A DNA stretch of 64,000 nucleotides, from contig NZ_FWWY01000001.1 in NCBI RefSeq assembly GCF_900176145.1, positions 2,787,444 to 2,851,443 on the forward strand, given 5' to 3'. The position numbers and the translations under genes are program-made. This document shows, piece after piece, positions 1 to 64,000 of the stretch. The notes under the pieces were generated by a model. That model was not told the DNA's origin. It was given only the letters and a program-made list of their open reading frames with translations, and did not search any database. Source of the DNA: Sulfobacillus thermosulfidooxidans DSM 9293 (GTDB lineage Bacteria; Bacillota; Sulfobacillia; Sulfobacillales; Sulfobacillaceae). Each line of letters begins with the position of its first letter. The first letter of the stretch is position 1.

Positions 1-871
1 GGTAACGGCGTGGGGAATTTTCCACCAGCGCTGGCACCACACTGCTAAAAGCGATTCCCCCTAATATCAAAAGAATCCCTAACCACCGAGAAAGGTCCAC
101 AGACTCTCTGAGCCACAGTGATGATAAAATCACGGCGACTGGCAATTCCCAAGCCGCTAAAATTCCGGTTAACGCCGGTGGTAACTTGGGAGCGCTCACA
201 TAAATGGCAATGAGAGGAATGGTAAGACTAAACAGTCCAATGACGGTTCCCCATGTCCAAATTTTAAGAGAAAATAGCTCTTGGGGAGTCTGCCACGGCT
301 GTCCGGCTAGGAGAACAACCACAAAACTGACACTGGTCGAGATGCTCGCCCGTTGCCATGCTGATAACTGACCCACGATTTGTCCGGATAATAAGAGACT
401 TAGCGCGTACAATGTGGCCGCCATCAGGCCGAGTCCCACCGCCCACAGAGGAAAATGCCACTTGGCGGGTCCAGCAGCAAATACGGTGCCGATGACAATG
501 ATGGCAATCGCCAGTTGTTCGTGTTTCTTAGGCCATTGCCGCCGGATTAGGCCGTTAATGACCGGAAGAATCCAGGCAAACTGAAAGAGCAAAACGATAC
601 CGACGGCTCCGGGGACGAATGCTAAACTATGATAATAGGATAATGATGCTGCCGCTCCGATGACTCCTAATAGAGCCATATAGGCAATTTCTTTTTTACG
701 AGCTTTGGCTATAGGCACACGCTTTTTGGTGCCGAGTGCGCCGAACCATAATAAGATGATACTCACCGGGTATTGGCTGACAGTGAGTTTGGTTACAGGG
801 ATACCGTGGGCAATGGCCATTTTGACTAAAGGTGTGACAAGACCATAAGATGTTCCGGCAAGAAGCATCAA
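1..871 (-). CDS. DMT (EamA-type) permease, 3' end outside window
   Basis: Inner-membrane permease of the drug/metabolite transporter superfamily; the substrate cannot be told from sequence. An open minus-strand frame runs to the left edge without a stop and is almost entirely hydrophobic, with roughly nine or ten membrane segments in two similar halves. The second half carries the typical EamA ending in which a Trp-Glu pair (AAWELP) precedes the last helices. The start is uncertain. An in-frame TAG lies just before the ribosome binding site (AGAGGAACGAAGG). The first standard starts, TTG at 871 and ATG at 868, lie about 25 bases after it, whereas an ATT codon at 892-890 has ideal spacing. About 290 residues are visible, close to full family length, so little is missing. 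Confidence 0.8.
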   Translation of the reverse strand, partial: MMLLAGTSYGLVTPLVKMAIAHGIPVTKLTVSQYPVSIILLWFGALGTKKRVPIAKARKKEIAYMALLGVIGAAASLSYYHSLAFVPGAVGIVLLFQFAWILPVINGLIRRQWPKKHEQLAIAIIVIGTVFAAGPAKWHFPLWAVGLGLMAATLYALSLLLSGQIVGQLSAWQRASISTSVSFVVVLLAGQPWQTPQELFSLKIWTWGTVIGLFSLTIPLIAIYVSAPKLPPALTGILAAWELPVAVILSSLWLRESVDLSRWLGILLILGGIAFSSVVPALVENSPRRY

Positions 872-1335
872 GACAATGGATTTCCAGCGAATCGGCGTAA
901 ACCTTCGTTCCTCTCTGCGCTAAATTACGGTGTGATGACGACAGCGTTACCTATTATATAGAAATTTTGTTGAAATGCACGGAGGAATTTGCTGTTAATC
1001 CGTCTCTTTAGTGTGGCCTTTTTTAGAAGAGGAATTTGAGAGTTGAGCGTATGCCGTGACTGTTCAGGTCCCCATTCTTCAGTGTATTATCGTGATGAGA
1101 AAGACGCGGAGAAAGAGGGCGTAGCTTGGATGTTTTGTGCGAAACAGTAGTCCATCTATCGCAAGTGATGCAAAAAACATCTCGAAGCCTGATTGTTCTA
1201 CAAAAGCAAGATGGAAATCATAGAAAAATAACTTAATGTGGTCGACAAGTCGAAATTTTTCAAACATACAAAGATCAATGAGTAATTGTTGAAAGCTATG
1301 ATACGGAGACATGATGAAACGAGGGGAAGAGTATC
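872..1335. other. intergenic region before aacS
   Basis: About 460 bases between the divergent permease and acetoacetyl-CoA synthetase genes. It must hold both promoters, but I see no convincing -35/-10 pair. A 77-codon minus-strand frame at 1079-1312 has no ribosome binding site and resembles nothing I know, so I do not call it. Confidence 0.5.
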
Positions 1336-3297
1336 ATGACCATAGAACATCGGGGACGGATTTTATGGGAACCCAGCCAGGAAATTCGCAAGACAGCCAA
1401 TATTACGCAGTATCAACATTGGCTGCAACAACATTATGGGGTTAATGCGGAAAATTACCACGACTTGTGGAACTGGTCAGTTAATCACATTGACGATTTT
1501 TGGGCTTCGATTTGGCATTACTTTGACATAATGGCCGAGCATGGATACTCTACGGTTCGAACGGGAGAAACGATGCCTGATGTGCATTGGTTTGACGGAG
1601 CGCAGTTGAACTATGCTCAGCATGCCTTACGTTACGCCAATGAGGGTCCTGCTGTTATTTTCCGCCGGGAAGATGGTTATCAAATTGAGTGGTCGTGGCA
1701 AGAGCTGGAAGAACACGTAAGGCGACTACGCGGCGCCTTAGTCGAACTAGGCGTTCAGGCGGGTGACCGGGTGGTCGGCTATTTACCGAATATCCCCCAA
1801 AGTGTTGCGGCTTTTTTGGCGGCAGCAAGCCTAGGAGCAGTATGGTCGAGTTGTTCACCAGATTTCGGTTTTCAAGCGGTCATGGATCGTTTTCAACAAA
1901 TCGAGCCAACCATTTTATTTGCCGTGGACGGCTATTTTTATAATGGAAAAGCGCATAACCGCATTCCTGTCGTTGAGAAACTCCAAGAAAACCTGCCCTC
2001 TCTGAGAGCAACCATTCTGGTCCCTTATCTCAACCCGTTGGCCCAGCATGAACAGATGCTGTCTTTTGATAAGCTCACATCTTCCGAACCTTTGAATTTT
2101 CTCCCTGTGCCTTTTGAACATCCTTTGTGGATTTTATATTCATCGGGAACGACTGGATTGCCAAAACCCATTGTGCAAGGACATGGGGGTATTCTTCTTT
2201 CTCATTTGATGGCCCTGACGTTTCACTTGGATTTATCGCGCAAGGACCGATTTATGTGGTTTACGACCACTGGATGGATGATGTGGAATATCGTTGTTTC
2301 AGGCCTTTTATTAGGCACAACTATCGTGCTATACGACGGGAGCCCAGCCTATCCTCATGCGGATGTGCTCTGGCAGTTAGCTGAAGAGGTGCAATTAAGC
2401 TTCTTTGGCACGAGTGCCGCCTATGTGAGCATGTGTCAGAAGGCTGGGGTAATTCCTCGCCATCGAAATTTGAAGAGCCTACGGGCCATTGGTTCGACGG
2501 GTTCGCCTTTAACACCTGAGAATTTTGAATGGATTTATGAAAACGTGTCCCCTACAGTCTGGTTGACCTCTTTGAGTGGGGGAACCGACGTGTGTAGTGC
2601 TGTTGTGGGCGGTGTGCCAACACTCCCAGTCCGTAGTGGTGAAATCCAATGCCGGTATCTCGGTTCTAAGGTTGAAGCCTTTGATCCGGAGGGCCATGCC
2701 ATTTTTAATGAAGTGGGGGAATTGGTGTTGACGGAACCCATTCCGTCTATGCCACTTTATTTCTATGGGGACGAGGCCAAGGAACGTTATCGGGCTAGCT
2801 ATTTTGATATGTATCCCGGCGTTTGGCGGCACGGTGATTGGATTTTGATTCATGAAGATGGTAGTGTGGTCATTTATGGGCGGTCTGACGCTACGATTAA
2901 CCGCGGGGGAGTTCGGATGGGGACCAGTGAATTTTATCGTGTGGTCGAAGACGATCCCCGAATTGTCGATAGTATCATTGTGGATCTTAGTACGCCGGAG
3001 CATCCCAATGGATTGTTGTTACTCGTCGTGGTCGCACCTTCTTACTCGTTTGATGAGACTCTGGAAAAGGATTTGCGCAGTCGTCTTCGTGAGGCCTTAT
3101 CACCGCGCCATGTTCCTGATAAGATCCTAGCAATTCCCGAAGTCCCCAAAACGTTAAACGGCAAGAAAATGGAGGTGCCGCTAAAACGGCTGTTAGGGGG
3201 GATTCCTCAAGAGAAAGCCTTTAATCCGGGTACCATGATGAATCCTCAAGCTATGGATTTTATCATCCAACATGTTAAACCGCTCGTGAGGAGCTAA
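1336..3297 (+). CDS. aacS: acetoacetyl-CoA synthetase
   Basis: Activates acetoacetate with ATP and CoA to acetoacetyl-CoA in the cytoplasm, feeding ketone bodies into central metabolism or polymer synthesis. The 653 residues match the usual length of the family. Visible marks are an N-terminal ACS-like extension, the ANL-superfamily phosphate loop YSSGTTGLPKP near residue 268, the AacS-like stretch WFTTTGWMMWN near residue 310, and the C-terminal catalytic lysine in PKTLNGKK near residue 610. The ribosome binding site GAGGGGAAGAG sits four bases before the ATG. It stands alone on the plus strand. A second acyl-CoA synthetase (acs, 30500) is present, but the AacS-specific motifs separate the two. 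Confidence 0.93.
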   Translation: MTIEHRGRILWEPSQEIRKTANITQYQHWLQQHYGVNAENYHDLWNWSVNHIDDFWASIWHYFDIMAEHGYSTVRTGETMPDVHWFDGAQLNYAQHALRYANEGPAVIFRREDGYQIEWSWQELEEHVRRLRGALVELGVQAGDRVVGYLPNIPQSVAAFLAAASLGAVWSSCSPDFGFQAVMDRFQQIEPTILFAVDGYFYNGKAHNRIPVVEKLQENLPSLRATILVPYLNPLAQHEQMLSFDKLTSSEPLNFLPVPFEHPLWILYSSGTTGLPKPIVQGHGGILLSHLMALTFHLDLSRKDRFMWFTTTGWMMWNIVVSGLLLGTTIVLYDGSPAYPHADVLWQLAEEVQLSFFGTSAAYVSMCQKAGVIPRHRNLKSLRAIGSTGSPLTPENFEWIYENVSPTVWLTSLSGGTDVCSAVVGGVPTLPVRSGEIQCRYLGSKVEAFDPEGHAIFNEVGELVLTEPIPSMPLYFYGDEAKERYRASYFDMYPGVWRHGDWILIHEDGSVVIYGRSDATINRGGVRMGTSEFYRVVEDDPRIVDSIIVDLSTPEHPNGLLLLVVVAPSYSFDETLEKDLRSRLREALSPRHVPDKILAIPEVPKTLNGKKMEVPLKRLLGGIPQEKAFNPGTMMNPQAMDFIIQHVKPLVRS

Positions 3298-3341
3298 ACA
3301 TGTATCAAGACTTTCTTGGACCGGTAAAGGGCGAGGGATGC

Positions 3342-3908
3342 TCACTCACCGATAAATTCAAGTTGGTCGACTGTCGTAATCCGCGAGAAAAATGGCAATG
3401 AGTATTTTAACGAGGCTTCATGAGCTTCAGCACTGAGTGCTGCGCAAGCATCTTGAGCGACGACAAAATTATATCCGAGGTCAGCCCCCACGCGAACCGT
3501 ACTTTCCACTCCAATGTTGGTGGCAATGCCTCCAATGACGATAGTGTCCACTTCTAATGCGCGTAAAAGGTGGTCGAGTTCAGTGCCCACGAAGGCGCTA
3601 CGAACATGTTTGGTCACAACATGATCTTCCGGTAATACCGGTAAGGCATCAATAATATTGTATTGTTTGGGATCCACGGGAACAGATCCAGGGCGTGCTA
3701 AGAGCACTTCGGATTCGCCACGCATAGACCGTTTAACATGTTCATAAGGCCTGACGTGAACAAAAATGACTGGGACTTGATGCGTGCGCGCTATCGTTAA
3801 AAGGCGTTGGCAAGCCTCAATGGTGCTTTGAAATTGATCATGGCGGGCAATTGAATTTTGCATATCAATAAACATTACGGCGGTGCGTTGGCTACTCAAT
3901 TGTAGCAT
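3342..3908 (-). CDS. isochorismatase-family protein, YecD-like, catalytic Cys replaced
   Basis: Cytoplasmic alpha/beta protein of the isochorismatase/nicotinamidase fold, 188 residues. The Asp of the usual Asp-Lys-Cys triad is in VMFIDMQNS and the Lys in VTKHVRSAF. The catalytic Cys position reads IATNIGVEST, with Gly where active cysteine hydrolases have Cys. The same TNIGVEST pattern is, from memory, found in E. coli YecD, whose function is unknown, so thiol hydrolase chemistry should not be assumed. The start at 3908 follows GAGGGGGT at good spacing; a longer frame to 4016 lacks such a site. It converges with aacS and is probably monocistronic. Confidence 0.85.
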   Translation of the reverse strand: MLQLSSQRTAVMFIDMQNSIARHDQFQSTIEACQRLLTIARTHQVPVIFVHVRPYEHVKRSMRGESEVLLARPGSVPVDPKQYNIIDALPVLPEDHVVTKHVRSAFVGTELDHLLRALEVDTIVIGGIATNIGVESTVRVGADLGYNFVVAQDACAALSAEAHEASLKYSLPFFSRITTVDQLEFIGE

Positions 3909-4248
3909 GACAGAATACCCCCTCAATTTTCCCTGATTTATCGCCTTGTAACAGGAGTATATTATATCGCAAGTTTGGAAAAGATAACCTGTGTAACCAG
4001 TCACCGGTTCCGTCAAAAGTTAATCGGTGGATGAATTTTTGCCAAGCTTTGTTACAGTGATGCATTAAGCATTTACAGGCAAAAAGGTACGAATGTGGTA
4101 GTTGTTGTGAACATTGTCAAGTTTTAGAGCAACAGACTTTAGGCCTAAACCGCCGGAGATTTCTCAGACACCGGGCAGAATTTTTGTGGTAGACTGACAC
4201 AGAGAACGTCTTGCGTGGTGATCACGTCGGGACGGTGAGTAAGGGGCG

Positions 4249-5259
4249 ATGAACACGAAAGATTATCAATTTATTCCGCCATCAAAGGCCATGAAATGGA
4301 CAGGCATTATTGCGACGATCGGCATGTATATTGTTAATCTCGTAGGATTTCTCGATACGCAAACCGGTTCGGCCTTAGGATGCGGTCCAGATTGGCCATT
4401 GTGTAACGGCCAAGTTATTCCCAATCTTAATAACATTCACGTCGTTATCGAATTCACTCACCGCATGCTGGTAGGAGGATTTGCGCTTCTCGCAACAATT
4501 TACATGATTTGGGCCTTAATTCGCTATCGTTCTTTTGTAGAAGTGCGGATATTTTCCTTAGTGGGCATTGGATTTATTGTGGTGCAATCTGTTTTAGGGG
4601 CCTTAGCCGTCGTGTTTGTCAATCCCCCAACAGTGTTAGCACTGCATTTGGGATTTGGCTTGTTGGCGATGGTTGGAGTGGCCTTGTTAACGGTCTTTCT
4701 ATTTCAACTTGATGCCGAATCGGGTCACCGTCGTTCCGGTATCTCGTTTCGACAAGATACGCCCATCAGTACAAAGCGCTGGGTATGGGGAACGTGGATA
4801 TACACCTATATCGCTATCTATTGGGGGTCTTATGTCGCGTTTCGGGGAGCCGGTGAAGCCTGTCCTACCTGGCCACTTTGTAACGGCAAGGTATTTCCTG
4901 GATTCTCTGGGGCCGTTGGATTAGATTTTATCCATCGGCTGGCGGCAGTGGGCTTAGCCATACTAACCGTGTTGCTTCTGGGCAATTTACGGCACTATAA
5001 GGCAACCCGACCGGATTTGTATAAAGGCGCCTTTTGGCTATTTATTGCAGTTATTGCACAAATTATTACAGGAGCCAATCTTGCCTTAAGCCATGTTGCA
5101 ACTGGCCCTTATCTCCTGCATATTGCGACATTAATGCTGCTGTTTGCGGATATAAGTTATTTGGTTCTGCAAGTTATTCCCCTAAGTAAAGCGGAACAGC
5201 CAAATGTAGAACCCGAATCAGGGTGGTCATCGAGGCAAGTGCATAACCCGCAGGGCTAA
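4249..5259 (+). CDS. ctaA: heme A synthase (COX15/CtaA)
   Basis: Membrane enzyme that oxidises the C8 methyl of heme O to the formyl group of heme A for aa3-type terminal oxidases. The 336 residues contain about eight membrane helices in two homologous four-helix halves. Each half has the family's loop cysteine pair, seen as ALGCGPDWPLCNG and GEACPTWPLCNG, and conserved heme-ligand histidines as in EFTHRMLVGG and DFIHRLAAVG. No ctaB or oxidase genes are adjacent. The last codons form part of a terminator, and the stop overlaps by four bases the stop of the convergent sigma factor gene. Confidence 0.95.
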   Translation: MNTKDYQFIPPSKAMKWTGIIATIGMYIVNLVGFLDTQTGSALGCGPDWPLCNGQVIPNLNNIHVVIEFTHRMLVGGFALLATIYMIWALIRYRSFVEVRIFSLVGIGFIVVQSVLGALAVVFVNPPTVLALHLGFGLLAMVGVALLTVFLFQLDAESGHRRSGISFRQDTPISTKRWVWGTWIYTYIAIYWGSYVAFRGAGEACPTWPLCNGKVFPGFSGAVGLDFIHRLAAVGLAILTVLLLGNLRHYKATRPDLYKGAFWLFIAVIAQIITGANLALSHVATGPYLLHIATLMLLFADISYLVLQVIPLSKAEQPNVEPESGWSSRQVHNPQG

Positions 5260-5282
5260 AGGTCCTTGCGGGTTTTTTTTAG
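5247..5282 (+). terminator. terminator after ctaA
   Basis: CCCGCAGG and CCTTGCGGG pair with one bulge and are followed by eight T on the plus strand. The hairpin spans both overlapping stop codons of ctaA and the convergent sigma factor gene. Confidence 0.8.
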
Positions 5283-5894
5283 TTTTCGGCGTATGCGCTG
5301 TAGCGCATTATCAATGGTCTTGCGTGGACGTTTGACGGCACGGCTAATCTCCTCATAGCTTTTGCCGTGGCGTCTGGCCTCAAAGACCATGCGTTCTAAT
5401 GGCGTCAATTCGCCTTCAAGCCGTTGAATTAACTGAGCAGAAGTTTCTTGATCGATGATAAAAACTTCTGGAGATGGTTCATGGTGGGCCACTATGGCGT
5501 CGAGCCACGACATATCGCTGGTACCATCACGCCCGGGCTGGTCTAAGGACCACGCCGAATTTAAAACTTGATGCTTGGCCCGTGTTGCGCGAACCACCGC
5601 CGAAACAATTTGGCGGCTGACACACAATTTGGCAAATCCGGAAAAATAACCGTGGCGCCGGTCATCAAAATGTTGGATCGCACTCCAAAATCCGATCCAT
5701 CCTTCCTGGATCACATCATCATGCTCGGCTCCTGGGAGAAAATATCGACCGGCGGTCGCTTTAATTAGCGATGCATAACGGGTCATAAGTTGAATAACGG
5801 CATCTTCTTGACCACTTTTTGCCCGCATAATCAGCGTGGATTCATCATGCGTTTGATCGATTTGGGTCGAAATTGGAATCCTCCCCCTAACCAT
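5256..5894 (-). CDS. RNA polymerase sigma factor, SigH-like (paralogue 1)
   Basis: Sigma-70 family factor of the SigH (Spo0H) type that directs RNA polymerase to alternative promoters. Region 2 reads YFLPGAEHDDVIQEGWIGF, followed by FAKLCVSRQIVSAVVRATR. Region 4 has the helix-turn-helix SYEEISRAVKRPRKTIDNAL. It is clearly related to the gene at 17132. The start is uncertain. ATG at 5894 (used here) and at 5918 have poor ribosome binding sites. A very strong AGGGGGAGG at 5888-5880 points instead to an ATT codon at 5873, which would give an N-terminus aligning without gaps to the paralogue. No anti-sigma gene is adjacent. Confidence 0.88.
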   Translation of the reverse strand: MVRGRIPISTQIDQTHDESTLIMRAKSGQEDAVIQLMTRYASLIKATAGRYFLPGAEHDDVIQEGWIGFWSAIQHFDDRRHGYFSGFAKLCVSRQIVSAVVRATRAKHQVLNSAWSLDQPGRDGTSDMSWLDAIVAHHEPSPEVFIIDQETSAQLIQRLEGELTPLERMVFEARRHGKSYEEISRAVKRPRKTIDNALQRIRRKLKKTRKDL

Positions 5895-6121
5895 TCTCCG
5901 AAGACATACACGTTGCATTATACAGGGCAGAGGGGTTCGCTAAAACTGTGATAAATGACGATGAGGACAAGTTTCGATGCAAAATCATGCGTATGGTTTA
6001 ATTTTCGAGGAGCTTCTCGTTGGACGAAGTCAGGCTAAATTGTGAGAAAATAGGGTGTTGTCATTCAGCTAACAAAATCCTACCGTATGATGAATAGGAT
6101 GATGAATATGCTGAAGCAAGA

Positions 6122-7555
6122 ATGCCGGAAAGGATGAAAACGTACGTGGTGCAAAATGGTGTGCAGTATATTATCCGCTTGAATATGCAGCGGGATGGAT
6201 TACCCTTTCGGGACATTGTGCAGTTAGTCGATGATCTCGGGGGAGACATTATTGCCTGGGACCTAGTGCGGGCAGAAGACCAGAAAACCATCCGCGATTT
6301 GACGGTATTGATGGGCACGGCGGAAAAACTGCAGACTCTTGTGGAGAAATTGTCCTTGCTAGAGGGCGTCACAGTAGAAAATGTCTCAGACCGGACATTT
6401 TTGATGCATTTAGGGGGAAAAATTGAAATTCGGCCTCGGGTTCACATTAAGACCCGTGCGGATTTGTCACATGTTTATACGCCTGGGGTCGCGCGGGTTG
6501 TCGAGGCGATTGCGGAGGATCCCGCAAAGGCCTTTCAATTAACGATGAAACGCAATACGGTTGCTATTGTGACCGATGGTTCGGCGATATTGGGTTTGGG
6601 GAATCGAGGACCGAAAGCTGCGCTTCCAGTTATGGAAGGGAAGGCGGTCTTATTCAAGTGGTTAGCTGATGTTGATGCTATTCCCATCTGTTTGGACACC
6701 AACGATGTCGATGAAATTGTGGAAACCGTTGTGCGGATTGCTCCGGCTTTTGGGGGAATTAATCTTGAAGATATTGCGGCACCCAGATGTTTTGAGATTG
6801 AACGTCGGTTGAGTGAACGTCTGGATATCCCCGTATTTCACGATGATCAACACGGTACCGCAGTTGTCATCCTGGCTGGTCTCATTAATGCTGCCAAGGT
6901 GGTGGGCAAGTCTCTGGAATCGTTACGCATTGTCATTGCCGGGATGGGAGCAGCTGGCACCGCGACCACGGAACTATTGCTTCACATGGGCGTGCGGGAC
7001 ATTATCGGTTATGACCGAGTGGGGGCCATTGTGGCTGACAAGTCATATCCCGGCCATCCTGAATGGGAACAATTAGCCCAAAAAATCAATCCCCACAGGC
7101 GACAGGGAAGCCTTAAAGATCTCTTATCAGGAGCCGACGTTTTTATTGGTGTGTCGGCTGCGAATCTATTAAGTCCCGAGGATATTCAAGGGATGGCTCC
7201 TAATGCTATTTTGTTTGTTATGGCGAATCCAACACCGGAAATTGAGCCGGAAATTGCTCAATTATACGCTAAAGTGGTTGCTACTGGCCGCTCTGATTAT
7301 CCCAATCAAATTAATAACGTGTTATGCTTCCCAGGATTTTTTCGCGGTGTTCTGGATGCGCGCGCTAAACGGATTACGGTGGGGATGAAAGTGGCGGCCG
7401 CTTACGCCTTAGCGTCGGTTGTAAAAGATGAAGAGTTAGGCCCGGAATATATTATCCCTAGTGTATTTAACCGGGAAGTTTCTGAGCGCATTGCCAAAGC
7501 CGTGATTCAAGCCGCGGAAAAAGATAATGTGGCGCGACGGAGCCCCAAAATTTAG
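6122..7555 (+). CDS. NAD(P)-dependent malic enzyme with N-terminal ACT domain
   Basis: Oxidatively decarboxylates malate to pyruvate with reduction of NAD(P), linking the TCA cycle to pyruvate. Residues 1-85 form an ACT-like regulatory domain. The malic N domain follows with the catalytic Tyr in VYTPGVAR near residue 119 and the Lys in MEGKAVLFK near 177. Metal ligands lie in INLEDIAAP and FHDDQHGTA. The Rossmann domain begins with VIAGMGAAGTA. At 477 residues it is the short bacterial form plus ACT domain. The start is either this ATG or the ATG at 6134; an in-frame TAG at 6095 excludes longer forms. Cofactor preference cannot be read with certainty. Confidence 0.93.
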   Translation: MPERMKTYVVQNGVQYIIRLNMQRDGLPFRDIVQLVDDLGGDIIAWDLVRAEDQKTIRDLTVLMGTAEKLQTLVEKLSLLEGVTVENVSDRTFLMHLGGKIEIRPRVHIKTRADLSHVYTPGVARVVEAIAEDPAKAFQLTMKRNTVAIVTDGSAILGLGNRGPKAALPVMEGKAVLFKWLADVDAIPICLDTNDVDEIVETVVRIAPAFGGINLEDIAAPRCFEIERRLSERLDIPVFHDDQHGTAVVILAGLINAAKVVGKSLESLRIVIAGMGAAGTATTELLLHMGVRDIIGYDRVGAIVADKSYPGHPEWEQLAQKINPHRRQGSLKDLLSGADVFIGVSAANLLSPEDIQGMAPNAILFVMANPTPEIEPEIAQLYAKVVATGRSDYPNQINNVLCFPGFFRGVLDARAKRITVGMKVAAAYALASVVKDEELGPEYIIPSVFNREVSERIAKAVIQAAEKDNVARRSPKI

Positions 7556-7596
7556 TCGTTCCCGTATGTTTGATGTTCCCCCCAAAAAATGATTCG

Positions 7597-8136
7597 TTAA
7601 GATACGTCATGAAGTAGAAGTTGGCGATGAAAAGCGGTGTGAAAGCCTTGGGCCTTAATCTGAAGGAGATGGTCCCAAGGCTCTTTCTTGAGACCGCAGA
7701 CAAAAAGTTCGACAGTGGTCGTCGTAATTTCTATATGTCTAATGTCGGCTTGTTGGTGATGGCAGCGATCGATGCCATCAGCGATGCGCAAGATGGAGGT
7801 CATGGCAAACCACGCCGGGTTATGGCTCATCTCATGAAATTTTTGCAGGGTTAAGGTCTTGCGGTGAAAGTACGCTAAGGTCGCTACACAAGACCTGGTG
7901 GTATCCTCCCAGCTCTGTGTTTCCATAGCGTGGCGGATAATATACCGGCTATGGCGGTGATGTGCCCGTTTATTGATGAAATATCCAGCGTCATGGAGGA
8001 GTGCTGCCGTTTCCAGACATTCTCGCCAGAGACCGTTGGGTGGAAAATCAAGTAGCCCGATAAGGGAGTCATAGAGTTTTAAGGATAACCGGGCAACATG
8101 CATAGCATGAGGTCGCTCAACGAGATACTTTTGCAT
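7597..8136 (-). CDS. HD-domain protein next to ppx cluster
   Basis: Likely metal-dependent phosphohydrolase of the HD superfamily, about 179 residues. The His-Asp signature is in AALLHDAGYF near residue 50. Further His residues follow in HHRHSRYI, and a later conserved Asp in RIADGIDRC. This arrangement resembles the C-terminal HD region of Ppx/GppA proteins, whose gene lies upstream in the same cluster. The gene starts 17 bases after the end of the first kinase-like gene, so co-transcription is very likely. The substrate is unknown; nucleotides or (p)ppGpp-like compounds are possible from the context. Confidence 0.7.
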   Translation of the reverse strand: MQKYLVERPHAMHVARLSLKLYDSLIGLLDFPPNGLWRECLETAALLHDAGYFINKRAHHRHSRYIIRHAMETQSWEDTTRSCVATLAYFHRKTLTLQKFHEMSHNPAWFAMTSILRIADGIDRCHHQQADIRHIEITTTTVELFVCGLKKEPWDHLLQIKAQGFHTAFHRQLLLHDVS

Positions 8137-8153
8137 CAAGGTTTCCGTGTGGA

Positions 8154-8843
8154 CTAAGATGAAACCTCTCTCCCTTCCATTTTCGAAATGAGAAGTGGCA
8201 AAATGGCCTGAAGGCTATTGGAGCCATCCGCGAGATCCAAGGTGTGCCACGGGACCACGGCTTTAACTTGATCGAGAATATCCCGTACTCGACGCTGAAA
8301 CGCGATAAAGCCATCCAACCTTTCCCTGTCCGAAACCGATTCCAATGGGTCGAGCGCGTCCGTCACCATCAGTTTACGACGGGCCGCCGACAACGGGTCA
8401 GCCTGCGGCTCCAGAACGATATCTGGAATTAATGCGAAGCCTAGCGTGGTTCTTACCCACTGATCATTGAGGCCTTGAGCGACGGCACGGGCATAGAGGC
8501 TAATCCAGGAACGATCGGATAGAACTACATAGCCTGCGGTCAGATGCGGTAAGATAATGTGTTCCGTGACAATGGCAAAGAGACTAGCATACAGAAGATG
8601 ACGACTCTTCATCTCAAGCCGGCGGTCATGCTTGACTTGTGCAATGAACTTCTGTGTTTTGAGATTGGGAAATGGTGTAACGACAACGGCTGGATAGCCT
8701 TCAGACTGCAGGAGAGTCTGAATCGACAAGGCGAGCGTGCTGCGCCCTGATCCATCTAATCCATCGATTCCAATATAGAGCCCATCATAATAGGACTTGG
8801 GATGTGGCCATGACGGCTCTAGTGTGTGGACCGGTGTTGACAC
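8154..8843 (-). CDS. thymidylate-kinase-like P-loop protein A
   Basis: P-loop kinase of the thymidylate kinase fold, 229 residues. The Walker A motif is GLDGSGRST near residue 27; the usual Lys is replaced by Arg. The DR(W/S) motif of the family appears as LSDRSWISLYAR near residue 105. The LID region differs from housekeeping dTMP kinases, so the substrate may not be dTMP. The GTG start follows GGAGGGAG with spacing of about ten. It lies between the second kinase-like gene and the HD gene, all on the minus strand. The two kinases share only moderate similarity, which suggests an old duplication rather than a recent one. Confidence 0.72.
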   Translation of the reverse strand: MSTPVHTLEPSWPHPKSYYDGLYIGIDGLDGSGRSTLALSIQTLLQSEGYPAVVVTPFPNLKTQKFIAQVKHDRRLEMKSRHLLYASLFAIVTEHIILPHLTAGYVVLSDRSWISLYARAVAQGLNDQWVRTTLGFALIPDIVLEPQADPLSAARRKLMVTDALDPLESVSDRERLDGFIAFQRRVRDILDQVKAVVPWHTLDLADGSNSLQAILPLLISKMEGREVSS

Positions 8844-8901
8844 GATTGGATACTCCCTCCAAGATCACTCATGATACTTTATTTTGTGTACCACTGAATT
8901 T

Positions 8902-9618
8902 TTAGTTAGACTCCCTGTTGGCTTGGTCTTGGCTAGAACCAAGAAATTGTGGCATCAAGGGCACACCTTCAAGAATTGGCTTAAGCCAGGATCGTAGTAT
9001 TTTTTGTTGTTCACGAATAGGTAATGTGGCATCAAATACTTGTAAGAAACCTTGTTCCGTTAAGGCTAAATACGATTGCCGCATCTGTTCTTGAAACCAG
9101 AGAAAACTACTCCAGGGATCATGTAGCCCGCTGATATCCTGCCCGCTTTCATAATATTTCAGCTCGCGGGTGGCATGTTTTAAGCGGGCTACCGCGATGT
9201 CAGGAGGAGTTGAAAAGTATATAGCGAGATCTGGTTGGGGAACGTCCTCATATAACGCTTTAACCCATTCTAAATCAAGACCTCTTACATGATCTCTGAC
9301 CCACGCGGTATAGACCCAACGGTCGGCCAGCACGATAAACCCGGCTTGGAGACGGGGTAATATGAGACGGTTTAAACGATCATGAAAGTCACTGGCGTGA
9401 AGCAGGCTGAAGGCCGCAGGACCTAACCACCGTTTCTTCTTGGCTTGGCGCATAAAGGGTTTGATTAATGGTGAACTGTTCCACGCTGTGTGGTACACGG
9501 GATAACCTTGGGCTGCTAACCACTTTCCCAATAACTCAATCGCTGTACTTTTGCCAGACCCATCCGTGCCTTCTACGACGATTAAACGGCCTGATGGCTG
9601 ATGATGGTGATCCTGCAC
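8902..9618 (-). CDS. thymidylate-kinase-like P-loop protein B
   Basis: Second P-loop protein of the thymidylate kinase fold, about 238 residues, with a standard Walker A, GTDGSGKST, near residue 18. ADRWVYTAW near residue 97 corresponds to the dTMP kinase DRY/DRW motif. It keeps the lysine that protein A lacks. GTG at 9618, eight bases after AGGGAG, is a better start than the upstream GTG at 9627, which abuts the ribosome binding site. It lies 58 bases upstream of protein A and downstream of ppx in an apparent four-gene set. Nucleotide kinase activity is likely; the true substrate is open. Confidence 0.75.
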   Translation of the reverse strand: MQDHHHQPSGRLIVVEGTDGSGKSTAIELLGKWLAAQGYPVYHTAWNSSPLIKPFMRQAKKKRWLGPAAFSLLHASDFHDRLNRLILPRLQAGFIVLADRWVYTAWVRDHVRGLDLEWVKALYEDVPQPDLAIYFSTPPDIAVARLKHATRELKYYESGQDISGLHDPWSSFLWFQEQMRQSYLALTEQGFLQVFDATLPIREQQKILRSWLKPILEGVPLMPQFLGSSQDQANRESN

Positions 9619-9840
9619 AATGAACACTCCCTATTGTCATGAACTCTCCCTTCGTCTCGAGATAGGGACGTCTGGGATTGCGTGTGAAAATTCTTGGTTG
9701 TCGACAGCCTATGGGGAACAACCATCTTCCTCCCCTTATGCTACTCTGTCGAAGGTTCCGCTCTAGGATCCAACAATCCCTATCCGTGTGCGCCGAGACG
9801 AAAAAAACAAGGATTCATGGATTGACCATTTGGCTAATAC

Positions 9841-11358
9841 CTAAGAAGAGGCGTGCGCGGGCATTGTGTGCAATAACCCTGGCACAATGAGTTTGAGTTG
9901 CCAACTCTTTTTCATGTCTTTGGCCAAATCTTCCAGTTCTTTCGTCGGGCTAGAAATGCCTGTTCCCGAAACGGTAATAATCAGTTGTTTATTACTGTGT
10001 TGCAAATTTAGGCGTTCTACTCCATTCATTAAGGGCGGGGAAAAAATTTCCGCTAACCGCAATAATACCCCTAATTGACGGATGAGAACTAATTCTTGAC
10101 GGCTGACAATACTCGAATAGGGGCTCCAAAATTTTTGAAGCCGTTTGGCCGACCGATAGGACGCTATTAAAGCTACCGCAACCCATTCATTATGGCTAAG
10201 ACCGGTTAGTGGCGCCGCCAGAATTTGATAGAAAGTATGTTGATCCCAATGATACATATTAATATTGCGACCGCTATAACGGAGAAGTGCTGCACATTGT
10301 GCGAGTTCCAGTGAGCGATCAGACAAGCCCAAGATTCCTTTAAGTTCTTGACCCAACCGCTTGACTTGTTGTTGGAGGCCTTGGGCTAAGGTTGATGGCC
10401 ATTCACTGCGCAAGGCAATATTCCATGCGCTATCTAAAGCCAAAGACTGAAATGTCTTGGTTTGGGTGCCGAGATGTTGCAGCAACAAGCCATTGCGTAA
10501 TCCATAGCCGCTAATAGTCAGGTTATCGGCCTGAGTCGTTTTTAGTAAAGCTAAAATAATGGCGATCCCGGGAACAATAATATCGACCCGATCTTTAGGA
10601 ATATGCGCCAATTTTTTTCTTTGATCGGGCGTCATGGCGGCGATTTTAGCCAACCACGCCTCAATCATCAAGGTGGGAATTCGAAAATAATGAATTTGTT
10701 GGAGCGGATAATCGAGTTCCGCTTGAATGGCGCGGGCCATGACCCGGGCACTACCGCCTAAAGCGATGGCTTGAGGTGGCTTCGATGGTAACCAGTTGCC
10801 ATGGGTATATTGTTCTTGTAGCCACATCAGCAAATCTTTCAAAGGCATATTTAATGAGGATAACGAGACTGCGCCAAAGGGAAATGAGTGCTGGTGGCGC
10901 ATTTGGCCATCCTCATAGGCTACGATTTCCGTGCTACCTCCGCCGACATCGACCGTCCAGCCTCGTGATAAGACAATGGTTTCTTGAACCGCAAGAAATC
11001 CGATGCGGGCTTCCTCATCACCCGACAAGATTTCCACGGTTAACCCTGTTTGGCGAGTAATTTCTTGGAGCACTTGTTGTTGATTGGCCAAATTTCGTAA
11101 TGACGCCGTGGCACGAACAATCACCGGACTGGCCCCATAGGCTTGTGCAACATCACGAAAATATCTCAAGGCCTGAACAAGACGGGTGAATCCATCCAAT
11201 GTGAGAAAACCCTCAGAATCCTTTGCTAAGGCGAGTCGTGGAGTGGCCTTTTGTTCGTCAAGAATGACAGCTGCTCCATGAGCGAGGCGCCGCACGATCA
11301 TTAGTCGTACGGAATTCGATCCGATATCGATTATAGCGAGTATCGAACTCGCGATCAT
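9841..11358 (-). CDS. ppx: Ppx/GppA family phosphatase
   Basis: Exopolyphosphatase or guanosine pentaphosphate phosphohydrolase of the actin-like ATPase superfamily, cytoplasmic, about 505 residues. The N-terminal phosphate loop is IDIGSNSVRLMIV; the second loop is VDVGGGSTEIVAYEDG near residue 140. The C-terminal half, from about residue 310, is the HD-like helical domain typical of long Ppx proteins. ATG at 11358 is preferred because AAGGGAG lies six bases before it, while the ATG at 11364 abuts that site. It is the first gene of the set with two kinase-like proteins and an HD protein. Ppx and GppA roles cannot be separated by sequence. Confidence 0.88.
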   Translation of the reverse strand: MIASSILAIIDIGSNSVRLMIVRRLAHGAAVILDEQKATPRLALAKDSEGFLTLDGFTRLVQALRYFRDVAQAYGASPVIVRATASLRNLANQQQVLQEITRQTGLTVEILSGDEEARIGFLAVQETIVLSRGWTVDVGGGSTEIVAYEDGQMRHQHSFPFGAVSLSSLNMPLKDLLMWLQEQYTHGNWLPSKPPQAIALGGSARVMARAIQAELDYPLQQIHYFRIPTLMIEAWLAKIAAMTPDQRKKLAHIPKDRVDIIVPGIAIILALLKTTQADNLTISGYGLRNGLLLQHLGTQTKTFQSLALDSAWNIALRSEWPSTLAQGLQQQVKRLGQELKGILGLSDRSLELAQCAALLRYSGRNINMYHWDQHTFYQILAAPLTGLSHNEWVAVALIASYRSAKRLQKFWSPYSSIVSRQELVLIRQLGVLLRLAEIFSPPLMNGVERLNLQHSNKQLIITVSGTGISSPTKELEDLAKDMKKSWQLKLIVPGLLHTMPAHASS

Positions 11359-11483
11359 GACCATCTCCCTTATGTCTCATGTTCTTATTATAAGCGAAAA
11401 TCTGGTTAATCCTAGTCATGGTGGTTTTCTTGTTATAATGTCAGCAATTGACAACGTTAGATTAGGGAATTGAGGGACAAGTC

Positions 11484-11771
11484 ATGGGCAAACCGCAACA
11501 TCCATGGATCGATTTATTGAAGCAAGATGCGCCGTATTCAAAAAAGACTATCGGAAGATTTCGATGGGCGGGAATTGTTACGGTGTTGGCATTAGGTATT
11601 GGCTATTGGGCCATTTTTCGAGCATTGTCCGGCAGGCTATCTTTATTTATCGTTATGGGAATTGAACTGTTGGGGTTGCTCGTGATGTTGGGCGCTTTGG
11701 GAATGGCCATTAAGAGTCGCCAGGACGACATACGACAACATCAAAGCCAACGCGACAAATTGGACAAATGA
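11484..11771 (+). CDS. small two-helix membrane protein, unknown
   Basis: I do not recognise a family. The 95 residues have a charged N-terminus of about 25 residues, two hydrophobic helices (about 29-47 and 53-75) and a polar, basic C-terminal tail rich in Gln, Asp and Lys. The ribosome binding site GAGGGAC is at suitable spacing before ATG. The start lies about 125 bases from the divergent ppx gene. The 3' end overlaps the end of the convergent membrane protein gene by 31 bases. Confidence 0.7.
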   Translation: MGKPQHPWIDLLKQDAPYSKKTIGRFRWAGIVTVLALGIGYWAIFRALSGRLSLFIVMGIELLGLLVMLGALGMAIKSRQDDIRQHQSQRDKLDK

Positions 11772-12406
11772 GAAGGCAAGTGTTGCCACATCATGCCTGT
11801 ATGCACGATGAGAAATGCCAGCCCCGCAACAATGACGACCCAAAGAACCAAACCGACAAATTCTCTAAGCCAGCTGGGATGGGATACGGGTTTTGAAACA
11901 AAGGATTCAGATTGGGGCGGTTCTTGGTGGTAAGCGCTGGTGAATTCTGCTGTCTCTAGTGGCGATGCTGTTCGACCCACTGGAGATGATAGCTTGATGC
12001 GCCTATGGTAAAAAAGCGCGGTAATTCCAGTCCCCAAAATAAGACCGCTTAGGAGCCACAATCCTTGAGGCGCTAAGATGGCCCATGCTAAAGGCGAAGA
12101 CCAGTGCCCAGACTTTAGATTCTGAAGGACGCCTAATAGTTGTGCTTCTTTGTCCAGATGGGCTTTTTCACTGGCGATAGCATTTAATTGTTGATGGAGA
12201 TTCGTTAATAAGGTGTGCGCTGACGATAGGGTCGCAATCATTCCCATGAAATACGATATGGCCATAAGTGTGGCCACAATCAAGGATAGGATTACCCACC
12301 AAGGCCAATACCAATGAGGTCGTTCGACATGCCACAGTTTCTTTTTTCGCGGTGGCAGGTCTTCAGGCAATTTTGCGGGGGTCATGTGAGAACCGAGTTC
12401 AGACAT
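11741..12406 (-). CDS. membrane protein, unknown function
   Basis: No family recognised. The 221 residues begin with a basic cytoplasmic segment (PPRKKKLWHVERPHWYWP), then a helix (about 36-58), then an extracellular helical stretch of about 50 residues that could form a coiled coil (TLLTNLHQQLNAIASEKAHL). A second helix lies near 108-130, a polar Ser/Pro/Glu-rich cytoplasmic linker follows, and a third helix lies near 182-205. AAAGGGAGGGTG precedes the ATG at good spacing. It overlaps the convergent small membrane protein gene. Confidence 0.7.
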   Translation of the reverse strand: MSELGSHMTPAKLPEDLPPRKKKLWHVERPHWYWPWWVILSLIVATLMAISYFMGMIATLSSAHTLLTNLHQQLNAIASEKAHLDKEAQLLGVLQNLKSGHWSSPLAWAILAPQGLWLLSGLILGTGITALFYHRRIKLSSPVGRTASPLETAEFTSAYHQEPPQSESFVSKPVSHPSWLREFVGLVLWVVIVAGLAFLIVHTGMMWQHLPSHLSNLSRWL

Positions 12407-12609
12407 GGATCACCCTCCCTTTCGTTGTTCTGTTAACATAATACATGGCTCGTCAAGAGATTGGTCTTCCTAATTATATCCATTTATGACGAAATTTAGC
12501 CGAGAGTGACTTCAACCCTTAAAGGTTTTGGCTATATTTTCACACAGGGAGCAGCTATACTGAATTGGAATCCATGGCATAATGATGGCCAAAAAAGAGG
12601 TGACACCCG

Positions 12610-12876
12610 ATGGGTCTCATTGATAATCCCAATACTATTGCCGCCAGGTACCGTGATGCGATTCTTACTAAAAGATTGCCTGCGGGTATGAGCATCGACA
12701 TTAAGCAAGAAGCAAGGGATCAGGGTTTGAACCCCTCTCTTCTTAGACAAGCGATGCAAATTCTTACGACTATGGGTCTTGTTGAATGGGAAGGGAAAAG
12801 TCAAGTCAAAATTAAGAGTCTCACCACCCAGACCCTGCAAGATCTTGGTTACACGCTAACAAGACGGCGTCTATAA
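12610..12876 (+). CDS. minimal GntR-type winged-helix regulator
   Basis: An 88-residue protein that is essentially one GntR-type winged helix: helix-turn-helix around residues 28-50 (IKQEARDQGLNPSLLRQAMQ) and a wing near 58-70. There is no effector-binding domain, and the sequence after the stop shows no decayed remainder. It may act as a constitutive or oligomerising DNA-binding protein. AGAGGTG precedes the ATG at standard spacing. The target is unknown. Confidence 0.7.
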   Translation: MGLIDNPNTIAARYRDAILTKRLPAGMSIDIKQEARDQGLNPSLLRQAMQILTTMGLVEWEGKSQVKIKSLTTQTLQDLGYTLTRRRL

Positions 12877-13101
12877 TCCGGTTACTATCATCATAAACTT
12901 TAAAAAGATAAACCTTGCAAAGGAATTTAGCCAAGCGGCGGGTGAGGATTGTGGTTTTATTCATCGTCACTCGCCGTGAACTTTTTTGATGTCAACTCTG
13001 TTCATGCGACTGAAAAGGTCGTCATGCCCTGATATCCTTGTAAGAAATTACTTCCCAGTGGATATGGTGTAATCCTCGGTAGTCAATTTGCTTCACTGTT
13101 A

Positions 13102-13710
13102 CTACAGCCCTCCCCACTCGGACAATGAGACCGTGCCGACGCTTTCCTGTCCGGGAACGCGCGTGCGTTGTTGGAGGAGACGTTTGAGAGCTTTTCGCGC
13201 GCGGTGTAATCGCGATTTGACAGCTGTTTCAGGGATAGCCAGGATTGTTGCGAGTTGTTTGATGGGCAGGTGTTCTATATCTCGCATAATGATGAGCGAG
13301 CGCTGCATAGGGGATAAACGGGTTAGGGCATACCGCACCAATTCTTGTTTAAAGGATTGTTCACAATGGCTATCAGGATCTTCACTCTGAGCTGAAGGAA
13401 GATTCTCATTTGGTTGGCCATAGGTCATCATCCGGCCTTTTGCCCGCTCCATATCAATAATGGTGTTCATAGCAATGCGGTATAACCAGGTGCTAAATTT
13501 GGCGTCGTGGCGAAATGTTGAGAGATGCGTCAAAACGCGGATCCAAATTTCTGATACAGCATCTTCGGCTAATTCGGCATCATTTAACATATTCACGGCC
13601 ATCCTAAGCAAACGCGGTTTGTAGTATGCGAATAAATCGCTCATGAGAGCGTCCCAGTTTTCCCCATGGACGTCATTGCGAAGGTGCTGAAGTACGTCTT
13701 GATCCCGCAC
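13102..13710 (-). CDS. ECF-type RNA polymerase sigma factor
   Basis: Extracytoplasmic-function sigma factor of about 202 residues. Region 2 shows YYKPRLLRMAVNMLND and AELAEDAVSEIWIRVL, then FSTWLYRIAMNTIID. Region 4 shows LSPMQRSLIIMRDIEHL, then IKQLATILAIPETAVKSRL. GTG at 13710 is chosen because AAAGGAGG lies seven bases before it; upstream ATG codons lack a site. No anti-sigma gene follows or precedes, which is unusual for the class. A candidate promoter (TTGACG, 18 bases, TATGCT) and an inverted repeat lie upstream. Confidence 0.9.
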   Translation of the reverse strand: MRDQDVLQHLRNDVHGENWDALMSDLFAYYKPRLLRMAVNMLNDAELAEDAVSEIWIRVLTHLSTFRHDAKFSTWLYRIAMNTIIDMERAKGRMMTYGQPNENLPSAQSEDPDSHCEQSFKQELVRYALTRLSPMQRSLIIMRDIEHLPIKQLATILAIPETAVKSRLHRARKALKRLLQQRTRVPGQESVGTVSLSEWGGL

Positions 13711-13773
13711 ACGATGTCCTCCTTTCATCTGGATCGCGTGATGTGTAGCCTTACCCAAAATTTTTCTGACTGA

Positions 13774-13829
13774 AGCATATCCAAACTACCTGAAAAACGT
13801 CAAATAGTATAGAGACGTTTACAACGTCT
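13774..13829 (-). promoter_or_regulatory. promoter and inverted repeat upstream of ECF sigma gene
   Basis: Reading the minus strand, TTGACG (13803-13798) and TATGCT (13779-13774) are 18 bases apart, a plausible housekeeping promoter. Just upstream, AGACGTT and AACGTCT form a perfect inverted repeat around TAC (13813-13829). It also lies between this gene and the divergent wrbA-like gene, so one factor could control both. Confidence 0.45.
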
Positions 13830-13903
13830 TAAAAAAACACATGCTTTTAGCTGGGGAAGTGACGTGGAAATAAACCAGCCAAGACGAAGGGATGACGTTC
13901 GCG

Positions 13904-14500
13904 ATGAAAATTAGCGTGATTTATTATTCGATGACCGGATCGGTCTTTCATCTCGCCAAAGCCGTAGCTCAAGGAGCTGAGGAGGTTGGTGCAGAAGTCC
14001 GGTTGCGCCGTGTTGCTGATCTATTGCCCTTAGAAGTCGTCGAAAGTAACGAACATATTAAAAAGGGCTTGGAGATGCAGCAGGACGTGCCCGTGGCAAC
14101 ACTAGAAGATTTAACCTGGGCCGATGGTATTGCCTTCGGATCGCCCACACGCTATGGTAATATGACGGCTCAGTTAAAGAACTTTTTAGACCAAACGGGG
14201 CCATTATGGGCTGAAGGAAAACTGGCTGGTAAAGCCGCGGGATTCTTTACGGGGGCAGCGACCATGCATGGGGGACACGAATCAACCATATTGACGATGT
14301 CCACATTTGCCTATCATCACGGCATGATTATTGTGCCTACGGGTTATTTAATTCCCGCCATTCACGGAACCACCACCGGTGGTAGCCCTTATGGACCTAG
14401 TGAACTGGGCAACAAGAATGAACTGTCCGACGATGAGCGGTCTATTGCCTTGTTTCTTGGTCGCCGCTTGGCCGAAGTTGCCGGGAAATTAGCCCAATAA
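13904..14500 (+). CDS. wrbA: WrbA-like NAD(P)H:quinone oxidoreductase (flavodoxin fold)
   Basis: FMN-binding flavodoxin-like protein that probably performs two-electron quinone reduction for oxidative stress protection. The 198 residues include the FMN phosphate loop SMTGSVFHLA near residue 8, the segment FGSPTRYGNM near residue 79, and WrbA-like FFTGAATMHGGHEST near 113. ATG at 13904 has GAAGGG ten bases upstream, while the ATG at 13892 abuts it. It is divergent from the ECF sigma gene. Confidence 0.9.
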   Translation: MKISVIYYSMTGSVFHLAKAVAQGAEEVGAEVRLRRVADLLPLEVVESNEHIKKGLEMQQDVPVATLEDLTWADGIAFGSPTRYGNMTAQLKNFLDQTGPLWAEGKLAGKAAGFFTGAATMHGGHESTILTMSTFAYHHGMIIVPTGYLIPAIHGTTTGGSPYGPSELGNKNELSDDERSIALFLGRRLAEVAGKLAQ

Positions 14501-14576
14501 ATCTCTTGGAAACGCTTTGGCAACATTTTTGTGACATAATCCTCCAGAATACTGAGCGTGTTCTGGAGGTGATTTG

Positions 14577-15671
14577 ATGTCAACAATGCTCAAAACTCTA
14601 GGATATTCGGTGATGGGGTTTGCCTTAGGAGCTGGTGTCGCCGGAGGCAGTACCTTGGCTTTTGAACCCCATCACGCTACCCAAAATCCGTCTATTTACC
14701 AGAAAGTCACGACCCATAGTTCCCCTACATTACCTATTGCGCCCGATACGATTGCCAACGTTGTAAAACGGGTGAGCCCGGCCATTGTCAAGATTGTTGC
14801 GACACATCCCAATGGGCAAGTCGATATTGGGACCGGATTTTTTTTGACATCATCAGGAGAATTGGTAACGAATGACCATGTCATCTATGGCGCCAATCAC
14901 ATTCAGGTTGACGTACCGGGATATAAGACGCCATTTACGGCGCGGGTTTTAGGCACCGATTATATTTCCGATTTGGCCGCGCTAAAAATTTCGGCGCCAA
15001 AACCCTTACCAACACTGCAGCTGGGCAGTTCATCTAAAACTCCAGTAGGCTCGTGGGCGATAGCTATTGGCAATCCATATGATTTAAATCATACGGTTAC
15101 GGTGGGCGTCATTAGTGCAAAAGGTCGACCCTTGACCATCGGTCAACGACAATACCCCAACTTGCTACAAACATCTGCGGCGATTAATCCAGGCAACAGT
15201 GGGGGACCCTTGCTAAATCTTAAAGGCCAAGTGGTAGGAATTAATACGGCGGTTTCGACGCAAGGGCAAGGCATAGGCTTTGCCATTCCGGTATCCACGG
15301 TAAAGAAACTCTGGCCCCAGTTGATCAAGTACGGGCACGCTAAAGAGCCGTGGTTGGGCGTTGTGGTAACAACTGATACTCCGGTTTTGGCTCGTCAATT
15401 TCAATTACCAGTGCAACATGGAGTAGCTATTGGATACGTCGTGCCCGGTAGCAGCGCCGCGAAGGCGGGCTTGCACGCGGGCGAAGTGATTACAAAAGTC
15501 AACAATCAAACGGTAAACTCGGCGACTGGTTTGGAAGATATCATAAATCATTACAAAGTCGGACAACAAATCACCCTGACATTACAAGGACGTCACGGCT
15601 CTACCACGAAAACTCTGAGTTTGGGAGAAGCGCCAAATGGTCCGATTTCCATACCTCAAGCATTATTTTAA
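14577..15671 (+). CDS. HtrA/DegP-type membrane-anchored serine protease
   Basis: Envelope quality-control protease of 364 residues. An N-terminal hydrophobic segment (about 5-27) is a signal anchor. The trypsin-like domain carries the triad His in VTNDHVIYG (near 101), Asp in ISDLAALKI (near 132) and Ser in NPGNSGGPL (near 208). A single PDZ domain occupies about 265-350. ATG at 14577 is seven bases after GGAGG. No two-component system is adjacent. The downstream hairpin separates it from the convergent FAD oxidoreductase gene. Confidence 0.93.
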   Translation: MSTMLKTLGYSVMGFALGAGVAGGSTLAFEPHHATQNPSIYQKVTTHSSPTLPIAPDTIANVVKRVSPAIVKIVATHPNGQVDIGTGFFLTSSGELVTNDHVIYGANHIQVDVPGYKTPFTARVLGTDYISDLAALKISAPKPLPTLQLGSSSKTPVGSWAIAIGNPYDLNHTVTVGVISAKGRPLTIGQRQYPNLLQTSAAINPGNSGGPLLNLKGQVVGINTAVSTQGQGIGFAIPVSTVKKLWPQLIKYGHAKEPWLGVVVTTDTPVLARQFQLPVQHGVAIGYVVPGSSAAKAGLHAGEVITKVNNQTVNSATGLEDIINHYKVGQQITLTLQGRHGSTTKTLSLGEAPNGPISIPQALF

Positions 15672-15699
15672 CCAAAGAGAATGTCATCACAGTAAGAAG

Positions 15700-15725
15700 G
15701 ATGGCGGGATTTTTGACCCGCCATC
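15700..15725. terminator. hairpin between htrA and FAD oxidoreductase genes
   Basis: GATGGCGGG pairs perfectly with CCCGCCATC around an eight-base loop, between two convergent stop codons. The T-tract on either side is weak, so termination efficiency is uncertain. Confidence 0.55.
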
Positions 15726-15729
15726 TAGT

Positions 15730-16920
15730 TTATGCGTTTCGAATTGCGCCTTTTAAAACGGAGGGATCTTCGTAGACTTTTTGCTCTTCGATAATCTCAC
15801 GAGCCTTAGGGATTCCATCCCAGACATTCCAGTTGAGAATACCAACGACGCGGTTGTCGTGGAGATAATAGAGCACCCCTTCTTCGCCAAATTTTACCCA
15901 ATCCGCGAAAATGTCCAGGTTCTTATCTAAACGGCCGATGGCCTCATATCCCAAAGAAAACATATCCGAATAGAAAAATGGAAGATGGGTATAAGGTTTG
16001 TGGGCTCCGGCCATATTTTCTCCAGCGGCTTTTCCTTGGGTTAATGCATTATCTTCATGTTCAACCCGAGATTTTTGATCGGGGTATGGATAGGGAAAAG
16101 AGGTGACGTCTCCGGCGGAATAAATGTCGGGATCAGACGTTTGCAAGTACTCATTGACAACAATTCCATCATTGACGGTAAGACCAGCCATTTTTGCTAA
16201 ATCCGTATTGGGTGTTATCCCAATTCCGGCTACAACCGCCTCAACCGAAAACGAAATGCCATTTTTGGTGGTGACCATAATTTCACCGTTTTCGGATGCT
16301 AAATTCGTGACTCTATCGCCCGCAATTAATTTTACGCCTCGTTGTAGATATTCCTGGTCAATCACGTGTTTTAGGTCTTCTGGGAAAAAACGGTCAACCA
16401 GATGAGGTTCTGGATAGACCATGGTCACTTCCTTTTCATTGAGGTTCAAAGCGGCGGCTATCTCAGAGCCAATAAAGCCGCCACCAATCACCAAGAACCG
16501 GTTTTTCGCATCCGCTAGCCTGCGAAGAGCAAAGTAGTCATCCAAGTTACGAAAATAAATAATGGGAACATCATGGGAGGGCAAATGAGAAGGAGTTCCT
16601 CCGGTTGCGAGCAATAATTTGCCATATCCATATGAATTGCCAAATTCGTCCGTCACAATTTTGTTTTGTCGGTCGATGGCTGTAATCTTGGTGGTTAAAT
16701 GTTCTTGGGCGTTTAATGACAGAGGACTAGGACGCATCCAAATGTCTTCAATTCGTTCACCCATCCAAAGTTTTTTCGACAAGGGGGGGCGATTATACAC
16801 TGGATATCGTTCTTCTGAAAAGAGACCAATGCTACCCGTTTTATCGCGGCGACGGATCCCTGCGACGGCAGATGCTGCCGCAACTCCGCCACCCACAATG
16901 AGATAGTCATAATGTTTCAT
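15730..16920 (-). CDS. FAD-dependent NAD(P)H oxidoreductase, ferredoxin/rubredoxin-reductase-like
   Basis: Two-dinucleotide-fold flavoprotein of 396 residues. The N-terminal FAD motif is YLIVGGGVAAASA. The family's RPPLSK stretch appears near residue 45. The NAD(P) motif is LVIGGGFIGSEIAAAL near residue 150. The second FAD motif is YSAGDVTSF near 270. The C-terminal domain resembles the reductase C domain of AIF/BphA4-type enzymes. ATG at 16920 follows AGAAAGGCAGGATGG; a longer frame to 16983 lacks a site. The electron acceptor is unknown and no ferredoxin gene is adjacent. Confidence 0.88.
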   Translation of the reverse strand: MKHYDYLIVGGGVAAASAVAGIRRRDKTGSIGLFSEERYPVYNRPPLSKKLWMGERIEDIWMRPSPLSLNAQEHLTTKITAIDRQNKIVTDEFGNSYGYGKLLLATGGTPSHLPSHDVPIIYFRNLDDYFALRRLADAKNRFLVIGGGFIGSEIAAALNLNEKEVTMVYPEPHLVDRFFPEDLKHVIDQEYLQRGVKLIAGDRVTNLASENGEIMVTTKNGISFSVEAVVAGIGITPNTDLAKMAGLTVNDGIVVNEYLQTSDPDIYSAGDVTSFPYPYPDQKSRVEHEDNALTQGKAAGENMAGAHKPYTHLPFFYSDMFSLGYEAIGRLDKNLDIFADWVKFGEEGVLYYLHDNRVVGILNWNVWDGIPKAREIIEEQKVYEDPSVLKGAIRNA

Positions 16921-17085
16921 GTGCCATCCTGCCTTTCTCGGTGTATTCTTGCCCTGTCGATAATTTAATAATCGACTTCCCACCTGTGCCCAAATTGTTC
17001 CTTACTTGCTAGAAAATTGCAAGCAGACAATTTAGGGAATGCTTACCCATTTTATTGGGGATGGATTGTTTACAGAATATTACCG

Positions 17086-17128
17086 TATAATGTTGGAACA
17101 AAAGGAGGAAATGAATAGGAGGAATTGA
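17086..17128 (+). promoter_or_regulatory. promoter -10 and mini-ORF leader before sigma factor
   Basis: A consensus TATAAT at 17086-17091 with a poor -35 lies upstream of the sigma gene. Between them, AAAGGAGG precedes a five-codon reading frame, ATG at 17111 encoding MNRRN and stopping at 17128. It ends three bases before the sigma start and contains the sigma gene's own AGGAGG, so coupled translation is plausible. Confidence 0.4.
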
Positions 17129-17131
17129 TGG

Positions 17132-17752
17132 ATGGCGGCTTCGGTGGCTTCACAGGCTCGCGTATCGGATGATGAATTATTGTTACGTGATCGGCAAGGT
17201 GATAGTGATGCCATGGAGGAATTATTACTTCGATACCAAGGCCTAGTTGCCGCTAAAGCCCGGTCGTATTTTGTCGTGGGGTTGGATCATGATGATCTTC
17301 AACAAGAAGGTATGCTGGGATTGTTTTATGCCATCCGTCATTTTCGTTGGGAACAGGGTGTACCTTTTCAGGCATTTGCGGATCTCTGCGTTAGTCGACG
17401 CATTATCAGTGCCGTAATTCGGGCGACGCGAAAAAAACAGCAACCATTAAACACGGCATTTTCGTTGTATCAAACAACATCGGAAGAGCCAGACGGACAA
17501 CTCTTTATTGGAAAACTGGAAGATCATAAGGCCATGAACCCCGAACATTGGGTAATGGAACAAGAAAACCAGGAACGCTGGACCACGTTATTACGACGTC
17601 GCTTGACAACATTGGAGCAAGATGTGCTCCATCTGTATTTATCAGGATTTACCTATCAACAAATTGCTCGAAAACTCGGCCGCACGCCAAAGTCGGTCGA
17701 TAATGCGCTTCAACGCATTCGGGCAAAAGCCAGTTTTGCCTTTAAACACTGA
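17132..17752 (+). CDS. RNA polymerase sigma factor, SigH-like (paralogue 2)
   Basis: Sigma-70 family factor of SigH type, 206 residues, related to the factor at 5256. Region 2 reads YFVVGLDHDDLQQEGMLGLFYAI with FADLCVSRRIISAVIRATR. Region 4 reads LTTLEQDVLHLYLSGFTYQQ followed by IARKLGRTPKSVDNALQRIR. AGGAGG lies nine bases before the ATG. The FAH-family hydrolase gene follows 40 bases later and may be co-transcribed. In spore formers SigH controls the transition state; which paralogue has that role cannot be told here. Confidence 0.9.
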   Translation: MAASVASQARVSDDELLLRDRQGDSDAMEELLLRYQGLVAAKARSYFVVGLDHDDLQQEGMLGLFYAIRHFRWEQGVPFQAFADLCVSRRIISAVIRATRKKQQPLNTAFSLYQTTSEEPDGQLFIGKLEDHKAMNPEHWVMEQENQERWTTLLRRRLTTLEQDVLHLYLSGFTYQQIARKLGRTPKSVDNALQRIRAKASFAFKH

Positions 17753-17792
17753 GTATAAATCTGCTACAGCATTCTTTTAATCGAGGTGATTT

Positions 17793-18710
17793 ATGAAAAT
17801 TGCGCGCATTCATGCTGATCAACGCGATGAATTGGCGTTGGTCATTAGCGACCGTTTGTTGCCTATCGCTCGTCTCAGAACACTCGCCGATTTTCCCTCT
17901 CAATTATTACCGGCTTTTGTGACGATGGAAGATGTGTTACATTCTCCGAGTTTATTGACCCAATTACAGAATGTTGACCAGTGGATTAAAACACATACAA
18001 GCCGTATTCCCGAATCGTGGTGGGAATCCACGGAGACGACGCTGCCCGTTGTGGCTCAACCCGAAAAAATTTTGTGTGTAGGATTAAATTATCGTCGTCA
18101 TGTTGAAGAAACCCATTTAGAAATTCCGCCATACCCCGTATTATTCAGTAAATTTGCCAATAGTCTTGAGGGCAACGGACAAGTCGTTTTTATGGGGGAT
18201 ATGGCGTCACAATGGGATTATGAAGCCGAACTTGTCATTGTCATAGGACGGCCTTGCTTTAAGGTATCAGAAGAACAGGCCTTGGATTATGTGTTGGGAT
18301 ATTGCAATGGCAATGATCTTTCCGCGCGTGATTTGCAGTTTCGGACGGGACAATGGCTCCTTGGTAAGACATTAGCAGGAATGGCCCCCATAGGACCTTA
18401 CATTGTAACTCGGGATGAAATCCCCAATCCCAATGCGTTAACCGTGCGGTGTTGGGTAAACGGAGAATTGCGCCAAGAAGATGAGACCGGGCAGATGATT
18501 TTTTCTCCACAATATTTGATTCATTATATTTCACAATTTATGAAGCTCGTTCCGGGTGATTTGATATTTACGGGGACACCGTCCGGTGTGATTCTTGGGC
18601 AGCCTCCAGAACAGCGACAATGGTTAAAAGACGGCGACCACGTTACGGTGGAAATTGATGGACTAGGTCGCCTGGAAACGACATTAAAAGCAGGGTATCC
18701 AGTGGAGTAA
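17793..18710 (+). CDS. fumarylacetoacetate hydrolase family protein
   Basis: Metal-dependent C-C hydrolase or isomerase of the FAH superfamily, 305 residues. After a variable N-terminal part, the catalytic core begins with KILCVGLNYRRHVEET near residue 90. The divalent-metal ligands are in WDYEAELVIVIG near 140-150 and GNDLSARDLQ near 171. The ending GDLIFTGTPSGV near 252 is typical. Members act on acylpyruvates and on ring-cleavage products; the substrate is not identified by neighbours. The start follows GAGGTG. Confidence 0.88.
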   Translation: MKIARIHADQRDELALVISDRLLPIARLRTLADFPSQLLPAFVTMEDVLHSPSLLTQLQNVDQWIKTHTSRIPESWWESTETTLPVVAQPEKILCVGLNYRRHVEETHLEIPPYPVLFSKFANSLEGNGQVVFMGDMASQWDYEAELVIVIGRPCFKVSEEQALDYVLGYCNGNDLSARDLQFRTGQWLLGKTLAGMAPIGPYIVTRDEIPNPNALTVRCWVNGELRQEDETGQMIFSPQYLIHYISQFMKLVPGDLIFTGTPSGVILGQPPEQRQWLKDGDHVTVEIDGLGRLETTLKAGYPVE

Positions 18711-18772
18711 AGACATATCTTAAGACCACGAATTAACGAGTGGTGGCGTTTATTGCTTGCTTATTTGTTTCT

Positions 18773-18799
18773 CCCCTTGACGTCTCAGACGTCAAGGGG
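18773..18799. terminator. perfect hairpin between convergent genes
   Basis: CCCCTTGACGTC pairs perfectly with GACGTCAAGGGG around a three-base loop, midway between the FAH-family gene and purT. Neither strand has a T-tract, so it may be a weak bidirectional terminator or an mRNA-stabilising stem. Confidence 0.5.
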
Positions 18800-18824
18800 A
18801 TTCCACGATTGGTCACGGTTTTCG

Positions 18825-19988
18825 CTATGATTCCTGAATTGTGATCCGTTCTCGGGCCTGTTGAGCACGCTGGCGAGCTTCGTCAACAGTATCAGCCTGC
18901 GCCAAAACAACACCGACACGGCGACCGGGATAGGTTGTGGGTTTGGCAAATATACGAATCTGGGTGGAAGGGACTTGCAACGCGTCCTCCACGCCATTTA
19001 GGCGGTAATTGGTATAGGCATGGTCGGCTTTGATAGCATAGCTCGCAGAGGGTTTGAGCACATCCACGGGGGGAACAGGAAATCCCAAAATAGCTCGAAC
19101 ATGTAAAGCGAATTCCGACAAGCTCTGGCTAACCATTGTCACCATTCCGGTGTCATGGGGTCGAGGAGAGACTTCACTAAAATAGACGCGCTCAGGTGTT
19201 ACAAATAGTTCCACACCGAAAATACCCAAACCGCCCAATGCATCGGTAATAGCCCGGGCGATAAACTGGGCTTGATCCCACTGTGAGGGAGTCAAAAAAT
19301 GAGGTTGCCACGATTCAATATAGTCTCCATGGACTTGGCGATGTCCAATGGCCGGACATAGAACGGTGCCCGTTTTACTGCGGACTGTTAAAACCGTAAT
19401 TTCGGAATCAAAAGCGATAAATTCTTCAACAATAACGCGTTGGTTGTGAACACGACCAGCTTCCATTGCTGTATTCCATGCGGTTTTGAGGTCAACAGGG
19501 TCATAACAGACGCTTTGACCCTTGCCTGAAGAACTCATAATCGGTTTCACAACGAGGGGAAATCCGAGATGCCGAGCAGCCTCTTCAAGTTCTTGCAGGC
19601 TATTAGCGAATTCGTAGCGGGCTGTGGGCAGATTCAAGGTTTCCGCAGCCAACCGACGAATCCCTTCTCGGTCCATGGTCAACCGGGCTGCGCGGGCAGT
19701 GGGGATAACACGAAACCCCTCTCCCTCGAGAATTTCTAACGTGGGTGTCGACAAGGCTTCAATTTCTGGCACAATGTAATCTGGATGTTCGGTTTTGATT
19801 AATTCGTAGAGAGCATCCGCGTCCGTCATATTAATTACATGTGACTTGTGGGCAACGGCCATGGCGGGAGCATCCGGATACCGGTCCACTGCCACAGTAT
19901 AAAGACCTAAACGTTGGGCTTCGATTAAGACTTCTTTACCCAGCTCTCCAGAACCTAACAACAGTAATTTTGCGCTGTGATATGCCAT
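18825..19988 (-). CDS. purT: formate-dependent GAR transformylase
   Basis: ATP-grasp enzyme that makes formyl-GAR from GAR, formate and ATP in purine synthesis, without 10-formyl-THF. The 387 residues match the family. The N-terminal domain opens with LLLLGSGELGKEV. The ATP-grasp core includes VVKPIMSSSGKGQSV near 155 and SEVSPRPHDTGMVT near 267. No other pur gene is adjacent. The leader carries a ZTP riboswitch with a built-in terminator, which fits induction when 10-formyl-THF is short. That would let the formate route substitute for the folate-dependent one. Confidence 0.95.
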   Translation of the reverse strand: MAYHSAKLLLLGSGELGKEVLIEAQRLGLYTVAVDRYPDAPAMAVAHKSHVINMTDADALYELIKTEHPDYIVPEIEALSTPTLEILEGEGFRVIPTARAARLTMDREGIRRLAAETLNLPTARYEFANSLQELEEAARHLGFPLVVKPIMSSSGKGQSVCYDPVDLKTAWNTAMEAGRVHNQRVIVEEFIAFDSEITVLTVRSKTGTVLCPAIGHRQVHGDYIESWQPHFLTPSQWDQAQFIARAITDALGGLGIFGVELFVTPERVYFSEVSPRPHDTGMVTMVSQSLSEFALHVRAILGFPVPPVDVLKPSASYAIKADHAYTNYRLNGVEDALQVPSTQIRIFAKPTTYPGRRVGVVLAQADTVDEARQRAQQARERITIQES

Positions 19989-20038
19989 ATTCCCATTGTC
20001 CTCTTTTCTTACAAATGTATACGTTGCAGATATCTCAA

Positions 20039-20134
20039 CAAAAATACCGCCTGGACTTTAGGCCCAGGCGGTCGGCTTCGACAACCGTTACGCTTCTTGT
20101 GGTTAATCCACTGATCCGCCAGTCACGTAACGTG
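20039..20134 (-). ncRNA. ZTP (pfl) riboswitch with terminator, purT leader
   Basis: On the minus strand, P1 is GTTACG (20131-20126) with CGTAAC (20092-20087). The conserved TGACTGGCGG and the P2 helix GTGG/CCAC lie inside it. The 3' subdomain has CCGCCTGGGC (20071-20062), whose CCGCC can form the pseudoknot with GGCGG. The same strand continues into CCAGGCGG, forming a terminator hairpin followed by TATTTTTG. This is the known arrangement of transcriptional ZTP ON-switches: ligand (ZMP/ZTP) stabilises the aptamer and prevents termination. Confidence 0.92.
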
Positions 20135-20337
20135 TAAGATGAAAATTAAACTATCAGATCGAGCAGGGAAATGCAAGAATTTTTGCTCGTGCCTCCAGGC
20201 TCTGCCGACGGCCTATTTCAGCTTTTAATCAGGTTCTATTCATACTTTCGCAATAGTTGTCATAGAAAATGAAGTCGAGCCCAAAAGGCCAATGATGTAA
20301 TGCTAGTTGAGATATTGGCAAGATATGAGGGGTGCAC

Positions 20338-20826
20338 ATGCTAAAAATCGATTTTCATCTCCGCTTGGGTCTGTGGCAAGTCGTTAAGTACGGCGAACAG
20401 TATTTTCTAGAACAAGGTCCCAAGAGATGGGGGCTCGACCCATCGACTGCCGTTTTTGTTGGATCACAGTGTATTGGACCGATTGCTCATCTACCGCATC
20501 CATTAAAGGTCAGGGTTCGCCATGGGCATCTATTTCCGCTAACGCTCGACGTGGTGCCAAGTCTTTATGGTTGGCTAGAAGTGATGACGTCCCGAGCTAT
20601 AAGTGTGAAACGGCGCGAGGGTCATATTGAGACTTTTCCTCTTAGTCGAGATCAAGTACTGATGGGAATCGATCGGCCCCATCCTATTGCCGGCGACTAT
20701 GTCGCACTCTATATGACTAATGGCCTAGAACGAGAAATTATAGGGATTCGCAAGGTGCGATCATTATCATCGACTCGGCATATAATTCTCAATCGATATT
20801 CATTTCGATATTCTCTTGATTCTTAA
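20338..20826 (+). CDS. hypothetical protein
   Basis: Not recognised. The 162-residue product is soluble, moderately basic and has no signal peptide. It has a central basic segment (VRVRHGHLF) and no metal or nucleotide motif I can name. GAGGGG lies five to six bases before ATG at 20338, which supports the start. A further 266 bases without a gene separate it from the aldolase gene. Confidence 0.55.
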   Translation: MLKIDFHLRLGLWQVVKYGEQYFLEQGPKRWGLDPSTAVFVGSQCIGPIAHLPHPLKVRVRHGHLFPLTLDVVPSLYGWLEVMTSRAISVKRREGHIETFPLSRDQVLMGIDRPHPIAGDYVALYMTNGLEREIIGIRKVRSLSSTRHIILNRYSFRYSLDS

Positions 20827-21092
20827 TGCAAATAAGGGTATTATTTATGCTGTTCACGCCTCTATGGCAACATTTCACATCTATTATCAGATTATTCGAC
20901 GAAAACATGTGATTCGCTTCACAAAAACCGCTACAATACTGATGACGATTCCGGGGGGAATTTCTGGTCGTTATTTTTACATGCATCAAGATAGCAGAAA
21001 ATTTGCAATAACTAAAAATCACTAGATCTTCGGAACGGGGATCATACCCCTTGAAGAAAAGTCGCCAAAACATTAACAAAGGAGTGTCATGT

Positions 21093-21947
21093 GTGGGATT
21101 TGGTTCTTTTAATTATTGGCTTCGAGATGGATTAAACAAGGGGTATGCGGTAGCTCAAATAAATATTAACAACTTGGAATTCGTTCAGGCTATTATTGAG
21201 GCCGCTGAAGAGGAACGTGCGCCCATCATTTTAGGTGCTAGTGAGGGTGCTTTAAAGTATATGGGACTCGATTATGCTGTCGCCATCGCGAAAACGGCTG
21301 CGGAGCGTGCTAGCGTGCCGGTCATGCTGCATCTCGATCACGGGCCGAATTTAGACTGGGTATTGAAGGCGATCCGCAATGGATTCTCGTCCGTGATGAT
21401 TGATGCGTCCCGACTTCCCCTAGAAGAGAATATTGCTCTCACTAAAAAAGTTGTAGATTTGTGTCATCCATTGGGTATTGAAGTGGAAGCGGAACTGGGT
21501 CGCATTACGGGTACCGATGATGACTTAACCGTCGATGAACGCCTAGCAACCTTGTGTCGACCGGAAGATGCGGAACGCTTTGTTGCAGAAACACATGTTG
21601 ATGCCTTAGCAGCTGCGATTGGCTCAGCTCATGGGCATTACAAAGGGAAACCAGAATTAGATTTTGAGCGACTAGCCGCGATTCGCGAAGTGACAGGTAT
21701 TCCGTTAGTATTACATGGTGGTTCAGGTATCCCCGATGAAGATGTGAAAAAAGCGATTAGCCTAGGAATCGCAAAAATGAATATTAATACCGACAATCAG
21801 GAAGTTTTCACAGCTAAGGTCCGCGAGGTATTAGCAGCGAATCCGAAGATGTATGATCCTCGTAAATATTTAGGACCTGGCCGAGATGAAATTAAGGCCA
21901 TGGTCAAGAAAAAACTTGCCTTAACGGGTTCCGTAAACCGGGTTTAA
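21093..21947 (+). CDS. fba: class II fructose-bisphosphate aldolase
   Basis: Zinc-dependent aldolase that cleaves or forms fructose-1,6-bisphosphate; in a Calvin cycle it also makes sedoheptulose-1,7-bisphosphate. The 284 residues match the family. The N-terminus contains GYAVAQININN; the metal and catalytic region is VMLHLDHG near residue 80; further zinc ligands are in GSAHGHYKG and VLHGGSGIP. GTG at 21093 is chosen because AAAGGAG lies eight bases upstream. The same site also precedes an out-of-frame ATG at 21089 encoding only seven residues. The phosphoribulokinase gene follows 75 bases later, suggesting a joint carbon-fixation role. Confidence 0.92.
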   Translation: MGFGSFNYWLRDGLNKGYAVAQININNLEFVQAIIEAAEEERAPIILGASEGALKYMGLDYAVAIAKTAAERASVPVMLHLDHGPNLDWVLKAIRNGFSSVMIDASRLPLEENIALTKKVVDLCHPLGIEVEAELGRITGTDDDLTVDERLATLCRPEDAERFVAETHVDALAAAIGSAHGHYKGKPELDFERLAAIREVTGIPLVLHGGSGIPDEDVKKAISLGIAKMNINTDNQEVFTAKVREVLAANPKMYDPRKYLGPGRDEIKAMVKKKLALTGSVNRV

Positions 21948-22022
21948 CCCATAAATCTGTTAGTGGTGCATATTAGCTCGCTCGGGGCTTGGTAGCCTGT
22001 GGAGAGATAGGAGGGATTTCGA

Positions 22023-22970
22023 ATGGTATCAAGGCGTCATCGAATTACAATGATTGGAATAGCGGGGGACAGTGGTGCAGGTAAATCAACTTACGCGGCT
22101 GCATTACAGGAACTCCTAGGGGTTGACCGGGTCACGGTGTTGACGCTGGACGATTACCATTCGCTCGATCGTGACGAACGCAACGCTATTGGAGTCACTG
22201 CGTTAAATCCCTGGAAAGCTAACAATCTGGGCTTATTAATTGAGCATGTTTGGGCTTTACGACATGGTAAACCCATTGTTAAACCGACGTATGATCATGC
22301 TACCGGACGATTTGGACCAATGGAGGAGATTGTCCCCAAGGACATTGTTATCTTAGAGGGCTTGCACACGCTCTATTTGGAAAAATTACGGGAAGCATTA
22401 GACCTGCGAATTTATTTTGATACCGACAATGAACTGCGTGTCCGGTGGAAGGTTCGTCGTGATTCAGGTGCTAGAGGATATACTCCGCAAGAAGTGCTAG
22501 AAGAAATTGAACGCCGGCGGCCTGATGTCATGCGGTATATCGAACCTCAAAAAGCTTTTGCGGATTTGGTTATTCACTATATGCCGGACAAAACCTTGCC
22601 TCCGACTCCCGAATATCCTGAACCTGTTCGGGTGGTATTTGCAGAACGGTTGCGCCGCAACAAGCGGATTTTGGTCAAGTGGCTTGCTCTTGGAGCACGT
22701 TTGGGCTTAGTGCATGCGGAGCATGTGCATGATATTGTGGAAGGCGAAGAAATGGAAGTCGCCGCCTTATGGGGAACGACTCAACAGTCAGCTTTACAAT
22801 CTTTAGTTGAGATGGTGTCAGACAGCCAGCTCTTCCATGAGCATATCACCCGGTTAGGGAAGACGTTAGATTACGATCCTATTGGTGTGTCACGAATTCT
22901 GGTAGCCAGTATGATTTTGCTTCTCGACCGCAATTTCCGTCACGACGAACAAATTCTTCGGCAATTATAA
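22023..22970 (+). CDS. prk: phosphoribulokinase
   Basis: ATP-dependent phosphorylation of ribulose 5-phosphate to ribulose 1,5-bisphosphate, the step unique to the Calvin cycle. The 315 residues have the P-loop IAGDSGAGKST near residue 14 and the PRK-type stretch TLDDYHSLDR near 42, followed by ALNPWKANNL. The Walker B-like DIVILEGLHTLY near 108 and the basic ERRRPDVMRYI near 165 follow. This length and the DDYH motif favour PRK over the shorter uridine kinases. The start has AGGAGG at suitable spacing. No RuBisCO gene is in the window. Confidence 0.88.
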   Translation: MVSRRHRITMIGIAGDSGAGKSTYAAALQELLGVDRVTVLTLDDYHSLDRDERNAIGVTALNPWKANNLGLLIEHVWALRHGKPIVKPTYDHATGRFGPMEEIVPKDIVILEGLHTLYLEKLREALDLRIYFDTDNELRVRWKVRRDSGARGYTPQEVLEEIERRRPDVMRYIEPQKAFADLVIHYMPDKTLPPTPEYPEPVRVVFAERLRRNKRILVKWLALGARLGLVHAEHVHDIVEGEEMEVAALWGTTQQSALQSLVEMVSDSQLFHEHITRLGKTLDYDPIGVSRILVASMILLLDRNFRHDEQILRQL

Positions 22971-22980
22971 ACGTGGTGAA

Positions 22981-23010
22981 AAAGCCCGCTCTAATGAGTG
23001 GGCTTTTTTG
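22981..23010 (+). terminator. terminator after prk
   Basis: AAAAGCCCGCTC and GAGTGGGCTTTTTT form a stem with a TAAT loop and a run of T. It overlaps the last codons of the convergent methyltransferase gene and has an A-tract on the other side, so it can work in both directions. Confidence 0.85.
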
Positions 23011-23575
23011 CACGAATTTGAAACCATGGCGCCGGCGCCTCAATTTGTTGGATGTGCTCAAAATGATGGTAGTCTAATAGATTCATTAACTCGGATGGGG
23101 TAAAGCGAATGTCGAGAGGAGGACCGAATTCTGTGGGAGTTTTGTCCCACTCCACCAAAAAATATGTTCCTCCCGGCTTGAGGAGACGATATACTTCTGT
23201 TACGACGCGTGCGTGATCAGGCAAATCGTGCAAGACATTGGCCATCAAGACCGCATCGAGCGACTCCGCCTCTAGAGGAATCTGGTCGGCTGAAGCCTTT
23301 AAGACCATAAGATTTGTCAGGCCTGAATTTTGTGCCCGTTTTTGTGTCCATTCCAGCATGTCTTGTTGCCGATCAATGGCATAGACTTGACCTTCAGGCA
23401 ACCTTTGGGCGGCTTCAATAGCATAATAGCCGGGGCCACAGCCAATATCAGCGATAACCATATCGGGACGAACAAGAAAGTGATCCAACGTCATGTGCGG
23501 AGGAAAAATATCCCGACGGCTTGTTTCCATTTGAACTAACCGTACGGGATCAAAGTCATGGCTATGATGGGGCAC
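22991..23575 (-). CDS. class I SAM-dependent methyltransferase
   Basis: Small-molecule methyltransferase of the Methyltransf_11/UbiE-like type, about 194 residues. The SAM-binding motif I is VIADIGCGPGYYAIEAA near residue 42; the acidic residue is in VYAIDRQQDML; motif II/III is LDAVLMANVLHDLPD near 115. GTG at 23575 has AAAGGAGG seven bases upstream; the upstream in-frame ATG lacks a site. The substrate is unknown. It is convergent with prk. Confidence 0.82.
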   Translation of the reverse strand: MPHHSHDFDPVRLVQMETSRRDIFPPHMTLDHFLVRPDMVIADIGCGPGYYAIEAAQRLPEGQVYAIDRQQDMLEWTQKRAQNSGLTNLMVLKASADQIPLEAESLDAVLMANVLHDLPDHARVVTEVYRLLKPGGTYFLVEWDKTPTEFGPPLDIRFTPSELMNLLDYHHFEHIQQIEAPAPWFQIRAKKPTH

Positions 23576-23656
23576 ATCATTGCCTCCTTTTTCAAATAAT
23601 GTCGTATAGGACCTCGTCAATACATGGCACCAGGCTAGTTTTAATAGATTTCCACC

Positions 23657-23950
23657 TTACCATTTTTGCCAGGTATGACGAGATTCTTTCAGCCGCTCGA
23701 CCATTCTGTCGAATTCCTCGTGGGTCATTTCTCCCTTGGCATAGCGTTCTTGGGCAATCTCTAGTGGTGTTTTCCCTGAAAAGTCATTCAACATATTCGG
23801 ACCTTCTTGGAACCATTGATATAGGCGCTGGCGTCCAAAGAATAGATCGTCATCTCGTGAATGTGAGGAATGATGGTAAAATGCTGTACTGGCAGCTAGA
23901 ACCATCATGGTCACCATGAATGGGAGAAATACGATAAATGTCCAGCCCAT
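23657..23950 (-). CDS. SHOCT-domain small membrane protein
   Basis: A 97-residue protein with an N-terminal membrane helix (about 3-24), a His/Asp-rich linker and a C-terminal SHOCT domain (PLEIAQERYAKGEMTHEEFD). SHOCT domains are short two-helix oligomerisation modules on many unrelated proteins. ATG at 23950 follows GAGGAAGAGGG. The family gives no specific function. Confidence 0.78.
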   Translation of the reverse strand: MGWTFIVFLPFMVTMMVLAASTAFYHHSSHSRDDDLFFGRQRLYQWFQEGPNMLNDFSGKTPLEIAQERYAKGEMTHEEFDRMVERLKESRHTWQKW

Positions 23951-24170
23951 AAGCACATCCCTCTTCCTCTCTATACCCCTTTATTCACATATTTTATCAA
24001 ACTTTACGGTACTCGAGTTGACAAAATATTGTGCATGAATTGCCCTGTCGCGGCATCATGAAAACGGCTAGAGCATGCACAAAATGGATATTACGAAAAA
24101 TGAGGTAGAAAGAAAGACAAATCTTTATTAAGGACTCACAGCACAATACGGAAAATCTTAACAAGGAAAT

Positions 24171-24866
24171 CTACCGGATTAACGTAGGATCTTGATCACT
24201 TTTTATTGCATTGTTGGCTTCATGATATTCAACGGTTAACCCATAAATAAATCCCCCTAGCCATTGTTGCGAACTGATGACCTGAAAGTTATAGGATGGT
24301 AAGAGGACTGCTAACTGTTGGATGTCGATAGGATTATTTAAAAAGTTGCGGCTAGGTAGTCCAACAAAACGGTGATAAGACACAATCCAATGCCATAAAT
24401 GCTGGGCAAACCGTGCTAAGTGATTGGTGGGTGTCCCATAACATAAAAAGACAACACGTCCGCGATCACAGATTAACCGCTGAACTTCTTGCAGAATGTC
24501 ATCTGCGTAGTAAGCATCCAAAATGAATTCAGTTAAAATCCGGTCAAAGCTGTTGTCTGGATAAAAGACATGATGGTGCGTTCCCATCATCCATTGGATA
24601 CGACGCTCGATGTCGCTTTGGGAACGATTTTCTGCTTCATGCAGCAGTTCCGGGGAGGGATCGACAGCGACAATTTCTCCATACGGTCCCATTTCTGTTA
24701 TTAAACTGCGAGCCATATGTCCTTTGCCACATCCCAAATCTAAAATCGACGCGGCTTTGGCTGGTTCCATATGTTCTAATGCCCACTCATGCCATGGCCA
24801 GACGTGCGAAGAGCGCCGCGATGAATGGTGTCGGGTAGAAGTATGAGTTTTTGCGACGCTTTGCAT
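24171..24866 (-). CDS. class I SAM-dependent methyltransferase
   Basis: Methyltransferase of 231 residues. Motif I is SILDLGCGKGHMARSL near residue 40, with the acidic motif IVAVDPSPELLHEA near 64 and a later FDRILTEFILDAYY near 105. The N-terminus is His/Ser/Arg rich (about 8-22) and probably disordered. It is not closely related to the methyltransferase at 22991. No neighbour hints at the substrate. Confidence 0.78.
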   Translation of the reverse strand: MQSVAKTHTSTRHHSSRRSSHVWPWHEWALEHMEPAKAASILDLGCGKGHMARSLITEMGPYGEIVAVDPSPELLHEAENRSQSDIERRIQWMMGTHHHVFYPDNSFDRILTEFILDAYYADDILQEVQRLICDRGRVVFLCYGTPTNHLARFAQHLWHWIVSYHRFVGLPSRNFLNNPIDIQQLAVLLPSYNFQVISSQQWLGGFIYGLTVEYHEANNAIKSDQDPTLIR

Positions 24867-24924
24867 GACGTGTCACCCAGTTTCTCCATAAGTTACTGTC
24901 ATATTCATTAACGCGAAATTTTAG

Positions 24925-24971
24925 CGAAAAAACTATGACCAGATGGCGTACATCTGATGGGCCATCTGGTC
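24925..24971 (-). terminator. terminator after L,D-transpeptidase gene
   Basis: GACCAGATGGC and GCCATCTGGTC form a perfect 11-base-pair stem (24937-24947 with 24961-24971). On the minus strand it is followed within a few bases by AGTTTTTTCG, consistent with intrinsic termination of the upstream minus-strand gene. Confidence 0.75.
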
Positions 24972-25009
24972 AGAAATAGGACCATGTATATAGTCAAAAG
25001 AGATGGTGT

Positions 25010-26698
25010 TTAACTGGCAGCAGCTGATGACGACGACAAGGACGTGGGGGGAGCGACTGTGACTAGGGTGCCGTAATGCAAATAGGGCCAGACTTTAGCA
25101 GCAACAGGAATCGGGAGTTCGACACATCCTAAACTTTGCGGGAATCCGTATTTTGCCCGAGGAAAGCCATGGACGGCATCGCCGCCTTTGAAATAATTGA
25201 CATAGGGAACACCGGGATCGTAATAAGGCACCCCATTAGGATTGACACCCTGCATGGTTTGGGATAAATAGCGCTGGTAAACGGGATAGGTCCCAATGTA
25301 CGTGGGGGACTGAGGGATCCCGGTATTGGCCAATGATTTAAGAACAATTTTGCCATTATGCCATAGGGTCAAGGTTTCGGGAAGGTTTTCTGACACATAA
25401 ACATAAGAATATCCATCGGGATTCATTTGATCGCCCAGATCGGCCTGAATAAGGTCTCTCCATACTTGAGGTCCTGCGATTCCGTCGACCGGTAGATTAT
25501 GTACCCGTTCAAAGTTCATGACGGCCCCTTTGACCATCACCGTATATTGTCCCGGTATCCAAAATGACTGAAGCGTGGCTGGTGTGTTCGAGTATTGCCA
25601 TTGAAACTGGCCAGAGGGAGCATTCATCATGGCCGCAATTTGCGCCGATAGCGTATCAGGTACGGGAGTATTGGGAATCCATTTTAGGGGGAGGTATCCC
25701 AGTTTGGCTAATAATTCTTGCAGGCGCAATGTGGAACCTGGGGCTGTTGACCAAGATATGGTCACATTATTAGGAAAATAGGCTCCTTGGGCACTATGAT
25801 AACCGTTTGGTCCGCCAGGAATGGTTACGGTTACGACTTGGTCTGGCCCATAACCCCAAATTGATGAGGGGATAAACTGCTCAGTGGTTGGACTTTTCCA
25901 AATCCACTGGCCGGCAATTTGCGGACTAAGTTTTGGAATCAGGTGACTTTTTTCGATAGCATGCGAAAAGTTTAAGGTTAACGGTTGGGTCAAGCCAATG
26001 GGAAGATTGACATTGGGAGAGGCGACGACCTTAAGCCAATTTGGTGTTCGCCAACTCAGCGTTTTGGGAGTTGAGACACTTTCCCAAGCCCTGGCTTGTG
26101 TCTGAACGGTTAAGGTGCCTTGTTCGCCTGGCGCTGTTCCGGGACTATGAATCGAATAAATCGATTGCGGGACCGTTGAATGAATAATGGCTCGTTGACG
26201 ATTGTTCATAATGATATGCAAGATGGATGCAGGCGATGATAAAGATAGGGCAACAGGGTGACCGGGAATCACCGTGAGCTCGTTAGCCGTGACAATAGGA
26301 TCTTGTGGCGTGACAAGAGTTTTCGAGATCGTCGTGGGACCAAAAGGCCACCACGATGGTCCATTAATCTGCAAACGAATCGTATAAGGAACCCCTGCTT
26401 CCATTGAGGAAAGAGGCCATAATTGACCATTTTTAGTCATCAATTTGATTTGTTGGTCATGGGGTCCCATCGCAATGGCTGAAGCCAGCCTTCCATTTAA
26501 CGATAGACGGGCTAGCGCATTAGAACTGGCGGTAACAGTGGCTCTTGGCCAAAAACTATAGATAATCACTCCTGCTGTGATTAAGGGAACAGTCCATAAA
26601 TAATGCCATCCATGATGCGTTTTGTGTTTTGCCGTGCGGCTTTCAAGCATTAACCAATCACCTGCCATATCAGCGATAACTTCATCCAAAATTTCCAT
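25010..26698 (-). CDS. membrane-anchored L,D-transpeptidase (YkuD) with peptidoglycan-binding segment
   Basis: Cell-wall cross-linking enzyme of 562 residues. A cytoplasmic N-terminus of about 30 residues leads into one membrane helix (about 32-48), then Ig-like extracytoplasmic domains (about 60-330). A peptidoglycan-binding-like segment (RVHNLPVDGIAGPQVW near 403) precedes the C-terminal YkuD domain. The catalytic region has His in GDAVHGFPRA and Cys in PQSLGCVELP near 525, where many homologues have SHGCIR. Residues after it end in a Ser/Ala-rich tail. It is alone between hairpins. Confidence 0.88.
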   Translation of the reverse strand: MEILDEVIADMAGDWLMLESRTAKHKTHHGWHYLWTVPLITAGVIIYSFWPRATVTASSNALARLSLNGRLASAIAMGPHDQQIKLMTKNGQLWPLSSMEAGVPYTIRLQINGPSWWPFGPTTISKTLVTPQDPIVTANELTVIPGHPVALSLSSPASILHIIMNNRQRAIIHSTVPQSIYSIHSPGTAPGEQGTLTVQTQARAWESVSTPKTLSWRTPNWLKVVASPNVNLPIGLTQPLTLNFSHAIEKSHLIPKLSPQIAGQWIWKSPTTEQFIPSSIWGYGPDQVVTVTIPGGPNGYHSAQGAYFPNNVTISWSTAPGSTLRLQELLAKLGYLPLKWIPNTPVPDTLSAQIAAMMNAPSGQFQWQYSNTPATLQSFWIPGQYTVMVKGAVMNFERVHNLPVDGIAGPQVWRDLIQADLGDQMNPDGYSYVYVSENLPETLTLWHNGKIVLKSLANTGIPQSPTYIGTYPVYQRYLSQTMQGVNPNGVPYYDPGVPYVNYFKGGDAVHGFPRAKYGFPQSLGCVELPIPVAAKVWPYLHYGTLVTVAPPTSLSSSSAAAS

Positions 26699-27336
26699 CT
26701 TCTACATAGAGTAACGCAAGCAGGATGGAAATGGTTACATCCTGCTTTGAACCATTATGAGATTCTCGTCGACATTAGGACGGCTTTGAAGGCCGAAAAT
26801 CGACAGGTGATGGGTGAAGAGAGCTAGAAAATCGTAATCATTGCGCGTTGGAAAAGGTTAGCACATAGCAGAAAAGGACCTGTTCACATGAATTAAAAAG
26901 ACATTCTTGTTTAATCTAATCGTTCTCAATGGTTTTTAATTTTTCAAGAAATGATTGAAATTCCTTCCATTTTGTCCAAAGGGTTGTTCTGGTCAAAAGA
27001 AATATTGGAGTGAAGATGCCATGGATGTTGAAAGGTGAAATATCCGAAAAGGCGCCGAAGACTTTTGTAATCTTGACCTTAGCGGTTCACAGTACTCGTA
27101 GTTCGTTTGAGTGAGGTCACGGGACCATATGGCCCTATTACTTGATATCGACAGTTCCATCTAAGAAGGACCTTCTGCATCTGATAGTCGTTCCCAGCTT
27201 CTTCTACACTAAAACTGTCACCAAAAAGCAGCTGTGATAGCGAAGTTCTCCAGAATTGTGAATATCAAGAAGGATTCCAGGACATGTTACAACCCAGTGG
27301 GATTAACGAGTTGGCGAGTTGAAGGAGATGAGTCTG
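26699..27336. other. 638-base region without a clear gene
   Basis: Close to the L,D-transpeptidase start a hairpin AGCAGGATG/CATCCTGCT (about 26718-26746) could lie in its leader. The middle is AT-rich (26880-26990). From about 27000 the sequence has short open stretches interrupted by stops and no recognisable motif, possibly decayed coding DNA. The last part must contain the promoter of the cytochrome genes. Confidence 0.4.
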
Positions 27337-27426
27337 GTGACAACAGCGACGGGAAATTACATTGTAGAAATATTGTTCTTATTAACGTTTGTAACGGCTT
27401 TATTGTGGCCCGGTAAACGGCATTAG
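27337..27426 (+). CDS. 29-residue one-helix membrane microprotein
   Basis: A very short reading frame just upstream of the cytochrome b gene. GTG at 27337 lies nine bases after GAAGGAG; an ATG at 27328 would abut that site and give 32 residues. The product has a short polar N-terminus (TTATGNY), one membrane helix (about IVEILFLLTFVTALLW) and the basic ending PGKRH. This is the typical form of small accessory subunits in respiratory and b6f-type complexes. No homologue can be named. Confidence 0.5.
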   Translation: MTTATGNYIVEILFLLTFVTALLWPGKRH

Positions 27427-27461
27427 GATGGGATCCGCGAAAGACGGAGGAGGAATCAAAA

Positions 27462-28079
27462 ATGGCGAACTGGACAACCTTTGCTCGCAAAACAAGCGCA
27501 GCGGTATTATCGGTAGATACCTGGTTGCCGGAGACAATGCCTGAATATGCCCAAGGTTTTATGTATATGTTAGGGTCTTTAACAGCATCAAGCTTTGTTG
27601 TCTTAATTCTTTCTGGTGTGATTTTGGCGGCTAATGGACCAGCCAGTTGGTCTTATAATGGACCGATGCGATTTGTTGCTGCAACTCATTTCTGGGCAGT
27701 TCAAGCGTTTTTCTTTTTCATGATGCTGCATTTATGGCGGGTGTTCTTTACAGGAGCGTGGCGTGGGGGCCGGCATGAAACATGGTTATTAGGAGCATTG
27801 GCTATGTTGATTGCCATTCCCACAGCTTTCACTGGGTTTTTGATTAATGGAGATTTTTACTCGCAGTGGAATGCGGTGCAAGCGAAAGATGGTTTGAATG
27901 CTCTAGGACTTGGGTGGATTAACTTACCCAATGCCGGGCAAATGGTGGGAATGCATTTAGTGGTTTTGCCCTTAACGCTTAGCGTCATCATCTTCGGTCA
28001 TATTGTACGGGTTCGGATGAAAGGGGTCGTGCCACCATATCCAGAACGCAGCGCGGCCCATGTGAAGGAGGGACAATAA
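27462..28079 (+). CDS. cytochrome b6-type diheme subunit
   Basis: Four-helix membrane cytochrome of 205 residues, matching the N-terminal (b6) part of cytochrome b, which carries both b hemes. The heme ligands are His pairs spaced 13 residues in HFWAVQAFFFFMMLH (helix 2) and 14 residues in HLVVLPLTLSVIIFGH (helix 4); the latter spacing is b6-like. GGAGGAGG precedes ATG. It forms an operon with the microprotein upstream and the membrane protein whose ATG begins two bases after its stop. Quinol oxidation would need a Qo site, which is not visible in either partner. Confidence 0.88.
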   Translation: MANWTTFARKTSAAVLSVDTWLPETMPEYAQGFMYMLGSLTASSFVVLILSGVILAANGPASWSYNGPMRFVAATHFWAVQAFFFFMMLHLWRVFFTGAWRGGRHETWLLGALAMLIAIPTAFTGFLINGDFYSQWNAVQAKDGLNALGLGWINLPNAGQMVGMHLVVLPLTLSVIIFGHIVRVRMKGVVPPYPERSAAHVKEGQ

Positions 28080-28080
28080 C

Positions 28081-29064
28081 ATGGCAACGCGTATGGATGA
28101 TGAGATGGTTCATGATTATCGTTACGTGCCCGAAGACTTTATGAAACATTTGATGTCAACATTAGGCATTATCATTGTCTTGGTCTTAGTGTTGGCAGGA
28201 CTCTTTGGAGTGCCAGAAAAACAGCCGTTAACCATTAAAAGCTATGCCACTCAAAATCCGGTAGCCTTTGAGGCGATGGCTACTAGGGACCTAAATGGGC
28301 AAGGGCGTATTGCGAATTATGGTCCGCCATATAACAACGGTACTGGGAATGTTGAATCCGGCTTACAGAAACTTTCTGGAATTTGGCACCCTATCAATGC
28401 GGAACAAGATTTTATTCTTCATCCTCTCAGCATGGCGGCGACCATTAATCCGCAAATTAGCCCTGCATTGCGGGCCTTTGAAAGTGCCTCGCGAGCTCAG
28501 CAAATTCTTTGGGCAAACAACTATGAAGCCGCGTTATTAGCGCATGGGCAAGTTGTTAACGGCAAAGTGGTGGTGCCACCCGGTAATTACGGTCCGGTTC
28601 CGGCATTAATGAATGCCACATTGCAACTTGGTAAAAGTGGATTGATGTCAGGCGCTTTAATTCGCAATCCCAACGTGGTGACGCGGTTTAACAACCAAAA
28701 TTACCAGCTGTTTCTTCAAGGGGACCCGTTACATCAAGCCGCTGCTCCCTTACAACTGAAAGGGGAACAATGGGGCATTATCCACTCAGCGGTTCCTGGA
28801 TATCCCGGAGCGTGGTGGATGACCATTCCCACATGGATTTATCAATGGCCTTGGGTCGCCAATTCGCCGGCAGCCGATGCTATTGCGCTGAGTATTGGGT
28901 TTATTATCTGGTTAATTCTGGCTCTGACACCATGGATTCCAGGATGGAACCGGGTGCCTCGCTACCTAGGCGTTTACAAACTGATTTGGAAAGACTTCTA
29001 TCACCGTCCACCGACGGAAGCGCCAACTGGTAAAAGTGAAACACAGACACGAGGAATATCGTAA
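28081..29064 (+). CDS. membrane partner protein of the b6-type cytochrome
   Basis: A 327-residue protein with a cytoplasmic N-terminus, a first helix (about 24-44), a large extracytoplasmic domain of about 210 residues and a C-terminal helix region (about 263-285, ALSIGFIIWLILALTPWIPG) with a basic tail. Its place one base after cytochrome b fits a subunit-IV-like role, but it has no PEWY motif and too few helices for a standard subunit IV. It has no CxxCH heme c motif and no Rieske cluster motif. Related cytochrome b partner proteins occur in Firmicutes and Actinobacteria, as I recall; the function is not established. Confidence 0.65.
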   Translation: MATRMDDEMVHDYRYVPEDFMKHLMSTLGIIIVLVLVLAGLFGVPEKQPLTIKSYATQNPVAFEAMATRDLNGQGRIANYGPPYNNGTGNVESGLQKLSGIWHPINAEQDFILHPLSMAATINPQISPALRAFESASRAQQILWANNYEAALLAHGQVVNGKVVVPPGNYGPVPALMNATLQLGKSGLMSGALIRNPNVVTRFNNQNYQLFLQGDPLHQAAAPLQLKGEQWGIIHSAVPGYPGAWWMTIPTWIYQWPWVANSPAADAIALSIGFIIWLILALTPWIPGWNRVPRYLGVYKLIWKDFYHRPPTEAPTGKSETQTRGIS

Positions 29065-29098
29065 TCGTCTCACGGACACTATTTAGGACATATAAACA

Positions 29099-29142
29099 CA
29101 TAAGGATCCACATTGTGGATCCTTATGTTATTTGATTTTTTG
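29099..29142 (+). terminator. terminator after cytochrome operon
   Basis: CATAAGGATCCAC and GTGGATCCTTATG form a perfect 13-base-pair stem with an ATT loop, followed by TTATTTGATTTTTT. It lies just before the end of the convergent dUTPase gene. Confidence 0.88.
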
Positions 29143-29159
29143 TTTCAGGAAAGGGAGAT

Positions 29160-29606
29160 TTACTGTGTCGTACTCCCAAATCCCCCTTGGCGATCAGCAT
29201 CTGATATGTCATTGTCTGTTACCCCAAACTTGACAAAAATACCTTGGGCAATGCGTTCACCGGCTTTGATGATCACTGGCTCAGGTCCTCGGTTTTCAAT
29301 CGGTATGAAAATATGCCCTTCATTATCGGGATTATCGACATAATCCCGGTCAATGACCCCTACTTGATTAGCGAGCACACAGCGTTTCTTAACCGCCCAC
29401 GAGCTACGAATTATGACGAGTAAAACCTCTCCAGGAGGCATGTACACTTTAAGGCCTGTTGGAACAAGATGGATTTCGCCAGGATTTAACGTAACCATTT
29501 CGGCAGAAGCTAAATCGTATCCCGCAGAATCTTTGGTATGCCGCTTGGGAAGTGAGATATTTCTGTTTTGATATTGCGTGATTACAGCAAAAGACCGTGT
29601 TGGCAT
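29160..29606 (-). CDS. dut: dUTP diphosphatase (trimeric dUTPase family)
   Basis: Hydrolyses dUTP to dUMP and pyrophosphate, limiting uracil in DNA and supplying dTMP synthesis. The 148 residues show the family motifs: DSAGYDLASAE, IRSSWAVKKRCVL, NQVGVIDRDYVDN, ERIAQGIF, and the C-terminal GGFGSTTQ that closes over the active site. ATG at 29606 follows ATAGGAGA, favouring this start over the longer frame to 29675. It is monocistronic. Confidence 0.9.
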   Translation of the reverse strand: MPTRSFAVITQYQNRNISLPKRHTKDSAGYDLASAEMVTLNPGEIHLVPTGLKVYMPPGEVLLVIIRSSWAVKKRCVLANQVGVIDRDYVDNPDNEGHIFIPIENRGPEPVIIKAGERIAQGIFVKFGVTDNDISDADRQGGFGSTTQ

Positions 29607-29675
29607 GGGGAATCTCCTATCTGATGGCTTGATAGATTCCTCGTAAAAATATACCCAATGTCCTTTCGTCGTCAA

Positions 29676-30480
29676 TTCGGATGCGATGTTTCAGCCCTTT
29701 CATCTCGACAACCAGTCCAGTGTGTCTATCTTCATAGGCATCATCATTTCGGTTGCGCTTTTCTCTATCATCTTTGCCCTGAACGGGATTTGGATTTCAT
29801 CTAGTGATTTGGTATGATGAATCACAATGGTTTCAGAACTGGGGCTGCATTGCGCGAGCGTCGGTATGTCGTAAACGATAGCAACCATAGCAACTTGGGT
29901 GATCCAGGTCTTTCTTCTTGCCAGGAAATCCATCAATGAACCCAGCTTGTTCATTTAACGCATTTTGGACTTTGAAAGCCGGGACATGATCAGGTGACGA
30001 AAGACGCCAACCACGTCGTTTGAACACATAGCAAAGTCTCACAGAAGACGGTTTGCGAAAAAGACTTGCTTAGATGACTGGCGATAGGACAATCGTTCGT
30101 TGTTAGGTTTCATCATTCCATGCCGGTACCGGAATACAAGTTGCACCTCTTATGCCAGGTAAGTTGGATCTGAATGGTGCCGAGATTTGATGCGTCGGCG
30201 CAGTGCCATGTTTTTCTTAAAGAACTAGAAGGATAAGAGAAAAATGGGAGACGATTTATTATCAATTGGTCTTAGCACCAAGCCATAATTAGCGTATAAT
30301 ATCCCATTGGCGGTTAGTTGAAAGGGCTCTTTCGTGATGATGCAAATAGCATATTGAAGACTCGTGTGAGTATTGCAAAAAATCAACATCACGATTCTCG
30401 TAGAATTCCAAAACGAGTATACTACAGTCAGAAAGATGAATATTGGGAGAATTGTAAATCATTTAACAAGAGTACCGGAC
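29676..30480. pseudogene. possible decayed coding region on the minus strand
   Basis: About 800 bases before acs have no intact gene. The minus strand at 29700-30042 has two overlapping open frames without ribosome binding sites. Together they read like a protein broken by a frameshift near 29930, with a basic patch (YVFKRRGWRLSSPDH) reminiscent of transposase DNA-binding parts. I cannot assign a family. The stretch 30230-30480 is AT-rich and probably holds the acs promoter. Confidence 0.25.
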
Positions 30481-30499
30481 GAAGGGAGATTGACAAGGT

Positions 30500-32530
30500 A
30501 TGGCGGATGAACAGACAGGCGTGTCTGAAACCGAAATCGCTGTGCACTGGCACGAAGAAGAATACTATTCTCCACCGGAAAGTTTTATTCAACAAGCGAA
30601 CCTGAAGGATCCCGAGATACGAGAAAAATTTCGTATTGAAAATTTTCCCGATTATTTCGCAGAGTATGGGGAATTATTGCAATGGGATCGTAAATGGGAT
30701 CAGGTGTTTGATGGCAGCAATCCCCCCTTTTGGAGGTGGTTTGTTGGTGGACGCCTAAATGCTTCAGTCAACTGTATTGACCGTCATTTGGCGTCCAATC
30801 GGAATAAGGCAGCCTTCTATTTTGTTCCTGAAAATCCGGACGAAATGAGGCAAGTGATTACATATCAAGACCTCTATGTCCGGGTCAATGAATTTGCAGC
30901 TCTGCTGCGGGACTTTGCCGGGGTCAAAAAAGGCGATCGGGTTACGATTCATATGCCGATGGTTGCTGAGTTGCCCATTGCCATGTTGGCATGTGCCAGG
31001 TTGGGAGCGATCCATTCGGTTGTTTTTGGAGGATTTAGTGGCCAAGCGTGCGCGGACCGAATTATCGATTCGGAGAGTCACATTCTTATAACGATGGATG
31101 GTTATTACCGGAGCGGAAAATGGCTAAATCATAAGGAAAAGGCCGATGTTGCTGTGGAGCGTGCCGAACAAGCGGGCCAACACGTGGACAAAGTGCTGAT
31201 TTTTGAACGTCATCCCGGTCGTTATTCGAGTGATACTCCCCTGACAGAAGGGCGCGACTTTATTGTCAACGAACTCCTTTCGCAGTTTCGAGGAGCTCGT
31301 GTGGAACCGGAATCGATGAAGGCCGAAGATCCCTTGTTTCTCATGTATACCAGCGGTTCAACAGGAAAACCCAAAGGGGTTCAACATAGTACTGGTGGCT
31401 ACCTCTCCTATGTGACGGCGACCAGCAAAAATATTTTAGATATTCATCCTGAAGACGTCTATTGGTGTATGGCTGATATCGGATGGATTACCGGACATTC
31501 CTACATTGTTTATGGACCGCTATCACTTGGGGCCTCATCGATCATCTATGAAGGTGTCCCGTCCTATCCCCACGCTAATCGACCCTTCGAAATTGCCGAA
31601 GAATTAGGCGTCAATATTTTCCATACATCTCCTACCGCGATCCGCGGATTACGAATGGCGAAAGACATCAATCCCCAAAAGTACAACTACCACTTTAAAC
31701 TGATGGTGACAGTCGGAGAGCCGATCGAACCAGATGTTTGGCGCTGGTACTATCACGTCATTGGACGGGATGAAGCGGTTATTGTCGATACCTGGTGGCA
31801 GACCGAAACCGGTGGATTTTTATGTAGTACAGTGCCTGCGCTTGACAAAATGAAACCCGGAAGCGCTGGACCAGGAGTCCCGGGCATTCACCCTGTGATT
31901 TTTGATGATGAGGGTCATGAAATCCAGGCGGGATCGGGCCGTGGGGGAAATATTTGTATACGTAACCCTTGGCCTGGCACGTTACAAACCATCTGGAAAG
32001 ATCCGGAACGTTTTGTGAGGACGTACTACGGGAAATACTGCAAGAACCCAGATAGTAAGGATTGGCGCGATTGGCCGTATATGGCCGGAGATGGAGCAAT
32101 GCTAGCGTCGGATGGATACTTCCGGATTTTGGGACGCATCGATGATGTGATTAACGTAGCTGGCCACCGTTTAGGAACCAAAGAGTTGGAATCTGCGGTA
32201 TTAAGGTTGGATGAGGTGGCGGAAGCGGCTGTCATTGCGGCTCAAGACGACCTAAAGGGCACAGTACCTGAATTGTATGTGTCTTTGCAACCCAATGTGG
32301 TCCCTTCTGACGAATTAAGTCAACGCATCGTCAATGCGATTGTTAGTGAAATCGGGCCCATTGCTCGTCCGCGGAAGGTATGGATTGTTCCTGATTTGCC
32401 GAAGACTCGTTCAGGAAAAATTATGCGGCGCATTTTGGCATCCATCTCGAACAATAAAGAGATTGGGGACGTAACCACTTTGGCGAATCCAGAAGTGGTG
32501 GATACCATTCACCAATTGGTGCGTTCTTAA
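30500..32530 (+). CDS. acs: acetyl-CoA synthetase
   Basis: Converts acetate, ATP and CoA to acetyl-CoA through acetyl-AMP. The 676 residues are slightly longer than usual, with about 25 extra at the N-terminus. The ATP-binding loop MYTSGSTGKPKG is near residue 282, DTWWQTETGG near 430, and the acetylation-sensitive Lys is in KTRSGKIMRR near 640. The acetate-pocket Trp of the second motif matches true Acs. The gene is followed after 105 bases by an acetate uptake transporter, so import and activation are linked. Acs is commonly controlled by lysine acetylation; no acetylase gene is nearby. Confidence 0.95.
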   Translation: MADEQTGVSETEIAVHWHEEEYYSPPESFIQQANLKDPEIREKFRIENFPDYFAEYGELLQWDRKWDQVFDGSNPPFWRWFVGGRLNASVNCIDRHLASNRNKAAFYFVPENPDEMRQVITYQDLYVRVNEFAALLRDFAGVKKGDRVTIHMPMVAELPIAMLACARLGAIHSVVFGGFSGQACADRIIDSESHILITMDGYYRSGKWLNHKEKADVAVERAEQAGQHVDKVLIFERHPGRYSSDTPLTEGRDFIVNELLSQFRGARVEPESMKAEDPLFLMYTSGSTGKPKGVQHSTGGYLSYVTATSKNILDIHPEDVYWCMADIGWITGHSYIVYGPLSLGASSIIYEGVPSYPHANRPFEIAEELGVNIFHTSPTAIRGLRMAKDINPQKYNYHFKLMVTVGEPIEPDVWRWYYHVIGRDEAVIVDTWWQTETGGFLCSTVPALDKMKPGSAGPGVPGIHPVIFDDEGHEIQAGSGRGGNICIRNPWPGTLQTIWKDPERFVRTYYGKYCKNPDSKDWRDWPYMAGDGAMLASDGYFRILGRIDDVINVAGHRLGTKELESAVLRLDEVAEAAVIAAQDDLKGTVPELYVSLQPNVVPSDELSQRIVNAIVSEIGPIARPRKVWIVPDLPKTRSGKIMRRILASISNNKEIGDVTTLANPEVVDTIHQLVRS

Positions 32531-32551
32531 TTGACGGATCGATGAGATCCG

Positions 32552-32587
32552 AAAAACGCGAGAAGTCGCAAGACTTTTCGCGTTTCA
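32552..32587 (+). terminator. hairpin between acs and acetate transporter gene
   Basis: AAACGCGAGAAGTC and GACTTTTCGCGTTT form a 14-base-pair stem with a GCAA tetraloop. The T-tract is short, so it may reduce rather than stop transcription into the transporter gene. Confidence 0.6.
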
Positions 32588-32635
32588 CCTCATCAGTAGT
32601 AATGTCTATTTACGATGAATGGGGGCTAGAAAGAA

Positions 32636-33229
32636 ATGACGGGAAAATTAGCCAATCCTGGACCATTGGGTCTTGCGGGCTTCGCCTTTACAACGTGGAT
32701 GTTGAGTATGATTAATGCAGGGTGGTTTGATGCACGCAGTTTAGGCATGGTTATTGCACTGGCCATGGCTTATGGCGGCACGGCCCAGTTGGTTGCCGGG
32801 GTTTTGGAATATCCACGCGGCAACACTTTTGGAACAGTGGCCTTCTTTTCTTATGGGGCATTTTGGTGGTCCTTTGCTCTATTTGCGCACTATTTTGGAT
32901 CGGCAGTGCCATCCGCATTCGTGGGATGGTACTTATTTATGTGGGGTATCTTTACTTTTTATATGTGGATCGCGACGTTCCGGATCAACCGTGCTTTACA
33001 ACTTGTCTTCTTGTTTTTATGGCTGACCTTTGTCGTCTTGGCGGTCGGTACATGGACTCATTCGGCGTTAACTCAAGCTGGCGGATACCTTGGATTGATT
33101 ACGGCACTTTTAGCCTTTTACGCGTCGGCGGCGGATGTTGTGAATCCCGCATTCGGACGGGATATTCTCCCACTTCATCCCTATTCGCCGGAATCATCGC
33201 AGAAAACGGCACGTCGTAGTGCCAGTTAA
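32636..33229 (+). CDS. acetate/succinate uptake transporter (GPR1/FUN34/YaaH, SatP-like)
   Basis: Six-helix membrane protein of 197 residues in the AceTr family. The signature NPGPLGLAGFAFTTWMLS is at residues 7-24, and helices follow at about 36-55, 68-88, 95-113, 119-140 and 146-165. It follows acs, which supports acetate as substrate. The ribosome binding site is weak (GGGGGCTAGAAAG). In an acidophile, acetate uptake must be handled with care because the acid form enters freely; a regulated acs-transporter pair is consistent with scavenging. Confidence 0.9.
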   Translation: MTGKLANPGPLGLAGFAFTTWMLSMINAGWFDARSLGMVIALAMAYGGTAQLVAGVLEYPRGNTFGTVAFFSYGAFWWSFALFAHYFGSAVPSAFVGWYLFMWGIFTFYMWIATFRINRALQLVFLFLWLTFVVLAVGTWTHSALTQAGGYLGLITALLAFYASAADVVNPAFGRDILPLHPYSPESSQKTARRSAS

Positions 33230-33265
33230 ACGTCCTCGTCATCAAAACTCACAACCAACCGTAAT

Positions 33266-33300
33266 AAAAGAGCAGAAGGGAAACTTTCTGCTCTTTTTTA
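33266..33300 (+). terminator. terminator after acetate transporter gene
   Basis: AAAAGAGCAGAA and TTCTGCTCTTTTTT pair around GGGAAACT, with a clear T-run on the plus strand. Confidence 0.85.
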
Positions 33301-33411
33301 TTTGCCACGAAGTCGATACACTGGGAAAGGGGTTCGAAAGCCTATTTTGAATTTGACAAAGGATACAGCCAAAGGAGGGAATCCTGCCAAGATATTTAGC
33401 AGGGATACTCA

Positions 33412-33969
33412 GTGAAACAAGCTCTCGTAGTCGGTGGCACAGGCATGTTGGCGTCTTTAACGCCATGGCTTGTGGAACATGAATATTGGGTTAGTGTGAT
33501 AGGGCGTTCTTCCAACAAATTGTTTCGCGTAATGAATCAAGTAGCGAACCGATCGCATTATGTGACGCCTTTGGTCCTCGATTATCACGACAATGCCAAA
33601 GTGCATAAATGGATCCAACATATTCAGTTAATGCAAGGTCCTATCGATTTGGTGGTGAGCTGGATCCATGAGCCTAAAGATCCTGTGCTTTTGGCTATTG
33701 GGGAAGAAATTACGGCATATCGTCATGATTCATGGCGACTGATTGATATTATCAGTAGTGCAAAACAAGATACCGTGTCGCATATTCAGCTTCCCCCAAC
33801 CTGTCTGGTTCAGCGAGTGGTTTTAGGTTACCAGAAGACCTCTCAAGGGCCGCGTTGGTTAACCCATGAAGAAATTGTCGAGGGTGTTGTCCGTGCTATT
33901 GAACATTCCCAACAGCCCGTTGTTCCAGTGGGGGATATTGCGTTACCCCGTCCCGACAATATCCAGTAA
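33412..33969 (+). CDS. short Rossmann-fold (SDR-like) protein
   Basis: A 185-residue protein with an N-terminal dinucleotide motif ALVVGGTGMLASLTPWL and a following basic position (IGRSSNK) suggesting NADP. The usual SDR catalytic Tyr-x-x-x-Lys is not evident and the protein is about 60 residues shorter than classical SDRs. It could bind a nucleotide without redox activity. It starts with GTG after AGGGA. It lies between the acetate transporter and the convergent aldo/keto reductase gene. Confidence 0.65.
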   Translation: MKQALVVGGTGMLASLTPWLVEHEYWVSVIGRSSNKLFRVMNQVANRSHYVTPLVLDYHDNAKVHKWIQHIQLMQGPIDLVVSWIHEPKDPVLLAIGEEITAYRHDSWRLIDIISSAKQDTVSHIQLPPTCLVQRVVLGYQKTSQGPRWLTHEEIVEGVVRAIEHSQQPVVPVGDIALPRPDNIQ

Positions 33970-34050
33970 CGAGATCCGTCGCGCACCAGATTAGCGGAAA
34001 TGGGTAATAGGCGAGAATCGGATGCGCGACGCGTCGCCAAAACTGTCCCC

Positions 34051-34947
34051 TTATTTTGCCAGTTGATTAACTTCATCCATTATTCCGGGAGGCAAGGGAT
34101 AGTCCATAGCCTGAACAGCTTCATCCAGATGCTGCACATTTTTCGTCCCAACCAAAATCGAACTTACTTCAGGACGTTGGGCGATGAATTGTAGTGCGAG
34201 AGGAATGAGTTGTTGAAAATCGTTGTTGAGTAGTGCTAAATAGGGCTTTAGTTGCTCAGCGTGTGGTGAAGAGGTTGTTATCAATGTCTTAGCGCGTGGT
34301 GTGAGCCAGCCCATCGCTAAGGGAAAACGAATCAGAATACCCAAAGCATGGTCAGCCGCTTTTTTTATAGCGTCGAGAGCTCTTCGGTCTAGCAGGTTAT
34401 AGGTCAACTGCACAACATCGAAATCTTGTAAGGCAATGATGTCATCGATTAGATCATATTCACACGACGCTCCCAAAAAGCGCACTTTTCCGGCATCTTT
34501 GGCCTCACGCATGGCTCTTACCGTGTCGCCTTGCTCGAGCACGTTGCGGGGATTTGGTCCAAAATGGATTTGCAATAAGTCGATTTGGCTGGTGCGAAGT
34601 CGAGCTAAAGATTCCTCAATAGATATGGCAATCGCGTCATAGCTAAAGTCGTAATAGGTTTCAGGTTCTCTGTTATGTTCTCCACATTTCGTGGCTAAAA
34701 AATATTGATGGCGCCTTTTAGAAAGAGCTTGTCCAATGCGAACCTCGCTTTGATGATAGGCCGAAGCGGTATCAATGATGTTGATACCCAAATCCAAGAC
34801 GTGATGTAAAACCGTCGCGGCTTGTTCGACTGAAGGCCGCTTAATGTCGTCTCCTTGTCCTATGCCCCAGTCACGGCCAATTTCCAATGCTCCAAATCCG
34901 ATGATGCTAACTTGTTCCCCTGTTCGTCCTAGAACGCGGTATTCCAT
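34051..34947 (-). CDS. aldo/keto reductase
   Basis: NADP-dependent carbonyl reductase with the TIM-barrel AKR fold, 298 residues. N-terminal YRVLGRTGEQVSIIGFGALE, catalytic Asp in NIIDTASAYHQSE (Asp and Tyr near 57-62), Lys in FLATKCGEH near 84 and His in LLQIHFG near 118 complete the tetrad. The C-terminal SSILVGTKNVQHLDEAV is the usual cofactor-binding end. AAGGAG precedes the ATG. It is divergent from the glycosyltransferase gene with only about 30 bases between starts. Confidence 0.9.
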   Translation of the reverse strand: MEYRVLGRTGEQVSIIGFGALEIGRDWGIGQGDDIKRPSVEQAATVLHHVLDLGINIIDTASAYHQSEVRIGQALSKRRHQYFLATKCGEHNREPETYYDFSYDAIAISIEESLARLRTSQIDLLQIHFGPNPRNVLEQGDTVRAMREAKDAGKVRFLGASCEYDLIDDIIALQDFDVVQLTYNLLDRRALDAIKKAADHALGILIRFPLAMGWLTPRAKTLITTSSPHAEQLKPYLALLNNDFQQLIPLALQFIAQRPEVSSILVGTKNVQHLDEAVQAMDYPLPPGIMDEVNQLAK

Positions 34948-34976
34948 ATTTGTCGTCTCCTTGTGAAAAATGCGTT

Positions 34977-36122
34977 ATGCTAAGATTAATTTCTATTAGC
35001 GGGAGTGAGAGTGGTATCACTAAACGCCATTTGCGCATTACCTTTTTGCTGCCCGGACCTCCTTCGGTTCCGGTTGGCGGTTACCGGGTTGTCTACACCT
35101 ATGCCAATTATTTGGCAGAACGAGGGCATCGGGTGGAAATTGTCCATGCTGGCAAGTTAGGGCAATTTCCCGCTCCACAGCCCTCTTCATGGCGCACTTT
35201 ACGTAACGCGTGGCGATATTGGTCGCGGATCAAGCCAGCCATTATTCCGCCTCATGTATCATGGCATATTTTTCACCCCCGGGTAAAACTATCCTTTTTG
35301 CCAGGAGAACCCGTTAATCGGGTGATGCCGGCATCGGATATCATTGTTGCCACGGCGTGGACGACTGCGGAATATGTTCAAGGATACGCAAAAGAGAAAG
35401 GAGAACCTTTCTATCTTATCCAACATCTCGAAACATGGCAGGGGAAGGATGAGCGTGCCCTAGCGACATGGCATTTTCCGTTTCACAAAATTGTGGTGTC
35501 GCACTGGCTTCATGCGGAAGGAACAAAACGAGGGCTTGAGGACTTAATCCATATTCCCATTGCCGTGGATCACCAGCTATTTCATCCTGGTAAATCGTTA
35601 ACACGGCGACCACTGAGCATCTTAGGCATGTATCATCCTGCTCCCTGGAAGGGCGGACAAGATATGTTGGCGGTGATGACCCGTTTGCATGAACGATATC
35701 CGTCCCTTCCTATTTCTCTGTTTGGGACGGGGATCCGGCCAAAGGAACTCCCATCATCGTTTCGATATGTGCAAAATCCTTCGCAGGCCGAGCTGGCGGT
35801 TTTATACCGCAGTCATGCCATTTTCGTTCATACCAGTTATTTGGAAGGATGGGCATTACCCCCGGCCGAAGCTATGGCATCAGGGTGTGTGTTCGTAGGA
35901 ACGGACAGCAGAGGAAATCGCGATTATGCGATTCCTAATGTCAATGCTTTACTGGTTGAACCAGGCCATATCGAGGAGCTATTCGCACAGATATCGCGGG
36001 TGATTGAACACGAAGATTTGCGCGATAGACTCCAACATGAAGGATTTAACACGCTGCAAACTTTTACGTGGGAAGATTCGACGGACATGCTGGAACAGTA
36101 TTTTTTGCGTTATGTGCCATGA
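34977..36122 (+). CDS. GT4-family glycosyltransferase
   Basis: Retaining glycosyltransferase of GT-B fold, about 381 residues. The N-terminal domain begins ITFLLPGPPSVPVGGYRVVY. The C-terminal domain shows ILGMYHPAPWKGGQDML near 218 and the nucleotide-sugar EX7E element in the region SYLEGWALPPAEAMASG near 295. No membrane helix is present. The start is uncertain: ATG at 34977 has no good ribosome binding site and no better codon is obvious. The NUDIX gene follows after about 50 bases and may be co-transcribed. The sugar and acceptor are unknown. Confidence 0.82.
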   Translation: MLRLISISGSESGITKRHLRITFLLPGPPSVPVGGYRVVYTYANYLAERGHRVEIVHAGKLGQFPAPQPSSWRTLRNAWRYWSRIKPAIIPPHVSWHIFHPRVKLSFLPGEPVNRVMPASDIIVATAWTTAEYVQGYAKEKGEPFYLIQHLETWQGKDERALATWHFPFHKIVVSHWLHAEGTKRGLEDLIHIPIAVDHQLFHPGKSLTRRPLSILGMYHPAPWKGGQDMLAVMTRLHERYPSLPISLFGTGIRPKELPSSFRYVQNPSQAELAVLYRSHAIFVHTSYLEGWALPPAEAMASGCVFVGTDSRGNRDYAIPNVNALLVEPGHIEELFAQISRVIEHEDLRDRLQHEGFNTLQTFTWEDSTDMLEQYFLRYVP

Positions 36123-36174
36123 TTCACGAGCAACACGTTCCGCAAAGCATCGAAACATGGAAGGAGCGATACTC

Positions 36175-36810
36175 ATGGCGAACGAATTTCTAGACGTCTA
36201 TGATGATCAGGGACGGTGGATTGGGGTGCAATCTCGCGATAGGGCTCATAGCCTGGGATTGTGGCATAAGACCTTTCATTGCTGGATTGGGGGCTATTGG
36301 CAGGGTGAACCCGTGTTAGTGTTGCAGCTACGGTCCCCAAACAAGGATATGCATCCTGGGCTCTTAGATGTATCATCAGCCGGTCATCTGCTTCATGGGG
36401 AAACTCCCGAAGATGGTATTCGAGAAGTGCGTGAAGAACTCGGATTGGCGTTGAATGTGTCTGATGTGATCTTTGTGGGGGTTTCACCCCAATCTTTTGT
36501 CGCTCCGAACATAATCGACCATGAGTATTGTTATGAATATGCCTTTTGGATGATGCAGCCGATATTGCCCGATGTCTTTACCTTAGACACAACGGAAGTG
36601 GCCGGTATCTTTCCTATCAGTTTGCACATTCTTTATGATTTGTTTAGCCACCACGACGAGACCCTACACAATGTGCAGGGATGGAAACAAACTCCGGAAG
36701 GACTGTGCGCCACAACCCTTCCGGTGAATGTTCACAGCTTTGTTCCTCGTGATCCAGCATATTATCTTGACTGGGTTACGTGGTTTAAACAACACATGCC
36801 AGAGTCTTAG
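36175..36810 (+). CDS. NUDIX hydrolase, IPP-isomerase-like/YfcD type
   Basis: Hydrolase of nucleoside diphosphates linked to another moiety, about 211 residues. The NUDIX box is GHLLHGETPEDGIREVREEL at about residues 63-82, with the Glu metal ligands intact. The N-terminal DQGRWIGVQSRDRAH and the WHKTFHCWI stretch resemble the group related to isopentenyl-diphosphate isomerase. GGAAGGAG lies at standard distance from ATG at 36175; the frame is open further upstream but overlaps the glycosyltransferase. The last four bases overlap the end of the convergent SDR gene. Confidence 0.88.
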   Translation: MANEFLDVYDDQGRWIGVQSRDRAHSLGLWHKTFHCWIGGYWQGEPVLVLQLRSPNKDMHPGLLDVSSAGHLLHGETPEDGIREVREELGLALNVSDVIFVGVSPQSFVAPNIIDHEYCYEYAFWMMQPILPDVFTLDTTEVAGIFPISLHILYDLFSHHDETLHNVQGWKQTPEGLCATTLPVNVHSFVPRDPAYYLDWVTWFKQHMPES

Positions 36811-37556
36811 TTGAGTTGTTCAGATGGCCGAATAATAATCTCGCTAACCGAGACAGATTCAGGCTGCTCAATCGCATACAGAATAGCTTCTGCGATACTT
36901 TGGCTATTAAGAGGTTTCCCAGGAACACGTGCTTTCAGGGCATTGAGTGCTTCCTGATCAGTTGTCGTATGTAATAACTCGGTTTCGACCAAACCGGGTG
37001 AAATAAGCGTGGTGCGTATGTGACGATGAGCGGAAACTAGCTCCATTCGTAATCCATCAGTGATAGCCCGGACCGCAAATTTCGTTCCGCTATAGACGGC
37101 CCCCGCCAGTCCGACTTTATGGCCAGCGACAGAAGCAATATTGATAATGTGGCCACTATCTTGCGCAATCATTACGGGAAGAACGGCGGCGATACCATAT
37201 AGAACGCCCTTGATATTGACATCTACCATTTGTTCCCATTCTTCTACATGGAGTTTTTCCATGTACGCCAGAGGCATAAGACCGGCATTATTAATCCACA
37301 CATCAATGCGACCAAATTGCTCCACAGCCAAATCCTTAGCCTGTTCGACTTGGTTGCGCTTGGTGACATCAACGGGGATGATGGCCACTTGCGCTCCATT
37401 GGCCTGCAAATCCTGGGCTATGGTCTCTAAGCGTTCACGGCGTCTCGCTGCTAGCACCAGTTTTGCGCCCCGGCTCGCTAAGAGGCGAGCCGCCGCTTCC
37501 CCAATACCACTACTCGCTCCTGTAATGACGACCACTTTATCGGTGACTGTGCTCAC
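36807..37556 (-). CDS. SDR-family NAD(P)-dependent oxidoreductase
   Basis: Classical short-chain dehydrogenase of 249 residues. Cofactor motif VVITGASSGIGEAAARL near residue 10; NNAG structural motif near 91; catalytic Ser in INIASVAGH near 140 and YSGTKFAV (Tyr and Lys) near 154. The basic residues AARRRERL after strand 2 suggest NADP. It is similar to the widely spread YdfG/clavulanate-dehydrogenase-like enzymes; the substrate is unknown. It is divergent from the sugar kinase gene. Confidence 0.9.
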   Translation of the reverse strand: MSTVTDKVVVITGASSGIGEAAARLLASRGAKLVLAARRRERLETIAQDLQANGAQVAIIPVDVTKRNQVEQAKDLAVEQFGRIDVWINNAGLMPLAYMEKLHVEEWEQMVDVNIKGVLYGIAAVLPVMIAQDSGHIINIASVAGHKVGLAGAVYSGTKFAVRAITDGLRMELVSAHRHIRTTLISPGLVETELLHTTTDQEALNALKARVPGKPLNSQSIAEAILYAIEQPESVSVSEIIIRPSEQLN

Positions 37557-37589
37557 GCTGCATCATCCTTTCTACGATTTGCCTTGTGT

Positions 37590-37601
37590 CATTGTACAAT
37601 G
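37590..37601. promoter_or_regulatory. palindrome between SDR and sugar-kinase genes
   Basis: CATTGTACAATG is a perfect 12-base palindrome in the divergent spacer, close to the SDR start and about 125 bases from the kinase start. It is operator-like but short; no regulator gene is adjacent. Confidence 0.3.
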
Positions 37602-37726
37602 GGGATTAATTAATGTAGGTTGTTGTATCATCGCGTGTATCACCTTGTACCACGAAGAAAGGCCCATACAGCGAGAATACATGTCTTATGTTAACATACC
37701 CGCAATGAAGGAGTCGAACTGGGACT

Positions 37727-39091
37727 ATGGGTGATAAATGGGTGTTAGGTATTGACTTGGGAACAACCCATGTGAAAGCGGTAGCGGTAAATAAAGCGGG
37801 AAAGGTCGTATTTAAGGCGAGTCAACAACCTAAGATTTACACCGGAGTGGAAGGTCACTTTGAACAAGATCCCACCGAAATTCTTCAGATGGTGCAATTA
37901 TTTATCGCACACTGTCAAGAACACGCTCACTTGGAGTCTGTGGCGTTTAGTACAGCCATGCACACATTTATGGTGGTCGATGATCAAATGCGTCCGGTGA
38001 CAAAAGTTTGGACGTGGATGGATCGCCGTGCCCGGCCTTTTGCGGACATGCTGCGGCAACAAGGTAAAGGAACGCTATGGTACCGTCTTACGGGATGTCC
38101 TGTGCATGCGATGTCCCCAGCTGTCAAATGGCTGGCTTACTCACGCTTTGATTCTGGTCTTAGGCCAATATCACTAAGAGATTGGATTATTTATTCTTTA
38201 GGACATCAAGTAGTGACAGAGTATTCTGTTGCTGCGGCAAGTGGCATGATGTCGCGTCAGGGAACTTGGGAGCCAGAAATTTTGAGCACATTACGTCTGT
38301 CTGAAGAGATGCTTCCGTCTATTCACTCGTGGAATTATGCGGTGAACGATATTTTGCTCGGTGGCAGTGATGGGGCCATGGCCCATTATGGTCTGAATGT
38401 CACATCGAATTCTCATCATGGTGTGCTGACTTGGGGAACTTCGGCCGCCATTCGGGTAACGGCTGATAGAGCGGAACCGGAGAATTTTATGCCAGTAGGC
38501 AATTTCGCATATTTTTTGGGCCCAGGACAGGGATATTTGGTGGGACAAGCCTTGTCCAATGCCGGAAATGTTTTGGCGTGGGCATCTAAAATGTTAGGCT
38601 TATCCATTCCCATGCTCATGACGCAAGGAATAGCTGCAATTAATTCTTCTGATTCTTTACCTGTCTTTATTCCCTATCTCTATGGGGAACGGTCCCCGCT
38701 ATGGGATGAAACTGTGAAGGCAGGTTTCGAGCATGTGATGCCAGAACATCAAGGAATACATTTTGCCGGGGCTATTCTGGTGTCCTTATTGGCCCTACTT
38801 AAAGCGGCCTACCAGCGCTTACAACACTCTACGGGTCCTCTCATTTCCGTTCATGTGGGGCCAAATTTGTCCCGGCAAAATCCTTGGGGGCAATTGGTTT
38901 CTCAAATTGTCGATGTTCCTTTGATAGTGTCCAGTCATGAAGATGCATCTGTGTGGGGAGCAGTAAAATTAGCCGCTCATACTCAAGGGTGGTCTGTGGC
39001 ACCTCCTGCCAGTGAGGACATGATGGTTCACCCAAGAAAAAATCCTAAACTGCAAGAACGAATTGATGCCATAATGAATTATATCCGGTAA
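37727..39091 (+). CDS. FGGY-family carbohydrate kinase, gluconokinase-like
   Basis: Sugar kinase of 454 residues with the actin-like ATPase fold. The N-terminal phosphate loop is GIDLGTTHVKAVAV near residue 8; FGGY signatures include WTWMDRRARPFADML near 98 and YGERSPLWDE near 320. The pattern WMDRRA and length fit gluconate kinases better than xylulokinases or glycerol kinases. The C-terminal loop has Asn-Pro-Trp (SRQNPWGQLV) where most FGGY kinases have a Gly-rich adenine-binding motif. No transporter or edd/eda gene is adjacent, so gluconate is only the likely substrate. Confidence 0.8.
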   Translation: MGDKWVLGIDLGTTHVKAVAVNKAGKVVFKASQQPKIYTGVEGHFEQDPTEILQMVQLFIAHCQEHAHLESVAFSTAMHTFMVVDDQMRPVTKVWTWMDRRARPFADMLRQQGKGTLWYRLTGCPVHAMSPAVKWLAYSRFDSGLRPISLRDWIIYSLGHQVVTEYSVAAASGMMSRQGTWEPEILSTLRLSEEMLPSIHSWNYAVNDILLGGSDGAMAHYGLNVTSNSHHGVLTWGTSAAIRVTADRAEPENFMPVGNFAYFLGPGQGYLVGQALSNAGNVLAWASKMLGLSIPMLMTQGIAAINSSDSLPVFIPYLYGERSPLWDETVKAGFEHVMPEHQGIHFAGAILVSLLALLKAAYQRLQHSTGPLISVHVGPNLSRQNPWGQLVSQIVDVPLIVSSHEDASVWGAVKLAAHTQGWSVAPPASEDMMVHPRKNPKLQERIDAIMNYIR

Positions 39092-39173
39092 ATGATGCAC
39101 TTGTATGTGCTCTGAGTCCGATGATAATGGCATAGGACAGGTTCTTGGTCAGGGCAGGGAGGAGACAAATGCG

Positions 39174-39677
39174 TTGAAATCCTTGACGCTTCTTATTGTG
39201 ACGAAACCCCATTGTTCCGGCTGCGAATTGATGAAGAGAAAGACCTTAAACCATCCTGAGGTGCAAATGGAACTAGAAGCCAAATGGGATGTTTACCCGT
39301 ATCGTGCTCATGAAGACAATGGGTCCAACGATTTTATTTGGTATCCGACGGTGGTGGCTTATGATGGCATGTTTCAGGTTTTACGACGGGAAGAGGGATT
39401 TATTCCGCCTTATGAATTTTTAGTGTTTTTGCATCTGGCTGAAGCCAAGCAACTATTGAAGCAAAAAGATTACACAACATGTCAGCAGTTACTTGAAATG
39501 ACCTGCAAAAGTTTTCCTTTGAGTGGGCTTATTCCCGAATGTTTATATTATTTGGGTGTGGCGAGTCATCTAGCTCACAATCCGCGAGAAACAGCCCGTG
39601 TTTGGCGGATATTACGTGAAACCTATCCCCAAACACGATGGGCACACAAAGTTATGCTGCAATGGCCTGAGGAATAA
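39174..39677 (+). CDS. thioredoxin-fold protein with C-terminal helical repeats
   Basis: About 167 residues. The N-terminal half resembles thioredoxin, with an active-site-like CxxC in TKPHCSGCELMKRKTL near residue 13 and a cis-Pro-like position in WYPTVV. The C-terminal half (from about 80) is helical and looks like one or two TPR-like repeats ending with a WRILRETYP segment. The start is TTG at 39174, nine bases after GGAGGAG; a longer frame to 39105 has no site. It follows the sugar kinase by 82 bases and abuts the convergent acylphosphatase stop. It is probably a cytoplasmic thiol protein. Confidence 0.7.
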   Translation: MKSLTLLIVTKPHCSGCELMKRKTLNHPEVQMELEAKWDVYPYRAHEDNGSNDFIWYPTVVAYDGMFQVLRREEGFIPPYEFLVFLHLAEAKQLLKQKDYTTCQQLLEMTCKSFPLSGLIPECLYYLGVASHLAHNPRETARVWRILRETYPQTRWAHKVMLQWPEE

Positions 39678-39956
39678 TTATCGTCGAATTTCAAATTGCG
39701 AGCTACCTTGTACCGGCATTTCTTCGTGATAAACATGGTCAACCCGAGCGAATGTTGGACCGTGTTGTAGCCATTCAATGAACGAGGATACCTGCTCTTG
39801 TTCACCTTCAATTTCCAATTGTACCTGGCTCGGGTCTGAACAATTTCTGACCCACCCACTAATGTGATAGCGCTGCGCGACCTCCCACGCTGATTGACGA
39901 AATCCAACGCCTTGAACTCGCCCGACCACTGTGACGCGATAACGTTTTATGGACAT
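39678..39956 (-). CDS. acyP: acylphosphatase
   Basis: Small enzyme of 92 residues that hydrolyses acyl phosphates. The signature VVGRVQGVGFRQSAWEVA is at residues 10-27, including the phosphate-binding Arg, and GWVRNCSDPSQVQLEIEGE near 34 contains the catalytic Asn. It is a complete, typical member. Its stop directly abuts that of the convergent thioredoxin-like gene. Confidence 0.93.
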   Translation of the reverse strand: MSIKRYRVTVVGRVQGVGFRQSAWEVAQRYHISGWVRNCSDPSQVQLEIEGEQEQVSSFIEWLQHGPTFARVDHVYHEEMPVQGSSQFEIRR

Positions 39957-40095
39957 CCTCCCTCACCGTCCTTTTTTCGGGTTCTTTTCCTGTCATGATT
40001 GTACCATGGTGAGAGTCGTCTGTTCGGACGCGTCAGCTTCCCTTAAAATCTGCCGGGAATTTTAAATAAACCTTACATATTTTTTTATAAACCTA

Positions 40096-40124
40096 TTGAA
40101 AGTTAACAAATAAGAGTGTAAACT
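40096..40124 (+). promoter_or_regulatory. promoter of leader RNA and PucR-HTH gene
   Basis: TTGAAA (40096-40101) and TAAACT (40119-40124) are separated by exactly 17 bases. Transcription would start near 40131, just before the structured leader. Confidence 0.6.
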
Positions 40125-40130
40125 GACACC

Positions 40131-40310
40131 ATGAGCTGCCGAGATACCATTAAAAACCGTTAGGGGCTGGAGTTAAAACCCAAAAGGTAAGCTCTCTCGG
40201 GATTCATCTTAGGATACTCTGACACAACTTGCTAAAAACATGACAAGCGCGTTATCGAGCAAAGTGGATTTTGTCGAGACGATTTGATTTTATAAGGGGG
40301 TTCATAGCAA
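40131..40310 (+). ncRNA. unassigned structured 5' leader RNA
   Basis: About 180 bases separate the predicted transcription start from the TTG of the PucR-HTH gene. GAGCT (40133-40137) can pair with AGCTC (40190-40194), TACC (40145-40148) with GGTA (40186-40189), and CCGAGA (40139-40144) with TCTCGG (40195-40200). The last pairing crosses the first, as in a pseudoknot, or is an alternative to it. The interior is rich in A and G (CCGTTAGGGGCTGGAGTT). I cannot match it to a known riboswitch class. Confidence 0.45.
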
Positions 40311-40658
40311 TTGACACGCTTGTTTGATTCGATACCGGCATCTGTACGGTCAACATTTGTTCAGGAAAAATTAGGAGCCTTATTGGAGGATAGTACGTAT
40401 AGTCGTGAGTTGCTGTGGACCTTGCAAGTCTACTTGGAAAGTAATGGTCAGGCACGGGAAGCTGCAAAACGTCTCTATGTGCATCGCAACACGCTCGCGT
40501 ATCGTTTAGAACGACTGCAAGCATTGCTGGGATGTGATCTTAAGGATCTCGATACGGTCATTGATTTACGATTGGCCCTAGATTTTTATCATGATGGGAT
40601 TCTAGAGAATGGAGGGAAAGATGATGCCAAAGTCGAGGAGATTACCCGTGTTCCCTAA
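40311..40658 (+). CDS. stand-alone PucR-type C-terminal HTH protein
   Basis: A 115-residue protein consisting almost entirely of the HTH_30 domain found at the C-terminus of PucR/CdaR regulators: LLWTLQVYLESNGQAREAAK, then LYVHRNTLAYRLERLQALLG. The sensory GAF/GGDEF-like parts of those regulators are absent. The start is TTG, ten bases after TAAGGGGG. Its 3' end overlaps the start of the next small gene, so translation is probably coupled. It is likely a transcriptional regulator or co-regulator; the target is unknown. Confidence 0.75.
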   Translation: MTRLFDSIPASVRSTFVQEKLGALLEDSTYSRELLWTLQVYLESNGQAREAAKRLYVHRNTLAYRLERLQALLGCDLKDLDTVIDLRLALDFYHDGILENGGKDDAKVEEITRVP

Positions 40659-40842
40659 GTCGCCGCAAGGGGAATGGAAGGAATGTGATCAGTGTTTTGG
40701 CTATGGTGAAGATATTTGCCAAGAATGTGAAGGAGAAGGGTGCTTGCGCTGTGGGGAGAGGGGATATACCGTATGCCGCATTTGTCACGGCATAGGAGAG
40801 GTGCGTATCGATGAATTTACGTGGATTGCGGTGCAGTCCTAG
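40624..40842 (+). CDS. small DnaJ-type zinc-ribbon protein
   Basis: A 72-residue cysteine-rich protein. CDQCFGYG, CQECEGEGC, LRCGERGY and CRICHGIGE give eight Cys in CxxC pairs, four of them with Gly-rich followers, similar to the CxxCxGxG repeats of DnaJ. There is no J domain or substrate domain. It probably binds one or two zinc ions. GGAGGG lies seven bases before ATG at 40624 inside the upstream PucR-HTH gene, and the two reading frames overlap by 35 bases. Confidence 0.72.
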   Translation: MPKSRRLPVFPKSPQGEWKECDQCFGYGEDICQECEGEGCLRCGERGYTVCRICHGIGEVRIDEFTWIAVQS

Positions 40843-40861
40843 TTTCGAAGGTTTAATTAGG

Positions 40862-40900
40862 AGACCGGTTTGTGGGTCATATCACAAATCGGTCTTTTTA
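40862..40900 (+). terminator. terminator after zinc-ribbon gene
   Basis: AGACCGGTTTGTG and CACAAATCGGTCT form a 13-base stem with one G-T pair, followed by TTTTTATATTG. Confidence 0.85.
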
Positions 40901-40957
40901 TATTGTTATAGACGTTTTCATTCAATGATGCTTAAGATGGCATAGAGATTAAAGATC

Positions 40958-41041
40958 AGTCCTTAAGGACTAATAGCGCTGACAAAATAAAAATAAAATA
41001 ATGCAAAGGGACTAGCAAAACTAGTTCTCAAGAGCTATAAT
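40958..41041 (+). promoter_or_regulatory. two related inverted repeats and -10 before the 52-residue membrane protein
   Basis: AGTCCTTAAGGACT (40958-40971) is a perfect 14-base palindrome. AGTTCTCAAGAGCT (41023-41036) matches it at ten of fourteen positions and is itself an imperfect palindrome. It ends at a consensus TATAAT (41036-41041). The sites are exactly 65 bases apart, close to six helical turns, as expected for cooperative binding with repression at the promoter. Confidence 0.5.
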
Positions 41042-41081
41042 AAAACCAGTTCAAAAGTATCACATATGGGAGGCGTTTATC

Positions 41082-41240
41082 ATGGCTCAATACGAACCCG
41101 GCGTGGAAATGATCGCAGCGGAAAATCGATCGGGATGGCTTCAATCGGAACTGGTGGACGTGGCGGTATTTGGGTTGTTTTTCGTATTGAGTGCTCTCTT
41201 TGTGATAATGGCCGGGTATTTTGTGATGGCATGGTTATAG
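41082..41240 (+). CDS. 52-residue single-helix membrane protein
   Basis: Short gene with a good ribosome binding site (GGGAGGCG) before ATG at 41082. The product has an amphipathic, acidic N-terminal half (MAQYEPGVEMIAAENRSG) and one membrane helix (about residues 26-51) with no charged residues, ending at the helix. This form is common in small subunits of terminal oxidases and other respiratory complexes. It converges with the sulfocyanin gene across a shared terminator. No homologue can be named. Confidence 0.65.
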   Translation: MAQYEPGVEMIAAENRSGWLQSELVDVAVFGLFFVLSALFVIMAGYFVMAWL

Positions 41241-41265
41241 GAACGGCAACCGTATAAAGCTTAGG

Positions 41266-41292
41266 AAAAACTGGCGTTTGCCAGTTTTTTTA
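41266..41292. terminator. bidirectional terminator
   Basis: AAAAACTGGC and GCCAGTTTTTTT pair around GTTT. T-runs exist in both directions, serving the 52-residue protein gene and the convergent sulfocyanin gene, whose stop lies inside. Confidence 0.85.
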
Positions 41293-41766
41293 ATCATTGG
41301 AGGGCATCACGTTGAGATCTAAATACATGCCGTAGCCGAGGTGACCTGGTCGGAGACAGGCCAGCCGGTAATGACGGGGGCGATTCGGTGTCACGAAGGT
41401 GAAGATGGCGTGGCTATGGGGAGCAATCCCCTGAAGAGGAAAGGATATGCTGGCGCCGGTGAGAATGGGACGTCTGGCGCTCAGGCCATGGGGGCCAATT
41501 AATGCTAAGGAATGGAATTGATGGGGAGCGTTGTTAATGAATGTCACGGTGACCCGGGTGCGTTCTGGAATATTGATGGTCATATTGCCGTTATAGCCGC
41601 CGTTGAGATTGTAGCCGTTGTTCATGTCATTATAATGGGCAATCACCATTAGTTCTGCAGTGTGCGTTGTGGGATCAACACGCAACCACTGCGGAGAAGA
41701 CGACCGAGGAGCATGGCTAGTAAAAAATAGCATAAAATAAAGGAACCATGACAATAATGTCAACAA
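41290..41766 (-). CDS. sulfocyanin-type blue copper protein
   Basis: Type 1 copper electron carrier, 158 residues, with an N-terminal hydrophobic segment (about 2-16) acting as signal or anchor. The strand pattern NLNGGYNGNMTINIPER is sulfocyanin-like. Copper ligands are visible: His in HQFHSLAL near residue 85, and Cys, His and Met in ACLRPGHLGYGMYL near 136-146. Sulfocyanins carry electrons in acidophile respiration and iron oxidation. The start is TTG at 41766, six bases after GGGAGG. It ends an operon with a DUF2250-like regulator and a TusA-like protein, each about 40 bases apart. Confidence 0.82.
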   Translation of the reverse strand: MLTLLSWFLYFMLFFTSHAPRSSSPQWLRVDPTTHTAELMVIAHYNDMNNGYNLNGGYNGNMTINIPERTRVTVTFINNAPHQFHSLALIGPHGLSARRPILTGASISFPLQGIAPHSHAIFTFVTPNRPRHYRLACLRPGHLGYGMYLDLNVMPSND

Positions 41767-41804
41767 TCAAAGCCTCCCGCCATGCGCGAGGCTTTCGTTA
41801 ACCG

Positions 41805-42116
41805 TTATCGCCGCGGTTTTTTCCACGTGATTTCGGGAACATCTTCTTGCTGACGAAGAAAATGATCGCCTTCGCGCGATATCATATAGTACGTATGATT
41901 ACGATGTTTGACACTTTTCATACGCCGATGATAGTACTTGACGATGCGGCCTTCGACCCGCTCAATGAAGTTCAGCGATTCTAAATAATTGAGGCGTTCA
42001 CGCATAGCCGCGACATCCATATTAAAGCGAGCGGCTAATAGTTTCGCATAATCAGGGCCTAGCGTTTTAAAATACTTCAGGAGTTTAATGTCTGTCTCAT
42101 CGAGTTTACGGTCCAT
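41805..42116 (-). CDS. DUF2250-like winged-helix protein
   Basis: A 103-residue DNA-binding-like protein. LKYFKTLGPDYAKLLAARFN with the recognition-helix region VAAMRERLNYLESLNFIERV forms a winged helix, and the C-terminal basic VKHRNHTYYMISREGDHFL matches, from memory, DUF2250 proteins described mainly in archaea. ATG at 42116 is favoured because the conserved domain starts there and GGGGTGG precedes it; the frame is open further upstream into the TusA-like gene. It probably regulates the sulfocyanin operon in which it lies. Confidence 0.65.
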   Translation of the reverse strand: MDRKLDETDIKLLKYFKTLGPDYAKLLAARFNMDVAAMRERLNYLESLNFIERVEGRIVKYYHRRMKSVKHRNHTYYMISREGDHFLRQQEDVPEITWKKPRR

Positions 42117-42156
42117 AATCCACCCCGTCGTATGAGATATCTGTGTGTGATTCATC

Positions 42157-42450
42157 TCACTCAGGTTTTTTGAGCCAAATAAGCCATTCGTGATTGACAA
42201 GTGGTTCATGATGGTTCCAGCTAAATCGATGGTCATCGTCGTAAGATAAGGTAAAGGTTTTGACATCGCGATGGCTTATACGAATGACCTCGCATCCTTG
42301 CATATGGGCATAGGCTTGTGCTTCACGTACCAAGAACGCTTTGTCCGAAATAATTTCCAGGCATTCCCCATGATTGACGGTTTCCATAGCGCGTGCAATA
42401 TCGACGATCACAGGTCTAAGGGTTTTGGTCGGACAATAAATCGTTTTCAT
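42157..42450 (-). CDS. TusA-like small protein
   Basis: A 97-residue protein whose first 60 residues follow the alpha/beta pattern of TusA/SirA sulfur carriers: an N-terminal strand, TLRPVIVDIARAMETVNHGE as helix and turn, then CLEIISDKAFLVREAQAYAH. The defining Cys-Pro-x-Pro is absent; only CPT near residue 6 and Cys near 29 are present. The C-terminal 35 residues (HRFSWNHHEP) are additional. Sulfur transfer is possible but unproven. AAAGGG precedes the ATG. It starts the sulfocyanin operon. Confidence 0.5.
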   Translation of the reverse strand: MKTIYCPTKTLRPVIVDIARAMETVNHGECLEIISDKAFLVREAQAYAHMQGCEVIRISHRDVKTFTLSYDDDHRFSWNHHEPLVNHEWLIWLKKPE

Positions 42451-42631
42451 TATTTACCCTTTCTTGAACGAAAACCGTTAACCATCATGCCTATGGCATC
42501 CCATTTTTGCCGTTACATGTTCACATTTTAACACAGGTCACAAATCCTTACCAAAAAGCAAGCGATCGTTGGCTTATCGCCACGATCGCCAGAAAACGGA
42601 TTATTGTATACTCTTACACGTATTTCAGCAA

Positions 42632-43153
42632 TCAAGTGGTGGACATACTCGGTGAGCCTGATGAGACAACTTTAACAATGTCCCATTGTCCACTGGTTGG
42701 GGAATTATTGTTATTACCATTTAGAACATTTGCTAATTTATAGGTTCCGACTTGTGTCGCGGTAAAACTAAATGATTGCGACTGTCCCGGTAAAAGTCCT
42801 GCTGAAGGGTTAACCATGACTTGCTGATAGGGCATACCGGCATTAGGAAATGCTAAATGGTCATGCTTATAAATCCCTATTGCTTCGGGAATAGGACCAT
42901 TGTTCACAAAATCCATGTTAACGTGATAACCGACCGGAATGGTCACGACCAATTGCCCGTTGGTATATCCATCAAAGGTATTAACCTGCTGGCTACTGCT
43001 GTATTCACCGATAATTTTCAAATCCACTGTTTTAGAGGCGGGATGCACTTGCATAAATTGTGATGCATCGATTGGAGCTGTGCCACAACCGGCTAATCCG
43101 ACGGTGGCTAATCCTATGGCGGCGATTGCCCCCCACTTTGTGACGTGTTTCAT
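42632..43153 (-). CDS. sulfocyanin-like lipoprotein lacking copper ligands
   Basis: A 173-residue exported lipoprotein: signal peptide with lipobox GLAGC near residue 21. The body follows the sulfocyanin pattern (FDGYTNGQLVVTIPVGYHV, then FVNNGPIPEAIGIYK). Where sulfocyanins have His the protein has PEAIG. The Cys is Asn in YKLANVLNGN, and the Met is Gln in SGQWDIVKVV. No His remains in the loop. Copper binding is therefore unlikely, and the fold may serve binding or structural roles. AGGAGG precedes ATG at 43153. It lies 181 bases upstream of the sulfocyanin operon on the same strand. Confidence 0.75.
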   Translation of the reverse strand: MKHVTKWGAIAAIGLATVGLAGCGTAPIDASQFMQVHPASKTVDLKIIGEYSSSQQVNTFDGYTNGQLVVTIPVGYHVNMDFVNNGPIPEAIGIYKHDHLAFPNAGMPYQQVMVNPSAGLLPGQSQSFSFTATQVGTYKLANVLNGNNNNSPTSGQWDIVKVVSSGSPSMSTT

Positions 43154-43359
43154 TGACGTTCCTCCTGCTACACTTGTCAAGTTATCAAAATTATCTATCT
43201 CATCCCAAGGAAGGGATGAACAAGGATTAGTACATAGAAACCATACCATAAAATTAAGCAAAACGACCAGATTTTCTTCACTTTGTTCCAAAAATATGGT
43301 GGATAATCTTCCTATTAACGCCGTTCTTTCAAGAATTTGTTGAAACTATTACTTGACAG

Positions 43360-43974
43360 CTATGTTGACGGGCGCGACGCAAGAGCACTTTGGCCCACCC
43401 ACAACACTAAATACGATGGAGCGGTGGAATTTGTGTCCAAATTTTCAATAATGCTACTAGCGCTGTTGGCCAATCGATCAGCGGTTGTCGGCGAAATCTT
43501 TTGGATGAGGACGGTGTAGGTCTTTCGAGATAGGAGCATGTAATGATTGTGCATAATACGGAGTAAAAGCGAGTCGATGCGACGATTGGTAACGGGTACA
43601 GCCGTATTGAGACTGGGATTATCGGTAATTCCCCGGTACATTCCGACATTAAATGTTGTACGCCCATCGGTAATCCACATTGCGGGAACACTTAATCCTC
43701 GCCAGTTGCTAGGAACACCCATACTGGCATTGTTAAGGCTGTTATTAATCAAATTGGCATAGATTGAGGAAGGCGACGAGGACAAGGGATTAATCATGAC
43801 CGTCGAGGGTTTAACCATTTTTCCCGATAGCAAAGGCACGGGCCACCTGCGAACCATTTGGGCGATCTGTGTGCCGGAAATAGGAGAAACGGCCTCAGGG
43901 GCGGAGGAACCACAGCCCGTTAATAGGACAGGAAGCATAATGGCAAGGCTTGCTAAAAAAATTTTGCGATGCAT
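43360..43974 (-). CDS. lipoprotein, unknown function
   Basis: A 204-residue exported lipoprotein with signal peptide and lipobox LLTGC (Cys near 21). The rest is soluble with many Ser, Asn and Thr, and no recognised domain. A segment WITDGRTTFNVGMYRGITDN near 100 looks like beta structure. It is on the same strand as, and about 200 bases upstream of, the sulfocyanin-like lipoprotein, so a shared envelope role is possible but not shown. Confidence 0.65.
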   Translation of the reverse strand: MHRKIFLASLAIMLPVLLTGCGSSAPEAVSPISGTQIAQMVRRWPVPLLSGKMVKPSTVMINPLSSSPSSIYANLINNSLNNASMGVPSNWRGLSVPAMWITDGRTTFNVGMYRGITDNPSLNTAVPVTNRRIDSLLLRIMHNHYMLLSRKTYTVLIQKISPTTADRLANSASSIIENLDTNSTAPSYLVLWVGQSALASRPST

Positions 43975-44151
43975 AACGATACCCTCGGTTCTTTATGAAA
44001 TCAATAAAATCATTCCGAGTATAACGACCTAGAATTTTTCTGACAAGCCCATGGCTTTTGGATGAGACCGCCTACATCTTTGTCAAACGGTGTATAGTAG
44101 TAATATTGCTAAACGCACCCTGGACGGTAAACGATTTAGGAGGTAGATAAA

Positions 44152-45441
44152 GTGGTATCAATGAAACGTTCGGATTTAACGAAAAAGACACGGCGAAAAC
44201 GGGGACGGTTTTTGGCGTGGTTTCTAGGCATAATCTTGATATTAGGCATGGCGGGATATGGCGTCTATCAATATTATGCAAATCCGAAAAACTTATTATT
44301 GACACCCAAAGTGATCCACTATAACCAAGCCTCCGGCAATCCCGCATTTGATCATCGTATCACATTTTTACTCATGGGCAGTTCATTGGCGACGGTGAAT
44401 AATCAGGTCATCAAAAATGGTCGGGTCCGTGACCGAGCCGATACCATCATTCTTGTGTCTTTCGACCCGCAGACAAAGAAAATCGGCGTGTTATCAATTC
44501 CCCGTGATACGAGGGTCTTTATACCTGGAATTGGTAAAACGAAGATAGCCGAAGCCACGTACTTTGGCGGTGTTCCGGAAATGATCCGGGTGATTCAAAA
44601 TACGTTCCATGTGCCGATTGATTATTATGCCTATATGAGCATGTTTCAGTTCGAAAAAGTCATTAACGATATGGGCGGACTGACCGTGAATGTGCCCCAA
44701 AATGAAGTCTATGAAGCCAATGGGGATCCCTTGGGAATTAATTTAAAGAAAGGGATTCATCATTTAAATGGTAAACAAGTTTTAGAGTTTGCACGGTTTC
44801 GGGAAACGCAAATGGGTGATATTGGCCGAATTCAACAGCAGCAACAACTATTACGGGATATGGCGCAACAGATGTTGAAACCCCAAAATATTATTCATTG
44901 GCCAAAAATTGCTCATGACGTTATTCAAGCCCTGAGTTATACCAATCTCTCTGTCAATCAATTAATTGCATTAGGGTTAGCTGCTCAACACGTACCCCTT
45001 CATACCGTCCGTTTCGCCACAGTGCCCGGATATGGCTCAACATATATGGATCCGTATATGCATCAACAGCTTAGTTATTGGACCTATGACCCGCATTTAA
45101 CCAATATCTTAATTCAAGATGTCCTATTAGCCTCACCGTTGACGAAAGCGCAAAAGAAAAGCTTAAAAATATTTGTCGCTAGTGGCACCAGTACGCTAGC
45201 TCCGGCCGAAGAGTTAGCACACCTCTTGACGGCGCAAGGCTATAGTGTGGTTGGGATTGGATGGGCGAATCACCACAATCATCACCGTACTGTCATTCTA
45301 AATACCACGGGAGATAAGTGGTTGGGTTCGCGATTGGCATTCTTAACGGGACCGTCAGTCAGTTCATTTACGGCGTATCATACCACCCCGTGGGACGTCA
45401 AAATTACGGTGGGAAGTGATTTTTCTCCACCCAAATCGTAA
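44152..45441 (+). CDS. LytR-CpsA-Psr (LCP) family cell-wall ligase
   Basis: Attaches anionic or other glycopolymers from lipid carriers to peptidoglycan, outside the membrane. The 429 residues have a basic cytoplasmic N-terminus (about 1-24), one helix (about 25-45) and the LCP domain from about 60: DRADTIILVSFDPQ, VLSIPRDTRVFIPG (catalytic Arg), then MGGLTVNVP and FARFRETQMGDIGRIQQQQ. A LytR_C-like domain occupies about 340-425. The start is GTG at 44152, after AGGAGG. It is divergent from the unknown lipoprotein gene. Confidence 0.93.
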   Translation: MVSMKRSDLTKKTRRKRGRFLAWFLGIILILGMAGYGVYQYYANPKNLLLTPKVIHYNQASGNPAFDHRITFLLMGSSLATVNNQVIKNGRVRDRADTIILVSFDPQTKKIGVLSIPRDTRVFIPGIGKTKIAEATYFGGVPEMIRVIQNTFHVPIDYYAYMSMFQFEKVINDMGGLTVNVPQNEVYEANGDPLGINLKKGIHHLNGKQVLEFARFRETQMGDIGRIQQQQQLLRDMAQQMLKPQNIIHWPKIAHDVIQALSYTNLSVNQLIALGLAAQHVPLHTVRFATVPGYGSTYMDPYMHQQLSYWTYDPHLTNILIQDVLLASPLTKAQKKSLKIFVASGTSTLAPAEELAHLLTAQGYSVVGIGWANHHNHHRTVILNTTGDKWLGSRLAFLTGPSVSSFTAYHTTPWDVKITVGSDFSPPKS

Positions 45442-45452
45442 ACAAGGACAAA

Positions 45453-45486
45453 GAAAAAACTCGCCTCGTGATGAGGCGAGTTTTTC
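45453..45486. terminator. bidirectional terminator between LCP and prsA genes
   Basis: AAAAAACTCGCCTC and GAGGCGAGTTTTT form an 11-base or longer stem with GTGAT loop and T-runs on both strands. Confidence 0.88.
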
Positions 45487-45498
45487 ACTACAACCGGA

Positions 45499-46455
45499 TT
45501 ATTTGAAATAAATGGTGACTTTCGCCTGTTTTTCAATTTTTCCTGCAAAAGTTTGATACGCGTTGCCCTGGGCGGTTTGGAGCAAGTTGCTTTTAATTTC
45601 ACTTTCGACCTGACTGAACGGACTTTCTTGAGCGGCTTTAGTTGCTTGCAATTCAATGACATCATATCCGTGGGATCCTTGAGTCACGCCGATTTGTCCG
45701 GGTTTGAGCGTCCCAATTTCTTTATAAACAGCTGGTGACAAAGATTGGAGAGAATCTGCAACCCACCCAATTTCTCCACCCTTGCTTTTCAGTGCGCTAT
45801 TGATAGTATCTTTTTGCGCTAATGCCGAAAAACTCGCTCCTGCCTTCAACTGCTTTTCAATAGCTTGTGCTTCAGCTTGTGTCTTAACCGTAATTTCGCG
45901 CAGTTCGACTTGCGGTGTGCCAGTAAAATATTGTGGGTTGGCCTTGTAAAAGGCTTCGGCAGCGGCCGTGGAAATGGGTTTAACATTTTTCGTCGCCTGG
46001 TTATAGGCTTGCTGCAAAATCATTTGTTCGGTGAGATAATCCGTTAATTGCTGGTATGTCACGCCTTTACTTTTCAGCATTTTCTCAAGACCGGTTTTTC
46101 CGCCGACTTGGGGTTCGATAGATTTGGTTATAACCGATGTTGCAGAGGCCTTGGCTTGGGCTTGGGTAATAAGATGATGAGCGAGTGCCCAATCTTCTAC
46201 ACTTTTTTCTTGGACTAAGTATTTAACCTCATTTACCTTTTCGGCATGGGTATTCGGTAAAGTGGAACCGTTGAATAGCTCTGTCATGCGGACCATGGTA
46301 TTCAATTGGGAATTGGTAATATCTGCACCATTGACAACAGCTAGGGGTTTTGCTGCGGTTGTGGATGATTGTCCACAGCCAGCCAAAGCTGCAGTACCAA
46401 GGGATACGACTAAAGTGGCACCAATAAATTTAGATAACCGTTGTGGGTTTGCCAT
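45499..46455 (-). CDS. prsA: PrsA-type foldase lipoprotein (parvulin PPIase)
   Basis: Exported peptidyl-prolyl isomerase that assists folding of secreted proteins outside the membrane. The 318 residues begin with a signal peptide and lipobox ALAGC (Cys near 27). An N-terminal SurA/PrsA-like helical chaperone region is followed by the PpiC rotamase domain (about 185-275) with VELREITVKTQAEAQAI and KGGEIGWVADSLQSLSPAV. ATG at 46455 follows AAAGGAAGG; the longer frame to 46527 has no site. Confidence 0.92.
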   Translation of the reverse strand: MANPQRLSKFIGATLVVSLGTAALAGCGQSSTTAAKPLAVVNGADITNSQLNTMVRMTELFNGSTLPNTHAEKVNEVKYLVQEKSVEDWALAHHLITQAQAKASATSVITKSIEPQVGGKTGLEKMLKSKGVTYQQLTDYLTEQMILQQAYNQATKNVKPISTAAAEAFYKANPQYFTGTPQVELREITVKTQAEAQAIEKQLKAGASFSALAQKDTINSALKSKGGEIGWVADSLQSLSPAVYKEIGTLKPGQIGVTQGSHGYDVIELQATKAAQESPFSQVESEIKSNLLQTAQGNAYQTFAGKIEKQAKVTIYFK

Positions 46456-46575
46456 GCTGCACCTTCCTTTATTTATCCTGCTACATTCTGCCCCACCAAT
46501 GTTGCAAAAATGTTTCGGACCAATCATACTTTCCCAGTGTACTCGAGTTCGAAACCTGGTACAACCGCGCTCATG

Positions 46576-47439
46576 TTACCTCTGAAGACATGGGCTCTCC
46601 CTTATTTGGTCAATGAGACTTTTGCTTAAACCGAGATAGGCCTGTCCAAATAATTTCAGATGAACCAAGGCATGATACAGTTGGTAAAGGGGTTTTTTAC
46701 AGGGATAATGCGGATCGGAGCCCATTGTCAGCCAATAAGCGTGATAAAACGAAGAGGGGAATCCCCCAAAGAGCTCTGCAAAAGCAATATCCGATACGGG
46801 ATCGCCATAATAACTGGCAGGATCGATGACATAAGGAGATCCGTCGGATTGCCAGAGGAAATTGCCGCTCCATAAGTCGCCATGGACCAATGTGGGAAAT
46901 ATCACGGCCTGATTCAAAAATTTCCGGATTGGCGTTTCATGGTCTTTTAATGTCTCAAGAAGGGAATATTGGTTGGATAATGACTTGAGCAGTGGCGCGA
47001 GACGAATTTCCCAATAAAACTCACCAGCCAGTAAATAATTTGACGATGGATGCTGAATGATACCAATACCGTTGCCCCAGGGCAACGAATAGGCACTTGC
47101 GACTTGCTTGTGGGCTTTGGCCAGGCGTTCGCCTAAAATTTGACCAGCCTTGTCTTTATAAGAGCTAGATCCTTTTTCTATCCATGATAAAACAAGAAAG
47201 GAATCATGGGTTAAGATCACGTCGGGAACTGGCCATCCTGCCTGTTTTAAGGCCTTTAACGCCGAAGCTTCGCGCCATACTATTTGGGGATCCTTTACCC
47301 AAGAAGGGTCATAATGTTTAACAAAATAACGGTTCGTGCGGGTCGATAGCGCATAGCTTTCCGCCAATGAACCGCCAGCCAGTGGCGTCAATGTTGCCGG
47401 GCCAAAATATTGAATGATCAATTCTTGCCAAGAGGCCAT
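46576..47439 (-). CDS. fructosamine kinase family protein
   Basis: Aminoglycoside-phosphotransferase-like kinase of the FN3K family, 287 residues, expected to phosphorylate sugar-amine adducts (deglycation) or related ketosamines. ATP loop region LAGGSLAESYAL near residue 21; Lys in YFVKHYD; catalytic loop LVHGDLWSGNFLW near 186; metal-binding IDPASYYGDPVSDIAF near 205. All core motifs are intact. It lies 120 bases downstream of the prsA start but on the same strand, so co-transcription order would be this gene first. Confidence 0.9.
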   Translation of the reverse strand: MASWQELIIQYFGPATLTPLAGGSLAESYALSTRTNRYFVKHYDPSWVKDPQIVWREASALKALKQAGWPVPDVILTHDSFLVLSWIEKGSSSYKDKAGQILGERLAKAHKQVASAYSLPWGNGIGIIQHPSSNYLLAGEFYWEIRLAPLLKSLSNQYSLLETLKDHETPIRKFLNQAVIFPTLVHGDLWSGNFLWQSDGSPYVIDPASYYGDPVSDIAFAELFGGFPSSFYHAYWLTMGSDPHYPCKKPLYQLYHALVHLKLFGQAYLGLSKSLIDQIRESPCLQR

Positions 47440-48306
47440 ATTCCACCGTCCTTAGTTTTTTATTTCTCCGTGGTCGGTCCCTCGATCCATGGTGGCGATG
47501 AGCCACTGGATCTCGTTCACCTGTCTGTTATCATGAATACTAATAGATGGTAGCTATTTTAGGGAATGGTTTCTTCTCTTCGCGATCGCATTACCTAAGT
47601 GTGGTAATTTGCGTCGCTTCTTTTGGCCCGGAGATGAAATCTGGGGAATTCGTTGTGATCTAGATAAGAAGTGAACTAGCCAGAGCACGCGTTTGACAAA
47701 TCCGTTGACACTAAAGAAGGAATATGGGACAGTGCCTTCAAGTCGGACGCGAATATGGCGACCTATCTATGCGATATTCATGTAAGAATGTGAGAAGGGC
47801 AGTATGCGAAAAGAGTCACGTGTACGCTCATCAGGTATTTTGATTACGAGCAGGATCGAGTCAGGTGGGGAATCACATTCGCGAATAGTCCAGTTGTTCA
47901 TTGCGGGATGAGGTGGCACTAAGAGGCTTAGTGCCACTTTATCAGGATATCTGGAAGAATTTCTTATTGGTGAATACCCCCATAGGCCCAGAGGAATGCG
48001 ATGACTTATCGCAGCCAAGGAAAATGAGTTGTTCCGCTGGGCGTACATACCATGCTTTCTAACGGCTCTTAAATCCTTCTTCCGTTAAGGCACAGACGGT
48101 ATTTGCGACCACTTCTGTTTGATGGCTGGCATCCTCTGTACTTTGGTGTGATCAAGCCCATAAGCGCATGGGTTCTCACTTGTATATAGGGAAATAATAA
48201 GATTTAGCAATTGCCAGCCCTATGTGCTTATGATATCGTCAATCATACCTGGTGGGGTAAATCATGACAGAGGATCACACCGTCGTATCCTTTCTCTCCG
48301 CGAATA
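47440..48306. pseudogene. gene-poor region, probable decayed coding DNA
   Basis: Almost 900 bases without a supportable gene. On the minus strand the stretch 48060-48140 encodes a plausible protein end (SHQTEVVANTVCALTEEGF and stop), and 47767-48048 has a 93-codon open frame, but no ribosome binding site or intact start links them. A perfect hairpin GTGGCACTAAG/CTTAGTGCCAC at 47913-47937 lies inside that frame. Its plus-strand side is followed by TTTATC. The pattern suggests remnants of a former mobile or accessory gene. Confidence 0.3.
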
Positions 48307-48390
48307 TTGACAGGAAGTTCGCAATCGGAGATAAATTGAATAATATTCGCAGTTTTGAATAAGTCGATGACTATTTTACCGCACGTGCGG
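48307..48390 (+). promoter_or_regulatory. pnt promoter and palindrome
   Basis: TTGACA (48307-48312) and GATAAA (48330-48335) are 17 bases apart and form a good promoter for the transhydrogenase operon. CCGCACGTGCGG (48379-48390) is a perfect 12-base palindrome in the leader, just before the ribosome binding site GGAGG, and could be an operator or a small hairpin affecting translation. Confidence 0.5.
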
Positions 48391-48409
48391 TCTGGAGGTT
48401 ATTTGAAAC

Positions 48410-49573
48410 ATGATTATTGCCGTTCCTCGTGAGCGGGGCCCTCGAGAGCGCCGCGTTTCACTGGTACCAGAAACCGTTGCCCGTCTCACGAAGTTAAATC
48501 ATCAAGTGCTTGTTGAAGAGGGCGCCGGAATCGAATCGGGATTTTCCGATCAACATTACCGCGACGCCGGGGCAGAAATTGTTAAACCAGATGCCCAATG
48601 GATGAAACCCGCGGATATTGTGGTGACCGTTCAAAATACTGATTTTGGCCCGTCATCACCTTATGCCTACTTAAGACCCGGAACCATCATTATCGGCATG
48701 CTCGGGCCGTTGTCATCCCCGCCTGAAACATTTGAATTAATGCTGCAGAATAAGCTGACCGCATTTAGTATGGATGCGATTCCTCGGATCAGCCGGGCCC
48801 AGAGCATGGACGTGTTATCTTCCATGAGTACGGTAGCGGGATATCGTGCTGCGTTAATTGGCGCCGAGCAACTTCCTCGCTTTTTTCCCTTGTTGATGAC
48901 CGCTGCCGGTACCATCACCCCGGCTCATGTGTTGGTTTTGGGAGCGGGTGTGGCAGGTCTTCAAGCGATTGCCACGACCCATCGTCTCGGCGCGGTTGTC
49001 CAGGCATTTGATACGCGTCCCGTGGTGCGAGAACAAGTCGAAAGTTTGGGTGCCTCGTTTTTGACCTTGGAAATTCAAACGCAGCAAACTCAGGACGGAT
49101 ATGCCCAGGCACTGGCGGAAGACCTTCACCAACAAGAAATCAAGTTGTTGTCTAAACCGGTTGCTGAGGCAGATGTGGTGATTACCACGGCCCTCATTCC
49201 AGGTAAACCCGCTCCTCTGTTGGTCACTAAAGAGATGGTGGCGAATATGCGCCCTGGTTCTGTGATTGTCGATTTAGCGGCAGAGACAGGAGGAAACTGC
49301 GAATTAAGTCGACCCGGAGAACGAACGGTAACCGACAATGGGGTGATTATTGAAGCACCATTGAATATTACGTCCCAATTGGCTCCCCATGCTAGCCAAC
49401 TCTATTCGCGTAATGTCTTCAACTTTTTGACGCATTTATTTTCCATGGGCTTGGGACAAGACGGGAAAGAACTAGATTTCAGCGACGAAATTGTCGCGCG
49501 TACCATGATTCTGCGCGATGGCCAAATATTGCATGATGTATTGGCTAAACGCATGACACAGGTAAGGAGTTGA
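48410..49573 (+). CDS. pntAA: NAD(P) transhydrogenase alpha subunit, NAD-binding part
   Basis: NAD(H)-binding peripheral subunit (domain I) of the proton-translocating transhydrogenase, 387 residues. It belongs to the alanine dehydrogenase/PNT family: N-terminal PRERGPRERRVSLVPETVAR, RQDR-like loop region replaced by TVAGYRAALIGAEQLPRF near 142, and dinucleotide motif VLVLGAGVAGLQAIATTHRL near 175. The split into AA, AB and B is that of Rhodospirillum and many Gram-positive bacteria. GGAGG precedes the ATG. It is the first gene of a three-gene operon. Confidence 0.94.
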   Translation: MIIAVPRERGPRERRVSLVPETVARLTKLNHQVLVEEGAGIESGFSDQHYRDAGAEIVKPDAQWMKPADIVVTVQNTDFGPSSPYAYLRPGTIIIGMLGPLSSPPETFELMLQNKLTAFSMDAIPRISRAQSMDVLSSMSTVAGYRAALIGAEQLPRFFPLLMTAAGTITPAHVLVLGAGVAGLQAIATTHRLGAVVQAFDTRPVVREQVESLGASFLTLEIQTQQTQDGYAQALAEDLHQQEIKLLSKPVAEADVVITTALIPGKPAPLLVTKEMVANMRPGSVIVDLAAETGGNCELSRPGERTVTDNGVIIEAPLNITSQLAPHASQLYSRNVFNFLTHLFSMGLGQDGKELDFSDEIVARTMILRDGQILHDVLAKRMTQVRS

Positions 49574-49580
49574 TTGCTGA

Positions 49581-49883
49581 ATGTCTAGTCATTTGCTCAT
49601 TGAAGTCTATATTTTCGTGTTGGCTGTTTTTGTGGGCTTCCAGCTGATTTCTAAAGTGCCCTCTGTACTGCACACCCCTTTGATGTCAGCCACCAATGCA
49701 ATTCACGGAATTATCCTGGTCGGCGCTATTGCCTTAGCTGCGTCGGTCCATGGCGCATTGGATGTGGCCATTAGCGTTGCTGCCGTATTTTTGGCGACAC
49801 TCAATGTTGTCGGGGGCTATGTGGTCACCGATAGAATTTTAGGCATGTTTAAGAAAAAATCTGCCGAACGGCCTACGGAGTGA
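49581..49883 (+). CDS. pntAB: NAD(P) transhydrogenase alpha subunit, membrane part
   Basis: Membrane domain II component of 100 residues with three helices (about 5-22, 35-55, 61-80) and the conserved VPSVLHTPLMSATNAIHGII near residue 26. It forms part of the proton channel with PntB. It lies 7 bases after pntAA and 7 bases before pntB. Confidence 0.94.
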   Translation: MSSHLLIEVYIFVLAVFVGFQLISKVPSVLHTPLMSATNAIHGIILVGAIALAASVHGALDVAISVAAVFLATLNVVGGYVVTDRILGMFKKKSAERPTE

Positions 49884-49890
49884 ACAGTAG

Positions 49891-51282
49891 ATGAATATTC
49901 TTTTGCAAGTCGGCTATTTATTGACCGCGATTTTATTCATTCTCGGCGTTATGCGTTTGCGTTCACCCGCGACAGCGCGTTCGGGAAACTTAATCGCGGC
50001 CAGTGGTATGGTAATTGCCTTTATCGTTACCGTTATTCGGTATCACTCATTTTCCTGGGGACTCATTGGATTAACGCTAATTTTGGGTGCTATTGCCGGA
50101 ACCTATGCTGCCAAAAAGGTACGGATGACGGCCATGCCACAGATGGTGGCATTATTCAATGGCATGGGCGGTGGCGCGGCGTCTTTGGTGTCTATTGGCG
50201 AGCTTCATTCGAATTGGGTTCATGGTATTTCCTCGCCAGGAGCCTCTATCAGTGCTTTGTTGACGGTATTGATTGGGTCACTCAGTTTTACAGGAAGTTT
50301 GCTGGCCTTTGCCAAATTGCAAGAATGGGTGAGTGGCCGCCCAATTACCTTTGGGGGACAAAAACTCTTTAACGGCATTTTGTTGTTAATCGCTGTGGTC
50401 TTGGGTATTTATATGAGTGTATCCGGTGGTCGGCAAGATTTCACATTGCTCACAATTTACGTTATTCTTGCGGCCGTGTTGGGATTTCTGGTTGTTCTTC
50501 CTATTGGTGGAGCGGACATGCCTGTGGTGATTTCTCTCCTCAATGCGTTTACAGGATTAGCCGCTGCAGCCACCGGATTTTTGCTGGCTAACAATGTGTT
50601 AATTATTGCCGGTGCTTTAGTCGGGGCCTCTGGAACCATTCTCACGCAACAAATGAGCCGGGCCATGAATCGGCCGATTCAAAACATTATTTTTGGCGCA
50701 TTTGGGAAAGTGGCCAGTGGTGCCCCCGGTGCTGTTGGCGAGAGTGATGGGGTCGTTCAAACCGCTAATGTGGAAGATGTGGCCACCATTTTGGCCTATG
50801 CCCGCAATGTGGTCATTGTTCCGGGATATGGATTGGCAGTCGCCCGGGCCCAGCAAGAGGTGCGGCAATTGATGGAGAAATTGAGTGAACGTGGCGTTAA
50901 TGTGCGATTCGGTATTCACCCTGTTGCGGGACGGATGCCCGGTCACATGAACGTCTTGCTGGCCGAAGCTGACGTCCCTTATGACAGCCTTTATGAAATG
51001 GATGCGATTAACCCACAATTTCCGCAAACCGATGTCGTTCTGGTCATTGGTGCTAATGACGTAACCAATCCTGCGGCCCGAAATCAACCGGGTAGCCCGT
51101 TATATGGCATGCCGATTTTAAATGTGGATCAGGCGCAGCGGGTAATCGTCCTCAAACGTGGTATGAATCCGGGTTTTGCGGGAATTGACAATCCTCTTTA
51201 CACCAATCCCAAAACATCGATGCTATTTGGTGACGCGAAATCGTCCTTGTCCCAAATCATTCGTGCGTTGGACGAGGTATAA
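49891..51282 (+). CDS. pntB: NAD(P) transhydrogenase beta subunit
   Basis: Membrane and NADP(H)-binding subunit of 463 residues. About nine helices (residues 1-265) precede domain III, which starts near 290 with VIVPGYGLAVARAQQEVRQL and contains FGIHPVAGRMPGHMNVLLAE near 347 and VLVIGANDVTNPAAR near 387. With PntAA and PntAB it uses the proton gradient to reduce NADP with NADH. In this organism it probably balances NADPH for biosynthesis and carbon fixation. Confidence 0.95.
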   Translation: MNILLQVGYLLTAILFILGVMRLRSPATARSGNLIAASGMVIAFIVTVIRYHSFSWGLIGLTLILGAIAGTYAAKKVRMTAMPQMVALFNGMGGGAASLVSIGELHSNWVHGISSPGASISALLTVLIGSLSFTGSLLAFAKLQEWVSGRPITFGGQKLFNGILLLIAVVLGIYMSVSGGRQDFTLLTIYVILAAVLGFLVVLPIGGADMPVVISLLNAFTGLAAAATGFLLANNVLIIAGALVGASGTILTQQMSRAMNRPIQNIIFGAFGKVASGAPGAVGESDGVVQTANVEDVATILAYARNVVIVPGYGLAVARAQQEVRQLMEKLSERGVNVRFGIHPVAGRMPGHMNVLLAEADVPYDSLYEMDAINPQFPQTDVVLVIGANDVTNPAARNQPGSPLYGMPILNVDQAQRVIVLKRGMNPGFAGIDNPLYTNPKTSMLFGDAKSSLSQIIRALDEV

Positions 51283-51304
51283 CATTGAGCAAACGTTGCA
51301 GTGT

Positions 51305-51334
51305 GGCAAAGGGTGATCCCGGGGGATCACCCTT
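51305..51334. terminator. terminator between pntB and prpB
   Basis: CAAAGGGTGATC and GATCACCCTTTG form a perfect 12-base stem with a CCGGGG loop, followed by TGTTGTTGTG. It overlaps the stop end of the convergent prpB gene. Confidence 0.75.
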
Positions 51335-52256
51335 TGTGTTGTTGTGTATCAGGTAACGTGGGTAAGATGGTTTGGGAAATTTTAGCGTCGAGTGATTCGT
51401 AATCCCAATAGCGAATCAGGTCATAAAGTTCTTGGCGGGTTTGCATATCCTCTAAGAGATTAACTTGGGTACCAGTTGCCGCCAATGTTTGATATAACCG
51501 TTCATAGGCTTTAGCGGCAACACGCAGCGATGATACGGGGTAAATCACCATACGATAGCCCCATTCTTCAAATTCCTGGGCTGAATAGTAGGGAGTTCGA
51601 CCAAACTCGGTCATATTGGCTAGCAATGGAGCGGGGATTGCGCGGGCCATCTCCTGAAAACTATTCGGCGAATCGAGCGATTCGGGAAAAATGGCCTCTG
51701 CACCCGCTTGAACATATTGCTCGGCCCGCTCAATGGCCGATGATAGGCCTTCAACGTTGTAGGCATCTGTCCGGGCCACAATTACCATGTCAGGAACAAC
51801 TTGTTTGATAGCGCGAATTTTGGCCACCATTTCATCCGCGGCTATAAGGCTTTTGCCGTTGAGATGACCACATTTTTTGGGTAAGTCTTGATCTTCAATT
51901 TGAATAGCGGCTACGCGGGATTCCGCCATTTCACGGGCGGTCCGGGCAGCATTGAGAACCCCGCCAAATCCGGTATCAATATCGACAAGAAGGGGAAGAT
52001 TGGTCGCTCGAATAATGTCCTGTGCTCGCTGTGCGACCTCGGACGAACTGACTAAACCAATGTCAGGTAGGCCACGGCTTGCCGTGTAAGCTGCGCCTGA
52101 TAGGTATAAAGCCTGAAAGCCCACTGATTTAGCAACGAGAGCGGCCATAGCGTCGTGTGCACCTGGAATTTTTAAAATATGTTGGCCTTGCATCAATATG
52201 CGAAATTGTTCGGCCAAATCTTTCTGCGATAAGGGTTCTTCAAAAAGCCAAGCCAT
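51327..52256 (-). CDS. prpB: methylisocitrate lyase
   Basis: Cleaves 2-methylisocitrate to pyruvate and succinate, the last step of the methylcitrate cycle for propionyl-CoA. The 309 residues have the ICL/PEPM fold. The metal region is LLVDIDTGFGG near 85, the catalytic Cys in LPKKCGHLNGK near 121, and VARTDAYNVEG near 157. The KKCGH motif separates it from PEP mutases. ATG at 52256 has AAGGAGG at good spacing. It is the last gene of prpC-prpD-prpB. Confidence 0.93.
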   Translation of the reverse strand: MAWLFEEPLSQKDLAEQFRILMQGQHILKIPGAHDAMAALVAKSVGFQALYLSGAAYTASRGLPDIGLVSSSEVAQRAQDIIRATNLPLLVDIDTGFGGVLNAARTAREMAESRVAAIQIEDQDLPKKCGHLNGKSLIAADEMVAKIRAIKQVVPDMVIVARTDAYNVEGLSSAIERAEQYVQAGAEAIFPESLDSPNSFQEMARAIPAPLLANMTEFGRTPYYSAQEFEEWGYRMVIYPVSSLRVAAKAYERLYQTLAATGTQVNLLEDMQTRQELYDLIRYWDYESLDAKISQTILPTLPDTQQHKG

Positions 52257-52272
52257 CTGGGACACCTCCTTG

Positions 52273-53712
52273 CTATAATTTCCATGGTTTAATAAAATCG
52301 AGCACACTCACATTGTCGAAATCCGGTTCATGGAATAATTGCAACAAACAATCTACCTTGTTAGGAACGTACCACGATAGTAAATTCGAATGAAGTTTTT
52401 GCATCAAAGGTTCTTCGGCTTCGTGGCGGCGGTTGCGGTGGCCAATGGGGTATTCGACGGTAATTTTTGGTGTCATGGATCCATCTTGAAAATAAATCTG
52501 AATGGCGTTGGCAATAGAGCGTTTGTCTGGATCCAGATAATCCTGGGAAAATTGCGGATTTTCTTTTACCGTCATCTTGGCACGTAAGCGATCAATCTCG
52601 GGATTCATGGCGGCTTCATCTAAATAATCTTCCGCGGTTAAAGATCCTTTTAATAAACCCACGGCGGTCATATATTGCAGACAATGATCCCGGTCGGCGG
52701 GATTCTGTAACGGGCCCGTTTTGTTGATGATGCGCATGGCAGATTCTTGTGTTTCAATAACGATTTCGGCAATGTCATCGAGACGTTGGGAAACTAGTGG
52801 ATGAAGTTGAATAGCCGCTTCTACGGCCGTTTGCCCGTGAAATTCCGCAGGATATGAAATTTTAAACAAGACATGTTCAATGACATACGAACTCAAAGGT
52901 TGAACCAAGCGAATAGGATTGCCACCCATGACGACATCGTTAAAACCCCATTCAGGTGCCGAAAGGGCTGTCGGATAACCCATCTCACCGGTTAAAGCCA
53001 AAAAACTGAGGCGTACAGCACGACTGGTTGCATCCGCCGCAGCCCAAGATTTACGTGATCCGGTATTGGGAAAATGGCGATAGGTTCTTAAACTGCCGTT
53101 ATCAATCCATGCGTTGGACAAGGCATTAATGATTTGTTGACGGTTAGCTTCGAGTAGATAGGCGCTTAGAGCAGTGGAAGCAATTTTTACAAAGAGAACA
53201 TGATCTAATCCGACACGGTTTAAACTGTTGCCCAAGGCGAGGACTCCTTGGATTTCATGCGCTTTAATAATGGCCGTGAGGACCTCATGCATGGACACAG
53301 GAGCGCGACCTTCTTGCATGTTCTGCTGGCTTTTCCAAATTGCTGTGGCCAAAATCGCACCAATGTTGTCAGAAGGGTGGCCCCATTCTTGGGCGAGCCA
53401 AGTGTCGTTATAATCCAGCCATCGGTTCATACAACTAATACTAAAGGCGGCTTGAATGGGATCGAGTTCAAGATATGTGCCGGGAATGGGGCACCCTCCT
53501 GAAGATGAGGTTCCTGGAACCCATGGTCCGATGAGTTTCCGGCATTCTGGATAATTGAGAGCCAATATTCCGGACCCCATCGCATCAAATAAGACCCATT
53601 TAGCCATATGATAAGCTTCTTGACTCGTTATAGGAGTTGTCAAGACATAATCGGCAATTTCTGTTAACACGCTATCCGGCACCATTGCGGCTTCGCCTGT
53701 ATGATGTGACAA
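52273..53712 (-). CDS. prpD: 2-methylcitrate dehydratase
   Basis: MmgE/PrpD-family dehydratase that converts 2-methylcitrate to methylaconitate, 479 residues. Typical stretches are [20 protein letters not shown] near the N-terminus, [20 protein letters not shown] near 97 and the C-terminal [18 protein letters not shown] at 53712 lies nine bases after AAAGGA; an ATG nine codons later is the alternative. The downstream prpB start lies 16 bases after its stop, so the two are co-transcribed. Confidence 0.92.
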
Positions 53713-53784
53713 TCACAACAGTCCTTTCTCATCTTAAATCCCGTGACAATCTTATCCGTACATAGCCTGGGCTGACACGTGTCG

Positions 53785-54897
53785 TTAGGGGTGTAAATTC
53801 CGTGGCCCTGTATAGAGAACTCGGGGACGGAATAACCGGTTATGCTCATATTGTTCACGAACGTGAGCCACAAGTCCCGCCGTGCGAGCCGCAAAAAAGA
53901 TCGGCGTGTACAGTTCAATGGGCACGTCGAGCAAATAATAGACAGGAGCGGCATAGTAATCTAAATTCGGGAATAAACCTTTTTCCCGTTGCATCACTTC
54001 TTCGCCTTTGACACACATTTCGTACAGGTCGTGGTGCCCTTTGATGGCAACAAGCTCTTTTAAGGATTCCTTCATCAAAAGAGCACGGGGATCGGGCTTT
54101 CGCATATAAACGCGGTGGCCAAACCCCATTATCCGTTCTTTTTTGGCTAATTTCTCCATGAGATACGGTTCGACCTGATCCGGGCTTTGCATTTCTAAGA
54201 GCATTTTCATTACGGCCTCATTAGCGCCACCATGTAATGTGCCTTTGAGAGAGGCAATGGCTCCCACTAAAGCTCCATACATGTCGGATAATGTTGAAGC
54301 GATGACGATCGCCGTAAAAGTGGAATTAGGCATCTCATGTTCACTGTATACCGTCAGTAACTGATCAAACGCTCGCGTTTCGGTATCGTCGGGTATTCGG
54401 CCTGTGATCATTTGAAGGAAATTGCGGGAATAACCGAGTGTGGGGTCAGGATAAATCACCGGCTCATGATTTTGGATATGGTAGCTGTTGGCGACGATCG
54501 TTGGCATAGTGGCCAAAAGGGTCAAAGCTTGCCGCCACGTATTGTCAGGATCGCGGTCAGTTAAGGCAGGATCAAATGTCGCTAATGCGGATAGCCCGGT
54601 ACGTACAGCATCCATCAAATGCGTGTGAGGGCCGAGTGAGCCCATAATTTGGAATATTTCTTCGGGGACCTTTTGCTCAGCAGTCAATTGCTCCGTGAAG
54701 GCGTTATATTCTGTTTCTGTTGGCAGATGTCCAGCAACAAGCAAATAGGCGACGCGTAAATAGTCCACTTTGGTTGCGAGTTCGATGAGATCATATCCGC
54801 GAATTACGATTTGTTCTTGTTCAACATCGAGATAAGATAAGGTCGTTTCGGTGGCAATGACCCCTTCTAGTCCGGGACGATAATTTTGGTCTGACAA
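53785..54897 (-). CDS. prpC: 2-methylcitrate synthase / citrate synthase
   Basis: Condenses propionyl-CoA (or acetyl-CoA) with oxaloacetate, about 370 residues. Catalytic residues of the citrate synthase family are visible: His in LKGTLHGGANEAVMKML near 215, His in GFGHRVYMRKPDPRA near 255, and Asp near 305 (NLDYYAAPVYYLLDVP). Its place with prpD and prpB supports methylcitrate synthase; these short enzymes often accept both substrates. TTG at 54897 is favoured because GTG at 54906 nearly abuts AAAGGA. Confidence 0.9.
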   Translation of the reverse strand: MSDQNYRPGLEGVIATETTLSYLDVEQEQIVIRGYDLIELATKVDYLRVAYLLVAGHLPTETEYNAFTEQLTAEQKVPEEIFQIMGSLGPHTHLMDAVRTGLSALATFDPALTDRDPDNTWRQALTLLATMPTIVANSYHIQNHEPVIYPDPTLGYSRNFLQMITGRIPDDTETRAFDQLLTVYSEHEMPNSTFTAIVIASTLSDMYGALVGAIASLKGTLHGGANEAVMKMLLEMQSPDQVEPYLMEKLAKKERIMGFGHRVYMRKPDPRALLMKESLKELVAIKGHHDLYEMCVKGEEVMQREKGLFPNLDYYAAPVYYLLDVPIELYTPIFFAARTAGLVAHVREQYEHNRLFRPRVLYTGPRNLHP

Positions 54898-54998
54898 TAT
54901 TTTCACGTCCTTTCATATCATCAATCGTCGTATTGAATAAAATACCACAGCCGTTCTATTCGGATCACTTGCGTGATGAATTCACACAATTGCGAGAT

Positions 54999-57410
54999 TT
55001 AGTGATGATTCGAGCGAGAAAAAATCACATCAACTTTCCCATCAGATGTTAACGTGATGGGAATTGAGAGGATCGCGTGGTGAATTCGGCTACTGGGCAC
55101 GACGTTATTGTTTAAGGAAACATGGTGAATTGTTCCACTAATCGGTCCGATGCGTAAAATAACTGGCTGATTCATGATATCACGATAGAACTCTCGCCGA
55201 ATCCACTGCCATGATACCGATAACGAATCCTCCGTCGTGTGTACGGAAAACTGGATTAAGGAAAAACTTCCGTCTTGGTAAGCCGTAGTCCGTCCATCAT
55301 CGACGTACAGATCAAAGCGGCCATGACCCGGAAGAACCCATAGTGAAGCCGGCCAAGGACTGGTATCCCTCCAATATTGGGTCGAAAGGATTCGGGGAGC
55401 CAAAGGAATTATGGCACCCTGTCGAATAAACAGAGGCAATTGCTCTAAAGAGGCCTCAACCTCTATTTCTTTAGGACCCTCGAGCCATTGACGGTTCCAT
55501 ATATCGTACCAGAGGCCAGGAGGCAAGACAACGTGGCGCCGGGTTGCTCCTTCACGGAGAATTGGCGCAACCAGAAAATCCTCTCCGACAAAAAATTGGT
55601 CATCAATATTCCGCGCCTTGTCTGAAGGGTCATACCAACACAAAGGTCGCATCATGGGCGCACCATCGATGTGGGCTTGATACATCAAGGTATACCAATA
55701 GGGCAGTAAACGGTAACGATATTGGATATAACGACGTGCTATGCGCAGCACATCTTCACCAAACGCCCACGGTTCGTGACGCACTGTATTAATAGCGGTA
55801 TGGGCCCGGGCAAAAGGAAAAAAGACGCCCATTTGAATCCACCGAGCAAACAGTTCTGGGGAAGCATTATCGAGAAACCCTCCAATATCCGGTCCTACCA
55901 TAGGAACGCCGGACAATCCTAAGTTGAGACACATGGGAATCGATAAAGCTAAATGCTCCCACGAACTGGTATTGTCCCCTGTCCATACGGCTGCGTAACG
56001 TTGGATACCGCTAAAACCGGAACGGCTCAGGATAAAAGGCCTGAGGGATGACGCATGACGAAGTCCCTCAAAGGTCGCCTGGGCTTCTAATAACGCATAA
56101 AGATTGTGTACCAGATAGTGGGGTAATTCCTTGCCGGATGAAGTACGGTGAACAATGCCCACTTCTTCATCCGGATGACATGCCCGTTCATTTTCCGTGT
56201 ATCCCCACCATGCCGGTTCGTTCATGTCATTCCATATCCCTTTAATACCCAGTGCGACCCACCGTGCGTTCCACTGACCCCACCACTGGCGAGTTTGTGA
56301 CTTCGCGAAATCGGGAAAGGCACATAGACCAGGCCAAACCCTGCTTAGGAATTCTTGACCGTTGAGATAGGAAATAAAATGATCATGGGCATGTCCTTCT
56401 TGATAGACGGCATAATTTTCATCGTATTTGACGCCGGGGTCGACAATGGTCACCAGACTAATCCCGAGCTTATCCAGTGTGGAAATCATGTCCTTAGGAT
56501 CGGAAAACCTCACAGGATCAAAGGTAAAGATACGGTAACCATCCATATAGTCAATATCCAGATAGATGACATCCAGTGGTAAATGCCAATGCCGAAACTG
56601 TTTGGCAATCTCCACGACTTCATTTTGTGTCATATAGCTATACCGGCTTTGTTGGAAACCTAAGGCAAAGGTGGGCATAAGGGGCATACGCCCGGTCAAA
56701 GCACTGTAACGAGCCACGACCTGAGAAATCTGGGGACCGGGTATTAAATACAAACTTAAGGGACCATCGTCGACGCCGAACCATAAATTTTCCGTATCTG
56801 TAGCGTCAACGTAGCTTCTTGCACTATTGGCGAGAAATATTCCACGAAATTCTGAGGATTGCCCCAACAGGGCAAAAGGGATCGCTTGATACAACGGATC
56901 GGTCTCATCTTCATGCGGCGCGACATCGGTTGTCCATTGGGTCCAAAAGCGGCCTTTTTTGTTGAGCGGACCCACTTTTTCTCCCAAGCCGAATAAACTT
57001 TCTGAAGCAGGCGATGAAAGTCTGCACCGCAAGCTATGATGTTGTCGAAGAAATGAATCAAGTTCAAAGTTGCCAGACGGGGTGTGAATCTGGAACGAGC
57101 CCTGGTGATTCACGGTAATGCGGATCTCTTCGCGGGTGATTTCCCATCCAAAGGCTGTCACGGATAATTGTAGTGGTACCCAGGATGTACGTGGATATCC
57201 TGCCTCTTGTTGTAATATTGCGTAAACATCGTCGCCATTCACCCAATACACACGAATAATACCAGAATCGGTAATGGCAATACGAAAAAGTTCTTGGGAA
57301 TTTTCTGATTCAAATATGGCACACAATGAATCAGGGCTGAGATATCCGGAAACAAAACCAACAAACGATGCTTGTTCCTGGCTGGGATGCAAGGTTGTAA
57401 GGGCTTTCAA
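54999..57410 (-). CDS. GH31 family alpha-glucosidase
   Basis: Cytoplasmic glycoside hydrolase of 803 residues without a signal peptide. An N-terminal beta domain is followed by the (beta/alpha)8 barrel. The catalytic nucleophile Asp is in GIWNDMNEPAWWG near 391 and the acid/base Asp in AVWTGDNTSSWEHL near 478. FQQSRYSYMTQNEV near 250 is typical of the family. The C-terminal beta domains follow. It probably acts on alpha-glucosides or isomalto-oligosaccharides; alpha-xylosidase is an alternative. The start is TTG, about ten bases after AAAAGGAG. A UgpC-type sugar ABC ATPase lies downstream at 59604. Confidence 0.92.
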   Translation of the reverse strand: MKALTTLHPSQEQASFVGFVSGYLSPDSLCAIFESENSQELFRIAITDSGIIRVYWVNGDDVYAILQQEAGYPRTSWVPLQLSVTAFGWEITREEIRITVNHQGSFQIHTPSGNFELDSFLRQHHSLRCRLSSPASESLFGLGEKVGPLNKKGRFWTQWTTDVAPHEDETDPLYQAIPFALLGQSSEFRGIFLANSARSYVDATDTENLWFGVDDGPLSLYLIPGPQISQVVARYSALTGRMPLMPTFALGFQQSRYSYMTQNEVVEIAKQFRHWHLPLDVIYLDIDYMDGYRIFTFDPVRFSDPKDMISTLDKLGISLVTIVDPGVKYDENYAVYQEGHAHDHFISYLNGQEFLSRVWPGLCAFPDFAKSQTRQWWGQWNARWVALGIKGIWNDMNEPAWWGYTENERACHPDEEVGIVHRTSSGKELPHYLVHNLYALLEAQATFEGLRHASSLRPFILSRSGFSGIQRYAAVWTGDNTSSWEHLALSIPMCLNLGLSGVPMVGPDIGGFLDNASPELFARWIQMGVFFPFARAHTAINTVRHEPWAFGEDVLRIARRYIQYRYRLLPYWYTLMYQAHIDGAPMMRPLCWYDPSDKARNIDDQFFVGEDFLVAPILREGATRRHVVLPPGLWYDIWNRQWLEGPKEIEVEASLEQLPLFIRQGAIIPLAPRILSTQYWRDTSPWPASLWVLPGHGRFDLYVDDGRTTAYQDGSFSLIQFSVHTTEDSLSVSWQWIRREFYRDIMNQPVILRIGPISGTIHHVSLNNNVVPSSRIHHAILSIPITLTSDGKVDVIFSRSNHH

Positions 57411-57798
57411 AAAGAGATCGCTCCTTTTACATTTCTGGGTTTTATTCGGTTACCAAGCTTAGCTGGATTCCAAAGGCTTTCAGCTTCCGTAAGACAGCAT
57501 ACTATGACTCACTCAATTCGCCAAATGATCGCTTGTCTCAAGAAGACCAACCAGTGCATTAAGGATGAGACTCGGTCTCCCAAAGATTGAAAGCTCTTTA
57601 CGGACAACTTTCCGTCTTGAGGTCTTCCGGGTATGATGAAGTGAGGAAACGACGTCGTGAGGCAAACAGGCAACGGTAAACGAACATCATAGCTAAACAA
57701 AAGGAAAATATCACCGCTACGGGTAAGCCACTTGTTACGATGAACTCGGAGCGTCAGAATGATGATTTCAGCTATGGTGCGAACATTGAGGATGGTGC
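57411..57798. other. divergent spacer between GH31 and cysQ-like genes
   Basis: About 390 bases must hold both promoters. I see a small hairpin ACGGA/TCCGT near 57599-57615 and no clear -35/-10 pair, repeat or gene. Confidence 0.4.
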
Positions 57799-58611
57799 AT
57801 GATGACCGAATGGAAAGTGTTGGCTCAGGGAGCGCTAGATGCGGTAAAGGCCGCGCGTGCTGAGATCCTGACGATAATGAAGCGTGTCTATGAGGTCCAA
57901 TATAAAAACGATCGTTCGCCCGTGACAGAAGCAGATATGGCTTCTCAAGCGGTTTTGATAGAAAAATTGCACCAGGTTGATCCTTCCATTCCTGTGGTTT
58001 CGGAGGAACTTAAGACAATAGATTATGATACCCGTCTGACGTGGCCACGGTTATGGATGGTTGATCCGCTCGATGGAACCAAAGAATTTGTTCGAGGTAA
58101 TGGAGAATTTACGATTAATGTTGCGCTTATTGAAAATCACCAGGCCGTGATCGGCGTCATTGACTGGCCGGTAGGCGATATCACGTACATGGCGATAAAA
58201 AACGAAGGGGCTTACCGACTAGAGAAAACCGGCAGTATCCGTCTTCACAGTCATAGTTTTTCGAATCCGGCTAATGTTGTTATCAGTCGTTCCCACCGTC
58301 AATCGGAAATAGATTGGGTCCGCCGGAGTCAAATAGCCATTCGTTCGATTGATTATGTCGGAAGTGCCTTAAAATTTTGCCGGATTGCCGAAGGGCGGGA
58401 TGACGTTTATCCGAGATTGACTCCTAATATGGAGTGGGATAGTGCAGCAGGTCATATTTTGGTGGCCGAAGCAGGCGGCCAGGTCGTCGATTTTCTAGGA
58501 CATCCTCTTCAATATAATAAGCCCGACCTGCACAACGAAGGATTTGTGGCAGTGGGAGATTGGGCAGCATGGCGGGAGTATTTTGTCCGTCAAGGAACAT
58601 TTTCAAAATAA
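57799..58611 (+). CDS. cysQ: 3'(2'),5'-bisphosphate nucleotidase, CysQ-like
   Basis: Lithium-sensitive inositol-monophosphatase-fold phosphatase, 270 residues, expected to dephosphorylate PAP from sulfate assimilation. Metal ligands are in VTEADMASQ near 41, VVSEEL near 66, and MVDPLDGTKEFVRGNGEFT near 86, where the TKEF is CysQ-like. The last ligand lies in MEWDSAAGHILVAEAGG near 214. Inositol or sugar monophosphatase activity cannot be excluded. The gene is followed after 33 bases by murQ. Confidence 0.88.
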   Translation: MMTEWKVLAQGALDAVKAARAEILTIMKRVYEVQYKNDRSPVTEADMASQAVLIEKLHQVDPSIPVVSEELKTIDYDTRLTWPRLWMVDPLDGTKEFVRGNGEFTINVALIENHQAVIGVIDWPVGDITYMAIKNEGAYRLEKTGSIRLHSHSFSNPANVVISRSHRQSEIDWVRRSQIAIRSIDYVGSALKFCRIAEGRDDVYPRLTPNMEWDSAAGHILVAEAGGQVVDFLGHPLQYNKPDLHNEGFVAVGDWAAWREYFVRQGTFSK

Positions 58612-58644
58612 ATCAATAGCATTTTCATAATATGGAGGATCTCT

Positions 58645-59544
58645 ATGGAACCCGATAAATCGATCGAACGGTTGGAAACCGAGATGTGGGACCGGACCAT
58701 ACCCTGGTTGGAGAACCTGAGTACAGCCGAGATGTTGAGGGCGATTAATCAGGCCGATCAAGCCGTCCCGATATTGGTTGGAGAGCAGATTCCGGTCATT
58801 AGTGAAGCCGTTGACCTGATTGCTCTGGTTTTACAACGAGGAGGCCGTTTGTTTTATGTTGGGGCAGGAACCAGTGGTCGCTTGGGAATTCTTGACGCGG
58901 CAGAATGTCCGCCCACATTTAATACGGATCCCACAATGATTCAAGCGATTATGGCCGGTGGACAAGACGCTATATTGCATGCCGTGGAAGGAGCCGAGGA
59001 TGATGTTGAGGCCGGAGCGCATGCAGTGAAGGATTATGGTATCGATGAGCGTGATGTTGTCGTAGGGTTGTCGGCTTCAGGCCGTACCCCATTCGTTTTG
59101 GGAGCGTTAAGAGAAGCGCGGCAATTGGGAGCACGAACAATTTCGGTGAACTGTAATCATGATCCGGAAACACAACCGTATTCGGACATTACCATTGTCA
59201 TTCCGACTGGGCCGGAAATGATTATGGGTTCGACTCGTTTGAAAGCGGGGACCGCAACAAAATTAGTTCTCAATATGTTATCGACCGGGGCGATGATTCG
59301 TCTTGGCAAAACTTATCATAATTTGATGGTGGACGTTAAAGCGACGAATTTTAAATTGCGAGAACGGGCGCGCCGCATTGTTATGTTAGCAGCCGATGTG
59401 GATTATCCGACGGCAGATATCTTATTGACCCAATCGGGATATGAAGTGAAAACAGCGATTTTAATGCATCTCTTACATGTTGACGCCAAGGAAGCACGTC
59501 AGCTCTTAACCGATCATCAAGGCATGTTGGACTCGTTGTTATAG
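58645..59544 (+). CDS. murQ: N-acetylmuramic acid 6-phosphate etherase
   Basis: Cleaves the lactyl ether of MurNAc-6-phosphate to GlcNAc-6-phosphate and lactate in cell-wall recycling. The 299 residues match the family: SIS domain with LFYVGAGTSGRLGILDAAEC near 70, and the catalytic Glu in EGAEDDVEAG near 115. GGAGGA precedes the ATG. No murP or nagZ gene is adjacent; co-transcription with the cysQ-like gene is likely. Confidence 0.94.
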   Translation: MEPDKSIERLETEMWDRTIPWLENLSTAEMLRAINQADQAVPILVGEQIPVISEAVDLIALVLQRGGRLFYVGAGTSGRLGILDAAECPPTFNTDPTMIQAIMAGGQDAILHAVEGAEDDVEAGAHAVKDYGIDERDVVVGLSASGRTPFVLGALREARQLGARTISVNCNHDPETQPYSDITIVIPTGPEMIMGSTRLKAGTATKLVLNMLSTGAMIRLGKTYHNLMVDVKATNFKLRERARRIVMLAADVDYPTADILLTQSGYEVKTAILMHLLHVDAKEARQLLTDHQGMLDSLL

Positions 59545-59555
59545 TTTTCTACAGT

Positions 59556-59590
59556 GCCAAAAGCCGTCCAGCGTCAGGACGGCTTTTGGC
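59556..59590. terminator. terminator between murQ and ugpC-like genes
   Basis: GCCAAAAGCCGTCC and GGACGGCTTTTGGC form a perfect 14-base stem around AGCGTCA between two convergent genes. Confidence 0.85.
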
Positions 59591-59603
59591 TACTAATAGA
59601 AGG

Positions 59604-60701
59604 CTATGAATAGAGCAAAGAGGCTTCTGTCGAGGGATCAAAAGCGTGCAGCCGGGGAAGATTAATGGCCATCTTGACCGTATCGCCGCTGCGGGCGAGC
59701 CACGAGTTATCGGTGCGCGCAATCAGTGGCTGGCCTTCTAGATCAAGATAGACGATATTTTCGTGTCCCATCGGCTCGATCACTTGGACTGTTGCGTTGA
59801 GGACAGCTGGGGTTTCTTGATAATTGTGCAAGAAAATATCCTCGGGCCGTAAGCCGATGGTGAGTTGGTTGTTGCCTAATTTACTTAAGGCATGACGAAT
59901 CCGCGCGGGTAACTCAATAAATTGCGATCCTACATGAAAGACACTCTGATCCCCCTGGGTTTGTACCGTACCCTTAATCAGATTCATCGCAGGTGTGCCT
60001 ACAAACGTGGCGACAAATTGATTGGCGGGATTGTTGTAAATCCCGTCGGGAGTGTCAACTTGCTGAACGACACCATCACGCATGACAACAATGCGTGTTC
60101 CCATCGTCATGGCTTCGGTTTGATCATGGGTCACATAAATAATTGTCGCGCCAAGACGCCGGTGTAAATTCTTCAGTTCTACGCGTGTTTGGGTGCGCAG
60201 TTTTGCATCCAGATTAGACAACGGCTCGTCCATTAAAAAGGCTTTCGGTTCGCGCACAATAGCCCGTCCTAGGGCGACTCGTTGGCGTTGGCCTCCCGAT
60301 AGTTCCTTGGGTTTACGAGTCAAAAGTTGCCCTAATCCCAAAATTTCTGCCGCTTCTTTGACCCGGCGGTCTATCTCGCTCTTTGGTGTTTTCCGCAATT
60401 TTAGACCAAATGCCATGTTTTCATACACTGTCATATGAGGATAAAGCGCATAGTTTTGAAAAACCATGGCAATATCCCGGTCTTTGGGAGGTTTTTGGCT
60501 CACATTTTCATCTCCAATGAAAATGTCTCCATCTGATAGTTCCTCTAAACCTGCCACCATGCGTAATGTGGTGGTTTTACCACAGCCGGATGGTCCGAGA
60601 AAGACTAAAAATTCTTGGTCTTGAATGTTTAAATTGACGTCATGCACGGCTTCGACAGAACCATAGCGTTTGGTTACATGTTGTAGAACGACACTAGCCA
60701 T
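59604..60701 (-). CDS. ugpC: sugar ABC transporter ATP-binding protein, UgpC/MsmX-like
   Basis: ATPase subunit that energises carbohydrate (CUT1) importers, 365 residues. Walker A GPSGCGKTT near 37, signature LSGGQRQRVALGRAIVREP near 134, Walker B AFLMDEPLSNLDAKLRTQ near 155, and the C-terminal TOBE-like regulatory domain (LTIGLRPEDIFLHNYQ near 285). In many Firmicutes one such ATPase serves several importers; no permease or binding protein is adjacent here. ATG at 60701 follows AAAGGAG. Confidence 0.93.
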   Translation of the reverse strand: MASVVLQHVTKRYGSVEAVHDVNLNIQDQEFLVFLGPSGCGKTTTLRMVAGLEELSDGDIFIGDENVSQKPPKDRDIAMVFQNYALYPHMTVYENMAFGLKLRKTPKSEIDRRVKEAAEILGLGQLLTRKPKELSGGQRQRVALGRAIVREPKAFLMDEPLSNLDAKLRTQTRVELKNLHRRLGATIIYVTHDQTEAMTMGTRIVVMRDGVVQQVDTPDGIYNNPANQFVATFVGTPAMNLIKGTVQTQGDQSVFHVGSQFIELPARIRHALSKLGNNQLTIGLRPEDIFLHNYQETPAVLNATVQVIEPMGHENIVYLDLEGQPLIARTDNSWLARSGDTVKMAINLPRLHAFDPSTEASLLYS

Positions 60702-60780
60702 TGAAATGACTCCTTTGTTGATGATGTCTGAACTTGCCGAGCAATTCACTCTTATTATGAAACAGGGCCACATATCATTC

Positions 60781-61587
60781 CTAGTGGAAATATGTAGAGT
60801 GAATGACTTTTACCCATGGCCGTCCATGATCCCATTGTACTTCAATTGGCATCCCAAAAGCATCTGACAACGTTTGGTTGGTAATGACATGGTCTAAACG
60901 CCCTTGTTGCAGAATGCGGCCATGATCGAGGAGGAGACCATGACTAAAGATATTTCGGAGTTCTTCGACATGGTGCGTTACATATAGCAGGGCAATTTGG
61001 CCTTCATGGGCTAATCGTTCAATACTGTCCAAGACCATTTCTCGGGATGGAATGTCTAAACCTGTACAGGGCTCATCAAGAATGAGCAAGCGAAAGGATG
61101 CCATATAAGCCCTGGCTAATAATACGCGTTGTCGTTCACCTTGGGACAGAAGGCGGTAAGCTCGTTCGGCCTTATCTGCCATGCGAACGGCTTCTAAGGC
61201 TTTTGTGGCATCATTTTTCGTATCATCCGAGATATTTCGGTAGGGGACTCCTATCGAAGAATCCCGACCACTTGCAACGACCTGTAACACGGTATTGTCT
61301 CCATGATGGGAGAAAAACCAATCTCCTAAAGACACACTGACCCATCCTATGGCCTTGCGAATCTCACGCAGATCAACATGACCATATTCTTGTCCTAATA
61401 CCCTGACATGCCCCGACGAAGGCCAAAGATATCCGGTGATAATATTGAGCAACGTGGTCTTGCCTGAACCGTTGGCACCGATTAATGCCCAATTTTGTCC
61501 TGATTCGACTCGCCATGAAATATCTTGAAGAATATTTTGCCCATTACGCGAAAAATTGATGTGATCTAATTCGATAAGTGGTGCCAT
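60781..61587 (-). CDS. ABC transporter ATP-binding protein, YlmA/ModF-like
   Basis: Single ABC ATPase domain of 268 residues. Walker A IGANGSGKTTLLNII near 36, signature LLSQGERQRVLLARAYMA near 145 and Walker B LLILDEPCTGLD near 165. The pattern QNWALIGANGSGKTT and the C-terminal part resemble YlmA and the ModF-like group. No membrane partner is adjacent, so the transported substrate, if any, is unknown. AAGGAGG precedes the ATG. It is upstream of the ugpC-like gene on the same strand with an 80-base gap. Confidence 0.85.
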   Translation of the reverse strand: MAPLIELDHINFSRNGQNILQDISWRVESGQNWALIGANGSGKTTLLNIITGYLWPSSGHVRVLGQEYGHVDLREIRKAIGWVSVSLGDWFFSHHGDNTVLQVVASGRDSSIGVPYRNISDDTKNDATKALEAVRMADKAERAYRLLSQGERQRVLLARAYMASFRLLILDEPCTGLDIPSREMVLDSIERLAHEGQIALLYVTHHVEELRNIFSHGLLLDHGRILQQGRLDHVITNQTLSDAFGMPIEVQWDHGRPWVKVIHSTYFH

Positions 61588-61740
61588 GGTTATTGCCTCC
61601 TTCCTGTTAGCCCGTTAATACGTTTTTGGCTAGCCATGTCACCCGCTTTATTTTGAGATGACACCAGGGGTTAAAGAGTTTCCTTCATCAATAAGACGTC
61701 AATAAGAAGAGATGCTTTTTGCTCAGCGCTCACAAACCAA

Positions 61741-61790
61741 ATCAAGGGACACATTGTCACACCGCTGTTTGTAACGATGTGTCCCTTGAT
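61741..61790 (-). terminator. terminator-like hairpin after cimA
   Basis: ATCAAGGGACACAT and ATGTGTCCCTTGAT form a perfect 14-base stem a few bases after the cimA stop. The minus-strand T content after it (TTTGGTTTG) is moderate. Confidence 0.6.
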
Positions 61791-61798
61791 GGCCTGAG

Positions 61799-63397
61799 CT
61801 ATTTTGAAGGCCGGAGCTGGTGTTCATTAATTGCGGGAACTGCATGGGAAATCCATAGGACATAATTGACGGAATCAAGTAAGGCTAGCCACGAAGCTTC
61901 CAGAATGTTGCGGGATACCCCAACAGTTTGGACGGTTTCGTCCCGAAATTCTGAGCGAATCCAAACTCTTACCAACGCTCTTGTGCCATCCCGTCCGTCG
62001 AGAACTCGCACTTTATAATCTTTTAATCGCAACCCTTCGATAACAGGATAAATTTGTGTCAGGGCGCGCCTTAAAGCGGCATCAAGAGCGTGAACAGGAC
62101 CATCGCCTTCGCCAACTTCAACGAAGTGATCCTCACCCACTACGATGCGAACCGTAGCTTCGGCAATGGTTCGTTGATCGTGGGTGACAGAAGCGTGGAA
62201 ACGATCTACGTCAAAATATACGGGCACATGGCCTAAAGACCGTTCCACCAAGAGTTTCATGGAAGATGGAGCATCCTCATATTGATATCCGCGTGCTTCC
62301 ATGCGTTTCACTGTTTGCACCAATTCTTTGACGGTTTCCGATGAGGCGTCAAGATTTTGAAAATGATAGAGTAAATTTGAGCGGCCTGCTAATTCGGAAA
62401 CCAAAATGCGGCGTGTCTGTCCTACCTGTTCGGGACGAATATGCTCATAGGCTTCGGGATATTTTCGCACGGCACCAACATGCACTCCGGCTTTATGGGT
62501 AAAGGCATTATCGCCGACAAAGGGCGCCGAATCGTCCGGAATTAAGTTCGCAATTTCCGCCACCGTACGGGATAAGCGGGTAAGCTCCCGCAACATGGCT
62601 TCGTTGCCCGCCGATAATTTCATTTTGTACACTAAATTGGGCCAGATGGTGCAAAGATTCGCATTGCCACACCGTTCTCCATAACCATTGATGGTGCCCT
62701 GAACCATGCTGACTCCGGCTTGAACGGCGGCAAGCGAGTTGGCAACAGCTAATCCGCCGTCATTGTGGGCATGAATGCCTAATGGCACGGTCACCACATT
62801 GCGCGCTTGTCCTACAAACTCTCGAACTTGATCAGGCAAACTCCCGCCATTTGTATCGCACAGGACGATCCAATCTGCTCCGCCGTTCTCAGCGGCTTTG
62901 AGGACATCGAGCGCATAGGATAAATCTTCTTGGCAGCCATCGAAGAAATGCTCGGCATCAAAAATCACTTCGAGACCATGATTGCGCAGGAACTGTACGG
63001 ATTCTTCGACCATAGCCAGATTTTCTTCTAGGCTCAATCCTAAAATTTTCGTGGCTTGAAATACCGATGACTTTCCAAATAGTGTGGCCGCTGGGCATTC
63101 AGCGTCCAAAATAGCACGCAAATTCACATCGGAATCCACGAACACGCCTCGGCGCCTTGTGCTGCCAAAAGCCGTAATTTTTGCATGTTTGACATAACGG
63201 CCGGCACTTTTAAAGAAAGCGGTATCTTTGGGATTCGAAGCCGGCCATCCTCCCTCGATATAATCGAAACCAAATTCATCTAACAGCTTCGTAATTTGCA
63301 ATTTATCTTCAACCGAGAGGGAGATTCCCCGTCTTTGCGTCCCATCACGCAATGTGGTGTCATACAGTTGGATTGGATTTGACATCAATGATCCCAT
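61799..63397 (-). CDS. cimA: (R)-citramalate synthase
   Basis: Condenses pyruvate and acetyl-CoA to citramalate for isoleucine synthesis that bypasses threonine, 532 residues. HMGL-like TIM barrel with QLYDTTLRDGTQRRGISLSV at the N-terminus, metal His in VPLGIHAHNDGGLAVANSL near 212, and GERCGNANL near 245. The C-terminal LeuA regulatory domain from about 400 suggests feedback inhibition by isoleucine. The TQRRGISLS pattern is characteristic of CimA rather than LeuA. ATG at 63397 follows AAGGAAG. Confidence 0.92.
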   Translation of the reverse strand: MGSLMSNPIQLYDTTLRDGTQRRGISLSVEDKLQITKLLDEFGFDYIEGGWPASNPKDTAFFKSAGRYVKHAKITAFGSTRRRGVFVDSDVNLRAILDAECPAATLFGKSSVFQATKILGLSLEENLAMVEESVQFLRNHGLEVIFDAEHFFDGCQEDLSYALDVLKAAENGGADWIVLCDTNGGSLPDQVREFVGQARNVVTVPLGIHAHNDGGLAVANSLAAVQAGVSMVQGTINGYGERCGNANLCTIWPNLVYKMKLSAGNEAMLRELTRLSRTVAEIANLIPDDSAPFVGDNAFTHKAGVHVGAVRKYPEAYEHIRPEQVGQTRRILVSELAGRSNLLYHFQNLDASSETVKELVQTVKRMEARGYQYEDAPSSMKLLVERSLGHVPVYFDVDRFHASVTHDQRTIAEATVRIVVGEDHFVEVGEGDGPVHALDAALRRALTQIYPVIEGLRLKDYKVRVLDGRDGTRALVRVWIRSEFRDETVQTVGVSRNILEASWLALLDSVNYVLWISHAVPAINEHQLRPSK

Positions 63398-63679
63398 CAC
63401 TTCCTTAAGACCTTAAGATGTATAAGAAGTCAATAGTTCCTCGGGTATGACCAGCCAAAATATTCGGAGAGCATGATAAATAGGCGACGATGTGAATTTT
63501 GCTGGTTCCGTAAAGTGTAAATCATTTCTGAATCCTGATCAAAACATTTCTGAGTTTCTTGCTATAAGTCCTGTCCTTATATAGCGGTATAGTATACTAA
63601 CCGTATTAACAAATTAGCACTCATTTCGACAATTCAATGATACTGATGATGACATGATGACCATGGGAAGGTCGATAAG

Positions 63680-64000
63680 ATGGTTAATCTTTCGCAAAAA
63701 TCCCGGTTCCCTCACTGGATATTGTGGATAGTGACGGGGGCTGCTGTGCTATTAATTCCGGTGGCCTTTATGGCGGGATGGTTGGCGGATATGGGTCGAG
63801 TTCGCCCCGTGTTGACACAATTAAGCCAAGCTCAACAAGCTACGATGCGTCAAGCAAGTGCTATTCCAAAGGAACCGCCCAGTCAAGCTCCGGCGCATGT
63901 GGTGGCATCGTGGGGACTGTCTCAAGTTGTTCTTAAATGGTCACGGGTTCCAGGCGCCAGTGCTTATGTGGTTTACCGGGCAGTTGGGAATCACAGTGTT
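63680..64000 (+). CDS. membrane-anchored protein with fibronectin-III-like domain, 3' part outside window
   Basis: The first 107 codons of a gene that runs off the right edge. After ten polar residues comes a membrane helix (about 13-35, ILWIVTGAAVLLIPVAFMAG). A Gln/Ala-rich linker of about 45 residues follows, and then the start of what looks like a fibronectin type III domain (VVLKWSRVPGASAYVVYRA). GGGAAGG lies eight bases before ATG at 63680. It is probably an extracytoplasmic, surface or wall-associated protein. The function cannot be told from the visible part. Confidence 0.7.
   Translation, partial: MVNLSQKSRFPHWILWIVTGAAVLLIPVAFMAGWLADMGRVRPVLTQLSQAQQATMRQASAIPKEPPSQAPAHVVASWGLSQVVLKWSRVPGASAYVVYRAVGNHSV

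Follow-up and report, generated by a model that had tools for sequence, protein, structure and literature searches.

In Sulfobacillus, the conserved core of the sulfocyanin (SoxE) family may be formed by proteins that have lost their copper site, with copper-competent members occurring sporadically, and both iron-responsive "sulfocyanins" of S. thermosulfidooxidans might lack copper and serve as subunits of an iron-linked oxidase, not as electron carriers. We give this combined claim slightly less than an even chance. It arose from the lipoprotein P0002, encoded in S. thermosulfidooxidans DSM 9293 (genome G000) within the window, the whole stretch of 64,000 nucleotides that was analyzed. The features in the window to which we refer are the following:

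27462..29064, plus strand: gene pair for cytochrome b/b6, serving to anchor the gene numbering at Sulth_2730/2731 (gene order; PMC6315122)
41290..41766, minus strand: P0001, intact sulfocyanin-domain protein of 158 aa (Pfam SoxE, ligand columns)
41805..42116, minus strand: DUF2250 helix-turn-helix protein (Pfam DUF2250, 8e-17; synteny with the TusA-like gene); its start possibly lies further upstream
42157..42450, minus strand: TusA-like protein (Pfam TusA 2.4e-5, 24.5 bits, below the cut-off of 28.6; synteny)
42562..42589, minus strand: hairpin directly past the P0002 stop, identified by visual inspection of the 3' flanking sequences
42632..43153, minus strand: P0002, SoxE-fold lipoprotein of 173 aa without copper ligands (Pfam SoxE, predicted fold, lipobox)
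43360..43974, minus strand: lipoprotein without Pfam match, encoded upstream of P0002; its synteny covers five genomes, G000 among them (cluster c7)

Ligand loss, fold, and distribution

Both open reading frames lie on the minus strand where the sequence-only reading had placed them. P0001 and P0002 both match Pfam SoxE above the curated cut-off of 21 (E 8e-9, 35.5 bits and E 4e-9, 36.5 bits, respectively). P0001 starts with TTG at a GGAGG site, contains the motifs FHSLAL and ACLRPGHLGYGM, and has His, Cys, His, and Met in the ligand columns of the family alignment (HCHM). This confirms the full type 1 copper set that a sequence-only reading had assigned to this minus-strand open reading frame. 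P0002 starts with ATG; its His, Cys, and Met sites read GPIPEAIG, KLANVLNG, and TSGQWD, respectively. Its four ligand columns are E/N/N/Q and hence lack the type 1 copper set, and together with the SoxE match these motifs corroborate the proposal that it retains a sulfocyanin framework without copper ligands. By sequence, P0002 has a signal peptide with the lipobox LAGC, of which A21, G22, and C23 do not vary among 18 sequences; this qualifies it as a bacterial lipoprotein. Both proteins resemble sulfocyanin (SoxE, PF06525) in Pfam family, predicted cupredoxin fold, and export, in P0002 with a lipid anchor. However, P0002 lacks all four copper ligands, and P0001 and P0002 remain far below the cut-off of the sulfocyanin equivalog NCBIfam TIGR03094 (33.9 and 28.6 bits, respectively, versus 168.4).

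A search of PDB sequences with P0002 gave no match, and a search with its profile gave weak cupredoxin matches only, so a fold search was needed. The AlphaFold2 model of P0002, built from a 17-sequence alignment, is all-beta (mean pLDDT 80, pTM 0.73). Its PDB matches are cupredoxins, namely multicopper oxidases and nitrite reductases (VIA Z 11-13), and its Foldseek list includes CuA domains, rusticyanin, and AcoP. The model of P0001 is weaker (pLDDT 69, from an alignment consisting mostly of its copper-dead relatives) and still matched rusticyanin. Both proteins are therefore predicted by modeling to be cupredoxin-like, and the different fold that might have undermined the sequence-only reading did not emerge for the lipoprotein. 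Copper-free cupredoxin folds are known from early-nodulin-like phytocyanins, ephrins, and CyoA, which has lost CuA. P0002 is similar to these in its predicted fold, its lost copper site, and a presumably non-electron-transfer or altered role. They belong to other families, however; here, the loss happened within the sulfocyanin family, and paralogues lie in a respiratory operon of acidophiles.

The P0002 clade, characterized by Glu in place of the first His, Asn or Asp in place of Cys, and loss of the second His and the axial Met, was found in all seven well-covered Sulfobacillus genomes; in the sister genus g10, 6/8 searched genomes contain it, among them S. harzensis DSM 109850. Ligand substitutions of the same kind were present in 21 SoxE family members, a recurrence that chance does not explain. 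Copper-competent SoxE genes were detected in 5/7 genus genomes (none in G001 and G004) and are distributed over three distinct branches; rusticyanin-like genes were covered by a search of their own. Within G000, six SoxE-family genes were found, and P0001 is the only one with the full ligand set. L005 and L006 share 66% and 63% identity with P0002, respectively, and are equally devoid of copper ligands. In L001, Asn and Ser replace the first His and Cys, with the second His and Met retained, and in the SoxE domain of L002, Asn, Ser, and Gln occupy the columns of the first His, Cys, and second His. The L001 type was present in 7/7 well-covered Sulfobacillus genomes.

Several side observations concern these relatives. 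L001 (L076, 9903-10430) represents a second type of dead SoxE lipoprotein and is located immediately before a molybdopterin-oxidoreductase-like gene, an order kept in G007 and G005. L002 (L077, 6692-8380) is a membrane protein of 562 aa with a fused SoxE domain and occurs in six of the seven genus genomes. G000 also contains two rusticyanin-like genes below the equivalog cut-off (2230045-2230482 and 304344-304739), the first with a Cys-His-Met motif. A SoxE-like match in G007 at 1693883 proved to be a MurA-like gene and was discarded as false.

Oxidase operons and iron-linked expression

The paralogues of P0002 head a gene cluster of the order lipoprotein, AcoP (a Tat cupredoxin), coxB, coxA, coxC, and a small gene. 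L069 and L073 show this order completely; L068 shows it up to the end of the stretch, with COX3 continued in L083. At L067 in S. thermotolerans Kr1 (G007), the order is lipoprotein-AcoP-COX1, with an interval between the last two genes in which the ORF picker called no COX2; contigs C75 (G001) and C101 (G005) stop inside AcoP. The Tat cupredoxin is a homolog of AcoP (PDB 7z3b, E 4e-21). AcoP was found in 12 of 13 genomes with the P0002 clade versus 14 of 141 other searched genomes, a comparison confounded by shared ancestry. G117 (86% complete) has the clade with no AcoP seen, and G111, presumably S. acidophilus DSM 10332, has AcoP with the clade absent. Location in an AcoP-cox operon holds for the paralogues (L067 to L069 and L073) and not for P0002 itself, the gene of which lies away from any oxidase gene. 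G000 also possesses AcoP-oxidase operons without any SoxE gene (L187 to L189); thus, the lipoprotein is not required by every such oxidase. AcoP in Sulfobacillus oxidase clusters was known already, and the gene order AcoP, coxB, coxA, coxC, small gene behind the paralogues resembles the AcoP-cytochrome oxidase clusters described for the Acidithiobacillus rus operon and Sulfobacillus (PMC4059628). The portion of that description accessible to us, however, mentions no copper-free SoxE lipoprotein at the operon head.

Two further observations were made on these clusters. The AcoP genes of both dead-SoxE clusters of G000 (L068, 3163-3810, and L069, 10475-11122) are identical at the DNA level and lie ~1.1 Mb apart. 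In S. benefaciens AMDSBA1 (G001), a third dead SoxE copy (L075, 6072-6590) has in its vicinity an AcoP fragment that contains two TGA codons (L186), probably a decayed oxidase cluster.

Papers on Sulfobacillus name such genes sulfocyanin. Two of five soxE genes of S. thermosulfidooxidans, Sulth_0453 and Sulth_2749, were reported to fall strongly in expression in the presence of a better iron oxidizer (log2FC of 3.63 and 3.13, respectively), with the oxidase genes 0449 to 0451 changing in the same direction, and both were taken for sulfocyanin carriers strongly expressed when iron can be oxidized (Christel 2018; PMC6315122). With the cytochrome b/b6 genes set to Sulth_2730/2731, a gene count along G000 puts P0002 at 2749 and continues to hdrC/hdrB at 2770/2771. 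It was done by eye, omitting a few extra short open reading frames and including an uncalled small gene at 41082, and agreement at both ends serves as its check. The order COX3, COX1, COX2, AcoP, SoxE at L068/L083 corresponds to 0449 to 0453, which would make the paralogue at L068 3847-4362 Sulth_0453, and a third anchor fits as well (COX1/COX2, 0488/0489; CydB/CydA, 0494/0495). From this numbering we infer that P0002 is Sulth_2749 and the L068 paralogue Sulth_0453, and P0002 would then share the iron-linked expression.

Copper-free sulfocyanins are probably a non-electron-carrying part of the respiratory oxidase, since they have kept the shape of a carrier and lost every copper-binding residue. 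We propose, at about even chances, that the copper-dead lipoprotein serves an iron-linked AcoP-aa3-type oxidase as a membrane-anchored accessory subunit without redox activity. Members of the clade would be exported, as predicted, and anchored through the lipidated Cys. The oxidase-linked members would bind the oxidase and shape or hold the face where the electron donor docks, and electrons would reach CuA via AcoP, cytochrome c, rusticyanin-like proteins, or other carriers. P0002 itself would be a relocated paralogue. A docking or otherwise redox-inert function had been suggested from the sequence alone, with P0001 as the partner; the function is still the best guess, with the oxidase taking the place of P0001. 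Published models of Sulfobacillus iron oxidation place sulfocyanin in the electron transport chain based on annotation and transcripts. If both responsive genes encode copper-free proteins, this step of the model falls, and the real carrier would have to be sought among AcoP, cytochromes, rusticyanin-like proteins, and the intact P0001.

It is conceivable, if rather unlikely, that the protein is instead an envelope lipoprotein without a respiratory role, its cupredoxin fold being reused to bind a small molecule, a peptide, or a wall component. The isolation of the P0002 gene from oxidase genes would fit such a function, as would the situation in g10, where the lipoprotein gene adjoins a dehydrogenase-like gene, with a transporter gene on the other side in several genomes. 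Against it speaks that paralogues belong to the AcoP-oxidase operon and that expression was reported to go along with iron oxidation (PMC6315122).

Conservation, gene neighborhood, and selection

In the alignment of the dead clade, P89, E90, and G93 are invariant, and the Cys column always contains Asp or Asn. Apart from the start Met and the lipobox Cys, this alignment has no invariant His, Met, or Cys. For this reason, copper binding by P0002 through other residues was rejected, and a role as a metal (copper) chaperone, also put forward by the sequence-only reading, is unlikely. The invariant Glu at the His position and the Asp or Asn at the Cys position raise the possibility that the copper pocket was converted to a carboxylate site for another metal such as Fe or Ca, so that the protein would sense, buffer, or pass on iron. 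We consider this improbable: the P0002 subclade has Asn and not Asp, the loop of the other two ligands is not conserved, and carboxylates are largely protonated at pH 2.

In the tree, the P0002 clade groups with an odd relative, L044 (support 100/98). Parsimony requires at least four changes to account for the loss of Cys over the SoxE family, and a single origin of all Cys-less SoxE proteins was rejected, mildly so in the AU test (p 0.039).

P0001 and P0002 had been presented as lying near each other, and a search for the gene pair in Sulfobacillus genomes had been proposed. The two genes are separated by two others, and the pair is not conserved: P0001 was found at the syntenic place only in G000 and G006, in 2/7 genomes having the lipoprotein. 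The TusA-like gene downstream of P0002 is kept in G001, G003, and G006, and in G001 and G003, the lipoprotein, TusA-like, and DUF2250 genes are all retained, with P0001 missing at the syntenic place. The contig of G004 begins at the lipoprotein, so that the synteny of P0001 is not readable there. In G001 and G003, a stem of other sequence lies near the same place after the lipoprotein stop as the hairpin of P0002. A consensus terminator scan did not call the hairpin at 42562..42589, and scans of the region for sigma-70 and terminator signals did not rise above chance. That P0002 is a redox-inert partner or docking platform for P0001 could be argued from the short distance of 0.9 kb, the common strand, and the common SoxE family in G000 and G006. 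The absence of P0001 from the syntenic place in genomes that keep the lipoprotein and both intervening genes, the hairpin after P0002, and the location of the paralogues with the AcoP-oxidase operon render this partnership very improbable. As a separate observation, the region upstream of P0002 (window positions 43153-43353) is conserved in G006, G001, and G003 and comprises a leader with a conserved small hairpin (CATCCC..GGGATG).

For P0002 orthologue pairs with unsaturated dS, dN/dS was 0.055 to 0.064, and 0.014 for the nearest pair; synonymous sites were saturated in the remaining pairs. P0001 and its one orthologue gave 0.154. Dead P0002 is constrained at least as much as live P0001, there is no sign of the relaxed selection of a pseudogene, and P0002 is not a decaying copy. 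Although every ligand is lost, the idea of a non-functional relic of a duplicated sulfocyanin gene can practically be dismissed, because dN/dS is ~0.06 for the gene as a whole, the former ligand loops are constrained too, the lipobox, start, and ribosome-binding site are retained, the gene occurs in every well-covered genus genome, and transcript counts are very high if P0002 is Sulth_2749. The predicted fold, the clade-wide substitutions, and the purifying selection lend good support to the suggestion that loss of all ligands with retention of the fold reflects a changed role. The dead clade thus provides a clean natural case of a cupredoxin without metal that is still under strong selection.

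Candidate selenocysteine in AcoP

Five AcoP homologs, otherwise full-length matches, contain one internal TGA: L175 (G113, S. harzensis), L176 (G115), L177 (G116), L178 (G124), and L179 (G103). Each time, the TGA coincides exactly with the position of the copper-ligand Cys (YG[TGA]FVQ...HWRFGMRG), and the preceding 150 residues are free of other stops. A short bSECIS-like hairpin with G at the loop start follows 16 nt past the TGA. By itself, this hairpin is of little value as evidence, because L180 and L183, relatives with a Cys codon, have one in the corresponding position. SelB scored above the cut-off in 15/15 genomes tested and SelA in 14; tRNA-Sec was above the cut-off in 13 genomes, among the matches listed in all but G120 and G124. 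SelA, SelB, and tRNA-Sec occur together in four of the five TGA-AcoP genomes, the fifth, G124 (71% complete), being without SelA. Judged from these sequence features, AcoP of these bacteria is a candidate for a natural selenocysteine-ligated copper site.
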